Shown here: positions 1 through 64,000 of the stretch, one piece after another | How positions within the stretch are numbered: position 1 is the stretch's first letter | Layout: each line of letters starts with the position of its first letter | Assembly: GCF_002220775.1 (NCBI RefSeq) | Contig: NZ_CP019685.1 | Coordinates: 186,001-250,000 of the forward strand | Length of the DNA: 64,000 bases | Reading direction: 5' to 3' | Origin: Campylobacter sputorum | Lineage (GTDB): Bacteria; Campylobacterota; Campylobacteria; Campylobacterales; Campylobacteraceae | Program-made: the position numbers and the translations under genes | The notes under the pieces: generated by a model | What the model was told of the DNA's origin: nothing | The model's database searches: none | The model's input: the letters and a program-made list of their open reading frames with translations, nothing else

Positions 1-2444
1 GCGATAATGATGGTTCTATGCTTAGATTAAAAGATTTAGCAGATATTGAATTTGGAGCTCAAAACTATACTTTTGAAGGAAAAATGAATGGTGTTCCTGC
101 TGCTCCTATTTTGATATTTTTACAAAATGATGCAAACGCACTTGCTACATCTCAAGCTGTTAAAGCTGAACTTGAAAGACTTTCAAAATCTTTTCCAGGG
201 ACTTTAACTTATAACATACCTTATAATACAACAGATTTTATACAAGTTTCTATAAATGAAGTAGTAAAAACATTTATAGAAGCACTTATTCTTGTTATTG
301 TTGTAATGTATTTTTTCCTAGGCAATGTAAGAGCTACTTTGATACCAATGCTTGCTGTTCCAGTATCGATAATAGGGGCTTTTGGCGGTATATATTTAAT
401 GGGATTTTCTATAAATATGATTACGCTTTTTGCTCTTATTTTGGCAATTGGTATTGTTGTAGATGATGCGATTATAGTTATAGAAAATGTTGAGAGAATT
501 TTAGAAGAAGAGCCAGAACTTAGCGTAGTTGAGGCTACTGAAAAAGCTATGGGGCAGATGTTTGCACCAGTTGTTTCCATAGTTCTTGTGCTTTCTGCTG
601 TATTTGTTCCTGTTGCTTTTATGGAGGGGTTTGTTGGAATTATACAAAAGCAATTTGCATTAACTCTAGTTGTTTCTGTGTGTATATCAGGTCTTGTTGC
701 ACTAACGCTAACTCCAGCACTTTGTGCCACAATACTTACTAAAAAAAGAGAAGAAAATTTTTGGATAGTTAAAAAATTTAATGACTTTTTTGATTTTTCT
801 ACAAATATATTTACAGCAGGTGTTGCAAAAATATTAAGACATATCATACCTTCTCTTATTTTTATTGCAATTATGCTCTTTAGTATTTATCATCTTATGA
901 AAGTGGTTCCAGGAGGACTTGTTCCTATGGAAGATAAGGGTTCTATAATTGCGGTAACAACGCTACCACCAGCTTCAACCTTAGCAAGAACTTCCCAAAA
1001 TGTTGATAATATATCAAAAGTTTTGTCGCAAGATGAAAATGTAAAATATATAAGTGCTATGATGGGATATGATCTTTTTTCTGGATCATTAAGAGAAAAT
1101 GCTGCGGTAATGTTTATAAATTTCATTGATTGGTCACAAAGAACTACTCCGGAATCTTCGTCATTTTATCTAGCCGATAAATACAATAAAATGTTGTATT
1201 CAGATAAAAATTCAATGACTTTTATTATGAATCCACCTCCGATTATGGGACTTTCTGTTACCGGTGGTTTTGAAATGTATGCTCAGTCAAACAGTGGCAA
1301 AGACTATAATGAGATTGAAGTTGATATGCAAAAATTGGCACAAGCTGCAAATCAAAGACCTGAGTTAAAAATGGTAAGAACAACTTTAGATACAAATTTT
1401 CCTCAATATGAATTAACTCTTGATAGGGATAAAGTTAAAATGCTTGGAATTGATATACAAGATCTATTTTTGACTATAAATGCAAATATCGGGACTTATT
1501 ATGTAAATGATTTTAACTTGATGGGAAAAACATTTAAAGTAAATTTAAGAGCAAAAAGTGAATTTAGAAATAATCCTGATGATTTTAGAATGCTTTATGT
1601 TAGAAATATCAATGGAGATATGATTCCATTAGATAATGTTGTTAGTTTAAAAAGAATTTTAGGTCCTGATAATGTTGATAGATTTAACGGATTTAGAGCT
1701 GCAAAGATTATGGGTGAGCCAAATACTGGTTATACATCCGGTCAGGCTATTAAGGCTATAAACGAAGTATTTAATGATATGTTTGATAACGAATATACTA
1801 TAGGTTGGTCTGGTAGTGCTTATCAAGAAGTTCAATCTAGCGGAACTGGAACAGTTGCTTTTATTTTTGGTCTTATATTTGTTTATCTCATACTTGCAGC
1901 CCAGTATGAAAGATGGCTTATGCCAGCTGCTGTAATAACCGCAGTTCCTTTCTCGGTTTTTGGTGCTTTGTTATTTTCATATTTTGGTGGACAAAATAAT
2001 GATGTTTATTTTCAAATAGGACTTTTGTTACTAATAGGACTTGCGGCTAAAAATGCTATACTTATAGTCGAGTTTGCTATGGAAGAACATAGAAATGGAA
2101 AAAGCATTTTTGAAGCTTCTATAAACGCATCAAAGATAAGATTTAGACCTATTGTTATGACATCCTTAGCTTTTACTTTGGGGGTTTTGCCAATGGTATT
2201 AAGTTCAGGTGCTGGCTCGGCTTCAAGACATGCTCTTGGAACTGGTGTTGTTGGTGGAATGATAGCAGCTTCAACAATAGCAATATTTTTTATACCAATG
2301 TTTTTTTATATTTTTGAGAGTTTTAATTCTTGGTTAGATCGTAAATTTGGTAAAAATGATAGCGATGATATAAATAAAAACAGTTCAAATTTATTAAATG
2401 ATGAAAAAGTATTGCTAGAAAATAAAGGATCATCAAATGTTTAG
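1..2444 (+). CDS. cmeB: RND multidrug efflux pump inner-membrane subunit, CmeB/AcrB type (5' end outside the window)
   Basis: Proton-driven trimeric transporter that moves drugs and bile salts out through a CmeABC-type tripartite complex. The frame is already open at base 3 (residues DNDGS before the first internal Met at base 18), matching the 'DG..RLKDVA' region of AcrB-like pumps. Roughly 230–260 N-terminal residues are therefore missing and base 18 is not the true start. Visible hallmarks are the paired aspartates of transmembrane helix 4 (IGIVVDDAIIVIENVER) and the helix-10 lysine (GLAAKNAILIVEFA), which relay protons in this family. The second periplasmic lobe and the C-terminal helices are present, followed by a polar Asn/Ser-rich tail. 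It overlaps cmeC by 8 bases, so the two are translationally coupled. The substrate range cannot be read from sequence. Confidence 0.93.
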   Translation, partial: DNDGSMLRLKDLADIEFGAQNYTFEGKMNGVPAAPILIFLQNDANALATSQAVKAELERLSKSFPGTLTYNIPYNTTDFIQVSINEVVKTFIEALILVIVVMYFFLGNVRATLIPMLAVPVSIIGAFGGIYLMGFSINMITLFALILAIGIVVDDAIIVIENVERILEEEPELSVVEATEKAMGQMFAPVVSIVLVLSAVFVPVAFMEGFVGIIQKQFALTLVVSVCISGLVALTLTPALCATILTKKREENFWIVKKFNDFFDFSTNIFTAGVAKILRHIIPSLIFIAIMLFSIYHLMKVVPGGLVPMEDKGSIIAVTTLPPASTLARTSQNVDNISKVLSQDENVKYISAMMGYDLFSGSLRENAAVMFINFIDWSQRTTPESSSFYLADKYNKMLYSDKNSMTFIMNPPPIMGLSVTGGFEMYAQSNSGKDYNEIEVDMQKLAQAANQRPELKMVRTTLDTNFPQYELTLDRDKVKMLGIDIQDLFLTINANIGTYYVNDFNLMGKTFKVNLRAKSEFRNNPDDFRMLYVRNINGDMIPLDNVVSLKRILGPDNVDRFNGFRAAKIMGEPNTGYTSGQAIKAINEVFNDMFDNEYTIGWSGSAYQEVQSSGTGTVAFIFGLIFVYLILAAQYERWLMPAAVITAVPFSVFGALLFSYFGGQNNDVYFQIGLLLLIGLAAKNAILIVEFAMEEHRNGKSIFEASINASKIRFRPIVMTSLAFTLGVLPMVLSSGAGSASRHALGTGVVGGMIAASTIAIFFIPMFFYIFESFNSWLDRKFGKNDSDDINKNSSNLLNDEKVLLENKGSSNV

Positions 2445-3858
2445 AATTGTATTTGTTATTTTTATCACTATTTTTATATCAGGATGTTCTTTTAAGCCAG
2501 ACATTCCTATACAAAAATCACCTGATTTTAATGCTAGTATAGCAAGCGTAAATATAAGTGATAAATGGTGGGAGATTTTTAATTCTAAAACTTTAAATTC
2601 TTTGGTTGATAGTGCATTAATGCATAACTCTGATTTAAATTTAGCTTTAAATTCCATAGAAAGTTCTAGGGTTGCTTTGGGCTTACAAGAACTAGAGTAT
2701 CTTCCAAATGTAAATATTAGCGGTAGTGCCGTTAGGCAAAACAACTTTCCTAAGGCTGTAGATTTAAACTCTCACGGGGTTTATAGTATTGGTGCTATGT
2801 TAAATTACGAGATCGATTTGTGGGGAAGAGTTAGAAATAGTGTAGGTGCTGCTAAATCTATGTATAAATCTAGCATATATGATTATGAGAGTGCTAGGCT
2901 TAGTATAGCTTCAAATGTTGCTTATTCTTATTTTTTACTATTATCACTAAAAGCTCAAGAGAGTATCTTGCAAGATACTTTAAAAAGTTATATAAACAGC
3001 ATGGAATTTAGGCAAAATCAACTAAAAGCAGGTTCTATAAGCAAGATTGTGTATTATCAAGCAAAATCACAAGTAGATTTAGCAAAATCCCAACTTGCTG
3101 AAATTTCAGATCTTTTATCTAAAGCAAATACTGCTCTTTTAATACTTACAGGAAAAAATTACGAAGAAATTTTGCATAATGATATAAATGTTGATACATC
3201 TTTAAGTTCTATTGTTGAAAACGCTAATGTTGATTTACCAGCAGGAATTAGTTCAGATATTTTACTTAAAAGACCAGATGTTGCGAGCTCTTTAGAAATT
3301 TTAAAATCAACAAATTTTTTAATAGGTGTTAGAAAGGCAGAGTATTTTCCACAAATTTCATTAACTGGAATGTTTGGTTATAGTAGTGGCGAATTTGATA
3401 GATTGTTTGTTAGTAATGCAAATACTTGGAATATAGGCGGTAGTTTGATAGGACCGCTTATAGACTTTGGTAGAACTTCTAAAAAAGTTGAACTTGCTAA
3501 TCTTGAACAAAATGCTAGTTTGATAATGTATGATAAGACTGTTAAAGAGGCTTTTGGCGAAGTTAGAGATGCATTAAACAATAGAGAAAATTCTCTTAAA
3601 AAACAAGATAGTTTAAAAGAGCTTGTTGATTCTCAGACAAAGATTTATGATCTTGCTGAAACTAGATTTAATTCTGGATATAGCGATTATTTAGAACTTT
3701 TAGATGCACAAAGATATCTCCTTAATGCAAAACTTTCACTTGTTAAATCAAAGCAGGATGTGTTAAATAGTATGGTTGGAGTGTATAAGGCATTTGGTGG
3801 TGGATTTGAACTTAAAGATAAAGAAGATATAAATATCTTAAATCATAAAAATAACTAA
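2437..3858 (+). CDS. cmeC: Outer-membrane efflux channel lipoprotein, CmeC/TolC family
   Basis: Trimeric outer-membrane factor that forms the exit duct of the RND pump encoded just upstream. The N-terminus is a lipoprotein signal with lipobox ISGC, giving a lipidated Cys at residue 16, as in the CmeC/OprM class. The 473-residue length fits the family. Both structural repeats are present, each with long amphipathic helices and the 'EIDLWGRVRNSV' and 'PLIDFGRTSKKVE' signatures that mark the repeat boundaries. The start lies inside the end of cmeB (8-base overlap). The gene is followed at once by a strong inverted repeat, so it is the last gene of the pump operon; cmeA and the CmeR regulator would lie upstream of the window. 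Confidence 0.93.
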   Translation: MFRIVFVIFITIFISGCSFKPDIPIQKSPDFNASIASVNISDKWWEIFNSKTLNSLVDSALMHNSDLNLALNSIESSRVALGLQELEYLPNVNISGSAVRQNNFPKAVDLNSHGVYSIGAMLNYEIDLWGRVRNSVGAAKSMYKSSIYDYESARLSIASNVAYSYFLLLSLKAQESILQDTLKSYINSMEFRQNQLKAGSISKIVYYQAKSQVDLAKSQLAEISDLLSKANTALLILTGKNYEEILHNDINVDTSLSSIVENANVDLPAGISSDILLKRPDVASSLEILKSTNFLIGVRKAEYFPQISLTGMFGYSSGEFDRLFVSNANTWNIGGSLIGPLIDFGRTSKKVELANLEQNASLIMYDKTVKEAFGEVRDALNNRENSLKKQDSLKELVDSQTKIYDLAETRFNSGYSDYLELLDAQRYLLNAKLSLVKSKQDVLNSMVGVYKAFGGGFELKDKEDINILNHKNN

Positions 3859-3889
3859 ATTTAAAAGAGCTTATAGCTCTTTTAAATTT
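3857..3889. terminator. Bidirectional intrinsic terminator between cmeC and the convergent Maf-like gene
   Basis: A perfect inverted repeat with 15-base arms (3857–3871 and 3875–3889) and a 3-base loop. The outer arms are A/T-rich, so each strand ends its hairpin in a T-rich stretch. It overlaps the cmeC stop codon and lies a few bases beyond the stop of the opposing gene, so it can serve both transcripts. Confidence 0.85.
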
Positions 3890-3895
3890 ACCAAG

Positions 3896-5824
3896 CTATT
3901 TATTTAAACTTTTAAAAAAATCAAGCATAATTTCTTCTGTTGTTTCCATAGCATTAATTTGTGATTGTAATCCACCCGCTAATGTAAATAACCAGTATTT
4001 ATGTGCTATAACCCATTTTAGCATTTTATCTCGTTTTTCACCATCTGTAGTTGTTATTGCTACGGCTAATTTTGCTAAATTTAGCTCTTGTGTGTATATA
4101 TAGGCTTGAGTGGCATCTACGCAGTATTTTGTAAATTTTTTGCTTTCGACTTCATCTTTTATAATATCTATTTCTTTTATCATATTTGCAATTTCATCAT
4201 AATCTATCTCATTTTTTTTCTCTTCTAAATACAAAAGCTCAAAGTTGTCTATTTTTGGTGCAATTTCAAGAAATAATTTTTCTATTTTTGCTATTAAATC
4301 TAAGATATATTTTTTTAGTTCTTTGTATGTTTTTTCTATTTTTTTCGCATTTAGTTTGATTGTTTCATCATCAAATGGCTCTACTTTTTCTAAATGCTTT
4401 GGATTTTTGTCTGCAAATTTTTCTAACGCTTCTTTAAATGGCATTTCTATACTTCCATTTATCCTAGATCCACCTTGAGTACAATTATAAGTATTTATTT
4501 TTAAGTGTTTTGCTTCCTCTATAGCAACTTCAAAAGCTCCTCTAAACAGATTCCAAATCCATGTTGTAGCTATAAGACCAACTCCACCATATCTAAGTGT
4601 CATAATGGAGTTATTATCCACTTTTTTTTCATTTTCACCATAAATATGATTTGCCGCATGCGATTTGCCGTCATCTGAAAATGCTAAATCCTGCCCGATT
4701 AATAAAATATTTTCATGCTTTAAAAAAGCAGCTATCTCATAAGCACTATTTGCAGCAGACATTCCAATACCAACATAACCAAAATCATCCATCTCAAAAG
4801 CTCTTGTAAAGTTAAAAGGGCGCATAATTATAGATTTTTGAAAATCTTTTAAATTTACAATGCTTTGTTTGTGCGTCAATGAGGGTAGCATAAAAATGGT
4901 ATCTTTTAAAAGCTCTTTATCTAAATTTAAAAAGAATCTTGATGTATATTCAACTCTTTCTATTGAAGCAACATAATCTGGTTTAATGCCGTGCTTTTGA
5001 AGTATCGGTAAAGACGCATCAATACTTATGATAGTTACATATGGAGCGTATTCTTTTAGCAAATCAAGCTGTTTTGTAAGAGATGGTCCAGTTGATACGA
5101 TAACTGCTGTTTTTCTTTTTTTGCTTCTTTTTTTAATTATAGACTTAAATGGTATACTTTTTAGCATATCGGGTGTATTTTGTATGTGATGAGCTATACC
5201 AACAAGAGCATCTCTTGTATCGTTTCCGTGCGATAAAACCATCTGTTTTATAGCATTTGACATATTTTGATTTAGCGATACAATGTTGTCTTTAAATTTG
5301 TCATAATATTTTGAATGTATGTCTATATTGTAAAGTTTTACATAAGGATTTATATTTTCATCTTTTGCCAATTCATATAGTTCGTAGTAACTAACATCCA
5401 TAGCATTAAAAAGCCTAAGTCTTTTTTCTTTTATATCTTTTGAAAAATCGATCAAACTAAGTGCAATATATAATAATTCTATTTGAGGCTCAAAAATAAC
5501 AATAACTTTATGAGCTACATTTGTAAGAAGTGCTTTATACAATACTCCATTTCCAATACCATAAAAAAACAAGCTTGGATATCTTGAGTATTTATTTTCT
5601 ATATCATTTAATTTAGCCTCTACATCATCAACTGCATGAATATATAAAAAGCCTTCGCCTGATTTTTCTACTATGTTTATGTTAATCGGATCAGATCCTG
5701 CAAATACTTCAAATTTTTCATTTGTTTTGATTTTAAAAATATTTACCGCTAATTTTGGATTTACTTTAAGCAGTGCTTCTATGTTTTTAGTGTATATATC
5801 TTTTTTTTCCTGTTTTTTACTCAT
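3896..5824 (-). CDS. Motility accessory factor (Maf/DUF115) family protein, probable flagellin glycosylation factor
   Basis: A 642-residue cytoplasmic protein of the Maf family (DUF115, MptE-like core). In Campylobacter and Helicobacter these proteins are needed to put pseudaminic or legionaminic acid on flagellin, as with PseD and PseE. The core begins near residue 238 with KTAVIVSTGPSLTKQLDLL, followed by 'ISIDASLPILQKHGIKPDYV' and a GQDLAFSDD motif, all typical of the DUF115 glycosyltransferase-like fold. The N-terminal third carries the usual 'FFYGIGNGVLYKALL' segment, and the C-terminus is helical and lysine-rich. A clear AGGAG site precedes the ATG. The gene stands alone here, away from any visible flagellin or sugar-synthesis cluster, so the particular sugar cannot be told. 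Confidence 0.82.
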   Translation of the reverse strand: MSKKQEKKDIYTKNIEALLKVNPKLAVNIFKIKTNEKFEVFAGSDPININIVEKSGEGFLYIHAVDDVEAKLNDIENKYSRYPSLFFYGIGNGVLYKALLTNVAHKVIVIFEPQIELLYIALSLIDFSKDIKEKRLRLFNAMDVSYYELYELAKDENINPYVKLYNIDIHSKYYDKFKDNIVSLNQNMSNAIKQMVLSHGNDTRDALVGIAHHIQNTPDMLKSIPFKSIIKKRSKKRKTAVIVSTGPSLTKQLDLLKEYAPYVTIISIDASLPILQKHGIKPDYVASIERVEYTSRFFLNLDKELLKDTIFMLPSLTHKQSIVNLKDFQKSIIMRPFNFTRAFEMDDFGYVGIGMSAANSAYEIAAFLKHENILLIGQDLAFSDDGKSHAANHIYGENEKKVDNNSIMTLRYGGVGLIATTWIWNLFRGAFEVAIEEAKHLKINTYNCTQGGSRINGSIEMPFKEALEKFADKNPKHLEKVEPFDDETIKLNAKKIEKTYKELKKYILDLIAKIEKLFLEIAPKIDNFELLYLEEKKNEIDYDEIANMIKEIDIIKDEVESKKFTKYCVDATQAYIYTQELNLAKLAVAITTTDGEKRDKMLKWVIAHKYWLFTLAGGLQSQINAMETTEEIMLDFFKSLNK

Positions 5825-5890
5825 TAATATAACTCCTAAATTTCTTTAATATTGTATCATAAAATGCCATTAATGTTAAAATTTTTTGAG

Positions 5891-5896
5891 TATAAT
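5891..5896 (+). promoter_or_regulatory. Sigma-70 promoter (-10) for the AI-2E-family permease
   Basis: A consensus TATAAT preceded by a T-rich run and TTGAG, the Campylobacter style of promoter with no conserved -35. The predicted start is about 30 bases before the GTG start codon at 5934, with AGGAT as ribosome site in between. Confidence 0.65.
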
Positions 5897-5933
5897 ATCG
5901 GCTTAAAACTTATTTTATTAGGATAAACTTTAA

Positions 5934-6944
5934 GTGAGAAATTCGATACTGCTTATAAATTTGGCATCTTTTGTTATTATAATGACAGGTCTTTATTTTG
6001 CTAAAGATATAGTAATACCGTTTTTATTAGCTATATTTTTAGCTGTATTAATATCTCCTATTATAACTTATATGCAAAAACTTAAAATCCCTCGTGCTAT
6101 ATCTCTTATTATTGTGTTGTTGTGTTTTTTTGGATTATTTTTTATAATTGGAAATGTAGTTGCTAAAAATATGACAAATTTTTTAACAAATTTACCAGAT
6201 TTGCAATCTAAATTTATGAGTTTTTATAGTGATTTGATACTAAAATTTAGTTCATTTACGGATTATATAAGCTTTAATGAATCTCTTTTTTCTTATATCA
6301 ATCCAAATAATATATTTTTAGCAACAAGTGGTGCTTTAAAATGGTCTTCTACTCTTATAAGTAAGACTTTTATAGTGCTTTTACTTTTTGTTTTTATGAT
6401 AATAGAGACAAATATTTTTAAGCAAAAGGTTATTTATTTTTCAAATTTAAATTCTCAAAATAAGATTATGGTAGATAGATTTATATCTGACTTAAAAAGG
6501 TATCTTGCTATAAAAACTATATCTTCGCTTGCTACTGGTGTGCTTGTTTGGATTGTTCTTATTTATTTAAATGTCCCATATGCACCTATTTGGGGGATGG
6601 TCGCATTTTTGCTTAACTATATTCCTACGATAGGTTCTATAATAGCTTCTATTCCAGCTATTTTAATAGCATTGCTTTTAAATGGATACATAAATGCACT
6701 TTGGGTAAGTATTTTTTATCTTGTTATAAATATCAGTATAGGAAATTTTATAGAGCCTAAATTTCTTGGTGATAAACTTGGGCTTTCTACACTTGTAGTT
6801 ATTTTGAGTTTGATATTTTGGGGTTTTGTGCTTGGAATAGGGGGAATGTTTCTAGCAGTTCCTCTTACAATGAGTCTTAAAATAGCGATGGATAGCAATA
6901 AAAAAACTAAATTTATATCGATATTGTTAAGCAATAAAGATTAG
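5934..6944 (+). CDS. AI-2E family (UPF0118/PerM) membrane transporter
   Basis: A 336-residue inner-membrane protein with about eight transmembrane segments, of the AI-2E exporter/PerM family. The pattern is typical: paired N-terminal helices, a soluble loop (about residues 85–130), the 'YLAIKTISSLATGVLVWIVL' segment, and the conserved 'GMVAFLLNYIPTIGSIIASI' and 'EPKFLGDKLGLSTLVVILSL' stretches. Some family members export autoinducer-2 and others act in Na+ or K+/H+ exchange, so the substrate is open. The start is GTG, with AGGAT 9 bases upstream and a good -10 at 5891. The gene is monocistronic: its 3' neighbours converge on it, with only one base between the stop codons. Confidence 0.85.
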   Translation: MRNSILLINLASFVIIMTGLYFAKDIVIPFLLAIFLAVLISPIITYMQKLKIPRAISLIIVLLCFFGLFFIIGNVVAKNMTNFLTNLPDLQSKFMSFYSDLILKFSSFTDYISFNESLFSYINPNNIFLATSGALKWSSTLISKTFIVLLLFVFMIIETNIFKQKVIYFSNLNSQNKIMVDRFISDLKRYLAIKTISSLATGVLVWIVLIYLNVPYAPIWGMVAFLLNYIPTIGSIIASIPAILIALLLNGYINALWVSIFYLVINISIGNFIEPKFLGDKLGLSTLVVILSLIFWGFVLGIGGMFLAVPLTMSLKIAMDSNKKTKFISILLSNKD

Positions 6945-6945
6945 A

Positions 6946-7200
6946 CTATTTTTTAGAAATTTTATTTATAAATTTTAAAAGAGTTGGAAAGATGAAATTT
7001 CTATCTAAAAAACATACCAAAGCAGCACTGAGATTACCTTCATTTATAAGTTTGAGTTCGTTGCTAATATCTGTTGTAAAATCACTTTTTAAGAGTTTAA
7101 TCTTTGCTTCTTTTAGCGTTAATTTTTTGATAGGTGTTGTTTCGTTGTTTAGCATAGAAATAACATTTTTAAGTTTTTGTTGTTTTATTTGTGTTTGCAT
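6946..7200 (-). CDS. Small unknown protein in the YqjK position of a YqjDE-like cluster
   Basis: An 84-residue, lysine-rich, mostly helical protein that I do not recognise by sequence. It overlaps the end of the upstream YqjE-like gene by 16 bases, so it is probably translated from the same message. In enterobacteria the third gene of the ElaB/YqjD–YqjE group encodes a small YqjK protein, and this ORF holds the equivalent place, which is the only basis for the comparison. No signal peptide or convincing membrane span is seen, apart from a short hydrophobic patch near residues 57–70. Its stop lies one base from the stop of the convergent permease gene. Confidence 0.55.
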   Translation of the reverse strand: MQTQIKQQKLKNVISMLNNETTPIKKLTLKEAKIKLLKSDFTTDISNELKLINEGNLSAALVCFLDRNFIFPTLLKFINKISKK

Positions 7201-7460
7201 ATTAAAACTTTGTAAAGTATAAAAGTAAAGGCAAATGATATTATAGCGGTTATAAATTTAGAATAAACCATCCCAACAAAAGTTTGTAATAACAAGTCTA
7301 TTCCAATTATTAAAAATATAAATCCTATTAAAGATAAAAGTGTCAAAAAAACATATACTATAATATTTTTGGCACTTTTTTCAAAGGAATATCTTATCTC
7401 ATCTGTTTGTGCTTCAACTAATTCGCAAAACGAAATGATAAACTCAGATATACTTGCCAT
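7185..7460 (-). CDS. Small membrane protein of the YqjE / phage-holin superfamily III type
   Basis: A 91-residue protein with a short helical N-terminus (about 30 residues) followed by two transmembrane helices (about 33–57 and 64–86) and a short basic tail. This is the plan of YqjE-like proteins, sometimes classed with holin-3.6. It starts on the last base of the preceding YqjD-like gene's stop codon and overlaps the following small gene by 16 bases, so all three form one unit. In other bacteria such gene groups are linked to stationary phase and to ribosome or membrane association. That role is carried over from the family, not seen here. Confidence 0.65.
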   Translation of the reverse strand: MASISEFIISFCELVEAQTDEIRYSFEKSAKNIIVYVFLTLLSLIGFIFLIIGIDLLLQTFVGMVYSKFITAIISFAFTFILYKVLICKHK

Positions 7461-7759
7461 TATTTCTTAAGTATCCAGCCTAAAAGTAAGCCAACGCCAA
7501 AAGTTACGGCAACACTTTTTATAGGGTCTGATTTTATTGTATCGTTGATGTTTTCAATGCCATCTTTTCCTTTTGATTTTAAGTCTTCTAATGTTTTTTT
7601 GATTTCGTCCATTTTAGATTCATCCAAAAAGCTATCTTTTGCATTTTTTGCGAAATTTTCAACTGTTTCTTTTAATGTTTTAGTAACATCTTTTAACTCT
7701 TTTTTTAAATCATCAACTTCTTTTTTTAATGATTCAATATTTGTTTCACTTGCAGCCAT
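7460..7759 (-). CDS. ElaB/YqjD (DUF883)-family membrane-anchored protein
   Basis: A 99-residue protein. Residues 5–65 are a highly charged coiled coil (repeated KKEVDDLKKELKDV-like heptads), followed by 'DPIKSVAVTFGVGLLLGWIL' and a KK tail. That last element is the hallmark of the ElaB/YqjD family: a C-terminal membrane anchor with a glycine-rich helix. E. coli YqjD tethers ribosomes to the membrane in stationary phase. Whether this protein does the same is inference. It is the first gene of a three-gene minus-strand unit, and the revcomp upstream sequence has AAGGAGAT just before the ATG. Confidence 0.82.
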   Translation of the reverse strand: MAASETNIESLKKEVDDLKKELKDVTKTLKETVENFAKNAKDSFLDESKMDEIKKTLEDLKSKGKDGIENINDTIKSDPIKSVAVTFGVGLLLGWILKK

Positions 7760-7818
7760 TTTATCTCCTTTGTGATTTAAGATTGATACATTTTATCACT
7801 TTAGATTAAAAATTTATA

Positions 7819-8175
7819 TTAAAGATTGCAATTTTTACAAATTCCTTTTATGATGACGCTTTTTACCTTATTTACATCGCTTATAGCTGGAACTTCAATG
7901 TTTGTAATTTGTTTACAAATATCGCAAAAAAAATATGCTTTTGCCTCGTTTGCTAACTCATAATAGCTTTTATGATTATTTTCTGTTTTTATTACTATAT
8001 CACTAGATTCAAAAAGCTCCATATTGCGATAAAATGTAGTTTTGTTTGCATTTATTTGCGATAAAATTTCGTCATAACTAAGAGGAGCTTTACTTGAGTT
8101 TAAAATTTTAATAATCTTTTCTCTTAGCGGTGTTGCTTTTATTTTATTGTCTTCTAAAAGTTTTTTTGCGTCCAT
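7819..8175 (-). CDS. Short Fur-family metalloregulator, probably Zur-like
   Basis: A 118-residue winged-helix repressor of the Fur family, shorter than the usual 140–150 residues. The DNA-binding part is at residues 1–70 ('ATPLREKIIKILNSSKAPLS', 'NKTTFYRNMELFE'). The dimerisation part has two CxxC pairs (CDIC near residue 84, CKNC near 114) forming the structural zinc site. The histidine-rich stretch found in longer Fur proteins is absent, so the sensory site is reduced. It is divergent from znuA with 164 bases between, and a perfect 7-1-7 palindrome sits in that gap. Zinc control of the znu operon is therefore the natural inference. PerR or Fur function is not excluded. Confidence 0.8.
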   Translation of the reverse strand: MDAKKLLEDNKIKATPLREKIIKILNSSKAPLSYDEILSQINANKTTFYRNMELFESSDIVIKTENNHKSYYELANEAKAYFFCDICKQITNIEVPAISDVNKVKSVIIKGICKNCNL

Positions 8176-8286
8176 TTCATACTCTTTTTTTGAAATGATA
8201 TCTTAAAAATCTAATAATATAATAAAATTAAAATTTATAAATATATAATAATGATTTTCAAATTTACAAATATATAAAATTTAAGT

Positions 8287-8301
8287 TGCAACTAAGTTGC
8301 A
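8287..8301. promoter_or_regulatory. Candidate operator (7-1-7 palindrome) for the Fur/Zur-family regulator
   Basis: TGCAACTAAGTTGCA is a perfect 15-base palindrome of two 7-base arms around a central A, the geometry of Fur-family boxes. It overlaps a second element: TAAGTTGCA occurs at 8282–8290 and again at 8293–8301, an 11-base spacing of about one helical turn. It lies 38 bases before the znuA ATG, between znuA and the divergent regulator gene. Confidence 0.6.
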
Positions 8302-8339
8302 TTTTGTTAGACTTTTAGGAAAATTTTTAAGGAGAACAG

Positions 8340-9275
8340 ATGAAAAAAGCGTTGATGTTTTTGCTATTTGGTGCCAGTTTTTTGCTTGCAAAACCTATAG
8401 TAACTGCAAGTATATTGCCAACTAAATACTTTGTAGAACAAATTGCAGGTAATACTATAGATGTAAATGTTATGGTAGGAAAAGGTGCAGATCCGCACAC
8501 TTATGAACCAAAACCAGCACAGATGAAAAATCTTGAAAAAAGCACTTTGTATTTTGCAGTAGGCATTGATTTTGAGCATACTTGGCTTGATAGATTTAAA
8601 AAATCTTATCCAAATTTGATTATAGTAAATACTTCTGATGGTATAGAAAAAATTCAAATGGCGTCTCACGGACATGAACATCATGATCACGAAGCACATC
8701 ATGATGAAAAGCATGAAGACCATGACCACGAAGCAGATCATAAGCATGACGATCACGAAGCACATGAAGAACACCATCACCATCATCACGATGGATTAGA
8801 TCCGCATATATGGCTTGACCCTATTCTTGTAAAAACTCAAGCTAAAACCATAGCAGATGCTCTTATTAAAGCTTTTCCTGAAAACAAAGATTTGTATAGC
8901 AAAAATTTAGATAAATTTATTGCAAATCTTGATAATTTGGATAAATTTATAGAAAACGAACTAAAAAATGTTAAAAATAGATCTTTTATAGTCTATCATC
9001 CATCTTGGGGATATTTTGCAAAAAGATATAATTTAGTGCAAATTCCTATAGAGATTGAGGGAAAAGAGCCAAAAATAGCTGATTTAAAAGAGCTTATAAA
9101 AGAAGTTAAAGAAGAAAATATCAAAGTTATATTTGTTGCACCGCAGTTTTCTAAAAAATCTGCAAATTTAATAGCAAAAGAGACAAACGCTAGTGTAGTT
9201 GAGATAGATCAACTTCCACAAAATTGGGAAGAGAGTATGAAACAAACAGCTATAGTATTTGCTAAAAGTTTATGA
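8340..9275 (+). CDS. znuA: Zinc ABC transporter periplasmic binding protein ZnuA
   Basis: A 311-residue periplasmic zinc-binding protein (cluster A-I, TroA-like fold) that delivers Zn2+ to ZnuBC. It has a Sec signal peptide (about 17 residues, to LLAKP). The zinc ligands expected for the family are visible: the 'GADPHTYEPKP' His near residue 57, 'GLDPHIWLDP' after the loop, and the 'YHPSWGYFAKRY' His. Between about residues 107 and 151 lies an unusually long His/Asp/Glu-rich loop, including a run of six histidines, typical of ZnuA rather than of manganese binders. The ribosome site is AAGGAGA. It overlaps the next gene by 4 bases and leads a four-gene operon. Confidence 0.95.
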   Translation: MKKALMFLLFGASFLLAKPIVTASILPTKYFVEQIAGNTIDVNVMVGKGADPHTYEPKPAQMKNLEKSTLYFAVGIDFEHTWLDRFKKSYPNLIIVNTSDGIEKIQMASHGHEHHDHEAHHDEKHEDHDHEADHKHDDHEAHEEHHHHHHDGLDPHIWLDPILVKTQAKTIADALIKAFPENKDLYSKNLDKFIANLDNLDKFIENELKNVKNRSFIVYHPSWGYFAKRYNLVQIPIEIEGKEPKIADLKELIKEVKEENIKVIFVAPQFSKKSANLIAKETNASVVEIDQLPQNWEESMKQTAIVFAKSL

Positions 9276-10720
9276 TAAAAAAGTTTTTTTACACCCTTTT
9301 GTTACTAAATGTTTTTAATATTAGTGCATTTGGGTGTGCTCTTTGTGCTCTTTACACCCCAACTGCTCATATAGAAGTTAAGTTTAAAACTAAAAAAGAT
9401 ATCATAGAAAATTTAGAACTTATTTGGACTTTTTCTGAAAATTTTTCTGATCTTACTAAATACGATTATGACATAAATTCGGATTTAAAACTAGATAAAA
9501 AAGAGTTAAAAGAGATAGAAAACGCTCTTATAAAATATCTAAAACCTTTAAATTATCTTACTCATTTATCGTTTTATGATGAAGGGCAAAAAAGCTCTGA
9601 GCTTAAATTTAAAGAGGTTAGTCATAAGGTTTATTATGAAGGTAATAGACTTAAGTTTAATCTAATTTTAAATATAAATTTAGATATAAAATTTAGTAGA
9701 GTTTTGGTATTAAATATCCATGATAAAATGGGATATTTTAATTTTAAAATTTCGCATTTAGATTCATTTGAGCTTTATGATAATGTATTTTTAGTAGATA
9801 ATGTAAATTTAAATACTGTGTATTATGAGATGACTTCACAAAAAAAAGCCATTATCCATGCCCAAAAACCAACTCTTAACTCACTGTTAGATAAAAGTGC
9901 TAATAAATATCATGAAATCGATAAGATTGATATGCAAAAAATAAGTGAATTAAATAAAATTAGTATTAGTTTTTTAGATGATTTAAAAGATTTATTGAAG
10001 CAAAATAAAGAGCATTTTTCGATTTTTACTATGAGTGCTATTTTACTTTTTTCTTTTATATATGGTTTTTTCCATGCTGCTGGACCAGGACATGGCAAAA
10101 TGCTAACAAGCGCTTATTTTACTGCAAATGGCGGTAGTCATATAAAAGCACTAAATTTCTCTTTAAAAGTAGGTTTTTTGCATGTTGTTGGAGCATTTTT
10201 ACTTGTGTTTCTTATGTTTTTTATCTTATCTAAATTTAGTATGATTTATACAAAAAATATATCTTCTATAACTACTAAAATTTCTGCTATAATGATAATT
10301 TGTATTGCGGTTTATATGCTTTATAAAAAATTAAAGAGTTTAAAAAAACAAAAGCCAAAATTCAAATGGCATCAAAAAGGTTGTGGTTGTATGGCTTGCA
10401 AATCTTTACAAATGCAGCCAAAAACATATTCAGAGTGGCTTGTAGCTGCTTGTGCGGCACTTGTTCCTTGTCCTGGGACTGTGCTTGTTTTTATACTTGC
10501 CTTTGAACTAGGAAGCTATTTTGTGGCTATTGCAAGTGCTGTTTTTATGGCACTTGGAATGAGTAGTGTAATATTTATCTCTGCTATTTTTGGTTCTGGG
10601 GTAAATGCGTTTGCTAAATTTAAAAATTTAAAAATTTATGCTGAGCTTTTGGCAATTTTTATCATGTTATTTTTTGGAGTTTTTATGCTGTATATTTCAA
10701 ATAAGATAAGTGTATTGTGA
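9272..10720 (+). CDS. DUF1007–NicO/RcnA fusion, putative metal transporter within the znu operon
   Basis: A 482-residue protein with two parts. Residues 1–220 are a signal-bearing extracytoplasmic DUF1007-type domain. It begins GCALCALYTPTAHIEV and has an EF-hand-like loop DYDINSDLKLDKKEL near residues 67–82. Residues 255–482 are a six-helix NicO/RcnA-type transporter with the signature 'FFHAAGPGHGKMLTSAYF'. The cytoplasmic loop between its membrane blocks contains WHQKGCGCMACK, a Cys/His cluster that could bind metal. NicO proteins move Ni2+ or Co2+, usually outward. Here the gene lies between znuA and znuC with 4-base overlaps on both sides, which suggests a zinc-linked role. The transport direction and metal are unproven. 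Confidence 0.8.
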   Translation: MIKKFFYTLLLLNVFNISAFGCALCALYTPTAHIEVKFKTKKDIIENLELIWTFSENFSDLTKYDYDINSDLKLDKKELKEIENALIKYLKPLNYLTHLSFYDEGQKSSELKFKEVSHKVYYEGNRLKFNLILNINLDIKFSRVLVLNIHDKMGYFNFKISHLDSFELYDNVFLVDNVNLNTVYYEMTSQKKAIIHAQKPTLNSLLDKSANKYHEIDKIDMQKISELNKISISFLDDLKDLLKQNKEHFSIFTMSAILLFSFIYGFFHAAGPGHGKMLTSAYFTANGGSHIKALNFSLKVGFLHVVGAFLLVFLMFFILSKFSMIYTKNISSITTKISAIMIICIAVYMLYKKLKSLKKQKPKFKWHQKGCGCMACKSLQMQPKTYSEWLVAACAALVPCPGTVLVFILAFELGSYFVAIASAVFMALGMSSVIFISAIFGSGVNAFAKFKNLKIYAELLAIFIMLFFGVFMLYISNKISVL

Positions 10721-11490
10721 TGAATGACATTAGGATAGAAAATTTAAGTTTTTCTTATGATGAGCAAATAGTATTGCAAGATATAAACCTAACATATGAT
10801 ATAAAAGATTTTTTAGTAATTATTGGTCCAAATGGCGGTGGCAAAACAACTCTTTTAAAACTAATGCTTGGACTTTTAAAACCTAGTATGGGAGAAATCA
10901 GAATTTTTGATAAATTTCCAAAAGATATAACAAAAGATATCGGATATGTACCTCAAACTTTTCTTATGAATTTAAATTTTCCAATGCGTGTTATAGATGT
11001 CGTATTGATGGGTGTTATAGATAAAAAAATATTTGGATTTTATACAAAAGAACAAAAAAATCTTGCTATAAAAGCACTTGAAAAAGTATCTATGGATAAG
11101 TTTAGTTTTACTAAGATAGGCGATTTGAGTGTTGGGCAAAGGCAAAGAGTTTATATAGCAAGAGCTCTTTGTGCGAAAGCTAAAATTTTAATGCTAGATG
11201 AACCAACTGCTAGTATAGATACAAAAGGACAAACGGATATTTATGAGCTTTTAAAAGACATAAACTCAAATGGAATTGGTGTGATTTTAATAAGCCATGA
11301 TTTAAATTTAGCCCTTTCTTATGCTTCACAAGTTGCTTATGTGAGTAAAAATTTATATCTTCATGATATACCTTTAGAATTTTCTAAACAAGAGCTTATA
11401 TCACATTTAACTAAAAATCATCAGCATTTTTGCGATGTTGAGTTGGCTTTAAATAGTTGCGGTTGTGATTTTCATACAAAAGAGGGATAA
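10717..11490 (+). CDS. znuC: Zinc ABC transporter ATP-binding protein ZnuC
   Basis: A 257-residue ABC ATPase that powers the ZnuB permease. Walker A is GPNGGGKTT near residue 39, the Q-loop is in 'GYVPQTF', the signature is LSVGQRQR near residue 142, Walker B is ILMLDEPTA, and the switch His is in 'LISHDLNLAL'. The C-terminal 30 residues are rich in potential ligands (NHQHFCD, then SCGCDFH), a tail common in zinc-type ATPases and possibly a metal sensor. The gene overlaps its upstream neighbour by 4 bases and shares one base with znuB. Confidence 0.93.
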   Translation: MMNDIRIENLSFSYDEQIVLQDINLTYDIKDFLVIIGPNGGGKTTLLKLMLGLLKPSMGEIRIFDKFPKDITKDIGYVPQTFLMNLNFPMRVIDVVLMGVIDKKIFGFYTKEQKNLAIKALEKVSMDKFSFTKIGDLSVGQRQRVYIARALCAKAKILMLDEPTASIDTKGQTDIYELLKDINSNGIGVILISHDLNLALSYASQVAYVSKNLYLHDIPLEFSKQELISHLTKNHQHFCDVELALNSCGCDFHTKEG

Positions 11491-12290
11491 TGGTAGAAAT
11501 TTTAAATATGAGCTTTGTTCAAAACGCCATTATGGCTGGACTTTTAGTAAGCATTGCGTGTGGGATAATAGGCTCTTTGATTGTTGTAAATAATATGTCT
11601 TTTATAGCAGGTGGAATTGCACATGGGGCATATGGTGGCATAGGACTTGCATTTTTTTTCTCTCTTGAACCGCTTTTGGGAGCCGGGTTTTTTTCTTTAT
11701 TATTAGCCATAATCATAGCTACAATTACCCTAAAAGATAGTGGCAAAATAGACTCAGTCATAGGTGCCATATGGGCATTTGGTATGGCTATTGGTATCAT
11801 TTTTATAGATTTAACTCCAGGATATAATACTGATTTAATGAGTTACCTTTTTGGTTCTATTTTGGCAGTTAGCAACTATGATCTTGTTTTTATTGGTGTT
11901 ATAAATTTGGTTTGTATAGCTCTTGTTTGTCTGTTTTATAGGCAATTTGGTGCTATAAGTTTTGATAGAGAATTTGCAAAATTAAGAGGCGTTAATGTAA
12001 ATGTATTTTATTATTTGCTTATTTGCATGATAGCATTATGTATAGTTGCAACTATAAGAGTTGTTGGGCTTATACTCATAATCGCCCTTCTTACTATTCC
12101 GCCTTTTATCGCTCAAAATTTTGCAAAAAGGCTTGGAGATATGATGCTTATATCTTCTGTTTTATCGGCTATTTTTTGTATAATTGGATTATTTTTTAGT
12201 TTTAAATACAATCTTACAAGCGGAGCTAGTATCATAATTGTAGCATCAATTTGTTTTTTTACTTTTTCTCTTAAGAAGGTAAAGAGTTAA
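11490..12290 (+). CDS. znuB: Zinc ABC transporter permease ZnuB
   Basis: A 266-residue inner-membrane permease of the ABC-3 family, with about eight transmembrane helices and the family stretches 'NNMSFIAGGIAHGAYGGIGL' and 'VVGLILIIALLTIPPFIAQN'. The second includes the coupling helix that contacts ZnuC. Its ATG shares a base with the znuC stop. It is the last gene of the operon: a hairpin with a T-tract overlaps its stop codon. Confidence 0.93.
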   Translation: MVEILNMSFVQNAIMAGLLVSIACGIIGSLIVVNNMSFIAGGIAHGAYGGIGLAFFFSLEPLLGAGFFSLLLAIIIATITLKDSGKIDSVIGAIWAFGMAIGIIFIDLTPGYNTDLMSYLFGSILAVSNYDLVFIGVINLVCIALVCLFYRQFGAISFDREFAKLRGVNVNVFYYLLICMIALCIVATIRVVGLILIIALLTIPPFIAQNFAKRLGDMMLISSVLSAIFCIIGLFFSFKYNLTSGASIIIVASICFFTFSLKKVKS

Positions 12291-12310
12291 AATCTTTACC
12301 ATTTTTTTAT
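12278..12310 (+). terminator. Intrinsic terminator of the znu operon
   Basis: Stem GGTAAAGA (12278–12285) pairs with TCTTTACC (12293–12300) over a 7-base loop and is followed by ATTTTTTTAT. The stem includes the last codons and stop of znuB. The convergent bamA stop lies just beyond. Confidence 0.8.
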
Positions 12311-12311
12311 A

Positions 12312-14540
12312 CTAAAATCTACTTCCAATCATAAATTCAAATGTATTTGTATCATCTCCTGCTTTATCATTGAGAGGTTTTGTAAATATAAGCTGAAGCG
12401 GACCAATGGGTGTATTCCATTCTATACCAGCACCTGTGCTATATCTTTTGATTTGATCGATATTGTTACCCTCACCTATCATACCATAATCAAAAAATAC
12501 CAAACCTCTCATTTTGATTCTATCTATTAAAGGAAAACTTAATTCTACAGAGTTATTAAATGATATTTCGCCACCTATTTCATCTCCATAAATATTTTTA
12601 GGAGATACACTTCTTGAATCAAATCCTCTAATTGACCTCATACCTCCTAGATATATTCTTTCGTTAATCGGCAAGTAACCATTATCCCAAGCTTTTTGAA
12701 ACTCAGATTTGTATCTTAGGATTAAATCATATCCGATATAATCTGCTAACCCTTGATAAATATTAAATTTGGTTCTATTTTTAAAAAATTCAGAATCTCC
12801 GCCAGCTCCTGCCACTTCAAGAGAAGTAGAAGCTATGATTCCGTTTCTTGGCAAATAGTAATCATCTGTGTTATCAAAAGATATAGATGGTATAAATGCA
12901 CTTTTTAAATTTTTACCTGTTTTATAGCCAGTTCTTATAAGGGAATCACTTAGTTTTTTAATGTCGCTTTGCTCTATAACATAAGCCAAAGATACATTTG
13001 TATATCTTCCTAGTTGTCTTCCTATAGAAGTTGTAAATCCATATGCATCTTCTTCGTATGTATCCCAATCGTAGTTATTAGCATATACCATGCCGCTTAG
13101 GCTATATCTTGAATCAAATAGTCTTGGATTTGTTAAACCTATCCTTCCACTTAGCTCATCATCACTTTTATCTATACCTATAACACCTTTTAATCCTGTT
13201 CCAAACACATTCGTATCAGATAAACTTGCACTTAATAGCAAGCCATCACTACTTCCATATCCGATACCGCCGGTAATTGATCCAGTAGGTGCCTCTTTTA
13301 CATCTACAAGCAAATCTACTTGATTGTCATTTACTCTCTCTTCTTTTATTTGAGCTTCATCAAAATAACTCGTTCTTTTTAGTGCATTCCTAGAATCAAA
13401 CATATCTTGTCTATTGTATAAATTTCCTTCTGTTAGATAAAGCTCTCTTCTTATAACTTTATCTGCTGTTTTTTCATTTCCAGCGATATGAACATTTCTT
13501 ATATAAACTTGATTTCCAGGTATAACTTTATAATGTATAGCAACTGTGTGATTATCTTGATTTTTATCTGTTTGTGGTATAACTCTTACATATGCATATC
13601 CTTTGTTTGCGACGGCATCTTCTATTTTTTTAGTATCAAATCTTAATTTTTGAGAATTCATCGTGTCGCCAACTTCAAGCTTAAAATTATCTTTTATTTC
13701 ATCTGCATCTACGCCCACAAAATCCGGGATTTCTAAAGTAATATCTGAAATTTTATATCTTTCACCCTCTGTTATATAGTATGTAAGTTCTGCTGTGTAG
13801 TTATCCATAAATGCATTAAAATATGGCGTTGAAACTGTTGCATCTAGGTAGCCTTTTTTAAAATATTCATCTAGTATTTTTGCAGGATCATTTGCAAGTT
13901 CAAAAATTTTAGCACCACCATCATTAAATCCCCACATCCAGCCTAATATCTCTTTTTGTTTATTTGCAACAGCTGGCTCTATATCTGAATAATCAAGTTC
14001 TTTTGCGCCAACCAAATTTACATTTTGGATGATTATTTTTTCTCCTCTATTTACTTTCATGGTTACATGAAGACCGCTAGATCCTTCTGCTATTGGCTTT
14101 GTATCTACTACTACAACGGTATCAAAAAAACCTTTTACTTCATAAAATTGTCTGATTCTCTCTTTTGCTTTTTCCATACCAAATGTGTCATAAATTTGAC
14201 CTTGTTTGATTCCTATGAGAGATTCTATAGTTTTTTTATCGTTTGTAACAACACCTTCTATGTCTAGTTTGGCAATACTTGGTCTTTCTTTTACGATAAA
14301 AGTTATATGACCATCTTTATTGTCAATATAAATATCATTGAAATAATTTTGCTCAAATAATTTTTTAATAGCCCTATCTGATTTTTGCGGAGTTAGTTCT
14401 TCACCTATACCAAGACCTGCTATTTGAGTTGCAACTGTAGGCGATAGTTGAACCAAACCTTCAAAATTTATAGATTTTATTTCTACACCATAAACACAAC
14501 TATAAGTTGTTAATAAAGCTAAAATAACTTGTTTTTTCAT
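12312..14540 (-). CDS. bamA: Outer-membrane protein assembly factor BamA (Omp85)
   Basis: A 742-residue essential outer-membrane insertase. It has a Sec signal peptide (about 18 residues, to VYG), five POTRA repeats (about residues 20–420, each with an 'I..I.I.GN' start such as 'RNVHIAGNEKTADKVIRREL'), and a C-terminal 16-strand barrel. The barrel carries the family motif 'RIYLGGMRSIRGFD' (the VRGF/Y lid-lock element) and ends in an aromatic residue (GSRF). Length is normal. The start has AGG 9 bases upstream, and the gene faces tyrA head to head. In C. jejuni the same gene sits next to tyrA (from memory). Confidence 0.95.
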   Translation of the reverse strand: MKKQVILALLTTYSCVYGVEIKSINFEGLVQLSPTVATQIAGLGIGEELTPQKSDRAIKKLFEQNYFNDIYIDNKDGHITFIVKERPSIAKLDIEGVVTNDKKTIESLIGIKQGQIYDTFGMEKAKERIRQFYEVKGFFDTVVVVDTKPIAEGSSGLHVTMKVNRGEKIIIQNVNLVGAKELDYSDIEPAVANKQKEILGWMWGFNDGGAKIFELANDPAKILDEYFKKGYLDATVSTPYFNAFMDNYTAELTYYITEGERYKISDITLEIPDFVGVDADEIKDNFKLEVGDTMNSQKLRFDTKKIEDAVANKGYAYVRVIPQTDKNQDNHTVAIHYKVIPGNQVYIRNVHIAGNEKTADKVIRRELYLTEGNLYNRQDMFDSRNALKRTSYFDEAQIKEERVNDNQVDLLVDVKEAPTGSITGGIGYGSSDGLLLSASLSDTNVFGTGLKGVIGIDKSDDELSGRIGLTNPRLFDSRYSLSGMVYANNYDWDTYEEDAYGFTTSIGRQLGRYTNVSLAYVIEQSDIKKLSDSLIRTGYKTGKNLKSAFIPSISFDNTDDYYLPRNGIIASTSLEVAGAGGDSEFFKNRTKFNIYQGLADYIGYDLILRYKSEFQKAWDNGYLPINERIYLGGMRSIRGFDSRSVSPKNIYGDEIGGEISFNNSVELSFPLIDRIKMRGLVFFDYGMIGEGNNIDQIKRYSTGAGIEWNTPIGPLQLIFTKPLNDKAGDDTNTFEFMIGSRF

Positions 14541-14575
14541 TAAATTTTACCTAAAATACTAGTATTAAAAAGTGA

Positions 14576-14581
14576 TATAAT
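14576..14581 (+). promoter_or_regulatory. Promoter (-10) for the tyrA operon
   Basis: TATAAT in the context AGTGATATAATACC, about 41 bases before the tyrA ATG, preceded by an A/T-rich run. It lies in the 82-base gap between the divergent bamA and tyrA genes. Confidence 0.55.
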
Positions 14582-14622
14582 ACCATAATAATTTTGTTTT
14601 TTTATTAATTTTAAGGAAAAGT

Positions 14623-15453
14623 ATGAGAGTAGGAATTGTTGGACTTGGATTAATAGGTGGTTCTATGGGGTTGTGTTTGAAAAAAACTAAAATAGTTTCA
14701 AGCATTGTTGGATATGACATAAATAAGCAAAATGAAGAAGATGCTTTAAATTTAGGTTTAGTTGGCTCCATTATGGATATAGAGGATATGAAAAAAAAAT
14801 GCGATATCATTTTTTTAGCCGTTCCTGTAGAGGCTATCATAAAAATAACCCAGAGTTTTGGTGACATAGATGAAAATTTAACAATTGTAGAGCTTGGAAG
14901 CACAAAAGTTGAAATTTTATCAAATGTTCCAAGAGCTATCAGAAAAAATTTTGTTGCAGCTCATCCAATGTCAGGAACAGAATTTTCTGGACCAATGGCT
15001 GCAAAAGATGATTTATTTAAAGATGCTGTGATGGTTCTTTGTGATATGGAGCAAAACTCTGAAATTCATAGAAGAAGAATAGTTGAAATTGCTTCACATA
15101 TCGGTATGAAAATAGTTTTTATGAGTGCAACTGAACATGACCATCACGCAGCAATTATATCTCACATAACTCATGTTATAAGTTTTTCTTTGGCAAATAG
15201 TGTTATGAAAGAAGAAGATATCAAACACATTTTAGCTCTAAGAGGTGGTAGCTTTAGCGATATGATAAGAACAGCAAAAAGCTCTCCTGAAATGTGGAGT
15301 GATATATTTAAACAAAATAGCGAAAATATACTTTTTGCTATTAATATGTTTAGAAAAGAGCTTGACATATGTGAAAATTTAATTAAACACAAAAAATGGG
15401 ATGAGCTTAGAAATTGGATGAGCGAGGCTAGAAAAATAAGGGAAATTCTTTAA
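14623..15453 (+). CDS. tyrA: Prephenate dehydrogenase
   Basis: Oxidatively decarboxylates prephenate to 4-hydroxyphenylpyruvate for tyrosine synthesis. The NAD-binding Rossmann motif GLGLIGGS is at residues 6–13. The prephenate-site segment 'FVAAHPMSGTEFSGP' lies near residues 109–123, with the catalytic-type His in 'HDHHAAIISHITHVISF'. At 276 residues it is a monofunctional TyrA without chorismate mutase or ACT domain. The ribosome site AAGGAAAA is well placed. It heads a co-directional series that continues into the M23 peptidase and lpxC. Confidence 0.92.
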   Translation: MRVGIVGLGLIGGSMGLCLKKTKIVSSIVGYDINKQNEEDALNLGLVGSIMDIEDMKKKCDIIFLAVPVEAIIKITQSFGDIDENLTIVELGSTKVEILSNVPRAIRKNFVAAHPMSGTEFSGPMAAKDDLFKDAVMVLCDMEQNSEIHRRRIVEIASHIGMKIVFMSATEHDHHAAIISHITHVISFSLANSVMKEEDIKHILALRGGSFSDMIRTAKSSPEMWSDIFKQNSENILFAINMFRKELDICENLIKHKKWDELRNWMSEARKIREIL

Positions 15454-15530
15454 ATTTAAATTATAAATTTACAAAAAATTTATAGAAATTTAGTTAAAAT
15501 CAAGACTTAATATATTTTTAAAGGTTTTTA

Positions 15531-16907
15531 ATGGCAAGAAACGGTAGAAGTTTTGGCGGTATAATATTTCTTATAATTTTTGTTATAGTTGGAATTGGTT
15601 GTGTTTATCTTCTCAAAACTCCTATGTTTGAAAGAAATTCACCTGAGGTAAAGCTAGATAACAAGATTTATTGGAATTTGAAAAATCCACTTCCTATAGA
15701 AGTTAGCGATGATAGTGGTATTAAATTTATAAGAGTTAGTTTAAGTGATGGAACAAAAAGCGTTACTATTGCAAATGAAACTTTTGAAATTCCTCAAAAA
15801 AATGCAAAACTTGATATTGTATTTCCTAAAACAGGATTTTTTGCTTCTAAAAATGAATATACATTAGTTGTTGAAGCCGTTGATAAAAGCTATTGGAAAC
15901 TAACAGGCAATAGCACTATAAAAAAAGCAACCGTTAGCGTTGATACAAAAAGACCAGAAATTTATGTTATCAATCAATCATATTCTATAGCAAAAGGTGG
16001 TGCAGCAACTGTAGTATTTAGGGCAAATGATGAACAACTAAAAAGAGTTTATATACAGACTAATTATGGAAAAGAATTTATAGCAACGCCTTTTTATAAA
16101 GAAGGGTATTATGCTGCTTTAGTTGCTTGGCCAGTAAGTGAGCAAAACTTTAGTGCTGATGTAGTAGCTGAGGATTATGCCGGAAATATAAGCAAGGCAA
16201 GGATTAGATATTTTTTAAAAAATAGAGTTTATAAAGAATCATCAATAGAGCTTAAAGATAATTTTTTAGATGGTAAAATAGAAGATCTTGCAAATATATA
16301 CGCACAAGATCCTTCTTCTCTTTCTAGGCTTGAGAAATTTAAATTTGTAAATGAGACACTTAGGATAGGTAATGAGGATAAAATAAGAGAAATAACTTCA
16401 AAGGTTCCAGATGGAATGTTGGAAAATTTTGATATATCTCCATTTTTTCCTTTAAACAATGGAATGGCTGTAGCTAGTTTCGGTGATCATAGATTTTACT
16501 ATTATGGTGATAAAAAAAACACAATTAGCGAATCTTGGCATATGGGAATAGATTTTGCTAGCGTGGCACAAGCACAGATAACATCAAATAATCCAAGTCA
16601 AGTTGTTTTTGCAAATGAAAATGGGATATATGGATTAAATTTGATTTTATACCATGGTTTTGGTCTATATAGTTTATATGGACACTGCTCAAGTATCAAT
16701 GTATCACTAGGGGATGTTTTTATAAAAAAACAAAATATTGCAAATACTGGAATTACTGGTCTTGCACTTGGGGACCATCTTCATTTTGGTATGATTGTTC
16801 AAGGAATAGAAGTAAGACCTGAAGAGTGGATGGATAAAAAATGGATGAAAGAAAATGTTTATGATATTTTAAATAGTGCTAAAAAAGCTATGGTAGATAA
16901 AAAATAA
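15531..16907 (+). CDS. M23-family (LytM) peptidoglycan peptidase, membrane-anchored
   Basis: A 458-residue protein with one N-terminal signal-anchor helix (about residues 10–28), a long mainly beta extracytoplasmic region with two Ig-like stretches, and a C-terminal LytM domain. Zinc-site motifs are visible: HMGIDFA near residue 337 (the HxxxD pair) and HLHFG near residue 420 (HxH). The intervening 'GLYSLYGHCSSI' His completes the site, so the enzyme should be active. The family cleaves peptide cross-links and often sets helical cell shape in Campylobacter and Helicobacter. The position between tyrA and lpxC matches the C. jejuni M23 protein at that locus (from memory). Confidence 0.88.
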   Translation: MARNGRSFGGIIFLIIFVIVGIGCVYLLKTPMFERNSPEVKLDNKIYWNLKNPLPIEVSDDSGIKFIRVSLSDGTKSVTIANETFEIPQKNAKLDIVFPKTGFFASKNEYTLVVEAVDKSYWKLTGNSTIKKATVSVDTKRPEIYVINQSYSIAKGGAATVVFRANDEQLKRVYIQTNYGKEFIATPFYKEGYYAALVAWPVSEQNFSADVVAEDYAGNISKARIRYFLKNRVYKESSIELKDNFLDGKIEDLANIYAQDPSSLSRLEKFKFVNETLRIGNEDKIREITSKVPDGMLENFDISPFFPLNNGMAVASFGDHRFYYYGDKKNTISESWHMGIDFASVAQAQITSNNPSQVVFANENGIYGLNLILYHGFGLYSLYGHCSSINVSLGDVFIKKQNIANTGITGLALGDHLHFGMIVQGIEVRPEEWMDKKWMKENVYDILNSAKKAMVDKK

Positions 16908-16940
16908 TCTGATTTATTAGTAGATATTAAGGATATAGTT

Positions 16941-17825
16941 TTGAATCAAATTACAATAGGAAAAAGGATAGAGGGTGTTGGTATAGGCTTACATAAAGGT
17001 GAGCCTATAAAATTAATCTTAGAACCTCTTGAATCAGACATGGGTGTTGTATTTTATAGAAGTGATTTAGGTATTAGTTTTAAAGCTGAACCAAAAAATG
17101 TTATAAATACACAAATGGCAACTGTCCTTGGTTCAAAAGATGGTTATGTTTCAACTATAGAACATTTAATGAGTGCAATTAGTGCTTATGGGATAGACAA
17201 TATTAGAGTTGTTTTAGATGCAAACGAAGTTCCTGTAATGGATGGCAGTGCTATGGCATTTTGTATGCTTTTAGATGAGGCTGGGATTAGAAAGCTTGAT
17301 AAAAAGAAGAAAATTTTATCCATAAAAAAGCCAGTTGAAGTTAGAATGGGTAATAAATTTGTAAAAATAGAACCATCTAAAGATTTTAAATTTGATTATA
17401 CGATTAAATTTGATAATCCTGTTATAGGAACACAAAATTTCGTATTTGATTTTAGTAAAAAAAATTTTATAGAACAGATTGCAAAAGCTAGGACATTTGG
17501 ATTTTTAAAAGATGTTCAAATGCTAAGATCTAAAAATCTAGCACTTGGTGGAAGTTTAGATAATGCAGTAGTTATAGACGAAAATAGAATTTTAAACCCA
17601 GAAGGACTTAGGTTTGAAAATGAGTTTGTAAGGCATAAAATTTTAGATGCTATTGGTGATTTAGCTCTGCTTGGACTTCCAATGATTGGTAAATATACGG
17701 CTTATGCTGGAAGTCATGAATTAAACCATAAACTTACGCTAGATATATTAAGCAGTGAAGAAAATTATGAAATTTTAACACTAGATGGCGAGAAATCTGT
17801 AGAGTATGCAAAGGCTTTCGCATAA
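16941..17825 (+). CDS. lpxC: UDP-3-O-acyl-N-acetylglucosamine deacetylase LpxC
   Basis: Zinc amidase that commits UDP-3-O-acyl-GlcNAc to lipid A synthesis. The catalytic Glu and first zinc His are in STIEHLMSAI (E74, H75). The other ligands are in RHKILDAIGD (H232, D236), and the general-acid His is in AGSHELNH (H259). The 294-residue length is normal. The start is TTG, chosen because it follows AAGGATAT at the right distance and the protein begins in phase with the family N-terminus. The last bases overlap or abut the reading frame of the following tsaB-like gene. Confidence 0.95.
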   Translation: MNQITIGKRIEGVGIGLHKGEPIKLILEPLESDMGVVFYRSDLGISFKAEPKNVINTQMATVLGSKDGYVSTIEHLMSAISAYGIDNIRVVLDANEVPVMDGSAMAFCMLLDEAGIRKLDKKKKILSIKKPVEVRMGNKFVKIEPSKDFKFDYTIKFDNPVIGTQNFVFDFSKKNFIEQIAKARTFGFLKDVQMLRSKNLALGGSLDNAVVIDENRILNPEGLRFENEFVRHKILDAIGDLALLGLPMIGKYTAYAGSHELNHKLTLDILSSEENYEILTLDGEKSVEYAKAFA

Positions 17826-17866
17826 AAAAAGTTGAAATTTTAGTTATTTGCCTTTCATCACCTTTT

Positions 17867-18268
17867 TTGGTTGGCATATATGAAAATGGGAATTTGATAG
17901 ATTATTTTAAAAGCGATAAGAAATGCGGTGATTGTTTGCCAGAGATTTTGCAATTAGCTTTAAAAAAATTTGACATAACTCATATTATATATACAAATGG
18001 ACCAGGTAGTTTTATGGGCATAAAACTAAGTTATATTATTTTAAAAACATTTTGTATCATAAAAGGTATCAAATTTAGTGCTATTAGTGGATTTGATGTA
18101 AGCAATAATGGAGTAATAAGAGCAAATAAAAATATGTCTTTTATTTTGCAAAATGGTAAAATAAATATGCAAAAAATCCAAAGTGGCGGGTTTTTTTTGC
18201 CAAAAAAACTAAAAGATGTAAAAATTTATGATGATACTTTGCCAAATTATATAATTAGCCCTATTTAA
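17867..18268 (+). CDS. tsaB: TsaB-like protein (YeaZ family, tRNA t6A synthesis); N-terminus and start uncertain
   Basis: A short ASKHA-fold protein that would pair with TsaD to make threonylcarbamoyl-adenosine at tRNA position 37. The visible core is 'YTNGPGSFMGIKLSYIILKT', the GPGSFTGLR-type motif of TsaB. The first usable start in frame is TTG at 17867, but the family's first strand (here EILVICLSSPFLVGIYENG) begins upstream at about 17834 with no ATG, GTG or TTG in that frame. An ATG at 17806 would read into it if the A7 run at 17824–17830 lost one base. At about 150 residues it is much shorter than E. coli TsaB, as is usual in Campylobacter. Confidence 0.72.
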   Translation: MVGIYENGNLIDYFKSDKKCGDCLPEILQLALKKFDITHIIYTNGPGSFMGIKLSYIILKTFCIIKGIKFSAISGFDVSNNGVIRANKNMSFILQNGKINMQKIQSGGFFLPKKLKDVKIYDDTLPNYIISPI

Positions 18269-18278
18269 GGATATTTGA

Positions 18279-19157
18279 TTGAAAATTTTAGTTCCAGCAA
18301 CTAGTGCAAATTTAGGACCAGGTTTTGATACATTAGGACTTGCATTGGAGTTTTTTAATGAAGTAGAAATCAAACCTTTTAAGGTTCAAACTATTTCTAT
18401 TAGCGGAGAAGGATGCAATAAGTCTTTTTTAAAAAAAAATAATACTTTTGTAAATATTTTTAATGAAATTTTCTTAGAACTTACTGGAAAAAGAGAAAAT
18501 TTTAAATTTAAATTTAAAAACTATATACCTTTTTCTAGAGGACTTGGAAGTAGTTCTGCAGTTATAGTTTCTGCTATAGCATCTGCTTATAAAATAGCAA
18601 ATTTTAAAGTAGATAAATATACTATATTAAATAAAGCTTTGGTTTATGAAAACCATCCAGACAATATAACTCCTGCAACTTTTGGCGGTTTTACCTGCTC
18701 TATAATAAATAACAATAAAGTGCTTTTTAAAAAATGCGATATAAGTTCAGATATAAAAGCTGTTGTTGTAATACCATCAAAGAGTATGGGCACAAAAGAA
18801 TCAAGATCAAAACTCCCTAAAAAATATACAACCCTAGAGTGTGTAAACAACATATCTCACGCGTCTTTTTTGACGGCATGTTTTTTTACAAAGCAGTATG
18901 ATAGTTTGCGTTATGCCTGCAAGGATATGCTTCATGAAGACATTAGAATGAAGGCTTTAGCGGAGCTTTTTGAAGTTAGAAATTTGGCTTATGAAAATGG
19001 TGCTATTATGAGCACACTTTCTGGAAGTGGATCTAGTTTTTTAAATATAGTTCATAAAGACGACGCTAATAAATTTAAAAAACTTTTTATAAATAAATTT
19101 CCAAATTTTAGAGTTGAGATATTTTCATTTCAAAATGATGGTATTATAATAAATTAA
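18279..19157 (+). CDS. thrB: Homoserine kinase
   Basis: GHMP-family kinase that phosphorylates L-homoserine for threonine synthesis. The N-terminal substrate segment is 'PATSANLGPGFDTLGLAL' (residues 5–22). The ATP-binding P-loop is 'PFSRGLGSSSAVIVSAI' near residues 86–102, and the C-terminal glycine motif is 'STLSGSGSSFLNIV'. The 292-residue length fits. The start codon is TTG, supported by AAGGATAT and by the family N-terminus. It lies 10 bases after the TsaB-like gene. Confidence 0.93.
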   Translation: MKILVPATSANLGPGFDTLGLALEFFNEVEIKPFKVQTISISGEGCNKSFLKKNNTFVNIFNEIFLELTGKRENFKFKFKNYIPFSRGLGSSSAVIVSAIASAYKIANFKVDKYTILNKALVYENHPDNITPATFGGFTCSIINNNKVLFKKCDISSDIKAVVVIPSKSMGTKESRSKLPKKYTTLECVNNISHASFLTACFFTKQYDSLRYACKDMLHEDIRMKALAELFEVRNLAYENGAIMSTLSGSGSSFLNIVHKDDANKFKKLFINKFPNFRVEIFSFQNDGIIIN

Positions 19158-19191
19158 AAAAGCAAAAAAAAAGAAAAACAAAGATATAATA

Positions 19192-19461
19192 GTGAAAGAG
19201 AAAAACAAGTGCTTACAAATTCGAATGTGTGTGGTATGCAAAAATAGATTTCCTCAAAAAGAGCTTTGCAGATACGAAGCTAAAAATCAAGATATAAAGC
19301 ATTGGAATGGTGTTGGTAGAAGTTTTTATATTTGTGTGGATTGTTTAGAAAAAGATATGAAATTTATAAAAAAACCTCTTAGTAGATATATTAAAAATAT
19401 ACATAAAATAACTGAGCAGGACTTAAAGGAGAAGCTAGTAAATGGCGAGTGTGAAGATTAG
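19192..19461 (+). CDS. rnpM: YlxR/RnpM-family (DUF448) RNA-binding protein
   Basis: An 89-residue small RNA-binding protein of the YlxR family, almost always next to infB. In B. subtilis it modulates RNase P and is called RnpM. The signature [18 protein letters not shown] is at residues 11–28, followed by [12 protein letters not shown], the family's CxxC and GRGxYxC blocks. The start is uncertain: GTG at 19192 has no clear ribosome site, and an ATG at 19225 would begin directly at MCVVC. The former keeps the basic N-terminus. It overlaps infB by 20 bases. Confidence 0.82.
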
Positions 19462-22048
19462 TGAAATTGCATTAGAGATTGGTTGTTCTAATGCTGAAAT
19501 CATAAAAAAAGCTCAAGAAATGGGCTTGACAAGTGTAAAAAAAGCTGATAGTTCAGTAAATGAAAAAGAAGCAGAAGCTATATATATTTATGTTCAAACA
19601 GGCGTAATTTCAGATGAGTTATTGGCTAAAAAAGAAAAAAAAGCAGTTGCTAAAAAATCAAAAAAAGATTCCAAAGAAGAAAGTAAGCCAAAGGAGAAAA
19701 GTGCATCTAAAACGCAAAAAACCAAAAAAGATGAGATAAAAAAAGAAGAAAATACAAAACCTACACAAGAAGATAAACCAAAAGAAAAAAGTATTCCTCA
19801 AAATACACAAAAGCCTATAGAAACGCTAGCTAGTGCGTCTTTACAAAAAAGAAGAGGACTTGTAATAGTAAAAAAGAAAAAAGAAGAAGAACAAGAAGAT
19901 ATAACAAAGATATCAAAAGAGATTTCTAAAACAAAAGAAGAGGCATTAAAATATTTAAATTTAGAAAATGCATTTTCAAATAGCGATGCAAATTTAGATA
20001 AAAAGAAAAAAGAAAAAAAGAAAAAAGTTGCAGTTTCAAAAAAAGAATCAGTTCAAAAAGTTGATTTGCTTGGCGAAATGGCTGAAATTGTTTTAGAAGA
20101 TGAAGATATGGTAATTTTACCAGATCTTACAACAAAAGAATTTACTCCAACTGTAAATCATCAAAATAAAAAACAGACAAATGTTTTAAAGCAGTCTTTT
20201 AACAAAGTTTTAGGCGAACAGAGCATACAAAGAAAAGCTAGAAAAAAACATAAAAAAGTAGAAAAAAAAGATAATAATGAGATAATAACATCCATAAATA
20301 TACCTAGAGAAATTAGAGTTTATGAATTTGCTGATAGACTAAATAAACAACCAAGTGAGATTATATCAAAGCTTTTTATGCTAGGTATGATGACAACTAA
20401 AAATGATTTTTTGGATGATGATGCTATAGAAATTTTGGCTGATGAGTTTGGTGTTGAGGTAAATATAGTTGATACAAAAGAGGGCTTTGATTATGTAAAA
20501 GCTTATGATGATGTTGAAATTGATAAAGAAAATGGTGTAAGTAGAACTCCTGTTATTACTATAATGGGTCATGTTGATCATGGTAAAACAAGTTTGCTTG
20601 ATTATATAAGAAATTCTCGTGTTGCAAGTGGTGAAGCAGGCGGTATTACTCAGCATGTTGGTGCTTATATGGTAAATAAAGATGGCAGAAATATAACATT
20701 TATAGATACCCCAGGCCATGAAGCATTTACTGCTATGAGAGCAAGAGGTGCACAAGTAACGGATATAGTAATCATAGTTGTTGCAGCAGATGATGGCGTA
20801 AAACCACAAACAATAGAGGCTATAAATCATGCAAAGAGTGCAAATGTGCCTATCATTATCGCTATAAATAAAATGGATAAAGAATCTGCAAATCCAGATA
20901 TGGTAAAAAGTGGATTAGCAGAACTTGATGTATTACCAGTTGAATGGGGCGGAAAATATGAATTTGTGCCAATTTCAGCAAAAACAGGAATGGGAGTAGA
21001 AGAACTGCTTGAAGTTGTGCTTTTACAAGCTGATATTTTGGAATTAAAAGCAAATCCAAATAGAGATGCAAAAGCCGTGATAGTTGAAAGTTCTTTGCAA
21101 AAAGGTAGAGGTCCTGTTGCAACCATTATAGTAGAAAACGGAACTTTAAATTTAGGAGATACCGTTGTTGCAGGTGTTGCTTATGGTAGAGTAAGAAGCT
21201 TAAGTGACGATAAGGGCGTTAAACTTAAAAGTATAAAACCAGGAGAGTGTGGTGTTATAACTGGACTTAGCGAAGTTCCTGAAGCAGGAGAAGCTCTTAT
21301 AAGTGTTAAAAGTGAAAAAGAAGCAAGAGAATATGCTCAAAAGAAAATGGAGTATCTAAGACAAAAAGAACTTTCTAAATCTACAAAAGTTACCATTGAT
21401 GAGCTTGCTGATAAAATAAAAGAAGGTGAGATAAAATCGCTACCTATAATTATAAAAGCAGATGTTCAAGGTAGCTTAGAGGCTATAAAGGCAAGCTTGG
21501 AAAAGCTTAGAAACGAAGAGGTTAAAGTTGATATCATTCACTCAGGTATTGGAGGTATAACTCAAAGCGATATTGGTCTTGCTAGTGCTAGTCAAAATTG
21601 TGTTGTTTTAGGTTTTAATATAAGACCAACTGGAACTATAAAAGAACAAGCAAAAGAACGTGGCGTTGAGATAAAAACATATAATGTTATATATAGTTTA
21701 ATTGACGATGTGAAAATGCTACTTAGTGGTTTAATGAGCCCAATTCTTAGAGAAGAGCAACTTGGACAAGCTGAGATAAGGCAGGTTATAAATGTACCAA
21801 AAGTAGGAGCTATTGCTGGATGTATGGTAACTGAAGGCACTATAAATAGAGGTGCAAAAATAAGACTTATTAGAGATGGTGTTGTTGTTTATGAAGGAAA
21901 TGTTAGTTCATTAAAACGCTTTAAAGATGATGTAAAAGAGGTCGCAAAAGGTTATGAGTGTGGCGTTGGTATAGATGGATACAATGATTTAAGACAAGGT
22001 GATTATATAGAAAGTTATAAAGAGATAGAGGAACAAGTTAGTATATGA
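19442..22048 (+). CDS. infB: Translation initiation factor IF-2
   Basis: GTPase that brings initiator tRNA to the 30S subunit. The order is an N-terminal IF2-N domain (residues 1–55), a long Lys/Glu-rich linker (about 60–270), a second IF2-N-type helical domain, then the GTPase domain. G1 is GHVDHGKTS near residue 378, G3 is DTPGHEAF and G4 is NKMD. Domains II, III and IV follow ('[15 protein letters not shown]', 'LEEQ..QAEIRQV' type). It is 868 residues long. AAAGGAGAAGCTAGTA precedes the ATG, inside the end of rnpM. The downstream overlap with rbfA is ATGA. Confidence 0.96.
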
Positions 22049-22410
22049 ATTCAGCTGAAATTAAAAGACTTAGAACGCAAAGCGTTTTAAAGCAAATTAT
22101 CCCAGAAGCTTTTGCAACTCTTGGAGATGATATGCTAAAGGGTCTTTGTGTTACAGATGTAGAGTGCAAAAAAGGAAGATATGATGCTTTTGTTTATCTA
22201 GACAAGATGTTTTATGATGAAAAAGAGCAAAGTTATATCTTAAACCATTTAAAAAAAGCTTCAAAAATCATCCAAAATTATTGTTTAGAAGATCAAGGTT
22301 GGTTTAGAGCTCCACAACTTCATTTTAAATTTGACGATAGATTAGAGTATCAAAATCATATGGACGATTTGTTTGATAAAATTTCAAAGGAACTAAAGAA
22401 AAATGGTTGA
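22045..22410 (+). CDS. rbfA: 30S ribosome-binding factor A
   Basis: A 121-residue KH-like factor for 16S rRNA maturation and cold growth. It shows the family N-terminus '[20 protein letters not shown]' and the core '[19 protein letters not shown]'. The C-terminal beta strand is in '[19 protein letters not shown]', matching the 'P.L.F..D...' end of RbfA. It overlaps infB by 4 bases and rimP by 8, in the conserved infB–rbfA–rimP order. Confidence 0.9.
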
Positions 22411-22822
22411 TTTATCATCTTTGGTCGAGCAATGTGGTGTTAAATTTTATGGTGTAGAAACACAAAGCTTACCATCAAAAACTATTTATAGGATTTTTAT
22501 AACAAAATATGGTGGCATTAATCTAGAAGATTGCGAAAAAGTAAGTAAGCTTTTGTCGCCTATTTTTGATGTAGAGCCTCCAGTTGGCGGAGATTGGATT
22601 TTAGAAGTTAGTAGTCCAGGGCTTGAAAGAAGGCTTACAAGTATAGAAAATTTTGCAAATAGTATAAATGAACTTGTAAAAATAACATGCAAAAATAATG
22701 AAAATTTAAGCGGTAAAATACTAAATATAAAAGATAATGAGATAATTTTGCAAACTCAAAATGGTGAAATTATAATAAATTTTAATGATATAAAAAAAGC
22801 CAAAACTTACATAGAGTGGTAA
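22403..22822 (+). CDS. rimP: Ribosome maturation factor RimP
   Basis: A 139-residue factor that binds free 30S subunits and helps uS12 assembly. The signature 'RIFITKYGGINLEDCEKVSK' is followed by 'WILEVSSPGLERRLTS', the SSPGLdRpL block that marks RimP. A C-terminal SH3-like strand set follows. It is translationally coupled to rbfA by an 8-base overlap and lies 12 bases before argH. Confidence 0.93.
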   Translation: MVDLSSLVEQCGVKFYGVETQSLPSKTIYRIFITKYGGINLEDCEKVSKLLSPIFDVEPPVGGDWILEVSSPGLERRLTSIENFANSINELVKITCKNNENLSGKILNIKDNEIILQTQNGEIIINFNDIKKAKTYIEW

Positions 22823-22834
22823 TAAGGAGCATTT

Positions 22835-24223
22835 ATGCAAAAAATGTGGTCTGGTAGATTTAGTGAGGCTAGTTCAAAACTATTAGAAGAATTTAATGCA
22901 TCTATAAATTACGATAAAAATCTTTTTTTGCAAGACATAAATGGCTCTATAGCACATGCTACAATGCTTGGAAAATGTGGCATTTTAGATAAAAATGATA
23001 GTGAAAAAATAGTTGATGGTTTAAATGAAGTTCTAAAAGAAATTCAAAGTGATAAATTTGTCTTTAAAATAGAAGATGAAGATATTCATATGGCTGTTGA
23101 AAAAAGATTAAGTGAGATTATAGGAGCAGATCTTGGCGGAAGACTGCACACTGCAAGAAGCAGAAATGACCAAGTTGCGCTTGATTTTAGAATGTTTGTT
23201 TTAAATGAGTTTAAAGAAATTTCAAATTTACTTTTAAATTTGATTAAAACGCTTCTTAAAAAAACTAAAGAGCATAAAGATACTATAATGCCCGGTTTTA
23301 CTCATCTTCAACACGCTCAGCCTGTATCTTTTGCCTATCACTTACTTGCGTATTGTTTTATGTTTAAAAGAGATATTTATAGACTAAAAGACTCTTTTAA
23401 AAGAAATAATTTTAGTCCGCTTGGCTGTGCTGCACTTGCTGGAACACCACATAAAATCGATAGATTTGAAGTTGCTAAGGCTCTTGGATTTGATGGTGTT
23501 ACATCAAATTGTATGGATAGTGTAAGTGATAGAGATTTTGCCCTTGAGCTACTTTTTGATATATCTTTAATATTTACTCACACTTCAAGATTATGCGAAG
23601 AGCTTATTTTATGGAGTTCTCAAGAATTTATGTTTATAAGTATGAGTGATAAGTTTTCAACAGGAAGCTCTATAATGCCACAGAAAAAAAATCCAGATGT
23701 AGCCGAGCTAATACGCGGTAAAACTGGCAGAGTTTATGGAAATTTAATAGCTCTTCTTACTACCATGAAATCTTTACCCCTTGCTTATAATAAGGACATG
23801 CAAGAAGATAAAGAGGGTGTTTTTGATAGCGTAAATACTGCTAAAACTAGTTTAATAATACTAAATGAGATGATTGATAGTATGAGTATAAATAGCGAAA
23901 ATATGCTAAAAGCATGCAAAACAGGACATCTTGTTGCTACTGATTTGGCGGATTTTTTAGTTAGGCAGAAAAATATCCCTTTTAGAAAAGCCCATTTTAT
24001 AACAGGAAAATGTGTTGCCATAGCAGAGAGTAAAGGTTTGGATTTAAGTGAGCTTAGTTATGAAGAGTTGAAAAGCGTTGATGAAAATATAGATGAAACT
24101 GCTATAAAAACATTAAGTTTAAATAACTCAAAAGAATCTAGAAATAGTGTAGGTGGCACTGCAAATTCAAGTGTTGAAAATCAGATACAAGAGCTTGAAG
24201 AATTTTTAAATACTAAGTTTTAA
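22835..24223 (+). CDS. argH: Argininosuccinate lyase
   Basis: Fumarase-superfamily tetramer that splits argininosuccinate into arginine and fumarate. It begins [11 protein letters not shown], the family N-terminus. It contains '[16 protein letters not shown]', the catalytic '[20 protein letters not shown]' block and the signature loop [14 protein letters not shown]. The 462-residue length is normal. The ribosome site is AAGGAG. It is probably the last gene of the translation-factor run. Confidence 0.95.
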
Positions 24224-24519
24224 TTAATATAAAATTATTTTTTTGGTTATAATCCTTTGAAATTACAGGATTTGATTACGAAAAAATATATTTTTAATGG
24301 TTTTTAGTGTCTTATGTTAGCCTTTTTATTATGTTTGCTATGCAAAAAAAGTTTGTTTATTAGAAATAGTGTAAAGCACCATAATGCTTCAAATTTAAAG
24401 CTATATTAATTTGGTGTAAATACCAAATAAACTACATAAATAAACTCTATTTAAGCAAATTTATCTAACTATTTGTTTTGCAAATGATAGCATAGACAGA
24501 TTTAAAATGATGAATATTA
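24224..24519. other. Intergenic region with an orphan promoter and a short inverted repeat
   Basis: There is no convincing gene here. A near-ideal Campylobacter promoter reads rightward at 24237–24253 (a run of T, then GGTTATAATCC), yet no coding gene of normal size follows it. A 31-codon ORF (24314–24409, beginning MLAFLLCLLCKK) has no clear ribosome site. A 7-base inverted repeat with a 6-base loop (24409–24415 with 24422–24428, ATTTGGT/ACCAAAT) follows but lacks a long T-tract. The stretch could hold a small RNA, a small peptide or remnants. Confidence 0.4.
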
Positions 24520-25212
24520 TTAGTTATTTTTATGCCTTTTAATAATCCAAATTGATATTAACAAAATTACTATACAAATTATAATAAAAGCAACTATTGT
24601 TGTGCCATTTTCAAATTTATTAAAAAACATTCCTTTTGTATTCATACCGAAAAATCCAGTTACTAAATTTAGTGGTAAAAATATAGTAGATGCCAAAGTT
24701 AGGATATAGATATCTTTTGTGATTCTATCATTTCTTAAAGATATTATATGAGCATGGATATCATCTAGCCTTGAAAGATTATCTTTTAGCTCATCTTTGT
24801 AAATTTTTAACTCATTTATGATAGGTTTTAGCTGTTTTTTTTAAAAAACTTTGTTCGTTAAAACACAGCTCCAAAGCTTCTGTAAAATCAGCAAATTTTC
24901 TTAAAAAATTTGTTATTTCATACTTTTTTGTATGGTATTTACGTGAAAATTTGGCGTCATATGAATTATCAATGAAAATTTTTTCATGATTTTCTACAAA
25001 TTTTGTATATTTTGAACTTTTTTCTTTATATGTGCTTACATATTTTTTAGAGCCAAAATAAAGAATTCTTTATCTACAATGGTGCAAAAATTCTCATCTT
25101 CTGTGTAAATTTGAGATTTTACAAAGATAAAATTTACGCTACTTTCGCTAGTAACAATGCTAAGCATATCGTAATGATCAAAATACAAATATTGTGTAGA
25201 GCTAAATTTCAT
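24520..25212 (-). pseudogene. CorA-like divalent-cation transporter, two frameshifts
   Basis: The three frames together give a small CorA/ZntB-type channel. The N-terminal part starts [11 protein letters not shown] at 25212 and ends in a stop at 25036. The second part reads SKKYVSTYKEKSSKYTKF onward. The third reads 'RLDDIHAHIISLRNDRITKD', then 'FLPLNLVTGFFGMNTKGMF' with the defining GMN motif, and a second transmembrane helix ending KRHKNN. The first break would be mended by one extra T near 25056 (sense-strand frame giving FIFGSKK). The second would be mended by one fewer A in the A8 run at about 24835–24842. The start overlaps the end of tgt by 11 bases. Confidence 0.8.
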
Positions 25213-26332
25213 TTTTGTCTCTTTTTGCATAAAATTCTTTTTTAAATTTACTAAATTTACATTGCAAAATCGCCTCTCTTGCTTCTTTTACTAAGCTTAG
25301 ATAGTAATGCAAATTATGAATACTCGCTAATCTAAAAAATGTAAGCTCTCTTGATTTAAAAAGATGATTTAAATACCCTCTTGAAAAATTACGACATGTG
25401 TAGCAGTTGCAGTTTGGATCTATCGGGTTATGATCATTTATAAATTTGGCTGATTTTATATTTATCTTGCCAAAAGTTGTAAAAAGAGTGCCATTTCTTG
25501 CATTTCTTGTTGGCATTACACAATCAAACATATCAACACCACGCTCTATATTTTCAACTATATCTTCAGGCGTGCCAACTCCCATTAGATATCTTGGGCG
25601 GTTTGTATCAACAAATGGCATCATTGCTTCAACAGTATCATACATCTCATCATTGCTTTCGCCAACACTAAGCCCACCTATGGCAAGTCCATCAAAGTTC
25701 ATTTCACATAAGCTTTGTGAACAAAGTTTTCTTGCTTCATAGTCTGTTCCGCCTTGTATAATTCCAAATATATTTTGATTTATGCCTATACCATTTTGCT
25801 TGTTTTGCTCATGATAATCTATGGCTATTTTTGCCCATGACAAAGTTCTTTTTATGCTTAATTCTATCCTTTCTTTGCTAGCTGGAAGTGCCGGAAGATC
25901 GTCTAATATCATCATTATGTCACTATTGAAATCATACTGCGTATCAAGAACACTTTTTGGAGTAAAATAATGCATACTTCCATCTATGTGACTTTTAAAT
26001 TTAATTCCTAAATCATCATTTTTTGTATTGCTTCTTAGCGAAAATGCTTGAAAGCCGCCGCTATCTGTTAAAAAGCTTCTATTAAATTTAGTAAATCCAT
26101 GCAGCCCACCAAATTCTTTTATGATTTTTGAGCCAGGTCTTAGATATAGATGATAAGTATTTCCAAGTATAATCTTTGCATCAAGTTCATTTAACAAATC
26201 ATTTGCATCTAAACTTTTTACAGCCCCAAGTGTGCCAACTGGCATAAAAATAGGAGTTTGTATCGTAGAGTGGGAAGTTTGTATCGTACAAGCCCTTGCG
26301 TTTTGATCTATTTTATCTATTTTAAATTTCAT
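25202..26332 (-). CDS. tgt: tRNA-guanine transglycosylase (queuosine synthesis)
   Basis: Exchanges guanine-34 for preQ1 in tRNAs with GUN anticodons. The 376-residue protein has the nucleophile/base-site segment '[14 protein letters not shown]', the '[19 protein letters not shown]' loop, '[19 protein letters not shown]', and the C-terminal zinc site [18 protein letters not shown], with its three Cys and the His. All catalytic features are present. It is divergent from the COG3400 gene, the arrangement recalled from C. jejuni. Confidence 0.95.
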
Positions 26333-26371
26333 TTTATATATAATATCCCTTAGTTAAACTTTGGAGTTTGT

Positions 26372-27787
26372 ATGAAAAATATTTTAATCATAGCTGATGG
26401 AATTTTAGCAAAATCTTTCTTAGAAAGAGTATTTAGTCTAAAAGAGACAAAACTTAATTTTGTCATCATCACATACCGAAATACAACACTGCCAAAAAAA
26501 CCAAAATCTGAAAATTTTAAATTCCTAAGTTTTGATCCAACTAGTTTAGAAAAGTTAAAAAGGGCTATATTTGATTTAAATTTGGAATTTAGCCATTGTA
26601 TGATAAATATGAAAAAGCTTTTAGATACAAAAGCAGTTTATAATAACATAAGACAAATAAATCCTAAAATGGAAGTTTATTTGATAGATTTTTGGGGCTT
26701 TGAACACGAAATTGATGATCATCTTACAGTTATTGATCCAAGAGAAATTCTAGCATCAAGATTTTTAGATTATTTGCCAGATGTGCCTGTTGTAGCCGAT
26801 AATATCGGCTTTGGTGAAGGTGAAATAATGTCTGTTAGGATACCTTATGGAAGTTCGTTTGCGTATAGGCGAATAAGCACAATAGCACAAAAAGGCTGGA
26901 AAATATGTATGATTTATCGAGGTCAAAGTTATTTTGTGGTTAATTATACTTCAATGATTTTGCCAAATGATACGCTATTAGTAGTTGGGGATCCAAAGCT
27001 TTTAAGACAAGTTTTTAGAAGCATAAAACAAAATTTAGGTCTTTTTCCTTCGCCTTTTGGAAGCAATATCCTAACTATCATTGATATGAAAAAAATGAGC
27101 GAAGATGAGATGCAAAGACTTCTTGAAGATAGCTTGTATTTTAATAAAAATTTAATAAATAAAAGACTTTATATAAAAGTTATCAATGCTAAACCATCAA
27201 AAATATTAGACACATTAAAAACATGCGATGATCCGCAAGTTAATATTAAATTTGATCATTTTAGTAGCAAAATGGAAAATTTAAAGCAAGATGTATTTAA
27301 CCATGATATAGGCGTTATCATAACAAATAATAAATTCTTTGAATCATATAAAAAAGAGTATTTTGAGCTTAGAATCCCAATACTAAAAGTTGGCAAAGTT
27401 GGTGCACAAAATTTGCAAAAAGGCGTTATATTGGGAACTGGCGAAGAGATAGAATTAAACTCATCTGTTATCTTAGATATCTGTTCTCAACTAAATTTAG
27501 AAATAGAACTTCATCATTATGAGATACAAAAGCCAGATATAGATAAAGCCTTGATAGAACATTTTAAAACTCTTTCAAAAATATTTAATAAAAATGTAGA
27601 AATAATAAATGATAACTCCGCAAATCCTATACTCAAGCTAAAACAAAAAGAAAATTTGCTACAATTTGTAAATTTTAGCGATAAAATGTTACAAAATCAT
27701 TTTATGTCACTATTTTCAAACGATATGGATAGAGTGTATTTTAAGTTAGAAGACAACTATCAGCTTTTTGTTCCAAATGAGACATAA
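26372..27787 (+). CDS. COG3400-type protein with Rossmann and RCK_C/TrkA-C-like domains
   Basis: A 471-residue cytoplasmic protein of a family I know chiefly from epsilonproteobacteria. Residues 1–130 resemble a nucleotide-binding Rossmann domain (MKNILIIADGILAKSFLERV, in place of the classical GxGxxG). Residues 145–220 resemble TrkA-C: 'GEIMSVRIPYGSSFAYRRIS', then 'SMILPNDTLLVVGDPKLL'. A second Rossmann-like half follows (ILTIIDMKKM to the C-terminus). The layout recalls potassium-channel regulatory proteins, but no channel subunit is adjacent, so the ligand and partner are unknown. It lies 18 bases before aroB. Confidence 0.7.
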   Translation: MKNILIIADGILAKSFLERVFSLKETKLNFVIITYRNTTLPKKPKSENFKFLSFDPTSLEKLKRAIFDLNLEFSHCMINMKKLLDTKAVYNNIRQINPKMEVYLIDFWGFEHEIDDHLTVIDPREILASRFLDYLPDVPVVADNIGFGEGEIMSVRIPYGSSFAYRRISTIAQKGWKICMIYRGQSYFVVNYTSMILPNDTLLVVGDPKLLRQVFRSIKQNLGLFPSPFGSNILTIIDMKKMSEDEMQRLLEDSLYFNKNLINKRLYIKVINAKPSKILDTLKTCDDPQVNIKFDHFSSKMENLKQDVFNHDIGVIITNNKFFESYKKEYFELRIPILKVGKVGAQNLQKGVILGTGEEIELNSSVILDICSQLNLEIELHHYEIQKPDIDKALIEHFKTLSKIFNKNVEIINDNSANPILKLKQKENLLQFVNFSDKMLQNHFMSLFSNDMDRVYFKLEDNYQLFVPNET

Positions 27788-27805
27788 TAAATTTAAAGGT
27801 GAAAA

Positions 27806-28846
27806 ATGCAGATAAATGTAAAATTGCAAGATTCAAAACTAGATTACACAGTTTTTATAGATGAGTTAACTGAGCTTAAATTTGATACTAAAGTTTGCGT
27901 AATAACAAATCAAAAAGTAGCAGGACTTCATTTAAAGTCAATTTTAGACATTTTAGTCTGTAAAGAACTTAGTGTAATTTGTGTAAGCGATGGCGAAGAA
28001 TATAAAAATTTTGATACTATTAATCACATTTTAGAACAGATGTTTTTAGCAAAACTTGATAGAAATAGCATTGTTATAGCTCTTGGAGGTGGAGTTGTTA
28101 CCGATATGGCTGGATTTGCTGCTGGAATTTATGAAAGAGGCATTAAATTTATAAACATACCAACTACGCTTTTAGCCCAAGTCGATGCTAGTGTTGGCGG
28201 TAAGACCGGTATAAATAATAAATTTGGTAAAAATTTAATAGGCATTTTTAATCAACCTTTAGCTGTGTATTGCCAGAGTAAATTTCTTCAAACTTTACCA
28301 AAAAGAGAGCTTTATGCGGGACTAGCTGAAGCGATAAAAATGGCTATTATGTTTGATAGAGAGTTTTTTGAGTTTATTAAAAATGTTGATACATTAAAAA
28401 ATGAAAATTTAGTCAAAATAATCTCAAAATGTATAGAATTAAAAGCTAATGTTGTATCAAAAGATGAATTTGAAAATGGCATTAGATCTGTTTTAAACTA
28501 TGGTCATACATTTGGACATGTTATAGAAAATCAAACAAAATACAAAAAATATTTACACGGCGAAGCAGTTTCAATAGGTATGAATATGGCAAATGAACTA
28601 GCTTTAAAAATGGGTTTTGTCAGCAAGGAGTATATAGATGAGATTAGAGATGTTTTAGAAAAATTTTCACTGCCAACTACATACAAAGTTGATGATGAAA
28701 ATGAGTTTTATGAGGCATTTTTCTTAGATAAAAAAAGTAAAGACTCAAAAATAAAATTTGTTTTGCCTGATGAGGAAAATGGCTTTAGAATTTGCGATGA
28801 TATTCATAAAGTTATCGTTTGTGATGTTTTGAAAAAATTTCAATGA
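27806..28846 (+). CDS. aroB: 3-Dehydroquinate synthase
   Basis: NAD- and metal-dependent second enzyme of the shikimate pathway. NAD and substrate motifs include 'VIALGGGVVTDMAGFAAGIYERG' and 'IPTTLLAQVDASVGGKTGIN' (with the conserved Asp and Lys), and the metal ligand region 'VLNYGHTFGHVIENQT' with 'LHGEAVSIGM'. It is 346 residues long, and AAAGG precedes the ATG. It overlaps the MscS gene by 4 bases. The window also encodes chorismate synthase (aroC) far downstream. Confidence 0.95.
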   Translation: MQINVKLQDSKLDYTVFIDELTELKFDTKVCVITNQKVAGLHLKSILDILVCKELSVICVSDGEEYKNFDTINHILEQMFLAKLDRNSIVIALGGGVVTDMAGFAAGIYERGIKFINIPTTLLAQVDASVGGKTGINNKFGKNLIGIFNQPLAVYCQSKFLQTLPKRELYAGLAEAIKMAIMFDREFFEFIKNVDTLKNENLVKIISKCIELKANVVSKDEFENGIRSVLNYGHTFGHVIENQTKYKKYLHGEAVSIGMNMANELALKMGFVSKEYIDEIRDVLEKFSLPTTYKVDDENEFYEAFFLDKKSKDSKIKFVLPDEENGFRICDDIHKVIVCDVLKKFQ

Positions 28847-30435
28847 AAAAGATATTAATACTTTTTACGATTTTTTTTATAAGCTTAGTATACTCCGAAA
28901 CTAACACTACTTTTTATGATAAAAACACTTCTTTAGAGACTTTAAAAAATTTACAATCTAGTCTCAAAAGCATAGACAATAGCTTAAAAGATAATATTTG
29001 GTTTATTAGGTATTCAAACTTTAATGCATACCAAAAGATGAAAGATGAAGCAGAGCTTTTGGCATCTGAAATCAAAAATTCTAAAAATGAAAAAGTTGTA
29101 GCAGAACTTGAAAAAAATCTGGTTACACTAAACAAACAAATGGAGGTTTTTAAAGAATTTCAAAAGTCTCCATTTGTAAATATGACTCAGCCAATGCCGA
29201 TAGAAGATGGCATTAGTATAAAAAATCCATTTGACATAATATCTGGTTTTTCTGCTATAAAAAGACTTAATTCACAGTTTACAGAATATACAAATAAAAT
29301 GGCAAATCTTCAAATTTTGATTTCTAAATTTGAAGAAAAAAGAGATATTTTACTTCAGATTGAAAATATTGCTCCAAGCAAAGAAATCTCAAATTTGATA
29401 CAAAAAACAAATTATTATTTAAATGAGTTTAACTCAGCAAATGACATAATGTATACAACTTTAAATGTATATGAAAAACAGGTAAATGAAACAATACACT
29501 CTATAACAAAAGATATGAAAGAACAGGCTACAAACGCCTTTAGTATAGCGATTTTGATTTTTATAATAATTGCTGTATCTTTTTTATTTAAATACATTGC
29601 AAAAAAATATATAGATCAAAATGAGAGAGTTTATACTGCAAATAAGATTATAAATTTTATAAATGTTACTCTTATTGTCATCATTTTACTTTTTGCTTAT
29701 ATAGAAAATGTTACTTATCTTGTTACTGTTCTTGGTTTTGCCTCAGCTGGTCTTGCAATTGCCATGAAAGATATGTTTATGTCTTTGCTTGGATGGATAG
29801 TTGTGGTTTTTGGTGGAACTTATCATGTAGGAGATAGAATAAAAGTTAGAAGAGATGGCGAAAATATAGTTGGAGACATAATCGATATATCACTTCTTAG
29901 AATAACAATATATGAAGATATTACTCTTATTACTTATAAAGAAACAAGGCGTGCAGGAAGGATAATATTTGTCCCAAATAACTACATTTTCACAGATCTT
30001 ATAGCAAACTATACTCACTATGGAATGAAAACTGTTTGGGATGGCATAGATATAATGATAACTTTTGAATCAAATCATAAAAAAGCAATGTATATTATCA
30101 AAAATATAGCTAGAAAATACTCTAAGGGTTATACAGATATAGCAAAAAAAGAGATGAATAAATTAAGAAGCCAGTATAGTATAAAAAATCCAAATGTAGA
30201 GCCAAGGATTTTTAGTTTTTTTGAGCCTTATGGTATAAATATAAGCGTGTGGTATATGGCAAATGCTTACACAGTTCTTTCTCTTAGAAGTACCATAAGT
30301 TTTGAGATAATTGAAGCTATCAAGATGGAAAGCGATATAGAAATAACTTATCCAAAACAGACACTTTTTATGAATAAAACAAGCAAAAAAATGCCAGATA
30401 TCCCAAAACAAATTGGCGAGGAGTTGTTGTATTGA
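28843..30435 (+). CDS. MscS-family mechanosensitive channel with extended N-terminal domain
   Basis: A 530-residue inner-membrane channel. A signal peptide (to about residue 18) is followed by a long helical periplasmic region (about 20–225), then three to four transmembrane helices. The last is the pore helix 'VLGFASAGLAIAMKDMFMSL', with the alternating Ala/Gly pattern of TM3. The MscS beta domain follows ('GDRIKV...GDIIDISLLRITI'), then an alpha/beta C-terminus. It is larger than E. coli MscS and closer to the medium-size YbdG/YnaI class. It sits between aroB and mtaB with 4-base overlaps on both sides. Confidence 0.88.
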   Translation: MKKILILFTIFFISLVYSETNTTFYDKNTSLETLKNLQSSLKSIDNSLKDNIWFIRYSNFNAYQKMKDEAELLASEIKNSKNEKVVAELEKNLVTLNKQMEVFKEFQKSPFVNMTQPMPIEDGISIKNPFDIISGFSAIKRLNSQFTEYTNKMANLQILISKFEEKRDILLQIENIAPSKEISNLIQKTNYYLNEFNSANDIMYTTLNVYEKQVNETIHSITKDMKEQATNAFSIAILIFIIIAVSFLFKYIAKKYIDQNERVYTANKIINFINVTLIVIILLFAYIENVTYLVTVLGFASAGLAIAMKDMFMSLLGWIVVVFGGTYHVGDRIKVRRDGENIVGDIIDISLLRITIYEDITLITYKETRRAGRIIFVPNNYIFTDLIANYTHYGMKTVWDGIDIMITFESNHKKAMYIIKNIARKYSKGYTDIAKKEMNKLRSQYSIKNPNVEPRIFSFFEPYGINISVWYMANAYTVLSLRSTISFEIIEAIKMESDIEITYPKQTLFMNKTSKKMPDIPKQIGEELLY

Positions 30436-31670
30436 GAGTTTATATAAAGACTTTTGGATGCAGAACAAATATTTATGATAGCGAACTTATCAAGCAATAC
30501 GCTAGTGATGCTGCGATTGTTGAAAATGAAAAAGACGCTGATATAATCATAGTAAATTCTTGCACTGTGACAAATGGAGCTGATTTTGATTGTAGAAACT
30601 ATATCCATCATGCAAAAGCACTTGGTAAAAAAGTTATAATGACTGGCTGTGGTGCGATTAGTAGAGGAAAAGAGCTTTATGATAACGGCGATTTGTTTGG
30701 TGTTTTTGGAATGTCGCAAAAAAAAGATATAAACAAATTTATAAACTCAAAAGCCCCCTTTTATGATATTGGAAATTTACAAAATGTTGATGAAAATGCT
30801 TTAAATTCCTATAATGACAAAACAAAAGCTTTTATCAAGATTCAAGAAGGTTGTAACTTTAGATGTAGTTACTGCATAATACCAAGTGTTAGGGGCAAAT
30901 CAAGAAGTATGAATGAAGAGGGCATTATAAATGAAGTTTCATCTCTTGTAGACAATGGCTTTAGTGAGTTTGTATTAACTGGTACAAATATAGGAAGTTA
31001 TGGCAACGATACAAACTCAACTCTTGGCAAACTTCTTGGCAAACTTGGAAATATAAAAGGTCTAAAGCGTATAAGACTTGGAAGTTTAGAGCCAAGCCAA
31101 ATAGATGATAGCTTTAAAGAAATTTTAAATGAGAGTTGGTTAGGGCGGCATCTTCACATTGCCATTCAGCATACTAGTCAAAAAATGCTCAATATAATGA
31201 GAAGAAGAAATAAATTTAGTAGCGATTTAGAGCTTTTTACTTCGCTTAATGAGCTAGGATTTGCTCTTGGAACAGATTTTATAGTCGGGCATCCAGGAGA
31301 GAGCGAAGAAATTTGGGATGAAGCATTAGAAAATTTTAAAAAAATGCCTTTAACTCATCTTCATGCTTTTGTGTATTCAAAGCGTGAAAATACGCATTCT
31401 GCAACCTTAACTAATAATATAAATGGCATTGTTTCAAAAGAGCGTTTAAAACTTATTAAAAAAATAACTGAGAATAATTGTGTAGAATTTAGAAATAAAC
31501 ATAAAAAACCACTTGAGATATTGGTTGAAAGATTAAAAGGTGATTATTACGAAGGATATGATCAATATTATATAAAGTCTCGTATAAAATCTAATAAAAA
31601 TTTGGCTAAAAAATGGATAAAGGTTGATGAATATGATATCAAAAATGAAGCAAATTACTGCAAATTTTAA
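30432..31670 (+). CDS. mtaB: tRNA t6A37 methylthiotransferase MtaB (MiaB-like radical SAM)
   Basis: Radical-SAM enzyme that adds a methylthio group to t6A37, giving ms2t6A. The N-terminal UPF0004 domain carries the auxiliary-cluster cysteines in 'KTFGCRTNIYDSE', 'VNSCTVTNGAD' and 'MTGCGAIS'. The radical-SAM cluster is 'EGCNFRCSYCIIPSVRGKSR', with the CxxxCxxC triad. A short TRAM-like C-terminus follows. At 412 residues it is typical for MtaB. The t6A precursor pathway is represented here by the TsaB-like gene. The first codon is TTG, overlapping the mscS stop. Its last 38–47 bases overlap the FtsH-like gene. Confidence 0.9.
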   Translation: MRVYIKTFGCRTNIYDSELIKQYASDAAIVENEKDADIIIVNSCTVTNGADFDCRNYIHHAKALGKKVIMTGCGAISRGKELYDNGDLFGVFGMSQKKDINKFINSKAPFYDIGNLQNVDENALNSYNDKTKAFIKIQEGCNFRCSYCIIPSVRGKSRSMNEEGIINEVSSLVDNGFSEFVLTGTNIGSYGNDTNSTLGKLLGKLGNIKGLKRIRLGSLEPSQIDDSFKEILNESWLGRHLHIAIQHTSQKMLNIMRRRNKFSSDLELFTSLNELGFALGTDFIVGHPGESEEIWDEALENFKKMPLTHLHAFVYSKRENTHSATLTNNINGIVSKERLKLIKKITENNCVEFRNKHKKPLEILVERLKGDYYEGYDQYYIKSRIKSNKNLAKKWIKVDEYDIKNEANYCKF

Positions 31671-33312
31671 ATTTACTAAAATTAAAATAGTTATCATTTT
31701 AGCGTTTATTTTAGCTATACTTTTCGGTATTGTTGTTTTTAAAAATTCACCAAAAACTATAAGTTTAAATGCGTTTGATGCTTTGGTTGAACAAAATGTT
31801 GTATCAAAGGCGTATATAAAAGATGATTTTTTGATAGTCATTGTAAACAACCAAGCTTACCAAGTTTTATCTAATGGGGTAGATTTTAATAAAACTCTAC
31901 GCAAAATTCCTATAGATCAGGTAAAAAGCAGTGAATTTTTGGATATATCTTTAGGTATTGTTATATTTTTTATGCTTTGTATAACAATATTTTTTATTGT
32001 TAGAAAGTATAAGCAAAAAACTTCCCAAACTGAAGTTCTTCAAAAAAATGAAGATATAGAAAATATCATAAACTCATCTTTAACGCCTGTTATTTCAAAT
32101 GTTAAATTTGATGATGTTGCAGGTATTGATGAGATAAAAAATGAGTTAAGTGAAATTGTTGATTTTTTGAAAAATCCATCTAAATATAGACATTTTGGTA
32201 TAAATTTACCAAAGGGTGTTTTGATGGTTGGACCTCCTGGAGTTGGAAAAACACTTATTGCAAAAGCTGTTGCTGGTGAAGCAAATGTGCCATTTTTTTA
32301 TCAAAGTGGTTCAAGTTTTGTTCAAATTTATGTAGGAATGGGTGCAAAAAGAGTTAGAGAACTTTTTGCTAAAGCTAAATCTTACGCACCTTCTATAATA
32401 TTTATCGATGAGATTGATGCAGTTGGTAAAGCAAGAGGTGGCGGCAGAAATGATGAAAGAGAAGCTACGCTAAATCAGCTTTTAACTGAAATGGATGGAT
32501 TTGAAGATAGCTCTGGAGTTATTGTGATAGCTGCAACAAACAAAATAGAGATGATGGATGATGCTTTGCTTAGATCTGGTAGATTTGATAGGCGTATTTT
32601 TATACCAATGCCAGATATACAAAGTAGGGCGGCTATTTTAAAAACATATCTAAAAAATAAACAAAGTGAAGTTGATATAATGAGTATTGCAAAATCAACC
32701 GTAGGGTTTAGCGGTGCGGGTATCGCAACACTTGTAAATGAGGCTGCAATACATGCTATTAGAATGGGTGGAGGGCTAATAACAAATGATGATTTTGAAG
32801 CTGTTCAAAAAAGTGTTTTATATGGAAAAAGAAAAACAATAACCTATAGTGATGAAGAAAAAGAAATTTTATCTATTTATCAGGCTGCTAAGGCAATCTG
32901 TGCTTTTTGGCTTGATTTTAAATTTGAAAAATTTTCTATGTTAGAAGATAAATTTATAAATGTAGAACACTCAATTGAGTCTAAAAAACATCTACTTGCT
33001 AAAATCAAGGTTTATTTAGCTGGTATGGCAGCACTTAAAATTTATAGAAATGATTTGTATTCAAATTCTAAAAATGATCTTGAAGAGGCAAAACAAATAG
33101 CTCATAAAATAGCTTATGAATATGGTATGTCCCAAAGCATTTTCCCAAATCAAGTAGAAGTTGAAAATATCATAAATGAAGCCTTTAATGAAATAAGTGA
33201 GTATTTAATAGGTGTAAAAGAGCAGCTTTTATCGGTAGGAGCTTATATTTATAAAAATGAAAGTATAGAATATGCTGCGTTAAAAGAGATTTTAGGACAA
33301 ACTTACAAATAA
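31633..33312 (+). CDS. FtsH-like membrane AAA ATPase lacking the zinc-protease motif
   Basis: A 559-residue protein on the FtsH plan: a transmembrane helix (about residues 18–37), a small periplasmic domain, a second helix (about 105–124) and an AAA module. Walker A is GPPGVGKT near residue 200, Walker B is [11 protein letters not shown], the pore loop is [10 protein letters not shown], and the second region of homology is '[14 protein letters not shown]'. The M41 domain follows, but where FtsH has HEAGH this protein reads IYQAAK, so both zinc histidines and the catalytic Glu are gone. The later NDLEEA segment is kept. ATG 31633 is preferred because AAAGG lies 9 bases before it; TTG 31624 and ATG 31627 are possible. 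Confidence 0.85.
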
Positions 33313-33327
33313 AATAAAAGGAAAAGT

Positions 33328-33858
33328 ATGATAAAAATAGGCATTTTAACTATGAGCGATAGAGCAAGTGAGGGCATTTATGAGGATTTATCTGGAAAGG
33401 CTATAAAAGAGCTTTTAGAGGAGTGGATAGTTAGCCAAATGAAATTTGATTATAGAGTTATATCAGATGATTTTGAGCTTATAAAACAAAATTTAATATC
33501 ATTAAGTGATGAATTTAAAGCAGATTTGATAATCACAACTGGCGGAACAGGACCAGCAAAAAGAGATGTAACTCCTGAAGCAACTGAAGCGGTTTGTGAA
33601 AAAATGATGCCAGGATTTGGCGAATTAATGAGAATGGAAAGTTTAAAATATGTCCCAACTGCAATTTTGTCGCGTCAAACAGCTGGCATAAGAGGAAATA
33701 GCTTTATTATAAATTTACCTGGCAATCCAAAATCTATAAAAGAGTGTCTAGAGCCAGTATTTCCAGCCATTCCTTACTGCATTGATTTGATAGGCGGCTC
33801 ATATATACAAACCGATGAAAATAAAATGAAAGTTTTTAGACCTAAAAAGAAGAAATAA
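33328..33858 (+). CDS. mogA: Molybdopterin adenylyltransferase MogA
   Basis: Adenylylates molybdopterin before metal insertion in molybdenum-cofactor synthesis. The 176-residue protein shows 'GILTMSDRASEGIYEDLSG' at the N-terminus, the 'TTGGTGPAKRDVTPEAT' loop and 'FIINLPGNPKSIKECLE', all MogA/MoaB signatures. The length and the DRAS motif favour MogA over MoaB. The ribosome site is AAAGGAAAA. It is the last gene before a strong terminator. Confidence 0.9.
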   Translation: MIKIGILTMSDRASEGIYEDLSGKAIKELLEEWIVSQMKFDYRVISDDFELIKQNLISLSDEFKADLIITTGGTGPAKRDVTPEATEAVCEKMMPGFGELMRMESLKYVPTAILSRQTAGIRGNSFIINLPGNPKSIKECLEPVFPAIPYCIDLIGGSYIQTDENKMKVFRPKKKK

Positions 33859-33863
33859 ATTTA

Positions 33864-33899
33864 AATTTTGTGCTAAATATATAGTTTTAGCACAAAATT
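33864..33899. terminator. Bidirectional terminator between mogA and rarA
   Basis: Perfect 14-base arms (33864–33877 and 33886–33899) with an 8-base loop. A TTTTAG/TTTTTATTTG stretch follows on the plus strand. It lies 5 bases after the mogA stop and about 55 bases beyond the convergent rarA stop. Confidence 0.8.
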
Positions 33900-33955
33900 C
33901 ATTTTAGTTTTTATTTGTGAAATTTAAAAAATAGCTCTATTATTTATTTTAAATA

Positions 33956-35137
33956 TTATGAATTTTGTTTCATTTTTTTAATCCATTCATCTAGTGTTTT
34001 TTCAAAGCCTATCCCACTAGAAGTATAAAATTTAACTATTTTTTCTGTGTATTTTTGTTCTACCCAACCACCGAAATCATGTGGATATAGATAGTTTTTT
34101 ATATTTGGATTTGTATTGATAAGGTATTTTGGAATTTTCATGGCTTTATTGTTTTTAACATAATCCAATGCTTTATTTATCGCTGTGTAACTTGAGTTTG
34201 ATTTTGGCGAACTTGCTAGATACACCACACATTGTGCTAGTGGAATTCTAGCTTCTGGAAAACCTATATTTTTTACTATATTTAGAGTTGATGAAGCTAT
34301 ATTTAGTGCATTTGGATTTGCATTTCCTATATCTTCACTTGCAAGTATTGCTAAGCGTCTAGCGATAAAATCGGCACTCTCGCCACTATTTATAAGTCTT
34401 GCTAAGTAGTAAAGTGATGCATCTACATCGCTTCCTCTAATGCTTTTTATGAAAGCACTTGCTAATTCGTAGTGCGTATCATCGCTACTAACTCCTTCAT
34501 TTATCGCATTTGCTCTTAATGTTTTTAGTGTGTGTAGCTCTATGTCGTTTGAAATTTCAAGCCCAAACTCAAGTAAATTTAGCATAGACCTTGCATCTCC
34601 GCCACTACTTTTTATAAGATAGTCTTTTGCTTCTTTGTTTATATTAAATTTTACTTTTTCTTTTATTCTTTGTAGTAATTTTTCTAAATTTAAGCTTGTT
34701 AATGTTTTAAACTCAAATAACATGGAGCGACTGCGAATGCCAGAACTTAGTGTAAAAAAAGGATTTTCTGTGCTTGCTCCAATGATTAAGGCAAGATAGC
34801 TTTCCATTGGTATTAACAGGGCTTCTTGTTGTGTGCGACTTAAGCGATGAATTTCATCTATGAAAAAAAGTGGCTTAGTAAGCGAGTTTTGATGATTTTT
34901 TAAAATAGTTCTAAATGTTTCTATTTTTAAATTTCCACCATCAAATTCATAAAATTCATAATGCATCTCATTTGCTATAACTCTTGCAAAACTGGTTTTT
35001 CCGCAACCCGCAACGCCATAAAATATAGAGTGGGGTATTTTTTCATTGTTTAAAAATTTTTTAAAAATTTCTACAATCTTTTCTTGTCCGCAAATTTCAT
35101 CAAGTGTTTTTGGGCGAAATTCAAGTGCAAATGCCAT
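33956..35137 (-). CDS. rarA: Replication-associated recombination protein A (RarA/MgsA AAA ATPase)
   Basis: Clamp-loader-like AAA ATPase acting at stalled replication forks. It begins 'ALEFRPKTLDEICGQEKIV', then Walker A YGVAGCGKTSFA near residue 41, Walker B PLFFIDEIHRLSRTQQEAL, and a sensor-1 type 'LALIIGASTENPFF'. The C-terminal tetramerisation region contains 'SIRGSDVDASLYYLARL' and 'YLYPHDFGGWVEQKY', both diagnostic of RarA. It is 393 residues long. It starts on the last base of ung's stop, in a minus-strand unit nhaA–ung–rarA. Confidence 0.93.
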   Translation of the reverse strand: MAFALEFRPKTLDEICGQEKIVEIFKKFLNNEKIPHSIFYGVAGCGKTSFARVIANEMHYEFYEFDGGNLKIETFRTILKNHQNSLTKPLFFIDEIHRLSRTQQEALLIPMESYLALIIGASTENPFFTLSSGIRSRSMLFEFKTLTSLNLEKLLQRIKEKVKFNINKEAKDYLIKSSGGDARSMLNLLEFGLEISNDIELHTLKTLRANAINEGVSSDDTHYELASAFIKSIRGSDVDASLYYLARLINSGESADFIARRLAILASEDIGNANPNALNIASSTLNIVKNIGFPEARIPLAQCVVYLASSPKSNSSYTAINKALDYVKNNKAMKIPKYLINTNPNIKNYLYPHDFGGWVEQKYTEKIVKFYTSSGIGFEKTLDEWIKKMKQNS

Positions 35138-35835
35138 TAATGTATGTCTTTGTAGTTATTTAAATCCCAGTCAATTGCTTTTTTTGAGTGACTTAAAAGG
35201 TAACTATTTGCTTTTGAAAAATGCTTACAACCAAAAAATTTCCCACCAGCCAAAGGGCTTGGATGAGCCGCTGTTAAGATAAGATGTTCGTTTTCATTTA
35301 TGAGAGATGATTTTGCTTTTGCAAAATTTCCCCACAGCATAAAAACAACATTTTTCTTTTTAGCACTTATTTGCTTTATCACAGCATCGCTAAATCGTTG
35401 CCAACCAAAAGAACTATGTGAGTTTGCCATGTTTGCTTGAACGCTTAAAGTTGTATTTAATAATAAAACACCTTGCTTTGCCCAGTATGTTAAATCGCCA
35501 CTATTTGGTTCTTTTATGTTCAAGTCGCTGTAAATTTCTTTATATATGTTTTGTAAAGATGGTGGAATCTTTATGCCATTTGGTACAGAAAAACTTAGCC
35601 CCATAGCTTGATTTTTTCCATGATAAGGATCTTGCCCTAGTATTACAACCAAAACATCATCAAATGGGGTTAAGTTAAAAGCATTAAACATAAGTGAGCC
35701 TGGCGGGTATACTTCACCACGCTTTTTAGCATCGATTAGCTTTAGTTTTAATTGCTCAAAATACGGAGATAAAAACTCATCTTTTAAGACATTTTTCCAA
35801 CTTTTTTCTATTTTTACGCTATTTATATCTATCAA
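35137..35835 (-). CDS. ung: Uracil-DNA glycosylase
   Basis: Family-1 UDG that removes uracil from DNA. The water-activating loop is [20 protein letters not shown] (catalytic Asp), the uracil pocket includes '[12 protein letters not shown]', and the leucine-intercalation loop is [19 protein letters not shown] with the catalytic His. The 232-residue length is normal. It overlaps the upstream nhaA end by 4 bases. Confidence 0.95.
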
Positions 35836-37004
35836 TTATACATCTCTTTTGTGGCATTTGCTTTTATTATCAAGTAACCAGCAATAGCAGCTATAAACGA
35901 TGCTATTAATATGGCTAATTTATCTGCATAATTGTATATATCGCTATGTTCGTAGGCGATTGATGAGATAAAAAGACTCATACTTGCACCAATTGCTGTT
36001 AATACACAAAGTCCAAAAAACTGACCATAATTTGTATCTTTTGGTAAATTTGTAATTTTAAATTTTATAGCCGCATAGCTAAATACAAAAATTCCAAGAG
36101 GTTTTCCTACTAAAAGACCAATTATTATACCTATTGGAACAGGGTGTAAGAGTGATTTAAATGCTTCTAAATTTAGTGCAATTCCAGCATTTACAAATGC
36201 AAATATAGGCATGATAAAAAATGTAACCCAAGGATGCAATGTGTGTTCTATTTTATTTAAAAGCATAGTTTTATTTTTGGTTTGTAGCGGTATAAAAAAA
36301 GCTGTAATTACGCCAGCTACTGTAGAGTGAACACCTGATTCTAAGAAAAATAACCATAATAATAACCCAAGTATGATATAAGGAAGTGGCGAATTTGCTC
36401 TTTTAAAGTTAAAATACGCAAGAAAACAAGTTGTTATAGTTGCTAACACAAGTGCCAAAGTAGAAAGCTCTGAAGTGTAAAAAACCGCAATTATAACAAC
36501 AGCAATAACATCATCTATAATGGCAAGAAGTAGCAAAAAAGTCTTTAATGCTGGTGGAAATTTTGATTTTAAAAGTAGCAAAATACCTATAGCAAATGCT
36601 GTGTCGCTAACTATTGGTATCGCCCAGCCTTTTATGGCAAAACTATCGCCTAAATTTAGTAAAATAAATATCATAGCAGGAATTATAACGCCACCGATTC
36701 CGCCAATTACTGGAAGTGCAACTTTTGATGGAGTGCTAAGTTCTCCAACTAAAATTTCTCTTTTAACCTCAAGCCCAATGTAGAAGAAAAAAATCGCCAT
36801 CAATCCATCATTTACCCATAAAATTATAGGTTTTATTATCTTATAATCACCTATTACGATGCCAGATTTTAATCTTAAAAAATCACTATAAAAACTTGAT
36901 AAAATTGTATTTTGAAAAATTAGAGCTAAAATTGTAGCTATTATTATCAAAATGCCACCAGTTGCTTCGTTATTAATAATTTTTTTTATGATATTTAGGT
37001 TCAA
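35832..37004 (-). CDS. nhaA: Na+/H+ antiporter NhaA
   Basis: A 390-residue, 12-helix inner-membrane exchanger that expels Na+ for H+. The ion-binding double aspartate of TM5 is in '[14 protein letters not shown]'-type sequence (here [20 protein letters not shown]). Further family marks are '[20 protein letters not shown]' and '[13 protein letters not shown]'. It heads the minus-strand unit nhaA–ung–rarA. A second antiporter of a different family lies at 46.8–48.1 kb. Confidence 0.95.
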
Positions 37005-37099
37005 AATCTACCTTTATTTGCTTATTAAAATTATAAATTTATGATATCAAAAAAAACATTAATAAGCTGTTAATTACATAGATATTTTATAAATTTGGG

Positions 37100-37105
37100 T
37101 ATAAT
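37100..37105 (+). promoter_or_regulatory. -10 element of a likely leaderless EamA transcript
   Basis: TATAAT at 37100–37105 lies only 6 bases before the ATG at 37112, so transcription would start at or within the start codon. No Shine–Dalgarno site is present. The spacing and flanking bases (TATAATTTTTGGATG) closely match those at dnaG. Confidence 0.55.
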
Positions 37106-37111
37106 TTTTGG

Positions 37112-37996
37112 ATGCAAAATTTATATATTAGTGGCGTTTTTTACGCTTTTTTTGGCGGAATATTTTGGGGATTTTCTGGGGCTTGTGGTCAGTATCTTTT
37201 TATGTATAAAAATGTAGATCCAGTTTGGCTAACAGGAGTAAGACTGCTTGGTGCTGGAATTTGTCTTTTTGTTTTGATGATAATCAAGCAAAAAAGAGAT
37301 ATTTTTAAAATTTTTACAAACAAAAGCTCTTTATTTCAACTTATGATTTATTCGTTTTTTGGCTTGATGTTGTGTCAATATACATATTATGAGACCATAA
37401 AACATTCAAATGTAGCCATAGCTACCATACTTCAATACACCGCACCTGCAATGATAATGATTTTAGCGTGTTTATGGTATAAAAAACTTCCAAGTATAAA
37501 AGAATTTTTTGCACTAATTTGTGCTAGTATAGGGCTTTTTCTTATCGCAACACATGGAAATTTAGATAAATTAATAATAGATATATATCCTTTTACAATA
37601 GGCATGATATCTGCACTTTGTGTTGTTATATATAGTATAAGTCCAATAAATATAAATAAAAAATATGGAACTTTGATAACGCTTTCTTGGGGATTACTCA
37701 TTAGTGGAATTATATTTTTTGTTGCAAGTAACTCATATAAAGTTTTGCAAATAACTGATATTTACAGCTTTTTGGGAGTTTGTGGGGTTATATTTTTTGG
37801 AACTATTTTAGCTTTTTCGTTTTATATGAGAGGAGTTGATATAATAGGTCCAACAAAAGCAAGTATGATAGCTTCTATTGAGCCAATTTCAGCTATGATT
37901 TTTTCGTATTTTTGGTTTGGTGTAAAGTTTGTTTTACTAGATTATATTGGCGTATTTTTGATACTTTTATGCACTATCTTGGTTTCAAAAAAATAA
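37112..37996 (+). CDS. EamA-family (DMT superfamily) membrane permease
   Basis: A 294-residue inner-membrane protein with ten predicted helices in two EamA repeats. The first repeat ends around 'YTAPAMIMILACLWYKKLPS' and the second around 'SIEPISAMIFSYFWFGVKF'; the paired 'P.....' motifs are typical of RhaT/YdcZ-type drug/metabolite transporters. These often export amino acids or purines, but the substrate cannot be read here. The start has no ribosome site but sits directly behind a TATAAT. It is divergent from nhaA and convergent with a decayed gene. Confidence 0.85.
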   Translation: MQNLYISGVFYAFFGGIFWGFSGACGQYLFMYKNVDPVWLTGVRLLGAGICLFVLMIIKQKRDIFKIFTNKSSLFQLMIYSFFGLMLCQYTYYETIKHSNVAIATILQYTAPAMIMILACLWYKKLPSIKEFFALICASIGLFLIATHGNLDKLIIDIYPFTIGMISALCVVIYSISPININKKYGTLITLSWGLLISGIIFFVASNSYKVLQITDIYSFLGVCGVIFFGTILAFSFYMRGVDIIGPTKASMIASIEPISAMIFSYFWFGVKFVLLDYIGVFLILLCTILVSKK

Positions 37997-38036
37997 ATTT
38001 ATCTAAACTTAAAGCCCAAATTTAAGGGTTTTTGAG

Positions 38037-39112
38037 TTAAAATTTAACTTTTATGATTTTTGTTTTATCGCCTGTAATGCCAAAATTATTATCATTTATC
38101 AAAATCCACTCGTTTTCATTAATCACAGCTATACTTTCAATTTTGCTTGGAAAACCTTTATAATCATCTGTGCTAAAAATAAGTTTTTTTAAGAGTGTTG
38201 TTTTGCAGATTTTTAGGATTTATTTTATAAAATTTAGTTGTTTTACTAACTCGCTTTAATACTACCAAATCACCATTTGGTAAAGTAGCCATTTCGCTTA
38301 CTTTTACATCATTTGCTTTCTTTTTTCTTTTTGCTATCAAGTTTAAAGCTATTAACATCATCAAGTGGATAGTTTAAAGTTTGTAAAACTTCTCTGCTAC
38401 TTCTATCTATGACATAAATGGACTTTGTAAAATAGTATAAGCAAATTTGTCATCTTTACTTAAAGAAATGGCTTTAAAGCCCCTATTTAGTTGCCTTTGT
38501 CTGAGTTTTTGTGGAAAGTTTTCTACTACTTTATAATCAGCTTCATCTAAATTTTTAGCAACGCCTTTTGGGACCCATCTTTCTTTAATGATACAATTTA
38601 AATCAGTAACAAATACTTGGACCATATTCATCTGTACTCATCATTAGAGATAGCCAAAGCTTTGCTATCTATGCCATTTACATCATAAGCTAATTCTTTT
38701 TTATCCATTGAGTAGCTTTTTCTGTTGTGGATTTGACACGCCGCTTATATTTTTACCGTTACTTGTTTTTAATGTAATTGTTTCTAAAATTTCTATGCCA
38801 TCATCTTTTATTTTAAGTTTATAAATACTTGGTGTAAATTCTGGATAAGGAAAAACTTTGCCTTTTTTGCAAAACTCATCTTTTAAAATATTTTTTGTTT
38901 CTTTGCAATCAATATTTATTCCTCTGTCAGTTATGGCATAAATTACATTTTATCATCACTATCTTTATGAAATGCACCGCTTCCATAGCCTATGCTTGGA
39001 TGAAACGGAAAATCAAATTTCTTATTAATTCCAAATTAGATTCAAACGAACTAAACTCTAAGCCAAAGCAAAAACTAGTAAGTGCAAAGCTGAGTAAAAC
39101 ATATTTTTTCAT
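38037..39112 (-). pseudogene. Decayed esterase-like / phytase-like secreted protein gene
   Basis: The start is intact: AGGAGA, then ATG at 39112, then a signal peptide (MKKYVLLSFALTSFCFG). The reading frame then changes at least five times. Fragments in order are 'HPSIGYGSGAFHKDSDDK', 'VIYAITDRGINIDCKETKN', 'GIDSKALAISNDEY', 'LNRGFKAISLSKDDKFAY', 'SIYVIDRSSREVLQTLNYPL', 'VSEMATLPNGDLVVLKRVS' and the C-terminal 'DNNFGITGDKTKIIKVKF'. The YAITDRG and RGFKAISLS blocks match the 'esterase-like activity of phytase' family (PF13449, recalled). Internal stops in every frame mean no full product can be made. Confidence 0.8.
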
Positions 39113-39254
39113 AGAAATCTCCTTAAATATTTAATAATATGAATTTTATTAATTCCTAGAAACATTTTGATAGCATATAAATAATATGTGGTTTTTATTG
39201 TGGTATTTAATATTACCCTAAAATATGGGTAGTGTGATATTTTATAAATAATGC

Positions 39255-39282
39255 ATTTGGCTAGTTATAATCCTAGCCAAAT
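39255..39282 (-). terminator. Probable terminator after gdhA
   Basis: Perfect 10-base arms, ATTTGGCTAG (39255–39264) and CTAGCCAAAT (39273–39282), with an 8-base loop, six bases beyond the gdhA stop on the minus strand. The following minus-strand bases are T-rich but interrupted. Confidence 0.65.
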
Positions 39283-39287
39283 ATCTA

Positions 39288-40652
39288 TTACACATAACCT
39301 TGATCAATCATTGCATCTGCAACTTTTCTAAATCCAGCTATATTTGCTCCAAGAACTATATTTCCAGGCTCATTAAACTCTTTTGATGTCTCATAACTGA
39401 TATCAAATATGTGTTTCATAATATTTTTTAGTTTGTTATCAACTTCTTCAAAGCTCCAGCTTGACATACTAGCATTTTGAGCCATTTCAAGAGCACTTGT
39501 GGCAACACCGCCAGCATTTGCTGCTTTACCTGGACCAAAACAAAAGTCTTTTTTGCTTAGGAAAAACTCTATAGCCTCTAGATTGCTAGGCATATTTGCT
39601 CCCTCGCATACTAAACGACATCCGTTATTATAAAGAGTTTTTGCGTCTTCTAAATTTAACTCATTTTGTGTTGCGCTTGGAAACGCAGCATAGCAAGGTA
39701 TATCCCAAACTCCGTTTCTACCAGCTTTATAATCCGAAACAGGTACAAATTTCGCTTGTTTTTTCTCTTTAACATACTCTTTTAAACTAACTCTATCAAC
39801 TTCTTTTAGTTTTTTAAGTAAATCTAAATCTATGCCATCTTTATCATATACATATCCGGTAGAATCGCTTACTGTTAGAGGTAATGCACCATATTGATAT
39901 AGTTTTTCAACTGTGTAAATAGCGACATTTCCAGCACCACTTACTACACATTTTTTGTCTTTTAGCTCTTGTTTTTTTGTTTTTAGCATTTCATCTGCAA
40001 AATATACACAGCCATATCCAGTAGCTTCTGTTCTTGCTAAGCTTCCTCCCCAGCTAAGTCCTTTGCCTGTTAATGCACCATCAAATCTGCTTGTTAGTTT
40101 TTTGTATTGACCATACATATAGCCTATTTCTCGCCCACCAACGCCTATATCTCCAGCTGGAACATCTTTGACATCACCTATTAGCTTTGCAAGTTCATTC
40201 ATAAAAGATTGACAAAATCTCATAATCTCTCCATCGCTTTTGCCTTTAGGATCAAAGTTTGCACCACCTTTTGCACCACCTATATTTAAGCCAGTTAGTG
40301 AGTTTTTAAAAATCTGCTCAAATCCTAAAAATTTTAAAACATCTAAATTTACAGTAGGGTGAAATCTAAGTCCACCTTTATATGGTCCTATGGCTGAGTT
40401 AAACTCAACTCTATATCCAAAATGAACACAGGCTTTTCCAGCATCGTTGATATATACAGTTCTAAAAATAGTAGTTTTTTCAGGCATTATAATACGCTCT
40501 AAAATAGCATGTTTTTGATACTTACTTTCGCGATCAAAAAGTGGTTTAAGGTTGTTTAAAACCTCAGTTGCGGCTTGATAAAATACTGGTTGGCGAGGTG
40601 AAATTTTTTTAATGTTTTTCAACACTCTATTAACATATTCTGTAGATCCCAT
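39288..40652 (-). CDS. gdhA: NADP-specific glutamate dehydrogenase
   Basis: A 454-residue hexameric dehydrogenase that interconverts 2-oxoglutarate plus ammonium and glutamate. The substrate site is 'GPYKGGLRFHPTVNLDVLKF', with the catalytic-lysine segment GGAKGGANFDPKGKSDGEIM and the 'DVPAGDIGVGGREIGYM' loop. The nucleotide-binding domain contains GAGNVAIY, and 'FGPGKAANAGGVATSALEM' follows. Length and motifs fit the bacterial NADP type (GDH50s). AGGAGT precedes the ATG. The gene is monocistronic, with its own terminator. Confidence 0.95.
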   Translation of the reverse strand: MGSTEYVNRVLKNIKKISPRQPVFYQAATEVLNNLKPLFDRESKYQKHAILERIIMPEKTTIFRTVYINDAGKACVHFGYRVEFNSAIGPYKGGLRFHPTVNLDVLKFLGFEQIFKNSLTGLNIGGAKGGANFDPKGKSDGEIMRFCQSFMNELAKLIGDVKDVPAGDIGVGGREIGYMYGQYKKLTSRFDGALTGKGLSWGGSLARTEATGYGCVYFADEMLKTKKQELKDKKCVVSGAGNVAIYTVEKLYQYGALPLTVSDSTGYVYDKDGIDLDLLKKLKEVDRVSLKEYVKEKKQAKFVPVSDYKAGRNGVWDIPCYAAFPSATQNELNLEDAKTLYNNGCRLVCEGANMPSNLEAIEFFLSKKDFCFGPGKAANAGGVATSALEMAQNASMSSWSFEEVDNKLKNIMKHIFDISYETSKEFNEPGNIVLGANIAGFRKVADAMIDQGYV

Positions 40653-41314
40653 GATACTCCTTTGTTTATTTTGAATTAGTTCAAATTTTTATCGCTATCT
40701 TTTTACATTATTATGACAGCTTAAGAAAAATTATAGCAAAAATCATTGCCAGCATAGTTTAAATATTAATAAAATTTTTATAATATTTTTATAATTTTAT
40801 TTAATTATATAGTACAAATTTATAGCTTGTCAATTTAAAACTATAAAGTTTTTAACATAGTATATAAAATTTAAATTTTAAACCACAAGCTTTTTGTAGC
40901 ATATCGTAGCTTGAAATTTTTCTAATATAATAGTTATTATCTTTTTTGCCACTATTATCAAGTAGATATTCACAACTTTATTTTTTGTGAGGCATTTTTA
41001 TTGTATTCCTTTTGAGTTTAGTCTATATGTGCGATACTTGCTAAAACAATTTCTATAATTTCTTTTTGTGATCTCAAAGCTATCATTTTTAGAGCATTTT
41101 AGAATTTATAAGTTTCATCTATGATATTTTGCCGTTAAAACCATCTTCAAAATCGATTTTTTCTTTAATCTTTATAATTATAGTTTTCATATCTATTTTG
41201 ATATATTTTAAAAGTAACTAGGATTATTCTAAATTTTATTGTTTTAAATTTTTTAAAAATCATAAAAGCATTAGATTTGATATTTTTGTTATAAAAATTT
41301 ATAAAAATAACTCT
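40653..41314. other. Long non-coding stretch with probable remnants of decayed genes
   Basis: About 660 bases of very AT-rich DNA with no intact gene. The part next to gdhA holds its 5' leader, with a small palindrome TTTGAATTAGTTCAAA (40670–40685). On the minus strand between about 41190 and 40861, pieces of coding-like sequence appear in changing frames: MKTIIIKIKEKIDFEDGF, then NALKMIALRSQKEIIEIV, then CEYLLDNSGKKDNNYYIR. Stops interrupt all of them. I do not recognise the family. No RNA gene is evident. Confidence 0.4.
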
Positions 41315-42004
41315 TTATTTTACATTTTGATTTGGATTGAAATTCATTATTCTTGCTTTTTGTAAAAATATCTTTAGGGCTATTTTTTCTTTTTTATTTA
41401 TTTTATATGTTATGTAATTTAAATACCACTTTATATCATTTGATGAAATCGCTCTGCTTTTAGAGTAATTTTTCAGTATGTATTGAGGGATTTTTATCTT
41501 TTGTGATAGGAATTTTTTAACTAAATTTCTATACAACTTTCCGTTTTTGGTATAACAAAATCTAGCAAATACAAATGGTAAATTCATTCTTTTATTCCAA
41601 ATTTCGCCCATATCATAAAAGCTTTCTTTTCCATCTTTTAGATAAGCTTTTAGGGCATTATCGCCTATGATAACTTCGCCCTTTAAACCTAAAACTTTGC
41701 TTAGCATATTTGATGTCATTGAAGCAGGATCTAGCAAAAAGTTTGAGTTTTTACGCACTAAAACACTTATAACTTGTTTTTTAGCAATGATTCCCATATC
41801 TAGTTTTTTATATTTTTTTCTTCTACTTTCTATGCTTGAAATAACCGCAGAATCAATCTTTTTTCTATAAAGAGCTCTGTTTAGTTTACTTGGAACATCT
41901 TTTTTAAATTCAATGCTTTTTTTAAAGGAATTTTGTAGATTTGAGCGTTTTAAAAATACATGAAAAGGTAGTAAATTTAGATAATCAATTTTTCCAAAAA
42001 TCAT
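41315..42004 (-). CDS. mqnA: Chorismate dehydratase MqnA (futalosine menaquinone pathway)
   Basis: Dehydrates chorismate to 3-enolpyruvyl-benzoate, the first step of the futalosine route to menaquinone used by Campylobacter and Helicobacter. The 229-residue protein begins FGKIDYLNLLPFHVFLK, the MqnA N-terminus. It has the 'KIDSAVISSIESRRKKYKKL' block, GEVIIGDNALKAYL and 'WNKRMNLPFVFARFCY', all family blocks. It belongs to the periplasmic-binding-protein fold without a signal peptide, as expected for a cytoplasmic enzyme. It is divergent from thyX. Confidence 0.85.
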   Translation of the reverse strand: MIFGKIDYLNLLPFHVFLKRSNLQNSFKKSIEFKKDVPSKLNRALYRKKIDSAVISSIESRRKKYKKLDMGIIAKKQVISVLVRKNSNFLLDPASMTSNMLSKVLGLKGEVIIGDNALKAYLKDGKESFYDMGEIWNKRMNLPFVFARFCYTKNGKLYRNLVKKFLSQKIKIPQYILKNYSKSRAISSNDIKWYLNYITYKINKKEKIALKIFLQKARIMNFNPNQNVK

Positions 42005-42138
42005 TTTTATCCTTTTAAAAAATCAAAACAAATTGTATAAAATTATAATAAAATAAACTTAAATTTAATAATCTATGTAAAATAAAGTAAATTTGTGATA
42101 AAGTTATAGTTTGAATTTCAATCATTATGGAAAATATT

Positions 42139-42771
42139 ATGAATGTTAAACTTTTAAATTTTACACCTCTTTGGGTATGTTCAAATGCCATAAGGACTTG
42201 TTGGCAAAGTTTTGATAAGGGAGATAATGGCGGCGATAAGGATAAAGAGCTTATAGATAGGGTTGGCAATAAATTTAAGCATGCTTCAACACTTGAACAT
42301 TTGTATTATAATTTTTATATAAAAGGAATTTCAAGGGCTTGCTTACAAGAGCTTGCACGCCATAGAATGGCAAGTCTTAGTGTAAAATCCACTCGTTATA
42401 CATTAAAAGAGTTAAAAAATGAGAGTGAATTTAAAGAAAATGACTTCCAAAATGCCAGTAGATATATAGTTTTAACTGGAAATGAGATGGTTGATAAAGC
42501 TAGTATAAAAGCTTTAGAAAATATGCGTTTGTTGCTTGGGAAAAACATTAGCTTAGATATAGCTAAATTTGCACTTCCAGAATGCTATAAAACTGAGCTT
42601 AGTTGGAGTGTAAATGCTAGAAGTTTGCAAAACTTTATCTCACTTAGAAGTTCAAAATCAGCTCTTTGGGAGATTAGAAATTTAGCAAATGCCTTGTTTG
42701 ATGCAATTCCTGATGAACATAAGTTTATTTTTGAAGATTGCATTTATAAAGAATATAAAAAAGATTTATAA
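42139..42771 (+). CDS. thyX: Flavin-dependent thymidylate synthase ThyX
   Basis: Makes dTMP from dUMP with FAD and methylene-tetrahydrofolate, replacing ThyA in Campylobacter. The ThyX motif is [19 protein letters not shown] near residues 74–92, preceded by '[20 protein letters not shown]'. The nucleotide-binding '[17 protein letters not shown]' stretch is at the C-terminus. The start at 42139 ([10 protein letters not shown]) is chosen over ATG 42127: GGAAAA lies in front of it, and family members begin at this point. It lies 14 bases before ilvD. Confidence 0.93.
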
Positions 42772-42785
42772 ATTTAGGAGAATTT

Positions 42786-44459
42786 ATGAGAAGTGATGAG
42801 ATAAAAAAAGGCTATATCAAAGTTCCACACAGAAGTTTGCTAAGGGCAACTGGATTAAAAGATGATGATTTTAACAAGCCGTTTATTGGGGTTGCAAATA
42901 GTTTTATAGAGATAATTCCAGGACATTTTTTCTTAAACAAATACTCCCAGATTATAAAAGATGAAATTCGTAAAAATGGTTGTGTGCCTTTTGAGTTTAA
43001 CACAATTGGCGTTGATGATGGCATAGCTATGGGACATGATGGTATGCTTTACTCGCTTCCAAGTCGTGAAATCATAGCAAATTCCATAGAAACAGTTATG
43101 AATGCTCACAAGCTTGATGCAATGATATGTATACCAAACTGCGATAAAATTGTCCCTGGAATGATAATGGGTGCTTTAAGGGTAAATGTGCCAACTATTT
43201 TTGTAAGTGGCGGACCAATGAAAGCAGGGCATGATAGTAAAGGCAATGCCCTTGATTTAAACTCAGCTTTTGAAGGTGTTGGTGCTTATGAGACAAATAA
43301 AATAAGCAAAGATGAACTTTATGAGATAGAATGCAAATCTTGTCCTAGTGGTGGAAGTTGCAGTGGTATGTTTACGGCAAATTCTATGAATACGCTTTGT
43401 GAGGCTATGGGTATAGCTCTTAGTGGCAATGGAACCATACTTGCACTTACTAAAGAGCGTGAAGAGCTTATAAGGAAAGCAGCTAAAAGGATTTGTGAAA
43501 TCGCAACAAATGAGAGATTTAAAATACGAAATATTTTAAACAAAAAATCTATCAAAAATGCGATGGTTATAGATATGGCGATGGGTGGAAGCTCAAATAC
43601 CATACTTCATATGCTTGCCATTTCTAGAGAAGCTGGGTGTGCACTTAATATCAAAGATATAAATGAGATTAGTAAAAATACACAACACATTGCCAAAGTC
43701 GCACCAAGTTTACCAAGTGTGCATATGGAAGATATCCATAGTGCAGGTGGAATGAACGCTATTATGAAAGAAATTTCTATGCAAAATAATCCTTTTTTAG
43801 ACCTTGATAATCTAACTATAAGTGGCGAAACATTGCAAGAACGCATAAGTGATGCTCAGATTTTAGATGAAAAAATTATACATAAAGCAGAAAATGCTTA
43901 CTCTAAAGTTGGAGGACTCGCTATTTTATTTGGAAATTTAGCTGAAAAAGGCTGTGTTATAAAAACAGCAGGAATTATAGGAGAGCGTAAATTTAGCGGA
44001 AAAGCTGTTTGTTTTAATTCACAAGATGAAGCAATTAATGGCATTAGTAGCGGTAAAATCAAAAAAGGCGATGTTGTTGTTATACGCTATGAAGGACCAA
44101 AAGGCGGACCTGGAATGCAAGAGATGTTAAGTCCAACAAGTCTCATAGTAGGAAGAGGACTTGGTGCTGATGTTGCGCTTATAACAGATGGTAGATTTAG
44201 CGGTGCTACGCGTGGACTTTGCATAGGTCATGTTAGTCCAGAAGCTGCTGAGGGCGGAACAATAGGACTTTTAAGAGATGGTGATATAATACAAATTGAT
44301 GTTGATAACTACTCTATAAATGTAAATTTAAGCGTTGAAGAACTACAAAAACGCAAAAGTGAGTGGAAATATGAGGGTAAAGAAGTTAAAAGCAGATGGT
44401 TAAGACAATACCAAAAGTTAGTAACAAATGCTAGTAATGGAGCTATTTTGGAAGCTTAA
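42786..44459 (+). CDS. ilvD: Dihydroxy-acid dehydratase
   Basis: Iron–sulfur enzyme of valine, leucine and isoleucine synthesis, removing water from dihydroxy-acids. The 557-residue protein has cluster cysteines in '[19 protein letters not shown]' and '[19 protein letters not shown]', and the C-terminal '[20 protein letters not shown]' block. Length and motifs are complete. The ribosome site is TAGGAG. It is the last recognisable housekeeping gene before the AT-rich unknown genes. Confidence 0.95.
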
Positions 44460-44486
44460 ATTTATAAATAAATTTAAAGGATTAAT

Positions 44487-44951
44487 TTGCTTTGGGAAAA
44501 ATTAACGCTTAATGATTTAAAAAGAGTTAATGATGAGATTAATGAGCTAAATAAAATAGATATAACTAACTATAAAAGTATTATTGATAAGAAAATAGAA
44601 GCTATAGTAGAACCCGTATTAATAAATTATAATTTTTTAAAAAAATATGATAAGTGCAATGGGAATATAGCTAAAATTTTAAAGTTATTAGATGATTTTA
44701 TAAATTCAGACGATATCTCTGAGAATATAAAAAACAAAATTCTTGATTGCAAAGATAATTTAGAAGAAATACAAAATAATGGAATAAATGTATTATACAA
44801 TGAAGATAATTTACACAACTTTAGAATATCTATAGTAAATATTATAGGTATTCTAAATTCCGAGAAAAAAATAATAGAAAATTATATACATTCAAGTGAT
44901 CAAAAATATAAAAATAAATTATATAATGAATATTTAAAATGTGAAAAGTGA
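44487..44951 (+). CDS. Unknown 154-residue helical protein, first gene of an AT-rich accessory block
   Basis: I do not recognise this protein. It is predicted cytoplasmic, almost all alpha-helical and rich in Asn, Ile, Lys and Leu. Possible coiled-coil stretches lie near residues 5–35 and 115–150, with no signal peptide or membrane span. The start is TTG at 44487, 7 bases after AAAGG. Base composition is visibly more AT-rich than in ilvD next door, suggesting a different history. Its end overlaps the next gene by 11 bases, so the two are probably coupled and may act together. Confidence 0.6.
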   Translation: MLWEKLTLNDLKRVNDEINELNKIDITNYKSIIDKKIEAIVEPVLINYNFLKKYDKCNGNIAKILKLLDDFINSDDISENIKNKILDCKDNLEEIQNNGINVLYNEDNLHNFRISIVNIIGILNSEKKIIENYIHSSDQKYKNKLYNEYLKCEK

Positions 44952-46218
44952 TGTAAATGAAATTTATGAAAATAGAGCGAGTATTTATTCAAATAATATA
45001 AAAATGTCAAACTTTATTGGGGAGCATTCTAAAAATTCTATTTATAATTTTGTTTTTATTGTTAGAAAATGGTGTCTTAAGAATTTGGTTTTGTCTTTTT
45101 ATATTATGTTATTTATCGGGGCTTTGTTTTGTTGTCCTTATTTTTTTAAAATAGGTTTGATTCCTGATATTTCTATAGATTCTGCAATACCAACTTTATT
45201 TTTTATATCTACTATTGGCTTATTGATTGGTACGCTCATATATGTAGGTTTTGTATTTCAGAATCAATTGTCTTTTAATATTTTAATTAATATAGATAAT
45301 AAAAAAATAAATAATATTATTAAGTTTTTAGCTTCAATTTCTTGGGTTATATTTTTTGCGATAATAATGACCCCATTTGCACCTGATTTTTATTTTATAC
45401 AGTCTATTTCTGAATACATACTTAATAATTTCAATATTATATTAATAGTATATGTTGTAATATTATTAATTTTTTGCTTAGTATTTTTTATATCCAAGTC
45501 AACAAATAAATTTCCTAATATAATTTTGTATTTTATTATTACGGTTTATTTTGATTTTTTTATACTATATGCTGTTTATTTAAATTATAACAATATAAAT
45601 TTATCTGTTCTTGTCATTTCAATGTTTATATTATTTTTATTAAAAATAATTAATTTATCAAAAGAACCTTTAAATAAATTAATTATTTCATTATCTAGTA
45701 TTTTCATTTTTTTTACAATATGTCTAATAAGTCCTAATTTTGTTAGAGGAGTAAAATTAGCAAATTATAAGGATGATTTTACAATAAAAAAAGAATTTGT
45801 TCCAAAACCTATCTTAAATTTACCTAATTGCTTTTATAGTTATAATGAAGCTTGCACATATAATCTTACTAATGAAGAAGATAAAATTACTATAAAAAAT
45901 CTTTTAGTAAGAGTAAAATCAGACGGTAGATATCATTTTTGTGCAAATATGAATTTAAAAGATGATTTTAATTTAACAAAAAGTATTTTAAAGACAGATA
46001 AAGATGAAGATGAAAAAAGTATAGACATAAAAAAGAGAACATCTAAAATTTTGAAAATAGATGAGAATACTACAAAAAATACTTATTTTATATACAATAG
46101 CGACTCAAATGTAACCGAAGTTAAAAATTATCATAAACTATTTTTAAATTTTACAAAAGATAAGAATATTGGTATATATTATGATTTTCATGTGCATGAA
46201 AAAAATATTGTAAATTAA
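44941..46218 (+). CDS. Unknown multi-pass membrane protein with a C-terminal soluble domain
   Basis: An unrecognised 425-residue protein. Residues 1–45 are polar. About seven hydrophobic segments follow between residues 50 and 265, for example 'FYIMLFIGALFCCPYFF' and 'LILIFCLVFF'-type stretches. A hydrophilic tail of about 155 residues (from RGVKLANYKDDF on) contains two Cys pairs' worth of residues (NCFYSYNEACTY, HFCANM) and many Lys and Asp. The GTG start is inside the upstream gene with no ribosome site of its own, pointing to translational coupling. Its AT content is as high as that of its partner. Transport, sensing or defence roles are all possible, and nothing in the sequence decides. 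Confidence 0.65.
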   Translation: MKSDVNEIYENRASIYSNNIKMSNFIGEHSKNSIYNFVFIVRKWCLKNLVLSFYIMLFIGALFCCPYFFKIGLIPDISIDSAIPTLFFISTIGLLIGTLIYVGFVFQNQLSFNILINIDNKKINNIIKFLASISWVIFFAIIMTPFAPDFYFIQSISEYILNNFNIILIVYVVILLIFCLVFFISKSTNKFPNIILYFIITVYFDFFILYAVYLNYNNINLSVLVISMFILFLLKIINLSKEPLNKLIISLSSIFIFFTICLISPNFVRGVKLANYKDDFTIKKEFVPKPILNLPNCFYSYNEACTYNLTNEEDKITIKNLLVRVKSDGRYHFCANMNLKDDFNLTKSILKTDKDEDEKSIDIKKRTSKILKIDENTTKNTYFIYNSDSNVTEVKNYHKLFLNFTKDKNIGIYYDFHVHEKNIVN

Positions 46219-46269
46219 AATATATAATTTGGCTATTTATAATTTTTATCCTAAAAAGAAAGGTGACAA

Positions 46270-46422
46270 ATGGAAGCAGCAGGAATAGGCGGATTTTCAT
46301 TAGGAACGGTTATAGCAGTTGCACTATCATGGTCTGCAAACAAGAGTATACTTTGGGCTATAGTGCATGGGTTTTTTAGCTGGTTTTATGTGATTTACTA
46401 TTTTATAGTAAAAAATAGATAA
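46270..46422 (+). CDS. Small membrane protein, tandem copy 1 of 3
   Basis: A 50-residue protein: MEAAGIGGFSLGTVIAVALS leads into WSANKSILWAIVHGFFSW and a YVIYYFIVKNR end. Two short hydrophobic helices are separated by SANKS, a hairpin-like membrane protein. AAAGGTGA lies just before the ATG. The W-S-x-N-x-S-I-L-W-A-x-x-H-G pattern resembles short uncharacterised bacterial proteins whose function I do not know. It differs from copy 2 only in its first residues (MEAA versus MGRSL); from 46281 on, the DNA is identical. Confidence 0.75.
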   Translation: MEAAGIGGFSLGTVIAVALSWSANKSILWAIVHGFFSWFYVIYYFIVKNR

Positions 46423-46678
46423 AAATATTTTCAAAGGATTATTTATGGGAAGATCATTAGGAATAGGCGGATTTTCATTAGGAACGGTTATAGCAGTTGC
46501 ACTATCATGGTCTGCAAACAAGAGTATACTTTGGGCTATAGTGCATGGGTTTTTTAGCTGGTTTTATGTGATTTACTATTTTATAGTAAAAAATAGATAA
46601 AAATATTTTCAAAGGATTATTTATGGGAAGATCATTAGGAATAGGCGGATTTTCATTAGGAACGGTTATAGCAGTTGC
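46281..46678 (+). repeat. 178-bp tandem direct repeat carrying the small-protein genes
   Basis: The 220 bases from 46281 to 46500 are identical to those from 46459 to 46678, a shift of exactly 178 bases. The unit spans one small gene plus its 22-base spacer and ribosome site. Exact identity, including the non-coding spacer, marks a recent duplication. Confidence 0.9.
46445..46600 (+). CDS. Small membrane protein, tandem copy 2 of 3 (chimeric copy)
   Basis: A 51-residue protein. Its 5' part (MGRSLGIGGFSLG) equals that of copy 3, and its 3' part (NKSILWAIVHGFF to KNR) equals that of copy 1. The DNA matches copy 1 exactly over the shared region and copy 3 exactly up to base 46500, the outcome expected from unequal crossing-over between two older paralogues. 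AAAGGATTATTT precedes the ATG. All three copies keep open frames. Confidence 0.75.
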   Translation: MGRSLGIGGFSLGTVIAVALSWSANKSILWAIVHGFFSWFYVIYYFIVKNR

Positions 46679-46772
46679 TCTTTCATGGTCGGCAAATCAT
46701 AGTATATTGTGGGCTATAATACACGGATTTTTAAGTTGGCTTTATGTTATTTATTACATACTTTTAAAATAA
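46623..46772 (+). CDS. Small membrane protein, tandem copy 3 of 3 (diverged 3' half)
   Basis: A 49-residue protein with the same first 20 residues as copy 2, then synonymous and conservative changes: NHSILWAIIHGFLSWLYV, ending YYILLK. The DNA changes after 46678 are mostly third-base changes, which implies selection on the protein. The same AAAGGATTATTT ribosome site is used. A strong terminator starts 9 bases after the stop. Confidence 0.75.
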   Translation: MGRSLGIGGFSLGTVIAVALSWSANHSILWAIIHGFLSWLYVIYYILLK

Positions 46773-46780
46773 TTTTATAA

Positions 46781-46814
46781 AAGCATATATCTTAAAAAAG
46801 ATGTATGCTTTTTT
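46781..46814. terminator. Strong terminator closing the small-protein cluster
   Basis: Arms AAGCATATATCTT (46781–46793) and AAGATGTATGCTT (46798–46810) pair with a single T·G wobble across a 4-base A loop, followed by TTTT. It also stands at the end of the convergent antiporter gene (stop at 46818), so it may work in both directions. Confidence 0.88.
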
Positions 46815-46817
46815 GTT

Positions 46818-48110
46818 TTATATAATCATAGAAAAAATAAGAGCAAAAATTATCATTGGTATATTAAAAAATATAAATGTAGGAACACATGTATCATATA
46901 TGTGATCGTGTTGCCCGTCCGCGTTTAGTCCAGATGTTGGTCCAAGTGTGCTATCACTAGCAGGACTTCCAGCATCACCAATAGCAGCAGCAATGCCTAT
47001 AAGAAGTATTGTTGCACTTACGCTAAAGCCTAAATTTATGCATAAAGGCACATAAATTGCCGCTATTATAGGGATTGTTCCAAAGCTTGTGCCAATACCC
47101 ATTGTAACAAGAAGTCCAATAAGAAGCATAAGCAAAGCCCCACCAAATTTACCGCCAGATAAAGCACTTGCTACGCTTATAAGTTCATTTATGCCGCCAC
47201 TTTCTCTAAGTACTGCACCAAATCCAGCAGCAACTAGCATTATAAAAGCTATATAAGCCATCATAGACATACCATTATCCATAACTTCTTGAACTTTATT
47301 GTAGTCAATTCCGCCAAAAACTATCATAAATAAAAGTCCAAGAAGTCCGCCAAGTGGTATAGAACTTGTATAAATTTGAATACCGAAAGTTACAGCTGCT
47401 CCTATTAAAACAACCCACTCTTTTTTGCCCATATGTAAGGTGAAATTTTCATCCATGGATTTTTCTAAATTTACATATTGTCTTGATTTTCTATAAAATA
47501 AAACCGCACATATTAATCCGCAAAACATTGCAGCTCCACCTATCCACATAATGCTTTGTATATCTGCTATGCTTACTATTACAGAGTTATTTGCAAGTTC
47601 TTTTTTTAATATATTATAAAATAAAAGTCCAAAACCAACCCCAAGGCTTACATATGGTGCTTGAAGACCAAAGGTTAAAGCACAAGCAACAGCTCTTCTA
47701 TCTATTTTTAGTTTATTCATAATGTTTAGTAATGGCGGTATCAATACAGGAATAAATGCAATATGCACAGGTATTAGATTTTGCGAAAAACAAGCTATGA
47801 AAGCTATGGTTAAAACAAATATAATTTTTTTGCTACTTAAAATAGAGCTAATTTTGTGGATTAAAATTGCTGTCAAATTTGTGCCTGAAATTGCTGCAGC
47901 AACTGCACCAAGAAGTATATAACTAAGTGCAGTTTCTAAATTTCCTTGCATGCCATTTATCAAAATTTCCATAGTATGTATAAGATTAAATCCACTCATA
48001 ATACCAGCTACTATACCAGAGAGCAAAATTGCTAAAAGTATATTAAATCTAAATAGACACAAGATATACATAAGACAAACACTTATCAAAACAGGATTTG
48101 TTAAAAGCAT
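46818..48110 (-). CDS. Na+/H+ antiporter family protein (NhaC-like)
   Basis: A 430-residue inner-membrane protein with about 11–12 helices. It resembles the Na+/H+ antiporter group with PF13726/PF03553-type domains (recalled) rather than NhaA. Supporting stretches are 'NLIPVHIAFIPVLIPPLLNI', 'LGVGFGLLFYNILKKEL' and the C-terminal 'IGDAGSPASDSTLGPTSGLN', with the conserved acidic and Ser/Thr-rich end of this family. Some members move amino acids or other ions instead. It is monocistronic, facing recA. Confidence 0.78.
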   Translation of the reverse strand: MLLTNPVLISVCLMYILCLFRFNILLAILLSGIVAGIMSGFNLIHTMEILINGMQGNLETALSYILLGAVAAAISGTNLTAILIHKISSILSSKKIIFVLTIAFIACFSQNLIPVHIAFIPVLIPPLLNIMNKLKIDRRAVACALTFGLQAPYVSLGVGFGLLFYNILKKELANNSVIVSIADIQSIMWIGGAAMFCGLICAVLFYRKSRQYVNLEKSMDENFTLHMGKKEWVVLIGAAVTFGIQIYTSSIPLGGLLGLLFMIVFGGIDYNKVQEVMDNGMSMMAYIAFIMLVAAGFGAVLRESGGINELISVASALSGGKFGGALLMLLIGLLVTMGIGTSFGTIPIIAAIYVPLCINLGFSVSATILLIGIAAAIGDAGSPASDSTLGPTSGLNADGQHDHIYDTCVPTFIFFNIPMIIFALIFSMII

Positions 48111-48249
48111 AAATTTTCCCTTATTTTTAAATAAAAACTAGATTATACTAAAATATATTTTAAATGTTTATATAAATTTATTTTTTATCAAAGTTAATTT
48201 TTAAATCATTTTAGATAAAATAATAGAAAATTTTGAAGGTGTAATAATA

Positions 48250-49287
48250 ATGGATGAAAACAAGAAAAAAACTCTTGATATGGCGCTAAAACAGATTGAT
48301 AAAGCCTTTGGCAAAGGCACTATTATCAGACTTGGCGATAAACAAGTAGAGCCGATTGATTCTATTTCTACTGGATCTATTGGTCTTGATATAGCTCTTG
48401 GAATTGGCGGAATTCCAAAGGGTAGAATTATAGAAATTTATGGACCAGAAAGTTCTGGTAAAACTACACTTGCCTTACATATAATAGCAGAAGCTCAAAA
48501 AAATGGTGGAATTTGCGCTTTTGTAGATGCAGAGCATGCACTTGATGTAAAATATGCTCATAATCTTGGCGTAGATACAGATAATCTTTTTGTATCTCAG
48601 CCAGATTTTGGCGAGCAAGCTCTTGATATAGTCGAAACTCTTTCAAGAAGTGGTGCAGTTGATCTTATAGTTGTTGACTCAGTAGCTGCACTTACTCCAA
48701 AAACAGAGATAGACGGTGATATGGGAGACGCCCATGTTGGTTTGCAAGCAAGGCTTATGTCGCAAGCTTTAAGAAAATTAACAGGTGTCGTTCATAAAAT
48801 GAATACAACTATCATATTTATAAACCAAATTCGTATGAAAATTGGTGGTATGAATTATGGTAATCCTGAGACCACAACTGGAGGAAATGCACTTAAATTT
48901 TATGCATCAGTTCGTCTTGATGTCAGAAAAATTGCAACTTTAAAGCAAAATGATCAGCCAATAGGCAATAGAACTAAGATTAAAGTTGTTAAAAATAAGG
49001 TTGCACCTCCTTTTAAAACTGCTGAATTTGATGTAATGTATGGGGAAGGGATTAGCAAAGAAGGCGAGATAATAGACTATGGTGTAAAGCTTGATATTAT
49101 CGATAAAAGCGGTGCGTGGTTTAGTTATAAAGATACAAAGCTAGGTCAAGGTAGAGAAAATTCAAAAGCTTACTTAAAAGAACATCCAGAAGTAGCCTCA
49201 GAGATAATTGATAAGTTAAAAAATTCTATTGGTGGCTTGTTATCTGGTTATGATGAAGATGAAAAAAATATTGATGGAGATGAATAA
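48250..49287 (+). CDS. recA: Recombinase A
   Basis: Strand-exchange ATPase of homologous recombination. Walker A is [12 protein letters not shown] near residue 65, Walker B is [12 protein letters not shown], and the loop-2 and L1 segments are [21 protein letters not shown] and [20 protein letters not shown]-like stretches. The C-terminus is acidic ([11 protein letters not shown]). The 345-residue length is normal. No intein is present. GAAGGTG precedes the ATG. It shares one base with eno. The recA–eno pairing is as I recall from C. jejuni. Confidence 0.97.
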
Positions 49288-50537
49288 TGGCTACAATAAC
49301 AAATATAAAAGCAACTGAAGTTCTTGATAGTAGAGGAAATCCAACTGTAAAAGCGACTGTTTATTTAGATAATGGTGTTATAGAAAGTGCTATTGTGCCA
49401 AGTGGTGCAAGTACGGGAAAAAGAGAAGCTTTAGAGCTAAGAGATAAAGATTATAGATATTGTGGTAAAGGCGTTTTAAAAGCTGTTCAAAATGTAAATG
49501 AGATTATATTAAATGCAGTTGTTGGTAAAAGTGTTTTTGAGCAAAAAAATATAGATACGATTATGCAAAATTTAGATGCAACTCCAAATTATTCAAATTT
49601 AGGAGCAAATGCAGTTTTAGGCGTATCTATGGCTGTAGCAAGAGCAGCTGCAAAAACACTCAATGTTCCACTTTTTAGATATATTGGTGGTATTAATGCT
49701 AGCATACTTCCAGTTCCTATGTTTAATATCATAAATGGTGGAGAGCATGCTAATAATAGTGTTGATTTTCAAGAATTTATGATAATGCCATATGGATTTG
49801 ATAAATTTAGTGATGCATTAAGAGCTAGTGTTGAAATTTATCATAACTTAAAAAAGATTTTAGATGAAGCTGGTCATAGCACCGCAGTTGGTGATGAGGG
49901 TGGTTTTGCTCCAAATTTAGAAAACAATGAAGCTCCTATAAAAATTATTTTACAAGCTATAGAAAAAAGTGGATACAAAGCAGGAAGCGATATAAAATTA
50001 GCCTTAGATGTGGCATCAAGCGAGTTTTATAAAGACGGATCTTATGTCATGGAAGGCAAAGAATTTAGCAGCGATGATATGATAAATTATTATGAAAGTT
50101 TGTGTGAAAAATATCCAATTTGTTCTATAGAAGATGGGTTAAGTGAAGATGATTGGGACGGATGGAAAAAATTTACTCAAAGATTAGGTTCTAAGGTTCA
50201 GCTTGTTGGAGATGATCTTTTTGTAACAAACGAGAAAATTTTAAGAGATGGTATTACAAGGGGCGTTGGAAATGCTATCTTAATAAAACCGAATCAAATT
50301 GGAACCGTATCTCAGACAATGCAAACAGTTCGACTTGCAAAAAGAAATGGTTATAAAACCATAATGAGCCATAGAAGTGGCGAAAGCGAAGATAGCTTTA
50401 TAGCTGATTTTGCGGTTGGATTAAATACGGGTCAGATTAAAACAGGTGCAACATCTAGAAGTGAAAGAAATGCAAAGTATAATAGGCTTTTAGAGATAGA
50501 AAACAAAACAGATGAATTCTTAGGAAATGGTATTTGA
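49287..50537 (+). CDS. eno: Enolase
   Basis: Interconverts 2-phosphoglycerate and phosphoenolpyruvate. It begins with '[20 protein letters not shown]'. Magnesium ligands lie in '[13 protein letters not shown]' (Asp), '[17 protein letters not shown]' (Glu) and [12 protein letters not shown] (Asp). The catalytic Lys is in '[15 protein letters not shown]', and the substrate loop is [20 protein letters not shown]. The 416-residue length is normal. Its last four bases (TTGA) overlap the TTG start of the following small gene. Confidence 0.97.
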
Positions 50538-50806
50538 GTGAAATTCTTGATAACTATAACCCAAAAGAGTCGGTTGTAGTACATTTTGTAAGAAAACTTT
50601 TTAAGTATATTTTGGTTATTGTTATAGTAGTTGGACTTGGAGTTTATGTTGGAAATATGTTTTTTGGAAAAAGATCTTTAGAAACACTTATTTTTATACA
50701 AAACAAACAAGAGTCTTTGAAAAAAGAGTTAGAGTATCTTAAGCAAGAAAATGCTGTGCTCCAAAAAGAATATTTTGAACTTATTGGCCTAGAGCCTAAT
50801 CATTAA
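50534..50806 (+). CDS. FtsB/DivIC-like small membrane coiled-coil protein
   Basis: A 90-residue protein with a cytoplasmic N-terminus, one transmembrane helix (about residues 24–46, [20 protein letters not shown]) and a periplasmic coiled coil (about 55–82, with heptads in '[20 protein letters not shown]'). This is the topology of divisome proteins FtsB and FtsL/DivIC, and the spacing to the coiled coil fits. The sequence is too short for certainty. It starts at TTG overlapping the eno stop (TTGA) and is 12 bases before the AMIN-domain gene. Confidence 0.65.
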
Positions 50807-50818
50807 TTAGGGTTGTAA

Positions 50819-51568
50819 ATGAGAAAGATTTTATTAATTTGTGCTTTTATTGTTTCTATTATTTATGCTAGGGAAAATCCATTTTTGCCTAGTAATGAGG
50901 CAAATTCTACTTTGGTAACTACTAATGTAAATTTAAATGCAAAACCATTTGATAGAAAAATTTTTAATCTACCTAATGATGCAAGAGCGATAGATCGTGT
51001 GGTGATTTATTATAAAAGTGTTGATGGCGGCATTAAAGAAAAAACAGTAGATATAAACTCGTCTATAAACTGGAAAGATGATTTATCTTTAAGCGTTGTT
51101 AAAGCCCCAGAACCATCTACAACACCAGTTTTAGATATATCTGTAACAAAAAGTTCTAATAATGGTAAAAAGGTAGATGAGCAAATAACAAGTAATAATA
51201 TAAAAACCGAAATCTCAAATGAGAGAAATATATCAAATTCTATCATTCCAAATATCATAGTTCCGCTAAAAACTATCACTTTTAAGAATTTAATAAGACT
51301 TGATGTTCATACAAATAGCATAAAATTTGTAACAAATGACACTTTAATAAATGATTTTAAAGTCGATGGTCAAAACAAAATAGCTATAGATTTTTCAAGA
51401 AAAAAAGCTAGTTTTAAAACAAAGATTTTAGACATTAGTTGCGGAATTTTCAAAAATGCAACTTTTGGAGCTCATGGTAAATTTTATAGAGTTGTTATAT
51501 CTTTAGATAAGAATTATAAATACGAGTTGTTAAAAGATGGAGATAATTATATACTAAAAGCAAAATAA
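50819..51568 (+). CDS. Secreted AMIN-domain protein, probable N-glycoprotein (CgpA-like)
   Basis: A 249-residue protein with a Sec signal peptide (to about IIYA, residue 16). A low-complexity middle follows, then a C-terminal AMIN-like beta domain (about 165–249: 'KTITFKNLIRLDVHTNSIKF' to 'YRVVISLDKNYKYELLKDGD'). AMIN domains bind peptidoglycan or envelope partners. Three bacterial N-glycosylation sequons (D/E-x-N-x-S/T) are visible: EANST near residue 29, DINSS near 82 and ERNIS near 138. The gene position after recA–eno–small protein matches C. jejuni CgpA (recalled). A terminator overlaps its stop. Confidence 0.78.
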   Translation: MRKILLICAFIVSIIYARENPFLPSNEANSTLVTTNVNLNAKPFDRKIFNLPNDARAIDRVVIYYKSVDGGIKEKTVDINSSINWKDDLSLSVVKAPEPSTTPVLDISVTKSSNNGKKVDEQITSNNIKTEISNERNISNSIIPNIIVPLKTITFKNLIRLDVHTNSIKFVTNDTLINDFKVDGQNKIAIDFSRKKASFKTKILDISCGIFKNATFGAHGKFYRVVISLDKNYKYELLKDGDNYILKAK

Positions 51569-51585
51569 GCCAATTTTGGCTTATT
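51564..51585. terminator. Bidirectional terminator between the AMIN-protein gene and the cytochrome c gene
   Basis: A perfect inverted repeat, AATAAGCCAA (51564–51573) and TTGGCTTATT (51576–51585), followed by TTTTT. It includes the stop codons of both convergent genes. Confidence 0.85.
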
Positions 51586-51898
51586 TTTTTAGTGTTTGTA
51601 TATATTTTGCAACGCTTTGTATCTCTTCTTTTGTTAGTTTTTGTGCTTCTATTTTCATAACAATTTTTAACTCTCCGCCATAGCTTCCATCTAAGTATCC
51701 ATTAAGAGCTTGTGATATCTGCTCTTCGTTCATTAAATTTATAGCAGCACTTTTACCAAGAGCTGGACTATCGCCATTTATACCATGGCAGGTTGCACAA
51801 GTTTTATAAATTTTTTTAGCATCTTTTTGTGATTGATCTGTTTGTGTTGCACTTAATGAAACTATGGATAAAATAAGACAAATAAAGATTTTTTTCAT
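51581..51898 (-). CDS. Periplasmic monohaem cytochrome c (c553 type)
   Basis: A 105-residue class I cytochrome c with a Sec signal peptide (about 18 residues, to LSATQ). One haem motif, CATCH, lies near residues 34–38. A distal Met candidate is in 'LKIVMKIEAQKLTKEEI', then the C-terminal helix 'EEIQSVAKYIQTL' characteristic of the fold. It would shuttle electrons between the bc1 complex and terminal reductases or oxidases. It is the last gene of a six-gene minus-strand run. Confidence 0.88.
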   Translation of the reverse strand: MKKIFICLILSIVSLSATQTDQSQKDAKKIYKTCATCHGINGDSPALGKSAAINLMNEEQISQALNGYLDGSYGGELKIVMKIEAQKLTKEEIQSVAKYIQTLKK

Positions 51899-51900
51899 AA

Positions 51901-52518
51901 TTACACCTCGTAATATTTTTTTAAACTTCGTATAATAAAATCAGCATTTCTTAAACCATTTGATCTATGAGAAATTTTTAATTTTGTTTTTTCATCAAGC
52001 TCACCTATGGTTTTATCAAATCCATTTGCGATAAACATAAAATCATATCCAAAGCCATTCTCTCCGCGTTCTTCATTTATAATCTTACCATACATCCATC
52101 CATGGGTTGTGTAGCTACCAAATTTACAAGCTATTGCTATACAAGCTGTATAATGTGCTGATGTCGCATTTAATCTTAATTCATTTAGCTTTGATATGAG
52201 TTTTTGTCTATTTTTGCTATCTGTAGCATTTTCTCCGCTATATCTTGCAGAATAAATTCCTGGCTCACCATTTAATATATCTACACAAATGCCGCTATCA
52301 TCGCTTAAAACTATAAATTCATCTTTTTGCTGATTGCTAAGTTTATCAAAAACAGCATTTGCTTTTATAAGAGCATTTTTTGCGAAAGTATCGCCATTTT
52401 CTATTATTTCAAATGGTTTTATTATCTCATCTAGTGCGTAAATTTCATAATTTGTATAAAAATCTTTTATCTCTTTTACTTTGTTTTTATTGCCAGTTGC
52501 GACTATTATTTTCAACAT
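51901..52518 (-). CDS. rdgB: Non-canonical purine NTP pyrophosphatase (RdgB/HAM1)
   Basis: Removes ITP, dITP and XTP from nucleotide pools. The 205-residue protein begins MLKIIVATGNKNKVKEIKDF, the family N-terminus, with ALDEI and 'FIVLSDDSGICVDILNGEPG' (metal-binding acidic pair) and 'HRSNGLRNADFIIRSLKKYY' at the C-terminus. The ATG at 52518 is preferred over any longer reading frame: the upstream extension only translates the end of aroC in another frame. It shares one base with aroC's stop. Confidence 0.92.
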   Translation of the reverse strand: MLKIIVATGNKNKVKEIKDFYTNYEIYALDEIIKPFEIIENGDTFAKNALIKANAVFDKLSNQQKDEFIVLSDDSGICVDILNGEPGIYSARYSGENATDSKNRQKLISKLNELRLNATSAHYTACIAIACKFGSYTTHGWMYGKIINEERGENGFGYDFMFIANGFDKTIGELDEKTKLKISHRSNGLRNADFIIRSLKKYYEV

Positions 52519-53597
52519 TAATCCTTGTAAATTTTCTTTAAATTTTCTAAATTTGCACTTGCATTTAGAAGTAGCATATCTGCACATACTAGTCTTGCCA
52601 TTGCTGTTGCTACGACACTTCCGCGAATTGCTATACAAGGATCGTGTCTGCCTTTTAGTTCACAAATACACTCTTTTAAATTTACATCTATTGTTGGTTC
52701 TTGTAAAAATATGGATGGAGTTGGTTTGAAGTGGGTTTTTATGATTATTTCATTGCCATTTGTAATTCCACCAAGTATGCCGCCGCTATGGTTAGTTAAA
52801 AAGCCATTTTTATCCATAAAATCATTGTTTTCAAAGCCATTGCTTTTAGCTGAGTTTATGCCATTTCCTATCTCAACACCCTTTACTCCATTTATACCCA
52901 TCATAGCTTCTGCTAACTTAGCATCAAATTTAGCATATAATACCTCTCCAAGTCCAACTGGAATTCCTGTTATTTTAGTTATAACACTTCCACCTACGCT
53001 GTTGTGAGAGTTTTTTGCATTTATTATCTCTTGTTTAAATTTATCTTCAAACTCTTTTGAACAAGCATAAATTTCGGAATTTTGTGCATATTTAAAATCT
53101 ATATTTTCAAATTTTGATGATATATTTCCTACGCTATAAACTGCGCTTTGAACATTTATATCAAAATTTGATAGCAAAAGCTGTGATATAGCCCCGCCAC
53201 AAACTCTTATAGCACTTTCTCTTGCACTACTTCTTCCGCCACCTCTATAATCTCTTATACCAAATTTCATAAAATATGTGTAATCAGCGTGTCCTGGGCG
53301 AAAGATGTCTTTTATATTCTCATAATGGGATGATTTTTGATTTTCATTGTGTATTATAAAGCCAATTGGACATCCGGTGCTTAATCCATTAAAAACACCA
53401 CTTAAAATTTGCACCTTGTCACTTTCTTTTCTTGAAGTTGCAAATTTACTTCCTGGTTTTCTTTTATCAAGCTCATTTTGTATAAAGCTCTCATCTATCT
53501 TTACATTTGATGGCAAACCATCTAGTATACCACCAATTGCCACGCCGTGGCTTTCTCCAAAAGTGCTCAGCCTAAGCTTTGTGCCAAAAGTATTCAT
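52518..53597 (-). CDS. aroC: Chorismate synthase
   Basis: FMN-dependent last step of the shikimate pathway. It begins 'FGTKLRLSTFGESHGVAIGG' with the first signature (GESHG). 'YRGGGRSSARESAIRVCGGA' is the second, and 'GRHDPCIAIRGSVVATAMA' the C-terminal one with the RHD triad. It is 359 residues long. It overlaps rnc by 4 bases on one side and abuts rdgB on the other. Chorismate made here also feeds MqnA and TyrA, both encoded in this window. Confidence 0.96.
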   Translation of the reverse strand: MNTFGTKLRLSTFGESHGVAIGGILDGLPSNVKIDESFIQNELDKRKPGSKFATSRKESDKVQILSGVFNGLSTGCPIGFIIHNENQKSSHYENIKDIFRPGHADYTYFMKFGIRDYRGGGRSSARESAIRVCGGAISQLLLSNFDINVQSAVYSVGNISSKFENIDFKYAQNSEIYACSKEFEDKFKQEIINAKNSHNSVGGSVITKITGIPVGLGEVLYAKFDAKLAEAMMGINGVKGVEIGNGINSAKSNGFENNDFMDKNGFLTNHSGGILGGITNGNEIIIKTHFKPTPSIFLQEPTIDVNLKECICELKGRHDPCIAIRGSVVATAMARLVCADMLLLNASANLENLKKIYKD

Positions 53598-54271
53598 TTC
53601 TTTCCTTTTGATAGAATTTCTATGGCAAGTTTAGCTGCATTTTGTTCGGCTTCTTTTTTACTTGTACCACTAGCACTGGATATTTCTTTATTATCAAGCA
53701 TTAAAGCCATTGTAAATTCTTTTTTATGGTCTGGCCCTTTTGAAGATATCAATACATATTGCGGTATTTTGCCATAAGTTGCTTGAGTAATTTCTTGGAG
53801 TTGTGTTTTATAATCTTTGCTGATAGTTTTTAAATTTATATTTTCATACTCTTTTTTTAGTAAATTTATTGCTACTTCTTTTGCTTTTTCTATGCCGCTT
53901 TCTATGTAAATGGCTCCCATTATTGCTTCAAAAGCGTCTGAGAGTAAAGATGGCTTTTGTCTTCCTTTATTGTTTTCTTCTGCGGTTGATAATATGATAT
54001 GATTTTGCAAATCTATCAAAGTTGCAAGCGTTGCAAAGCTTTTTTCGTTTACTAAAGCTGCCCTTAGTTTTGATAAATCTCCTTCATTCATATCTTTAAA
54101 TTTATTACAAAGATATTCAGCTACTATTAGATCCATAACAGCATCACCTAAAAACTCAAGCCTTTCGTTGCTATGCTTTTTTTTGCAACTTTTATGTGTT
54201 AATGCATTTATGAGTAGAGTTTCATTTTTAAATTTATAACCAAGTAGGTTTTGAATTTTGTCTAATTTCAT
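53594..54271 (-). CDS. rnc: Ribonuclease III
   Basis: Double-strand-specific endoribonuclease for rRNA and mRNA processing. The catalytic signature is ERLEFLGDAVMDLIVAEYL near residue 38. The second metal-binding acidic cluster is in 'LLSDAFEAIMGAIYIESG', and a C-terminal dsRNA-binding domain starts near 'DYKTQLQEITQATYGKIPQY'. It is 225 residues long. It lies 3 bases after rnhA and overlaps aroC by 4, in an rnhA–rnc–aroC order I recall from C. jejuni. Confidence 0.95.
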   Translation of the reverse strand: MKLDKIQNLLGYKFKNETLLINALTHKSCKKKHSNERLEFLGDAVMDLIVAEYLCNKFKDMNEGDLSKLRAALVNEKSFATLATLIDLQNHIILSTAEENNKGRQKPSLLSDAFEAIMGAIYIESGIEKAKEVAINLLKKEYENINLKTISKDYKTQLQEITQATYGKIPQYVLISSKGPDHKKEFTMALMLDNKEISSASGTSKKEAEQNAAKLAIEILSKGKK

Positions 54272-54274
54272 AAT

Positions 54275-54700
54275 CTATCCATTTTTTAATTTATTTGCCG
54301 CATCTCTTGCCATTTTATCACACTCTTCATTTTGTTTATGACCGCTATGTCCTTTAACCCAAAATGCCTTTATGCTGTGTATTGAGCTTACCTTTATATA
54401 CTCTTTCCAAAGCTCAATATTTTGCACCTTTTTAAAATCTTTTTTTATCCAGTTGTTAAGCCAAGAATTTATTGCATTTGCTACATAAGAACTATCTGTG
54501 AAAAGCTCTATTTTGCAAGGCTCTTTTAGTGCTTTTATACCCATTATAGCAGCTGTTAATTCCATTTGATTATTCGTTGTTTTTTCACTTGCACCACTAT
54601 CTTTTTTTTGGTATTCATTATACTCTAGTATATAAGCCCAGCCCCCAACTCCTGGATTTCCAAGGCAACTCCCATCGCTAAAAAGTTTCACTATTTTCAT
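54275..54700 (-). CDS. rnhA: Ribonuclease HI
   Basis: Cuts RNA in RNA–DNA hybrids. The 141-residue protein shows the catalytic acids in 'LFSDGSCLGNPGVGGWAYIL', 'NNQMELTAAIMGIKAL' and 'IELFTDSSYVANAIN', and the final Asp in 'EECDKMARDAA'. The basic handle region is shortened relative to E. coli. Its start overlaps the TPR gene by 23 bases. Confidence 0.94.
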   Translation of the reverse strand: MKIVKLFSDGSCLGNPGVGGWAYILEYNEYQKKDSGASEKTTNNQMELTAAIMGIKALKEPCKIELFTDSSYVANAINSWLNNWIKKDFKKVQNIELWKEYIKVSSIHSIKAFWVKGHSGHKQNEECDKMARDAANKLKNG

Positions 54701-55700
54701 TATAACTCTTTGTTATATTCATACTTATATTTACACCATCTAAACTATGGCATATCGGACATCTGTAAAAATGCATTGGAAGCGAATTTTTGCAGTTTTT
54801 ACACATATATGAAAAACTTATATCGGCGCAATTGTAATTATTTTGCCTCAAAATTCCAATGGCGTTAATTTCAAAAAATTTACTTTTAGCTTGTTTATTT
54901 ATCATACCTTTTGCGAAATACAAAGCCTTATACTCTTCATCTTGTAAATTTACGATTTCATTATCATGCCAAAGTATGTCTATAACTCCATCTATGCTTG
55001 GAAAATTTTTAAATTCACTCAGTTTTTTGCCATTTTTAAGCAAAAGTTCTATGCATATTCTTTTTGAAATTTCATATACATCATCGAAATTTAAAATCTT
55101 TTCTATTTTTTCTTCAAGAGGTATTTTTTGGGCTATTATCTCATTTATCTGTATATAAATTTTGTTTTTATCTACATTTGCACCTTGTTCTTCTAATGCA
55201 TCTAAAACTTCCATCGCTTTATCAAATTTTTTAAAACTTTCATATATTAGCATTAGGTATGTTAGCGCCTCTTTATTTCTAGGTTTTAGTTTTAAAGTGT
55301 CTAAAAAAACATCTTCAGCTCTTTGTAAAAAACCAGCTTTAAAATAAACTTTTCCAAGCTCTACTAAAAGCTCTATTTTTTCTTGTTTTTTACTATTTTT
55401 TTCAATCGCAACAAGATATATCACGATAGCTTTTTCAAAGCTTCCACTTTTTGCGAAAGTTTGAGCTAAAACTGCAAATGAGTGTGCGTCTAAATCTATA
55501 TCAAAAAGCAATTTTTTATGCTCATCGTTTAAACCCGGCGTGCTTTCAAATTTTTTTATGAAATTTTGTATCTTTTTTTTGTCATCTTTTGTGCCTAAAA
55601 TCCCCCAAATATAGCTAAAAAATGCTATCAAGAAAAAGATTCCAATCAAGACTATAAGTCCAAAAATAGGATCACGATACTCTATAAAAAAATTTTCCAA
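54678..55700 (-). CDS. LapB/YciM-like protein: membrane anchor, TPR repeats, C-terminal zinc ribbon
   Basis: A 340-residue protein with one N-terminal transmembrane helix (about residues 12–33). At least three TPR-like repeats follow (about 70–180, for example 'GKVYFKAGFLQRAEDVFLDT'), then a helical middle. The C-terminus is a rubredoxin-like knuckle pair, SYMCKNCKNSLPMHFYRC followed by PICHS (two CxxC). This is the domain order of E. coli LapB (YciM), which controls LpxC breakdown by FtsH. The match here is by architecture, not close sequence. It heads the rnhA–rnc–aroC–rdgB–cytochrome run and overlaps rnhA by 23 bases. Confidence 0.72.
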   Translation of the reverse strand: MENFFIEYRDPIFGLIVLIGIFFLIAFFSYIWGILGTKDDKKKIQNFIKKFESTPGLNDEHKKLLFDIDLDAHSFAVLAQTFAKSGSFEKAIVIYLVAIEKNSKKQEKIELLVELGKVYFKAGFLQRAEDVFLDTLKLKPRNKEALTYLMLIYESFKKFDKAMEVLDALEEQGANVDKNKIYIQINEIIAQKIPLEEKIEKILNFDDVYEISKRICIELLLKNGKKLSEFKNFPSIDGVIDILWHDNEIVNLQDEEYKALYFAKGMINKQAKSKFFEINAIGILRQNNYNCADISFSYMCKNCKNSLPMHFYRCPICHSLDGVNISMNITKSYNENSETF

Positions 55701-55802
55701 ATTTACTCTTTTTTATGATTTGTATAATTTTAACACAATATGCTTTATAGGTTTATAAATAATTTTGATTTTATGTATATGATTAAATTTGAATAAAGAT
55801 AA

Positions 55803-56000
55803 CTAGCTATTAGTTATATTTGCAATACCATTGTCTTTTGCAAATGCATTTAAATCTTGTATTATCTTGGCTATTTGATTACTTTTTATAAAGAATCCGT
55901 TATATGGTGAGTTATTGCATATATTTTTACCAATATTCTTATCAAATACAACTACCTCTTTTGTTCCATTGTTGTCTCTTGTGTAAGCATATCCTTGCAT
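55803..56000 (-). CDS. Unknown 65-residue soluble protein
   Basis: Not recognised. The protein starts MQGYAYTRDNNGTKEVVVFD and ends in a short helix and Asn-rich tail. No signal peptide or membrane segment is seen. A clear AGGAGT lies 7 bases before the ATG, which supports translation. It follows a split PH-like membrane gene on the same strand by 9 bases, so the two may be co-transcribed. Confidence 0.6.
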   Translation of the reverse strand: MQGYAYTRDNNGTKEVVVFDKNIGKNICNNSPYNGFFIKSNQIAKIIQDLNAFAKDNGIANITNS

Positions 56001-56009
56001 AAATACTCC

Positions 56010-56192
56010 TTATAATTTAAACATTTTATATTTAGTGATATTTTTACTTTCTAAAAACTCTATAAATTTATTGATGTCATCTTTTTTAAACATATTTAAA
56101 TTTATAAGATTACCACCAGGTTTAATTTTTTTATATTTTAAAACAATACATTTTAGAAGTATAGTTCTAATTATACTATATTCATTTCTCAA
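56010..56192 (-). CDS. C-terminal part of a split PH-domain-like membrane protein
   Basis: A 60-residue reading frame (beginning at TTG, RNEYSIIRTILLKCIVL) ending in 'NKFIEFLESKNITKYKMF', a pattern common at the end of bacterial PH-like domains: a strand block, KPGGN, then a final helix. By itself it has no ribosome site. It overlaps the upstream 95-residue ORF by 4 bases (TTGA), and together they read like one protein of about 155 residues broken by one base. It may be a frameshifted gene or a coupled pair. Confidence 0.5.
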   Translation of the reverse strand: MRNEYSIIRTILLKCIVLKYKKIKPGGNLINLNMFKKDDINKFIEFLESKNITKYKMFKL

Positions 56193-56476
56193 TTCATTAT
56201 AATGGCATTTTTTGGTAAAAAACTTTTTTTAGTTATAAAATAGTCTTCATAGCAAATAATTTCTTTTATATCAAACATGCAAAAAAAATTATATGGTAAA
56301 AAAATTAAAAGTACAAATCCAATAATATTAAAAGTGATATTATCATTAAACAGTAAGCCAAAGCAAACCAATGCTGTTGCTAAATACCAAAGAGTAGCAA
56401 ATATATAATACAAAGTTATCATAAAAGATTTTTTTCTTTTCATTACAAAAATTGGTTTTTGTTCTGTATTGTCCAT
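56189..56476 (-). CDS. N-terminal part of a split PH-domain-like membrane protein
   Basis: A 95-residue frame with a basic N-terminus, two transmembrane helices (about residues 19–40 and 46–66) and the first strands of a PH-like domain ('EIICYEDYFITKKSFLPKNA'). It stops at IIMN, exactly where the next frame continues with LRNEYS. GAGAA lies before the ATG. The family is not known to me beyond this resemblance. Confidence 0.55.
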   Translation of the reverse strand: MDNTEQKPIFVMKRKKSFMITLYYIFATLWYLATALVCFGLLFNDNITFNIIGFVLLIFLPYNFFCMFDIKEIICYEDYFITKKSFLPKNAIIMN

Positions 56477-56606
56477 AAATGATTTCTCGAATTAAATATT
56501 AAATTTACATAAATTCTATAAAATTTATCATTAAAAAATATTATATAAAAATAAATATTTTATATTTTTATTTAATATAAATTTACTTTTATACATTAGA
56601 TATTTA

Positions 56607-57134
56607 TTATCTATTTCTTATCTCGACATGTAAATGTTCTAAAATATCAAAGCACTTTTCTTGCATAGTTTTATCATAGGAATCTGTTGCTTTCGCGTCT
56701 ATTGCTATGTGAGAATTTGGGCTTGCGGCTTTAGCTATAATTGCATTTGAGATTACGCATATTGAACTAACTAATCCACAAAGCTCTATCTCATCATAAA
56801 ATGGCTTACTTTTTATAAATTCCATTAGCTTATCAGACCCAAAGGTGTATTTTTCTAAGCACGGATAATCTGTAGCATACTTTTTTATCTTACCATAAAT
56901 TTCATGTCCTTTTGTGCCTTTGATTACATGAGGAATTGGTAATTTTTTACCTTCTTCGCTTTGTAAATAATTGTTTTTGTGAGTATCAAGAGTAAAAACT
57001 ATATCATAAGAGTTGCTTTTAAATTCTATAATTTTGTTTTCTATAATGTTTTCTAAATTTTTAGCACCATCAAAACCAAGTGCCCCATCAACAAAGTCAT
57101 TTTGAAAATCCACAACAACGAGAAGTTTTTTCAT
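56607..57134 (-). CDS. Isochorismatase-superfamily cysteine hydrolase (nicotinamidase-like)
   Basis: A 175-residue cytoplasmic hydrolase. The catalytic Asp lies in LVVVDFQNDFVDGALG. A Lys-containing loop (IPHVIKGTKGHEIY) follows, and the nucleophile Cys is in 'LCGLVSSICVISNAIIAKA', completing the Asp–Lys–Cys triad. 'FTLDTHKNNY' resembles the nicotinamidase metal site. Nicotinamide to nicotinate for NAD salvage is the best guess, but other amidases share the fold. It lies 53 bases after pirin on the same strand, so the two may be co-transcribed. Confidence 0.75.
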   Translation of the reverse strand: MKKLLVVVDFQNDFVDGALGFDGAKNLENIIENKIIEFKSNSYDIVFTLDTHKNNYLQSEEGKKLPIPHVIKGTKGHEIYGKIKKYATDYPCLEKYTFGSDKLMEFIKSKPFYDEIELCGLVSSICVISNAIIAKAASPNSHIAIDAKATDSYDKTMQEKCFDILEHLHVEIRNR

Positions 57135-57187
57135 AATTTATCCTATTTTTTGATTTTATTATATCAAATTTAAACAAATCTTATGAG

Positions 57188-57970
57188 TTAAAACCCCTCT
57201 ATCTTTTCTTTTACAAATGTATTGTTATCAAGATCTCTAAAAGCTTCATAAAGCTCTTCTTTTGTATTCATTACAATTGGACCACCCCAAGCGATTTGTT
57301 CATCAAGTCTAATTGATGATATAAATAAAACTTGCGTATCGGTTTTTGCACTAAATTCTACTTTATTTCCATTACTTAGTTTTATGGCTGTTTTTTCTGT
57401 ATAAATTTGATTTGATATTTCTATTTCTCCAATCAGCGTAAATAGCATTATTGAGGCATTATTTTCTACATCTAAACTAAAACTTTCTCCACTTTTTAGA
57501 TGAATATCATAATAATCAAGCGGAAGATGTTTGCTAAGGTATCCGCTTTGGCTTCCAAATTTACCAGCCAATAGTCTTATTTTTCCACCTTTTATATCTA
57601 TTTCTTTGATTTCACTGTTTTTTATAGCTTTATAATTTGGTGTTGTCATTTTGTCGTTTTTTGGCAAATTTAGCCACAACTGCACTCCTAGCATTCTATT
57701 GCTTTTTGGCAGTATTTCTTCATGCATTATGCCAGAGCCTGCACACATCCACTGAACTTCTCCATTGCTTATCATATCTTTATTTCCAAGAGAATCACCG
57801 TGTTCCATAGCACCTTGATAAATGTAACTTATTGTTTCAATGCCTCTGTGTGGATGAAGAGGAAAACCGCCTTTATAATCATCATAATTTTTTGTATCAA
57901 ATGAATCAAGCATTAAAATAGGGTCAAAATCATCATAAGTTTTATTTCCTAAAACTCTTACTAAATGCAC
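57188..57970 (-). CDS. Pirin-family bicupin; true start upstream is out of frame at a poly-A run
   Basis: A bicupin of the pirin family with the metal site in 'GFPLHPHRGIETISYIYQG' and 'GEVQWMCAGSGIMHEEILP' (three His and a Glu). Some members act as quercetin dioxygenases or redox sensors. The open frame can start at GTG 57970, but no ribosome site precedes it. A proper start lies at 58026 (AAAGGAAAATT then ATG), reading MKREVKK. It would continue in frame into AVKGYNTIDENGVHLVRVL if the A6 run (58007–58012 on the plus strand as T6) had seven bases. The gene is thus either switched off, decayed or misread by one base. Confidence 0.78.
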   Translation of the reverse strand: MHLVRVLGNKTYDDFDPILMLDSFDTKNYDDYKGGFPLHPHRGIETISYIYQGAMEHGDSLGNKDMISNGEVQWMCAGSGIMHEEILPKSNRMLGVQLWLNLPKNDKMTTPNYKAIKNSEIKEIDIKGGKIRLLAGKFGSQSGYLSKHLPLDYYDIHLKSGESFSLDVENNASIMLFTLIGEIEISNQIYTEKTAIKLSNGNKVEFSAKTDTQVLFISSIRLDEQIAWGGPIVMNTKEELYEAFRDLDNNTFVKEKIEGF

Positions 57971-58134
57971 TCCATTTTCATCAATTGTATTGTATCCTTT
58001 AACCGCTTTTTTACTTCTCTTTTCATAATTTTCCTTTCAAATTTTTGTTAAATTTAAGCAAGTTTTATAAATACAAATCAAATGTAATTTTGATGGAAAA
58101 TAGCAAATTTAAATGAATTTATAGCAAAATAAAT

Positions 58135-58140
58135 GTATAA
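58135..58140 (+). promoter_or_regulatory. Extended -10 for a likely leaderless dnaG transcript
   Basis: TGTATAAT (TATAAT at 58135–58140) lies 7 bases before the ATG at 58148, where Campylobacter RNA polymerase would start. No ribosome site is present. Confidence 0.55.
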
Positions 58141-58147
58141 TTTTTCC

Positions 58148-59782
58148 ATGATAGATCCTAATTCAATCGAACAATTAAAACTTAGAATCGACATTGCTGA
58201 CATTATCGGTCATTATATACCACTTAAAAGAGTAGGACATAATTGCACTTGTTTGTGCCCTTTTCATGATGATAAAAATCCAAGTATGAGTATAAGTAGC
58301 GACAAAGGGCTTTTTCACTGCTTTTCGTGTGGTGCTGGAGGGGATGCGATAAAGTTTGTAATGGATTACGAGAAGCTTAGTTATCCAGAGGCTGTTGAAA
58401 AAATAGCTAGTATTTCAAATTTCGCACTTAATTATATAAAAACACAAAATGATATCAAAAAACCAGATAAAAAGATACTTGATATCGTAAATGCATATTA
58501 TAGAAGTCTTATCTTTCAAAATAAATTTGCACTAAATTATCTTTATGATAGAGGACTTAATGATGCTATGATAGAGAAATTTGAGGTTGGTTTTGCACCT
58601 GATTCAAACTCAACTATAAGGCTTTTGCAAAATGAAGAAATAGATCAAAACGATGCGCTTGATGTAGGCATTATAAAACAAAATCAAAATGGGCTTTATG
58701 CTAGTTTTATATCAAGAGTTACTTTTCCTATACGCAATCATGCTGGAAATTTAGTTGGCTTTGGCGGTAGAACTCTGGCAAAAGATAATCCAGCAAAGTA
58801 TGTAAATAGCCCACAAAGTAAAATTTTTGATAAATCCACTTTATTGTATGGATATGACAAGGCAAAAACCAGCATTTATGAAAAAAAGCAGATGATAATT
58901 GTTGAAGGATATATGGATGTTATTATGCTTCATAAAGCTGGTTTTACAAATGCAGTTGCCGTACTTGGAACAGCTTTAACCCAAAAACACATACCGCTTA
59001 TAAAAAGAGGCGATATAAAAGTAATCCTTAGTTTTGATGGCGATAATGCTGGTATAAATGCTGCCATAAAAAGCTCAGCACTTTTAGTACAAAATGGGAT
59101 AGAAGGAAGTGTTGTTATCATAGAAAATGGCGAAGATCCAGCCGATATGGTAAAAGAACGCAAGATAGATAGATTAAAAGAGCTTTTTGATAACGGAATG
59201 GAGCTAGGGCAGTTTTACATAAAAATGATTTCTAAAAAATACGATATAACAAGTCCTATTCAAAAACAAAAAGCCTATGATGAGATAAGTGAGTTTTTAA
59301 GATCTCTGCCAAAGGTTATGGCTATGTCTTATGAGGGTGTTGTGAGCGAAGTGTTAAATTTAGATAATTTTAGATTAAACTATCGCTACGCAAAAAAAGA
59401 ATCAAAGCCTGAGATTAAATTTAAAAATAAAGATTATTTAGAACTTAGTATTTTAAAAAGTGCAATGAGTTTTTCAAATTTAAAACGCATTTTGGTTGAA
59501 CTTTGTGAGAAAAGTTATTTTAGAGTTCATAAAAAAGAGTATGGAGCTGTTGTTTATGGTGCAAAAAATGAAGAAGATGAAGGCGTATTAAGGGAACTTG
59601 ATTTTGATGAGAGCGTGGAAATTTATAAAAACGAAGATACATTTTTGCAAGCTATAAAAATGTTAAAGATAAAATATTACGAGGGTATGTTAGAAGCTAT
59701 GAAAAATGCAAATATAGAAAATAAACTTGAAAAGATAGAAAAAATAAACTCAAAAATTATGAAGTTAAAAGGCTTAAAATGA
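58148..59782 (+). CDS. dnaG: DNA primase
   Basis: Synthesises RNA primers for replication. The N-terminal zinc finger is CLCPFHDDKNPSMSISSDKG plus FHCFSCGAGG (CHC2 type, residues 34–66). The TOPRIM core includes 'IIVEGYMDVIMLHKAGFTNA', 'LGTALTQKHIPL' and SFDGDNAG. A helicase-binding C-terminal region is shorter than in E. coli. ATG 58148 (MIDPNSIEQLK) fits the family; the longer ATG at 58133 lies across the -10 box. It overlaps the next gene by 4 bases. Confidence 0.95.
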   Translation: MIDPNSIEQLKLRIDIADIIGHYIPLKRVGHNCTCLCPFHDDKNPSMSISSDKGLFHCFSCGAGGDAIKFVMDYEKLSYPEAVEKIASISNFALNYIKTQNDIKKPDKKILDIVNAYYRSLIFQNKFALNYLYDRGLNDAMIEKFEVGFAPDSNSTIRLLQNEEIDQNDALDVGIIKQNQNGLYASFISRVTFPIRNHAGNLVGFGGRTLAKDNPAKYVNSPQSKIFDKSTLLYGYDKAKTSIYEKKQMIIVEGYMDVIMLHKAGFTNAVAVLGTALTQKHIPLIKRGDIKVILSFDGDNAGINAAIKSSALLVQNGIEGSVVIIENGEDPADMVKERKIDRLKELFDNGMELGQFYIKMISKKYDITSPIQKQKAYDEISEFLRSLPKVMAMSYEGVVSEVLNLDNFRLNYRYAKKESKPEIKFKNKDYLELSILKSAMSFSNLKRILVELCEKSYFRVHKKEYGAVVYGAKNEEDEGVLRELDFDESVEIYKNEDTFLQAIKMLKIKYYEGMLEAMKNANIENKLEKIEKINSKIMKLKGLK

Positions 59783-60762
59783 GAGCTTTAGCACTATTTA
59801 GCGGAGGGCTTGATAGTATGCTTGCTATAAAGCTGATAACTTTGCAAGGATTAGAAGTAACTGCACTTTATATGGATAATGGATTTGGTGCAACAAGTGA
59901 GCATTTTAAAATTTTAAGACATAGAGCAGCAAGTGTGGGTGCTGATTTTGAAGTTATTGATATGCAAGAGAGATATCTACAAGATGTTTTGTTTAATCCT
60001 AAATTTGGTTATGGAAAGTGGTTTAATCCTTGTATAGATTGTCATGGATATATGTTTAAAACAGCACTAAATTTGCTTGATAAATTTAGTGCAAATTTTG
60101 TCATAAGTGGCGAAGTTTTAGGTCAAAGACCGATGAGCCAAAGAAGAGAAGCTATGAATAGTGTTGCTAGACTTAGTGGAGATGAAGAAAATCTCATACT
60201 TCGCCCACTTTGTGCCAAGCTTTTAAGTCCAACAAAACCCGAAAATATGGGCTGGGTAGATAGAGAGTTGCTGCTTGATATAAGCGGAAGAAGTAGAGAT
60301 AAGCAGTTAGAGCTTGTAAAGAAATTTGATATCAAAGAGTATGCAAGCCCAGCTGGTGGGTGTTTGCTTACATTAGAGCATTTTTCAAATAAGATAAAAG
60401 ATATGTTAAATTACGGCGAAAAACTTGAAACTTCTGATATATCTTTTTTACGATACGGCAGACATTTAAGGCTTAAAGGTGGAGCTAAAATGATAGTGGG
60501 AAGAGATGAAAAAGAAAATGAAATACTAAGTTCTTTAAAAAACACTAAATTTGAAAATATCGACATAAGTCCAAACATAGGTGCATATAGCCTCATAAGT
60601 AAAAACTCTTCATATCAAGATAAACTTCTAGCTTCAAAAATAGCCATAACATACGCAAAAACGGATCCAAATTCAATATATGATGTTTTTATAGGCAGTG
60701 AAAAATTTCAAATTTCACCTTTTGAAGATAAAGCTTTGATATCAAAATACTTAATAAGGTAG
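59779..60762 (+). CDS. PP-loop ATPase, MnmA/ThiI-related tRNA-thiolation-type enzyme
   Basis: A 327-residue protein with the PP-loop ALFSGGLDSMLAIKL at residues 5–19 (SGGxDS). Paired cysteines lie in NPCIDCHGYMFKTAL near residue 80, and a further Cys in SPAGGCLLTLE, an arrangement like the catalytic cysteines of MnmA and TtuA-type sulfur transferases. The last about 120 residues ('YGRHLRLKGGAKMIVGRDEK') resemble a DUF814/NFACT-R-type RNA-binding tail (recalled). In C. jejuni a similar gene lies near aroC and dnaG. tRNA 2- or 4-thiolation is the likely role, but the position modified is unknown. Confidence 0.75.
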   Translation: MRALALFSGGLDSMLAIKLITLQGLEVTALYMDNGFGATSEHFKILRHRAASVGADFEVIDMQERYLQDVLFNPKFGYGKWFNPCIDCHGYMFKTALNLLDKFSANFVISGEVLGQRPMSQRREAMNSVARLSGDEENLILRPLCAKLLSPTKPENMGWVDRELLLDISGRSRDKQLELVKKFDIKEYASPAGGCLLTLEHFSNKIKDMLNYGEKLETSDISFLRYGRHLRLKGGAKMIVGRDEKENEILSSLKNTKFENIDISPNIGAYSLISKNSSYQDKLLASKIAITYAKTDPNSIYDVFIGSEKFQISPFEDKALISKYLIR

Positions 60763-60767
60763 CCATC

Positions 60768-61649
60768 TTGGAATTAGCTATCATAGGAACAACTGCTAGC
60801 GGCAAAAGCGATTTAGCTATAGAGTTAGCTTTGAGATATAATGCAGTAATTTTAAGCCTTGATTCTCTTTGTTTGTATAAAGAGATAAATATCGCCTCAG
60901 CAAAGCCAAGTTTAGATGAGTTAAACTTGGTTTTACATTTTGGTATAAATTTGGTATATCCAGATGAGTATTTTAGCGTTGGAGAGTTTATAAAAGAGTA
61001 TCAAAAAGCAAGCGATTATGCTAAAAAGCACTCCAAAAATCTTATAATAACAGGCGGAAGCGGATTTTATTTAAATGCCATGTTAAAAGGACTTGCACCT
61101 AAATTTGATGATATTACAATAGATATAAGCGATGATGAAATTTGGGAGTTAGCTTGTAAATTTGATACAAATTTTGTAAATAAATTTAGTAAAAACGATA
61201 AATTTAGGCTTCATAAATGGTATCAAATTTACAAAACAACATCTCAAATTCCTAGTAAATATTTAAAAGAAAATAGGCAAGAGCCGATTATAAAAAATAT
61301 TAAAATATTTGAAATTCAAGTTCCAAAAGAATTATTAAATAAAAAAATAAATATTAGAACTCAAAAAATGTTAAATATGGGTTTGATAGATGAAGCAAAA
61401 TATCTATCTAAAAAATACGGAACACATCATAAATCCCTTAATTGCATAGGTTTAAAAGAAACATTTAGTTATCTAAGAGATGAAATTTCAAAACAAAATC
61501 TTATAGAGCTTATAAATACACATACTATACAACTTGCCAAAAGACAACGAACTTTTAATAAATCACAATTTATTATTAATAAATTCTCCTCCTCTATAGA
61601 TGAAGTTAAATTGGCTCTAAGCTCGTATTTATCTAAACAATACACATAG
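60768..61649 (+). CDS. miaA: tRNA dimethylallyltransferase
   Basis: Prenylates A37 of tRNAs reading UNN codons. The P-loop is AIIGTTASGKSDLAIELA at residues 4–21. The diphosphate-binding segments include 'VILSLDSLCLYKEINIASAK' and 'LIITGGSGFYLNAMLKGL'. The C-terminus has 'LNCIGLKETFSYLRDE' and 'QLAKRQRTFNKSQF' (RQR-T). It is 293 residues long. The start codon is TTG, with AAGGT just before, supported by the family N-terminus. Confidence 0.94.
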   Translation: MELAIIGTTASGKSDLAIELALRYNAVILSLDSLCLYKEINIASAKPSLDELNLVLHFGINLVYPDEYFSVGEFIKEYQKASDYAKKHSKNLIITGGSGFYLNAMLKGLAPKFDDITIDISDDEIWELACKFDTNFVNKFSKNDKFRLHKWYQIYKTTSQIPSKYLKENRQEPIIKNIKIFEIQVPKELLNKKINIRTQKMLNMGLIDEAKYLSKKYGTHHKSLNCIGLKETFSYLRDEISKQNLIELINTHTIQLAKRQRTFNKSQFIINKFSSSIDEVKLALSSYLSKQYT

Positions 61650-61718
61650 TGACATTTTTATTACATTTATTTTACATTTAATATTAAGCTATTTTTAACA
61701 AAAAATGAATTAAAATAC

Positions 61719-61740
61719 ATAACTTAATATATAAAGTTAT
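61719..61740. promoter_or_regulatory. 22-bp inverted repeat upstream of mccA, candidate operator
   Basis: Arms ATAACTT (61719–61725) and AAGTTAT (61734–61740) flank an 8-base AT spacer. It lies 40 bases before the mccA ATG, just upstream of a TAAAAT-like -10 (61752–61757 region). No other gene intervenes. Confidence 0.4.
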
Positions 61741-61779
61741 ATTAATTTTGTAAAATTAAAATCACCAAAGGAGGATTTT

Positions 61780-63786
61780 ATGGAGAATGCTTGGTTAAGA
61801 CGTTTTTCTAAAGCCTGTTTGATTTTGGCTGGTGCTTGTTTTTTAAGCACTGGTGTATATGCCGAACAAACAACTGCAGAAAAATATCAAATGAAGTTAA
61901 ATAGTGCTGGATATCCAGAAAAAGATGGTAATACACCTAGAACATTAGATGATTATGTCCGTGGTGCCGATAAATTTATGGATTTACTCATTGATAAACA
62001 CCCAATGTTTAAATACGAAAAAGATGGTCGCTTGGTTGGAAAATATACAATTAGCGATAGAATGGAAGAATTTGTCGAGATTAATAGTGGTCCAAAATAT
62101 GCTGAAAAAGTTGGTTTGGAGCATGCTGCTGTAACTTACAGACTTGGTATGGAATCAATATTAGATTTTCCTAATAAATTTGTAGGTCCTAAAAAATGTG
62201 GCGAGTGTCACCCTGCTCAATATACACAATGGGCTAGATCAAGACACGCAAAAGTTGTTAGATTTCCAGATGAATTAGAAGAAGTTGGCGGAGATCCTAA
62301 AAAGAAAATGTATAATTCTCCTTCTAGTATTTTGCCTTTGGGTATAGAAGCTAACGATGTTTATGCTGTTATTGGAACACCTAGAACAAAATATGGTTTT
62401 ATAGATAGATGGTTAGTTCGTGGAACTTATCATGTTCAAGATGGAAATTTAAGCGATTTAAGCGGTAAAATGGTTGCTGGAGGTAATCAGTTCTCAAGAC
62501 TTTGGTCAGAAAACATAACCCCTGATATGGCTAAAAAAATAGCTGAATTTTCACCAGGTTTCCCAACAAAAATGGAAGAGTTTGCTCACTCAAGATCAAC
62601 TGTTTGGGGAACAAACTCATATGGTTCAAAATATGCTGAAACTATGATGTTCCAACCTGCAAGTTCGTATTGTGAAGTTTGTCATAGTTTTAAATTTGAT
62701 TTTAAATCAACTGAAGAATTTTACAATGCAATCGGAAATGTTGAAGAACTTAGAAAACACACGATATCAAAAGGTATAAGCTGTGAAGAGTGTCATGGTG
62801 CTGGTGCTCACTTATATGGTGCAAGAGGTGCTGGAATGCCATCAAATTGTGAAAGATGTCACCAAAGATTTGCATACCATGCAGATGAAGCAGAGCCAAA
62901 TCCTAGAAAACCATTCAATGTTTATTTCAAATCAAGTTGCCCATCTTGTGGAACAGAGGGTTCTCAAATGTATAGTTCAGCTCACTACGATAAAGGTATG
63001 AGATGTAACACTTGCCACGATCCACATGAAGTTACAGCAAATGACTGGAAAGATGGATATACAAGAACAGGTCTTAAGAAAACTTGTCAAGATTGTCATG
63101 AAACACAAGCTAGTTTCTTTAAACAAGGCGGAATTCATGCAAAAGATAATTGTACAGGTTGCCATATGCCAAATATGATGAGTTGTGAAAACTTTGCAGC
63201 AGTTCAAAATCCTGATAAAGCTGGATTTGATAATGTTAGAGCAAGTCACATATGGAATATAAAAGTTGATAAAACAGCTAAATCAATCAATCCTCCAGCA
63301 GGAAAACCAAGAGATCCTCTAAAAGTTAAGGGATGGAGATTTGAAAGAGATGAAAATGGTAGATTCTTTGTTGACTTGATGTGGAGTTGCGGTAGAACAA
63401 GCTTTAGCGATCCTGATCTTATGGCTGGACCAAATGCTAGTGGATGCCATAGTGCTGTTCAATCAACATTACCAAAAGATTTACACTTTACAGATCAAGA
63501 GAAAATTTATGATGTTGTAATGAAATGGCAAACACCTATAAAAACTGGTTTTGCTGAAATTAGCGATGGTATCAAGAAAATAGATAAGGCTATGGCTAAT
63601 TCAAGTCTTTCAACAGAGAAAAAAGTTAAAGTTATAACTTTAACTAAACAAGCTCAAGAAATTTTAGAAAAACTTCAAAAAGATGGATCATGGGGTGTTC
63701 ATGGACCTGCTTACTCTAAGAAAATAGTTGATGAGGCTTTAGTTTACATAAAACAAGCTCAGAACATTTTAGACGGCAAGAAATAA
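61780..63786 (+). CDS. mccA: Octahaem sulfite reductase MccA (periplasmic multihaem cytochrome c)
   Basis: Reduces sulfite to sulfide in the periplasm as a respiratory acceptor. A Sec signal peptide of about 28 residues ends VYA. Seven CxxCH sites start at C140, C298, C335, C357, C409, C436 and C458. An eighth, unusual site is C537–(18 residues)–C556–H, corresponding to the CX15CH type reported for Wolinella MccA. Non-haem cysteines C387, C390 (SSCPSCG) and C469 (MMSCEN) are candidates for the copper ligands of the Wolinella active site. It is 668 residues long. The strong site AAAGGAGG precedes the ATG. It is first in its operon. Confidence 0.9.
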   Translation: MENAWLRRFSKACLILAGACFLSTGVYAEQTTAEKYQMKLNSAGYPEKDGNTPRTLDDYVRGADKFMDLLIDKHPMFKYEKDGRLVGKYTISDRMEEFVEINSGPKYAEKVGLEHAAVTYRLGMESILDFPNKFVGPKKCGECHPAQYTQWARSRHAKVVRFPDELEEVGGDPKKKMYNSPSSILPLGIEANDVYAVIGTPRTKYGFIDRWLVRGTYHVQDGNLSDLSGKMVAGGNQFSRLWSENITPDMAKKIAEFSPGFPTKMEEFAHSRSTVWGTNSYGSKYAETMMFQPASSYCEVCHSFKFDFKSTEEFYNAIGNVEELRKHTISKGISCEECHGAGAHLYGARGAGMPSNCERCHQRFAYHADEAEPNPRKPFNVYFKSSCPSCGTEGSQMYSSAHYDKGMRCNTCHDPHEVTANDWKDGYTRTGLKKTCQDCHETQASFFKQGGIHAKDNCTGCHMPNMMSCENFAAVQNPDKAGFDNVRASHIWNIKVDKTAKSINPPAGKPRDPLKVKGWRFERDENGRFFVDLMWSCGRTSFSDPDLMAGPNASGCHSAVQSTLPKDLHFTDQEKIYDVVMKWQTPIKTGFAEISDGIKKIDKAMANSSLSTEKKVKVITLTKQAQEILEKLQKDGSWGVHGPAYSKKIVDEALVYIKQAQNILDGKK

Positions 63787-63799
63787 TTTGCCAAAATAC

Positions 63800-63829
63800 A
63801 GCATAAGCACTAAATTTGGTGCTTATGCT
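63800..63829 (+). terminator. Intercistronic hairpin after mccA
   Basis: Perfect 11-base arms, AGCATAAGCAC (63800–63810) and GTGCTTATGCT (63819–63829), with an 8-base loop. No T-tract follows; instead the next gene's GAGGAG ribosome site begins within 8 bases. It is more likely a processing or attenuating hairpin than a full terminator. Confidence 0.6.
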
Positions 63830-63848
63830 TATAATTGAGGAGAAAAAT

Positions 63849-64000
63849 ATGTATAAATTATATACTCGTTTTATAGCTCTTTTTTTTGTTCTAGGCTTGT
63901 CTGTATCTCTTTTTGCATCAGCTCCTGGTGATTTTAATCTAGGAGTAGAGGGAGCTACATCTATAAATATGAAACAAGCAGAAGAATTGCTTGGTAACAA
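63849..64000 (+). CDS. Secreted protein following mccA, truncated by the window end
   Basis: Only the first 50 residues are present. A Sec signal peptide is clear (about 23 residues, FIALFFVLGLSVSLFA then SAPGD), followed by 'LGVEGATSINMKQAEELLGN'. That stretch resembles the start of a rhodanese-like domain, but the piece is too short to be sure. GAGGAGAAAAAT precedes the ATG. In Wolinella the gene after mccA encodes a peptidyl-prolyl isomerase (MccB), and nothing here shows that fold. Confidence 0.7.
   Translation, partial: MYKLYTRFIALFFVLGLSVSLFASAPGDFNLGVEGATSINMKQAEELLGN

Follow-up and report, generated by a model that had tools for sequence, protein, structure and literature searches.

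We identified an array of three tandem genes, each encoding a membrane protein of about 50 residues, in a 64,000-nucleotide stretch of Campylobacter sputorum DNA (the window). The explanation that we tentatively regard as the best is that this is a recently formed array within an unnamed but widespread family of predicted two-helix hairpins, which may self-assemble without a dedicated partner. Below we describe the array and its origin, the protein and its relatives, and other roles that the protein might have.

RESULTS

Structure of the array

The array is built on a 178-bp direct repeat that carries three intact small-membrane-protein genes (Table 1). Each base from 46281 to 46500 is identical to the base 178 positions downstream, and Tandem Repeats Finder scored the repeat as by far the strongest array of the window (period 178, score 834). 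A 42-bp tract is identical in all three copies (46281-46322, 46459-46500, and 46637-46678). Past this tract, types A and B are alike at 67 of 90 bases, and the codon differences between them are mostly synonymous. An initial annotation, made from the sequence alone, had described three tandem genes on an exact 178-bp repeat, with copies 2 and 3 identical up to 46500/46678 and diverging mainly at third codon positions thereafter, and both descriptions were borne out. Its statement that the frames, ribosome sites, and final terminator are intact also proved correct: a Shine-Dalgarno-like AAGG lies a few bases 5' of the ATG of each ORF, and one terminator was found at the end of the array, against 0.3 expected by chance.

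Table 1. Coordinates of array features in the window
Feature	Position	Strand	Description
Copy 1, type A: MEAAGIGGFSLGTVIAVALSWSANKSILWAIVHGFFSWFYVIYYFIVKNR	46270..46422	+	ORF, 50 aa
Copy 2, chimera: B 5' end (MGRSLG), A helix part and 3' end (IVKNR)	46445..46600	+	ORF, 51 aa
Copy 3, type B: MGRSLGIGGFSLGTVIAVALSWSANHSILWAIIHGFLSWLYVIYYILLK	46623..46772	+	ORF, 49 aa; orthologue G001B in L107
178-bp repeat unit, first copy	46281..46458	+	Identical to 46459-46636
178-bp repeat unit, second copy	46459..46636	+	Extra unit relative to sister species
42-bp tract common to all three copies	46281..46322	+	Must contain the crossover
Putative -10 element TATAAT, single promoter for three-gene array	46238..46243	+	About 27 bp 5' of first ATG
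Intrinsic terminator closing the array	46779..46812	+	15-pair stem, loop of 4, T-rich tail

The TATAAT upstream of copy 1 is the putative -10 element of a single promoter for the array. Together with a first hexamer at 46215 it matches the consensus at 10 of 12 positions, and the putative promoter is unchanged in the sister species. Promoter-like sites as a whole numbered 34, which is not clearly above the 25.5 +/- 5.1 expected by chance.

It is hardly credible that the true genome has two copies and that the third is an artifact of assembly. Short tandem repeats are prone to misassembly, and the array is known here from the assembly. However, the assembly is a single 1.68-Mb contig (99.98% complete), the chimeric gene is the exact product of a biological crossover, and tandem copies also occur in two independent genomes (G768 and G235).

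Origin of the third copy

The genome is that of a Campylobacter-type bacterium, and its enolase is nearest to PDB 3qn3, the C. jejuni enzyme. The sister species (G001) has exactly two genes at the array site, an A gene (MEAAG...IVKK) and a B gene (MGRSLG...ILLK). The array regions of the two species are 94 to 95% identical in DNA and differ by one 178-bp unit. The middle protein of the window begins like that of copy 3 and ends like that of copy 1, and its gene had been interpreted as a crossover chimera. This is strongly supported by the sister species, which has the exact A-B two-gene precursor. Judging from these sequences, the array almost certainly arose by unequal crossing over in the 42-bp tract common to A and B. 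An older A-B pair would have become A-(B/A)-B through one unequal exchange between misaligned copies, inside the 42-bp tract, and the array now has two A-type helix regions and one B-type region. Copies 1 and 2 have no differences in 178 bp, which sets an upper 95% bound of about 1.7% (3/178) on their divergence. Since the sister species differ by about 5%, the duplication either was recent or was followed by conversion. The array is a clear-cut and recent example of how a gene can be amplified through a common 42-bp tract.

The present event was probably not the first exchange of sequence between A and B. The Leu codon of FSLG is TTA in both genes of the window and CTA in both genes of the sister species. 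Similarly, the 42-bp tract is the same in A and B of the window, and the two genes of the sister species differ at three of its codons. In a tree of 38-codon cores the Campylobacteraceae copies grouped together, but the tree did not show whether the A genes of the window's genus and of G768 are orthologs; the A/B pair may be ancient or may have arisen twice. The A-type copies of the two genera (window copy 1 and G768A) are both acidic at the start (ME), contain FFSWF, and are basic at the tail (KNR or KNKR), and the single copies of other species look B type.

Selection and copy number

Pooled across the Campylobacteraceae copies, pN was 0.064 and pS was 0.66. Over the 38-codon core, the A gene of the window differs from that of the sister species (G001A) by four synonymous changes and no nonsynonymous change. 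These substitution patterns leave very little doubt that the genes encode a real, conserved protein under strong purifying selection.

Among the 15 Campylobacteraceae carriers (one genome per species), we counted three copies in the window, two in each of G001, G768, and G235, and one in the rest. Carriers of four other phyla had exactly one copy in 93 of 93 cases. Multicopy carriers thus numbered 4 of 15 in Campylobacteraceae and 0 of 93 elsewhere (Fisher p = 0.00025, which is only indicative, as related species are not independent). It had been proposed that dosage of the protein may be under selection and that a varying copy number with open frames would support this. Copy number did vary among relatives (one, two, or three), and the frames were not all open: in G235, a frameshift and a TAG mark the upstream, A-type copy (L133:7027-7223) as a pseudogene, and the downstream B-type copy is intact. 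Selection on dosage was not borne out by the array itself, because copies 1 and 2 are too young for their intact frames to be informative about selection for the extra copy.

On balance, we lean toward the third copy being a neutral by-product, with tandem copies gained and lost freely via unequal crossing over and without a dosage benefit. The 178-bp identity of copies 1 and 2 and the lack of this unit in a 95%-identical sister species indicate a recent event, the decay of the G235 copy indicates that extra copies can be lost, and family members elsewhere are single copy. Against this, the core dS between A and B is 0.68 to 1.0, far above the 0.13 to 0.17 between the two sister species, and A and B are both intact in both species, so the two-copy state, at least, has been kept. 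Neutrality of the third copy concerns copy number, not the action of the protein, and is compatible with a self-assembling hairpin. The related species provide a natural dosage series of one, two, and three copies, together with one decayed copy.

The protein is predicted to be a two-helix membrane hairpin

AlphaFold2 predicted helices at residues 12 to 24 and 26 to 48 (mean pLDDT, 78.6; pTM, 0.38). Two conserved i,i+4 stripes, G13-A17-S21 and S27-A31-G35-W39, run along them. A profile search yielded 41 members, which were aligned with no motif filter: G13, S21, S27, and W39 were present in all 41; A31, H34, G35, and Y41 in 40; and A17 and W30 in 39. Position 25 was N or H in these members, and position 26 was mostly K, H, or Q. 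All three window copies contain the full pattern G13-x3-A17-x3-S21 plus S27-x2-W30-A31-x2-H34-G35-x3-W39-x-Y41. A first sample of 92 sequences, biased by its retrieval with the peptide NHSILWAI, had G13-A17-S21-N25 in 90 and S27-A31-G35-W39 in 90; the invariance of NHS in that sample was rejected as partly an artifact of the retrieval.

Close packing of two neighboring helices is usually marked by small residues at i,i+4 on both. As such stripes occur on both helices, the protein is very probably a two-helix membrane hairpin whose helices would pack via the stripes, with the near-invariant H34 inside helix 2. The tails are positive and the turn is neutral, so both ends are predicted to be cytoplasmic.

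In three Bacteroidota members (L077:4911-5132, L099:4902-5135, and L192), the hairpin is preceded by an N-terminal extension that resembles a signal peptide, and its turn is more basic. These two features suggest that the hairpin is inverted in the three proteins, and they make the predicted orientation less certain. A Turicibacter member (L098:4824-5123) departs from the rest of the family: its hairpin is joined to an N-terminal stretch that is charged and about 50 residues long.

Distribution of the family

A scan of 84,980 species genomes returned 163 loci with relatives. The 80 loci that were kept include Betaproteobacteria, Bradyrhizobium, Gemmatimonadota, Bacillota, Bacteroidota, Zixibacteria, and Acidobacteriota. 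In even genome samples, carriers numbered 12 of 399 Pseudomonadota, 5 of 280 Bacillota, 17 of 278 Bacteroidota, and 59 of 279 Gemmatimonadota, all of them single copy and with the phylum of each sample taken from its center genome. These rates are slightly high because the center genome of each phylum sample was a known carrier. A family member was also found on 16 IMG/VR contigs. Two of six plasmid hits lie at sites without a listed gene (L177:4001-4123 [CP009417.1] and OY725846.1:274373-274489), and annotation therefore overlooks some members.

Neither Pfam nor NCBIfam has a model for the family; searches of both gave no significant match, and searches of PHROGs, PADLOC, and Rfam likewise gave none. 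No solved structure was matched in PDB sequence and fold searches, and a full-text literature search with the peptide NHSILWAI returned no paper. Weak matches to NCBIfam HetP (3 of 56 members; best E, 0.0023) and to phrog_17707 and phrog_11342 (best E, 0.005 to 0.009) were taken as chance for short hydrophobic proteins.

Genomic context

In 12 of the 15 Campylobacteraceae carriers, the gene lies directly, or one gene, before a gene for a MetN-like transporter ATPase, and in 11 it has valS upstream and the MetN-like gene downstream (contexts read by eye, with only the L136 gene checked by profile [ABC_tran plus NIL]). The twelfth (G045) precedes a similar transporter gene without valS. A diaminopimelate dehydrogenase gene lies between the small gene and the MetN-like gene in several species. 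The window's genus and G029 lack the metN link. A survey of about 118 loci, with genes called by a simple script and many of the loci metagenome assembled, revealed no conserved partner gene beyond close relatives, and no neighbor was common across phyla. The phage copies that we read were located among nucleotide-metabolism and accessory genes.

In the window's genus, an AT-rich gene that matches no family precedes the array, which faces, on the opposite strand, a gene for a Na+/H+ antiporter. The upstream gene (44487-46218) has no Pfam match and a GC content of only about 19% over much of its length. The sister species has it as a single ORF of 576 aa (L107:4987-6717); in the window, a 1-base difference splits it into ORFs of 154 and 425 aa that overlap by 11 bases (44941-44951).

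Possible modes of action

We propose that the hairpin acts without a dedicated partner and self-assembles in the cytoplasmic membrane, where A would also assemble with B. The result might be a small assembly, either conducting or membrane modulating, in which His34 lies in the helix interface. Action without a dedicated partner is suggested because the gene stands alone, has no cross-phylum neighbor, shows a patchy distribution, and is also found in phages. Self-assembly is the simplest action for a 50-residue hairpin, and we infer it provisionally as the working principle. A proton or ion path would be in keeping with the predicted placement of His34 in a membrane helix. Against self-assembly, the pTM is only 0.38, no solved structure matches, and predicted helix 1 is short for a segment that has to cross the whole membrane. 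A bolder version, which we consider improbable, is a self-contained two-helix assembly in bacteria and phages alike, acting as a minimal channel or His34 proton path, with A and B as two subunits in Campylobacteraceae whose ratio is tuned by unequal crossing over. If it is true, the signal-peptide-like forms of Bacteroidota mean that the hairpin works in either orientation.

A doubtful alternative to self-assembly is that the protein is a small regulatory or stabilizing subunit that docks into a larger, common membrane protein, usually encoded elsewhere. CydX, AcrZ, and KdpF are examples of small subunits of larger membrane proteins. The size and hydrophobicity of the hairpin are typical of such a subunit, its conservation is very strong, and the proximity to the MetN-like gene in most Campylobacteraceae carriers, usually after valS, agrees with docking. 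The missing conserved neighbor would also be expected, because a common membrane partner could be encoded elsewhere. However, no neighbor was common to different phyla, and the metN link does not extend to the window's own genus or to G029. In addition, the patchy occurrence of the family (about 2 to 6% of sampled Bacillota, Pseudomonadota, and Bacteroidota genomes) and its carriage by phage contigs fit poorly with one fixed partner.

It is highly improbable that the array is a tandem type I toxin cluster in the style of Ldr, Ibs, or ZorO, with each toxin silenced by an antisense RNA. A leader structure that hides the ribosome site is common, although not universal, in type I toxins. At the three starts of the array (one leader length), fold z-scores were -1.05, 0.05, and 0.05 and the Shine-Dalgarno regions were unpaired, so the starts are not hidden by stable structure. 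Promoter-like matches were not clearly above chance and no Rfam family matched, and synonymous sites are saturated with change, with no hint of a conserved overlapping RNA. Some type I toxin loci were discovered as tandemly repeated small hydrophobic genes (PMC8309996; PMC4147584), and Ldr, Ibs, and ZorO are likewise small hydrophobic proteins in tandem repeats. The array family differs from them in having two predicted helices, a single copy elsewhere, and conservation across phyla, and the array shows no sign of antisense RNA or a structured leader. Furthermore, membrane type I toxins have been described only from Proteobacteria and Firmicutes (PMC8309996), whereas this family is conserved across many phyla. 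The initial annotation had suggested a toxin-like or defense function, which found no support in the Rfam search or the z-scores, and known antiphage defense systems found no support either (0 PADLOC families for six proteins, i.e., the array proteins and their neighbors in the window).

A phage-related membrane protein common to phages and bacteria, serving in superinfection immunity or resembling a holin, is quite improbable as well. Some of the IMG/VR members lie beside terminase-like and nucleotide-metabolism genes (by eye), and there were weak PHROG holin matches (phrog_1129; 7 of 56 members; best E, 0.095), none of them a significant profile match. However, no member was found in 50,697 annotated phage genomes (E 0.01, with the window B copy as the query), lysis genes were not recognized by eye beside the phage copies read, PADLOC gave no match, and the superinfection immunity family Imm_superinfect (PF14373) was unmatched.

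Comparison with known small proteins

Imm_superinfect had been suggested by eye. It is also a short two-helix membrane domain, and the likeness consists of Thr-hydrophobic-Ile-Ala in helix 1, an Asn before helix 2, and a Trp in helix 2. None of 56 members matched it at E values up to 1. The profile-profile probability was 0.4%, a weak test since the Imm alignment contained three sequences, and in the three sequences fetched helix 2 has no His, unlike in the hairpin family. Pmp3 (PF01679), also suggested by eye, was rejected on similar results (0 of 56 members matched; profile-profile probability, 0.4% over 4 columns with 29 Pmp3 sequences). Pmp3/YqaE proteins also have about 50 residues and two membrane helices and are widespread in bacteria, but the Pmp3 sequences fetched have a PP-x-G motif that the hairpin family lacks.

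The GMSC catalogue contains 2437 multi-phylum small-protein families found in all habitat classes, of which 752 have a Pfam annotation (PMC11364881). Like the present family, these are conserved proteins of <100 aa that occur in several phyla (PMC11364881). In comparison with them, the defining residues, copy number, and neighborhood are described here for the hairpin family. A 50-residue protein that has no curated model and keeps about 10 near-invariant positions in carriers as different as Campylobacter, Gemmatimonadota, Bacillota, and phages clearly merits functional study.
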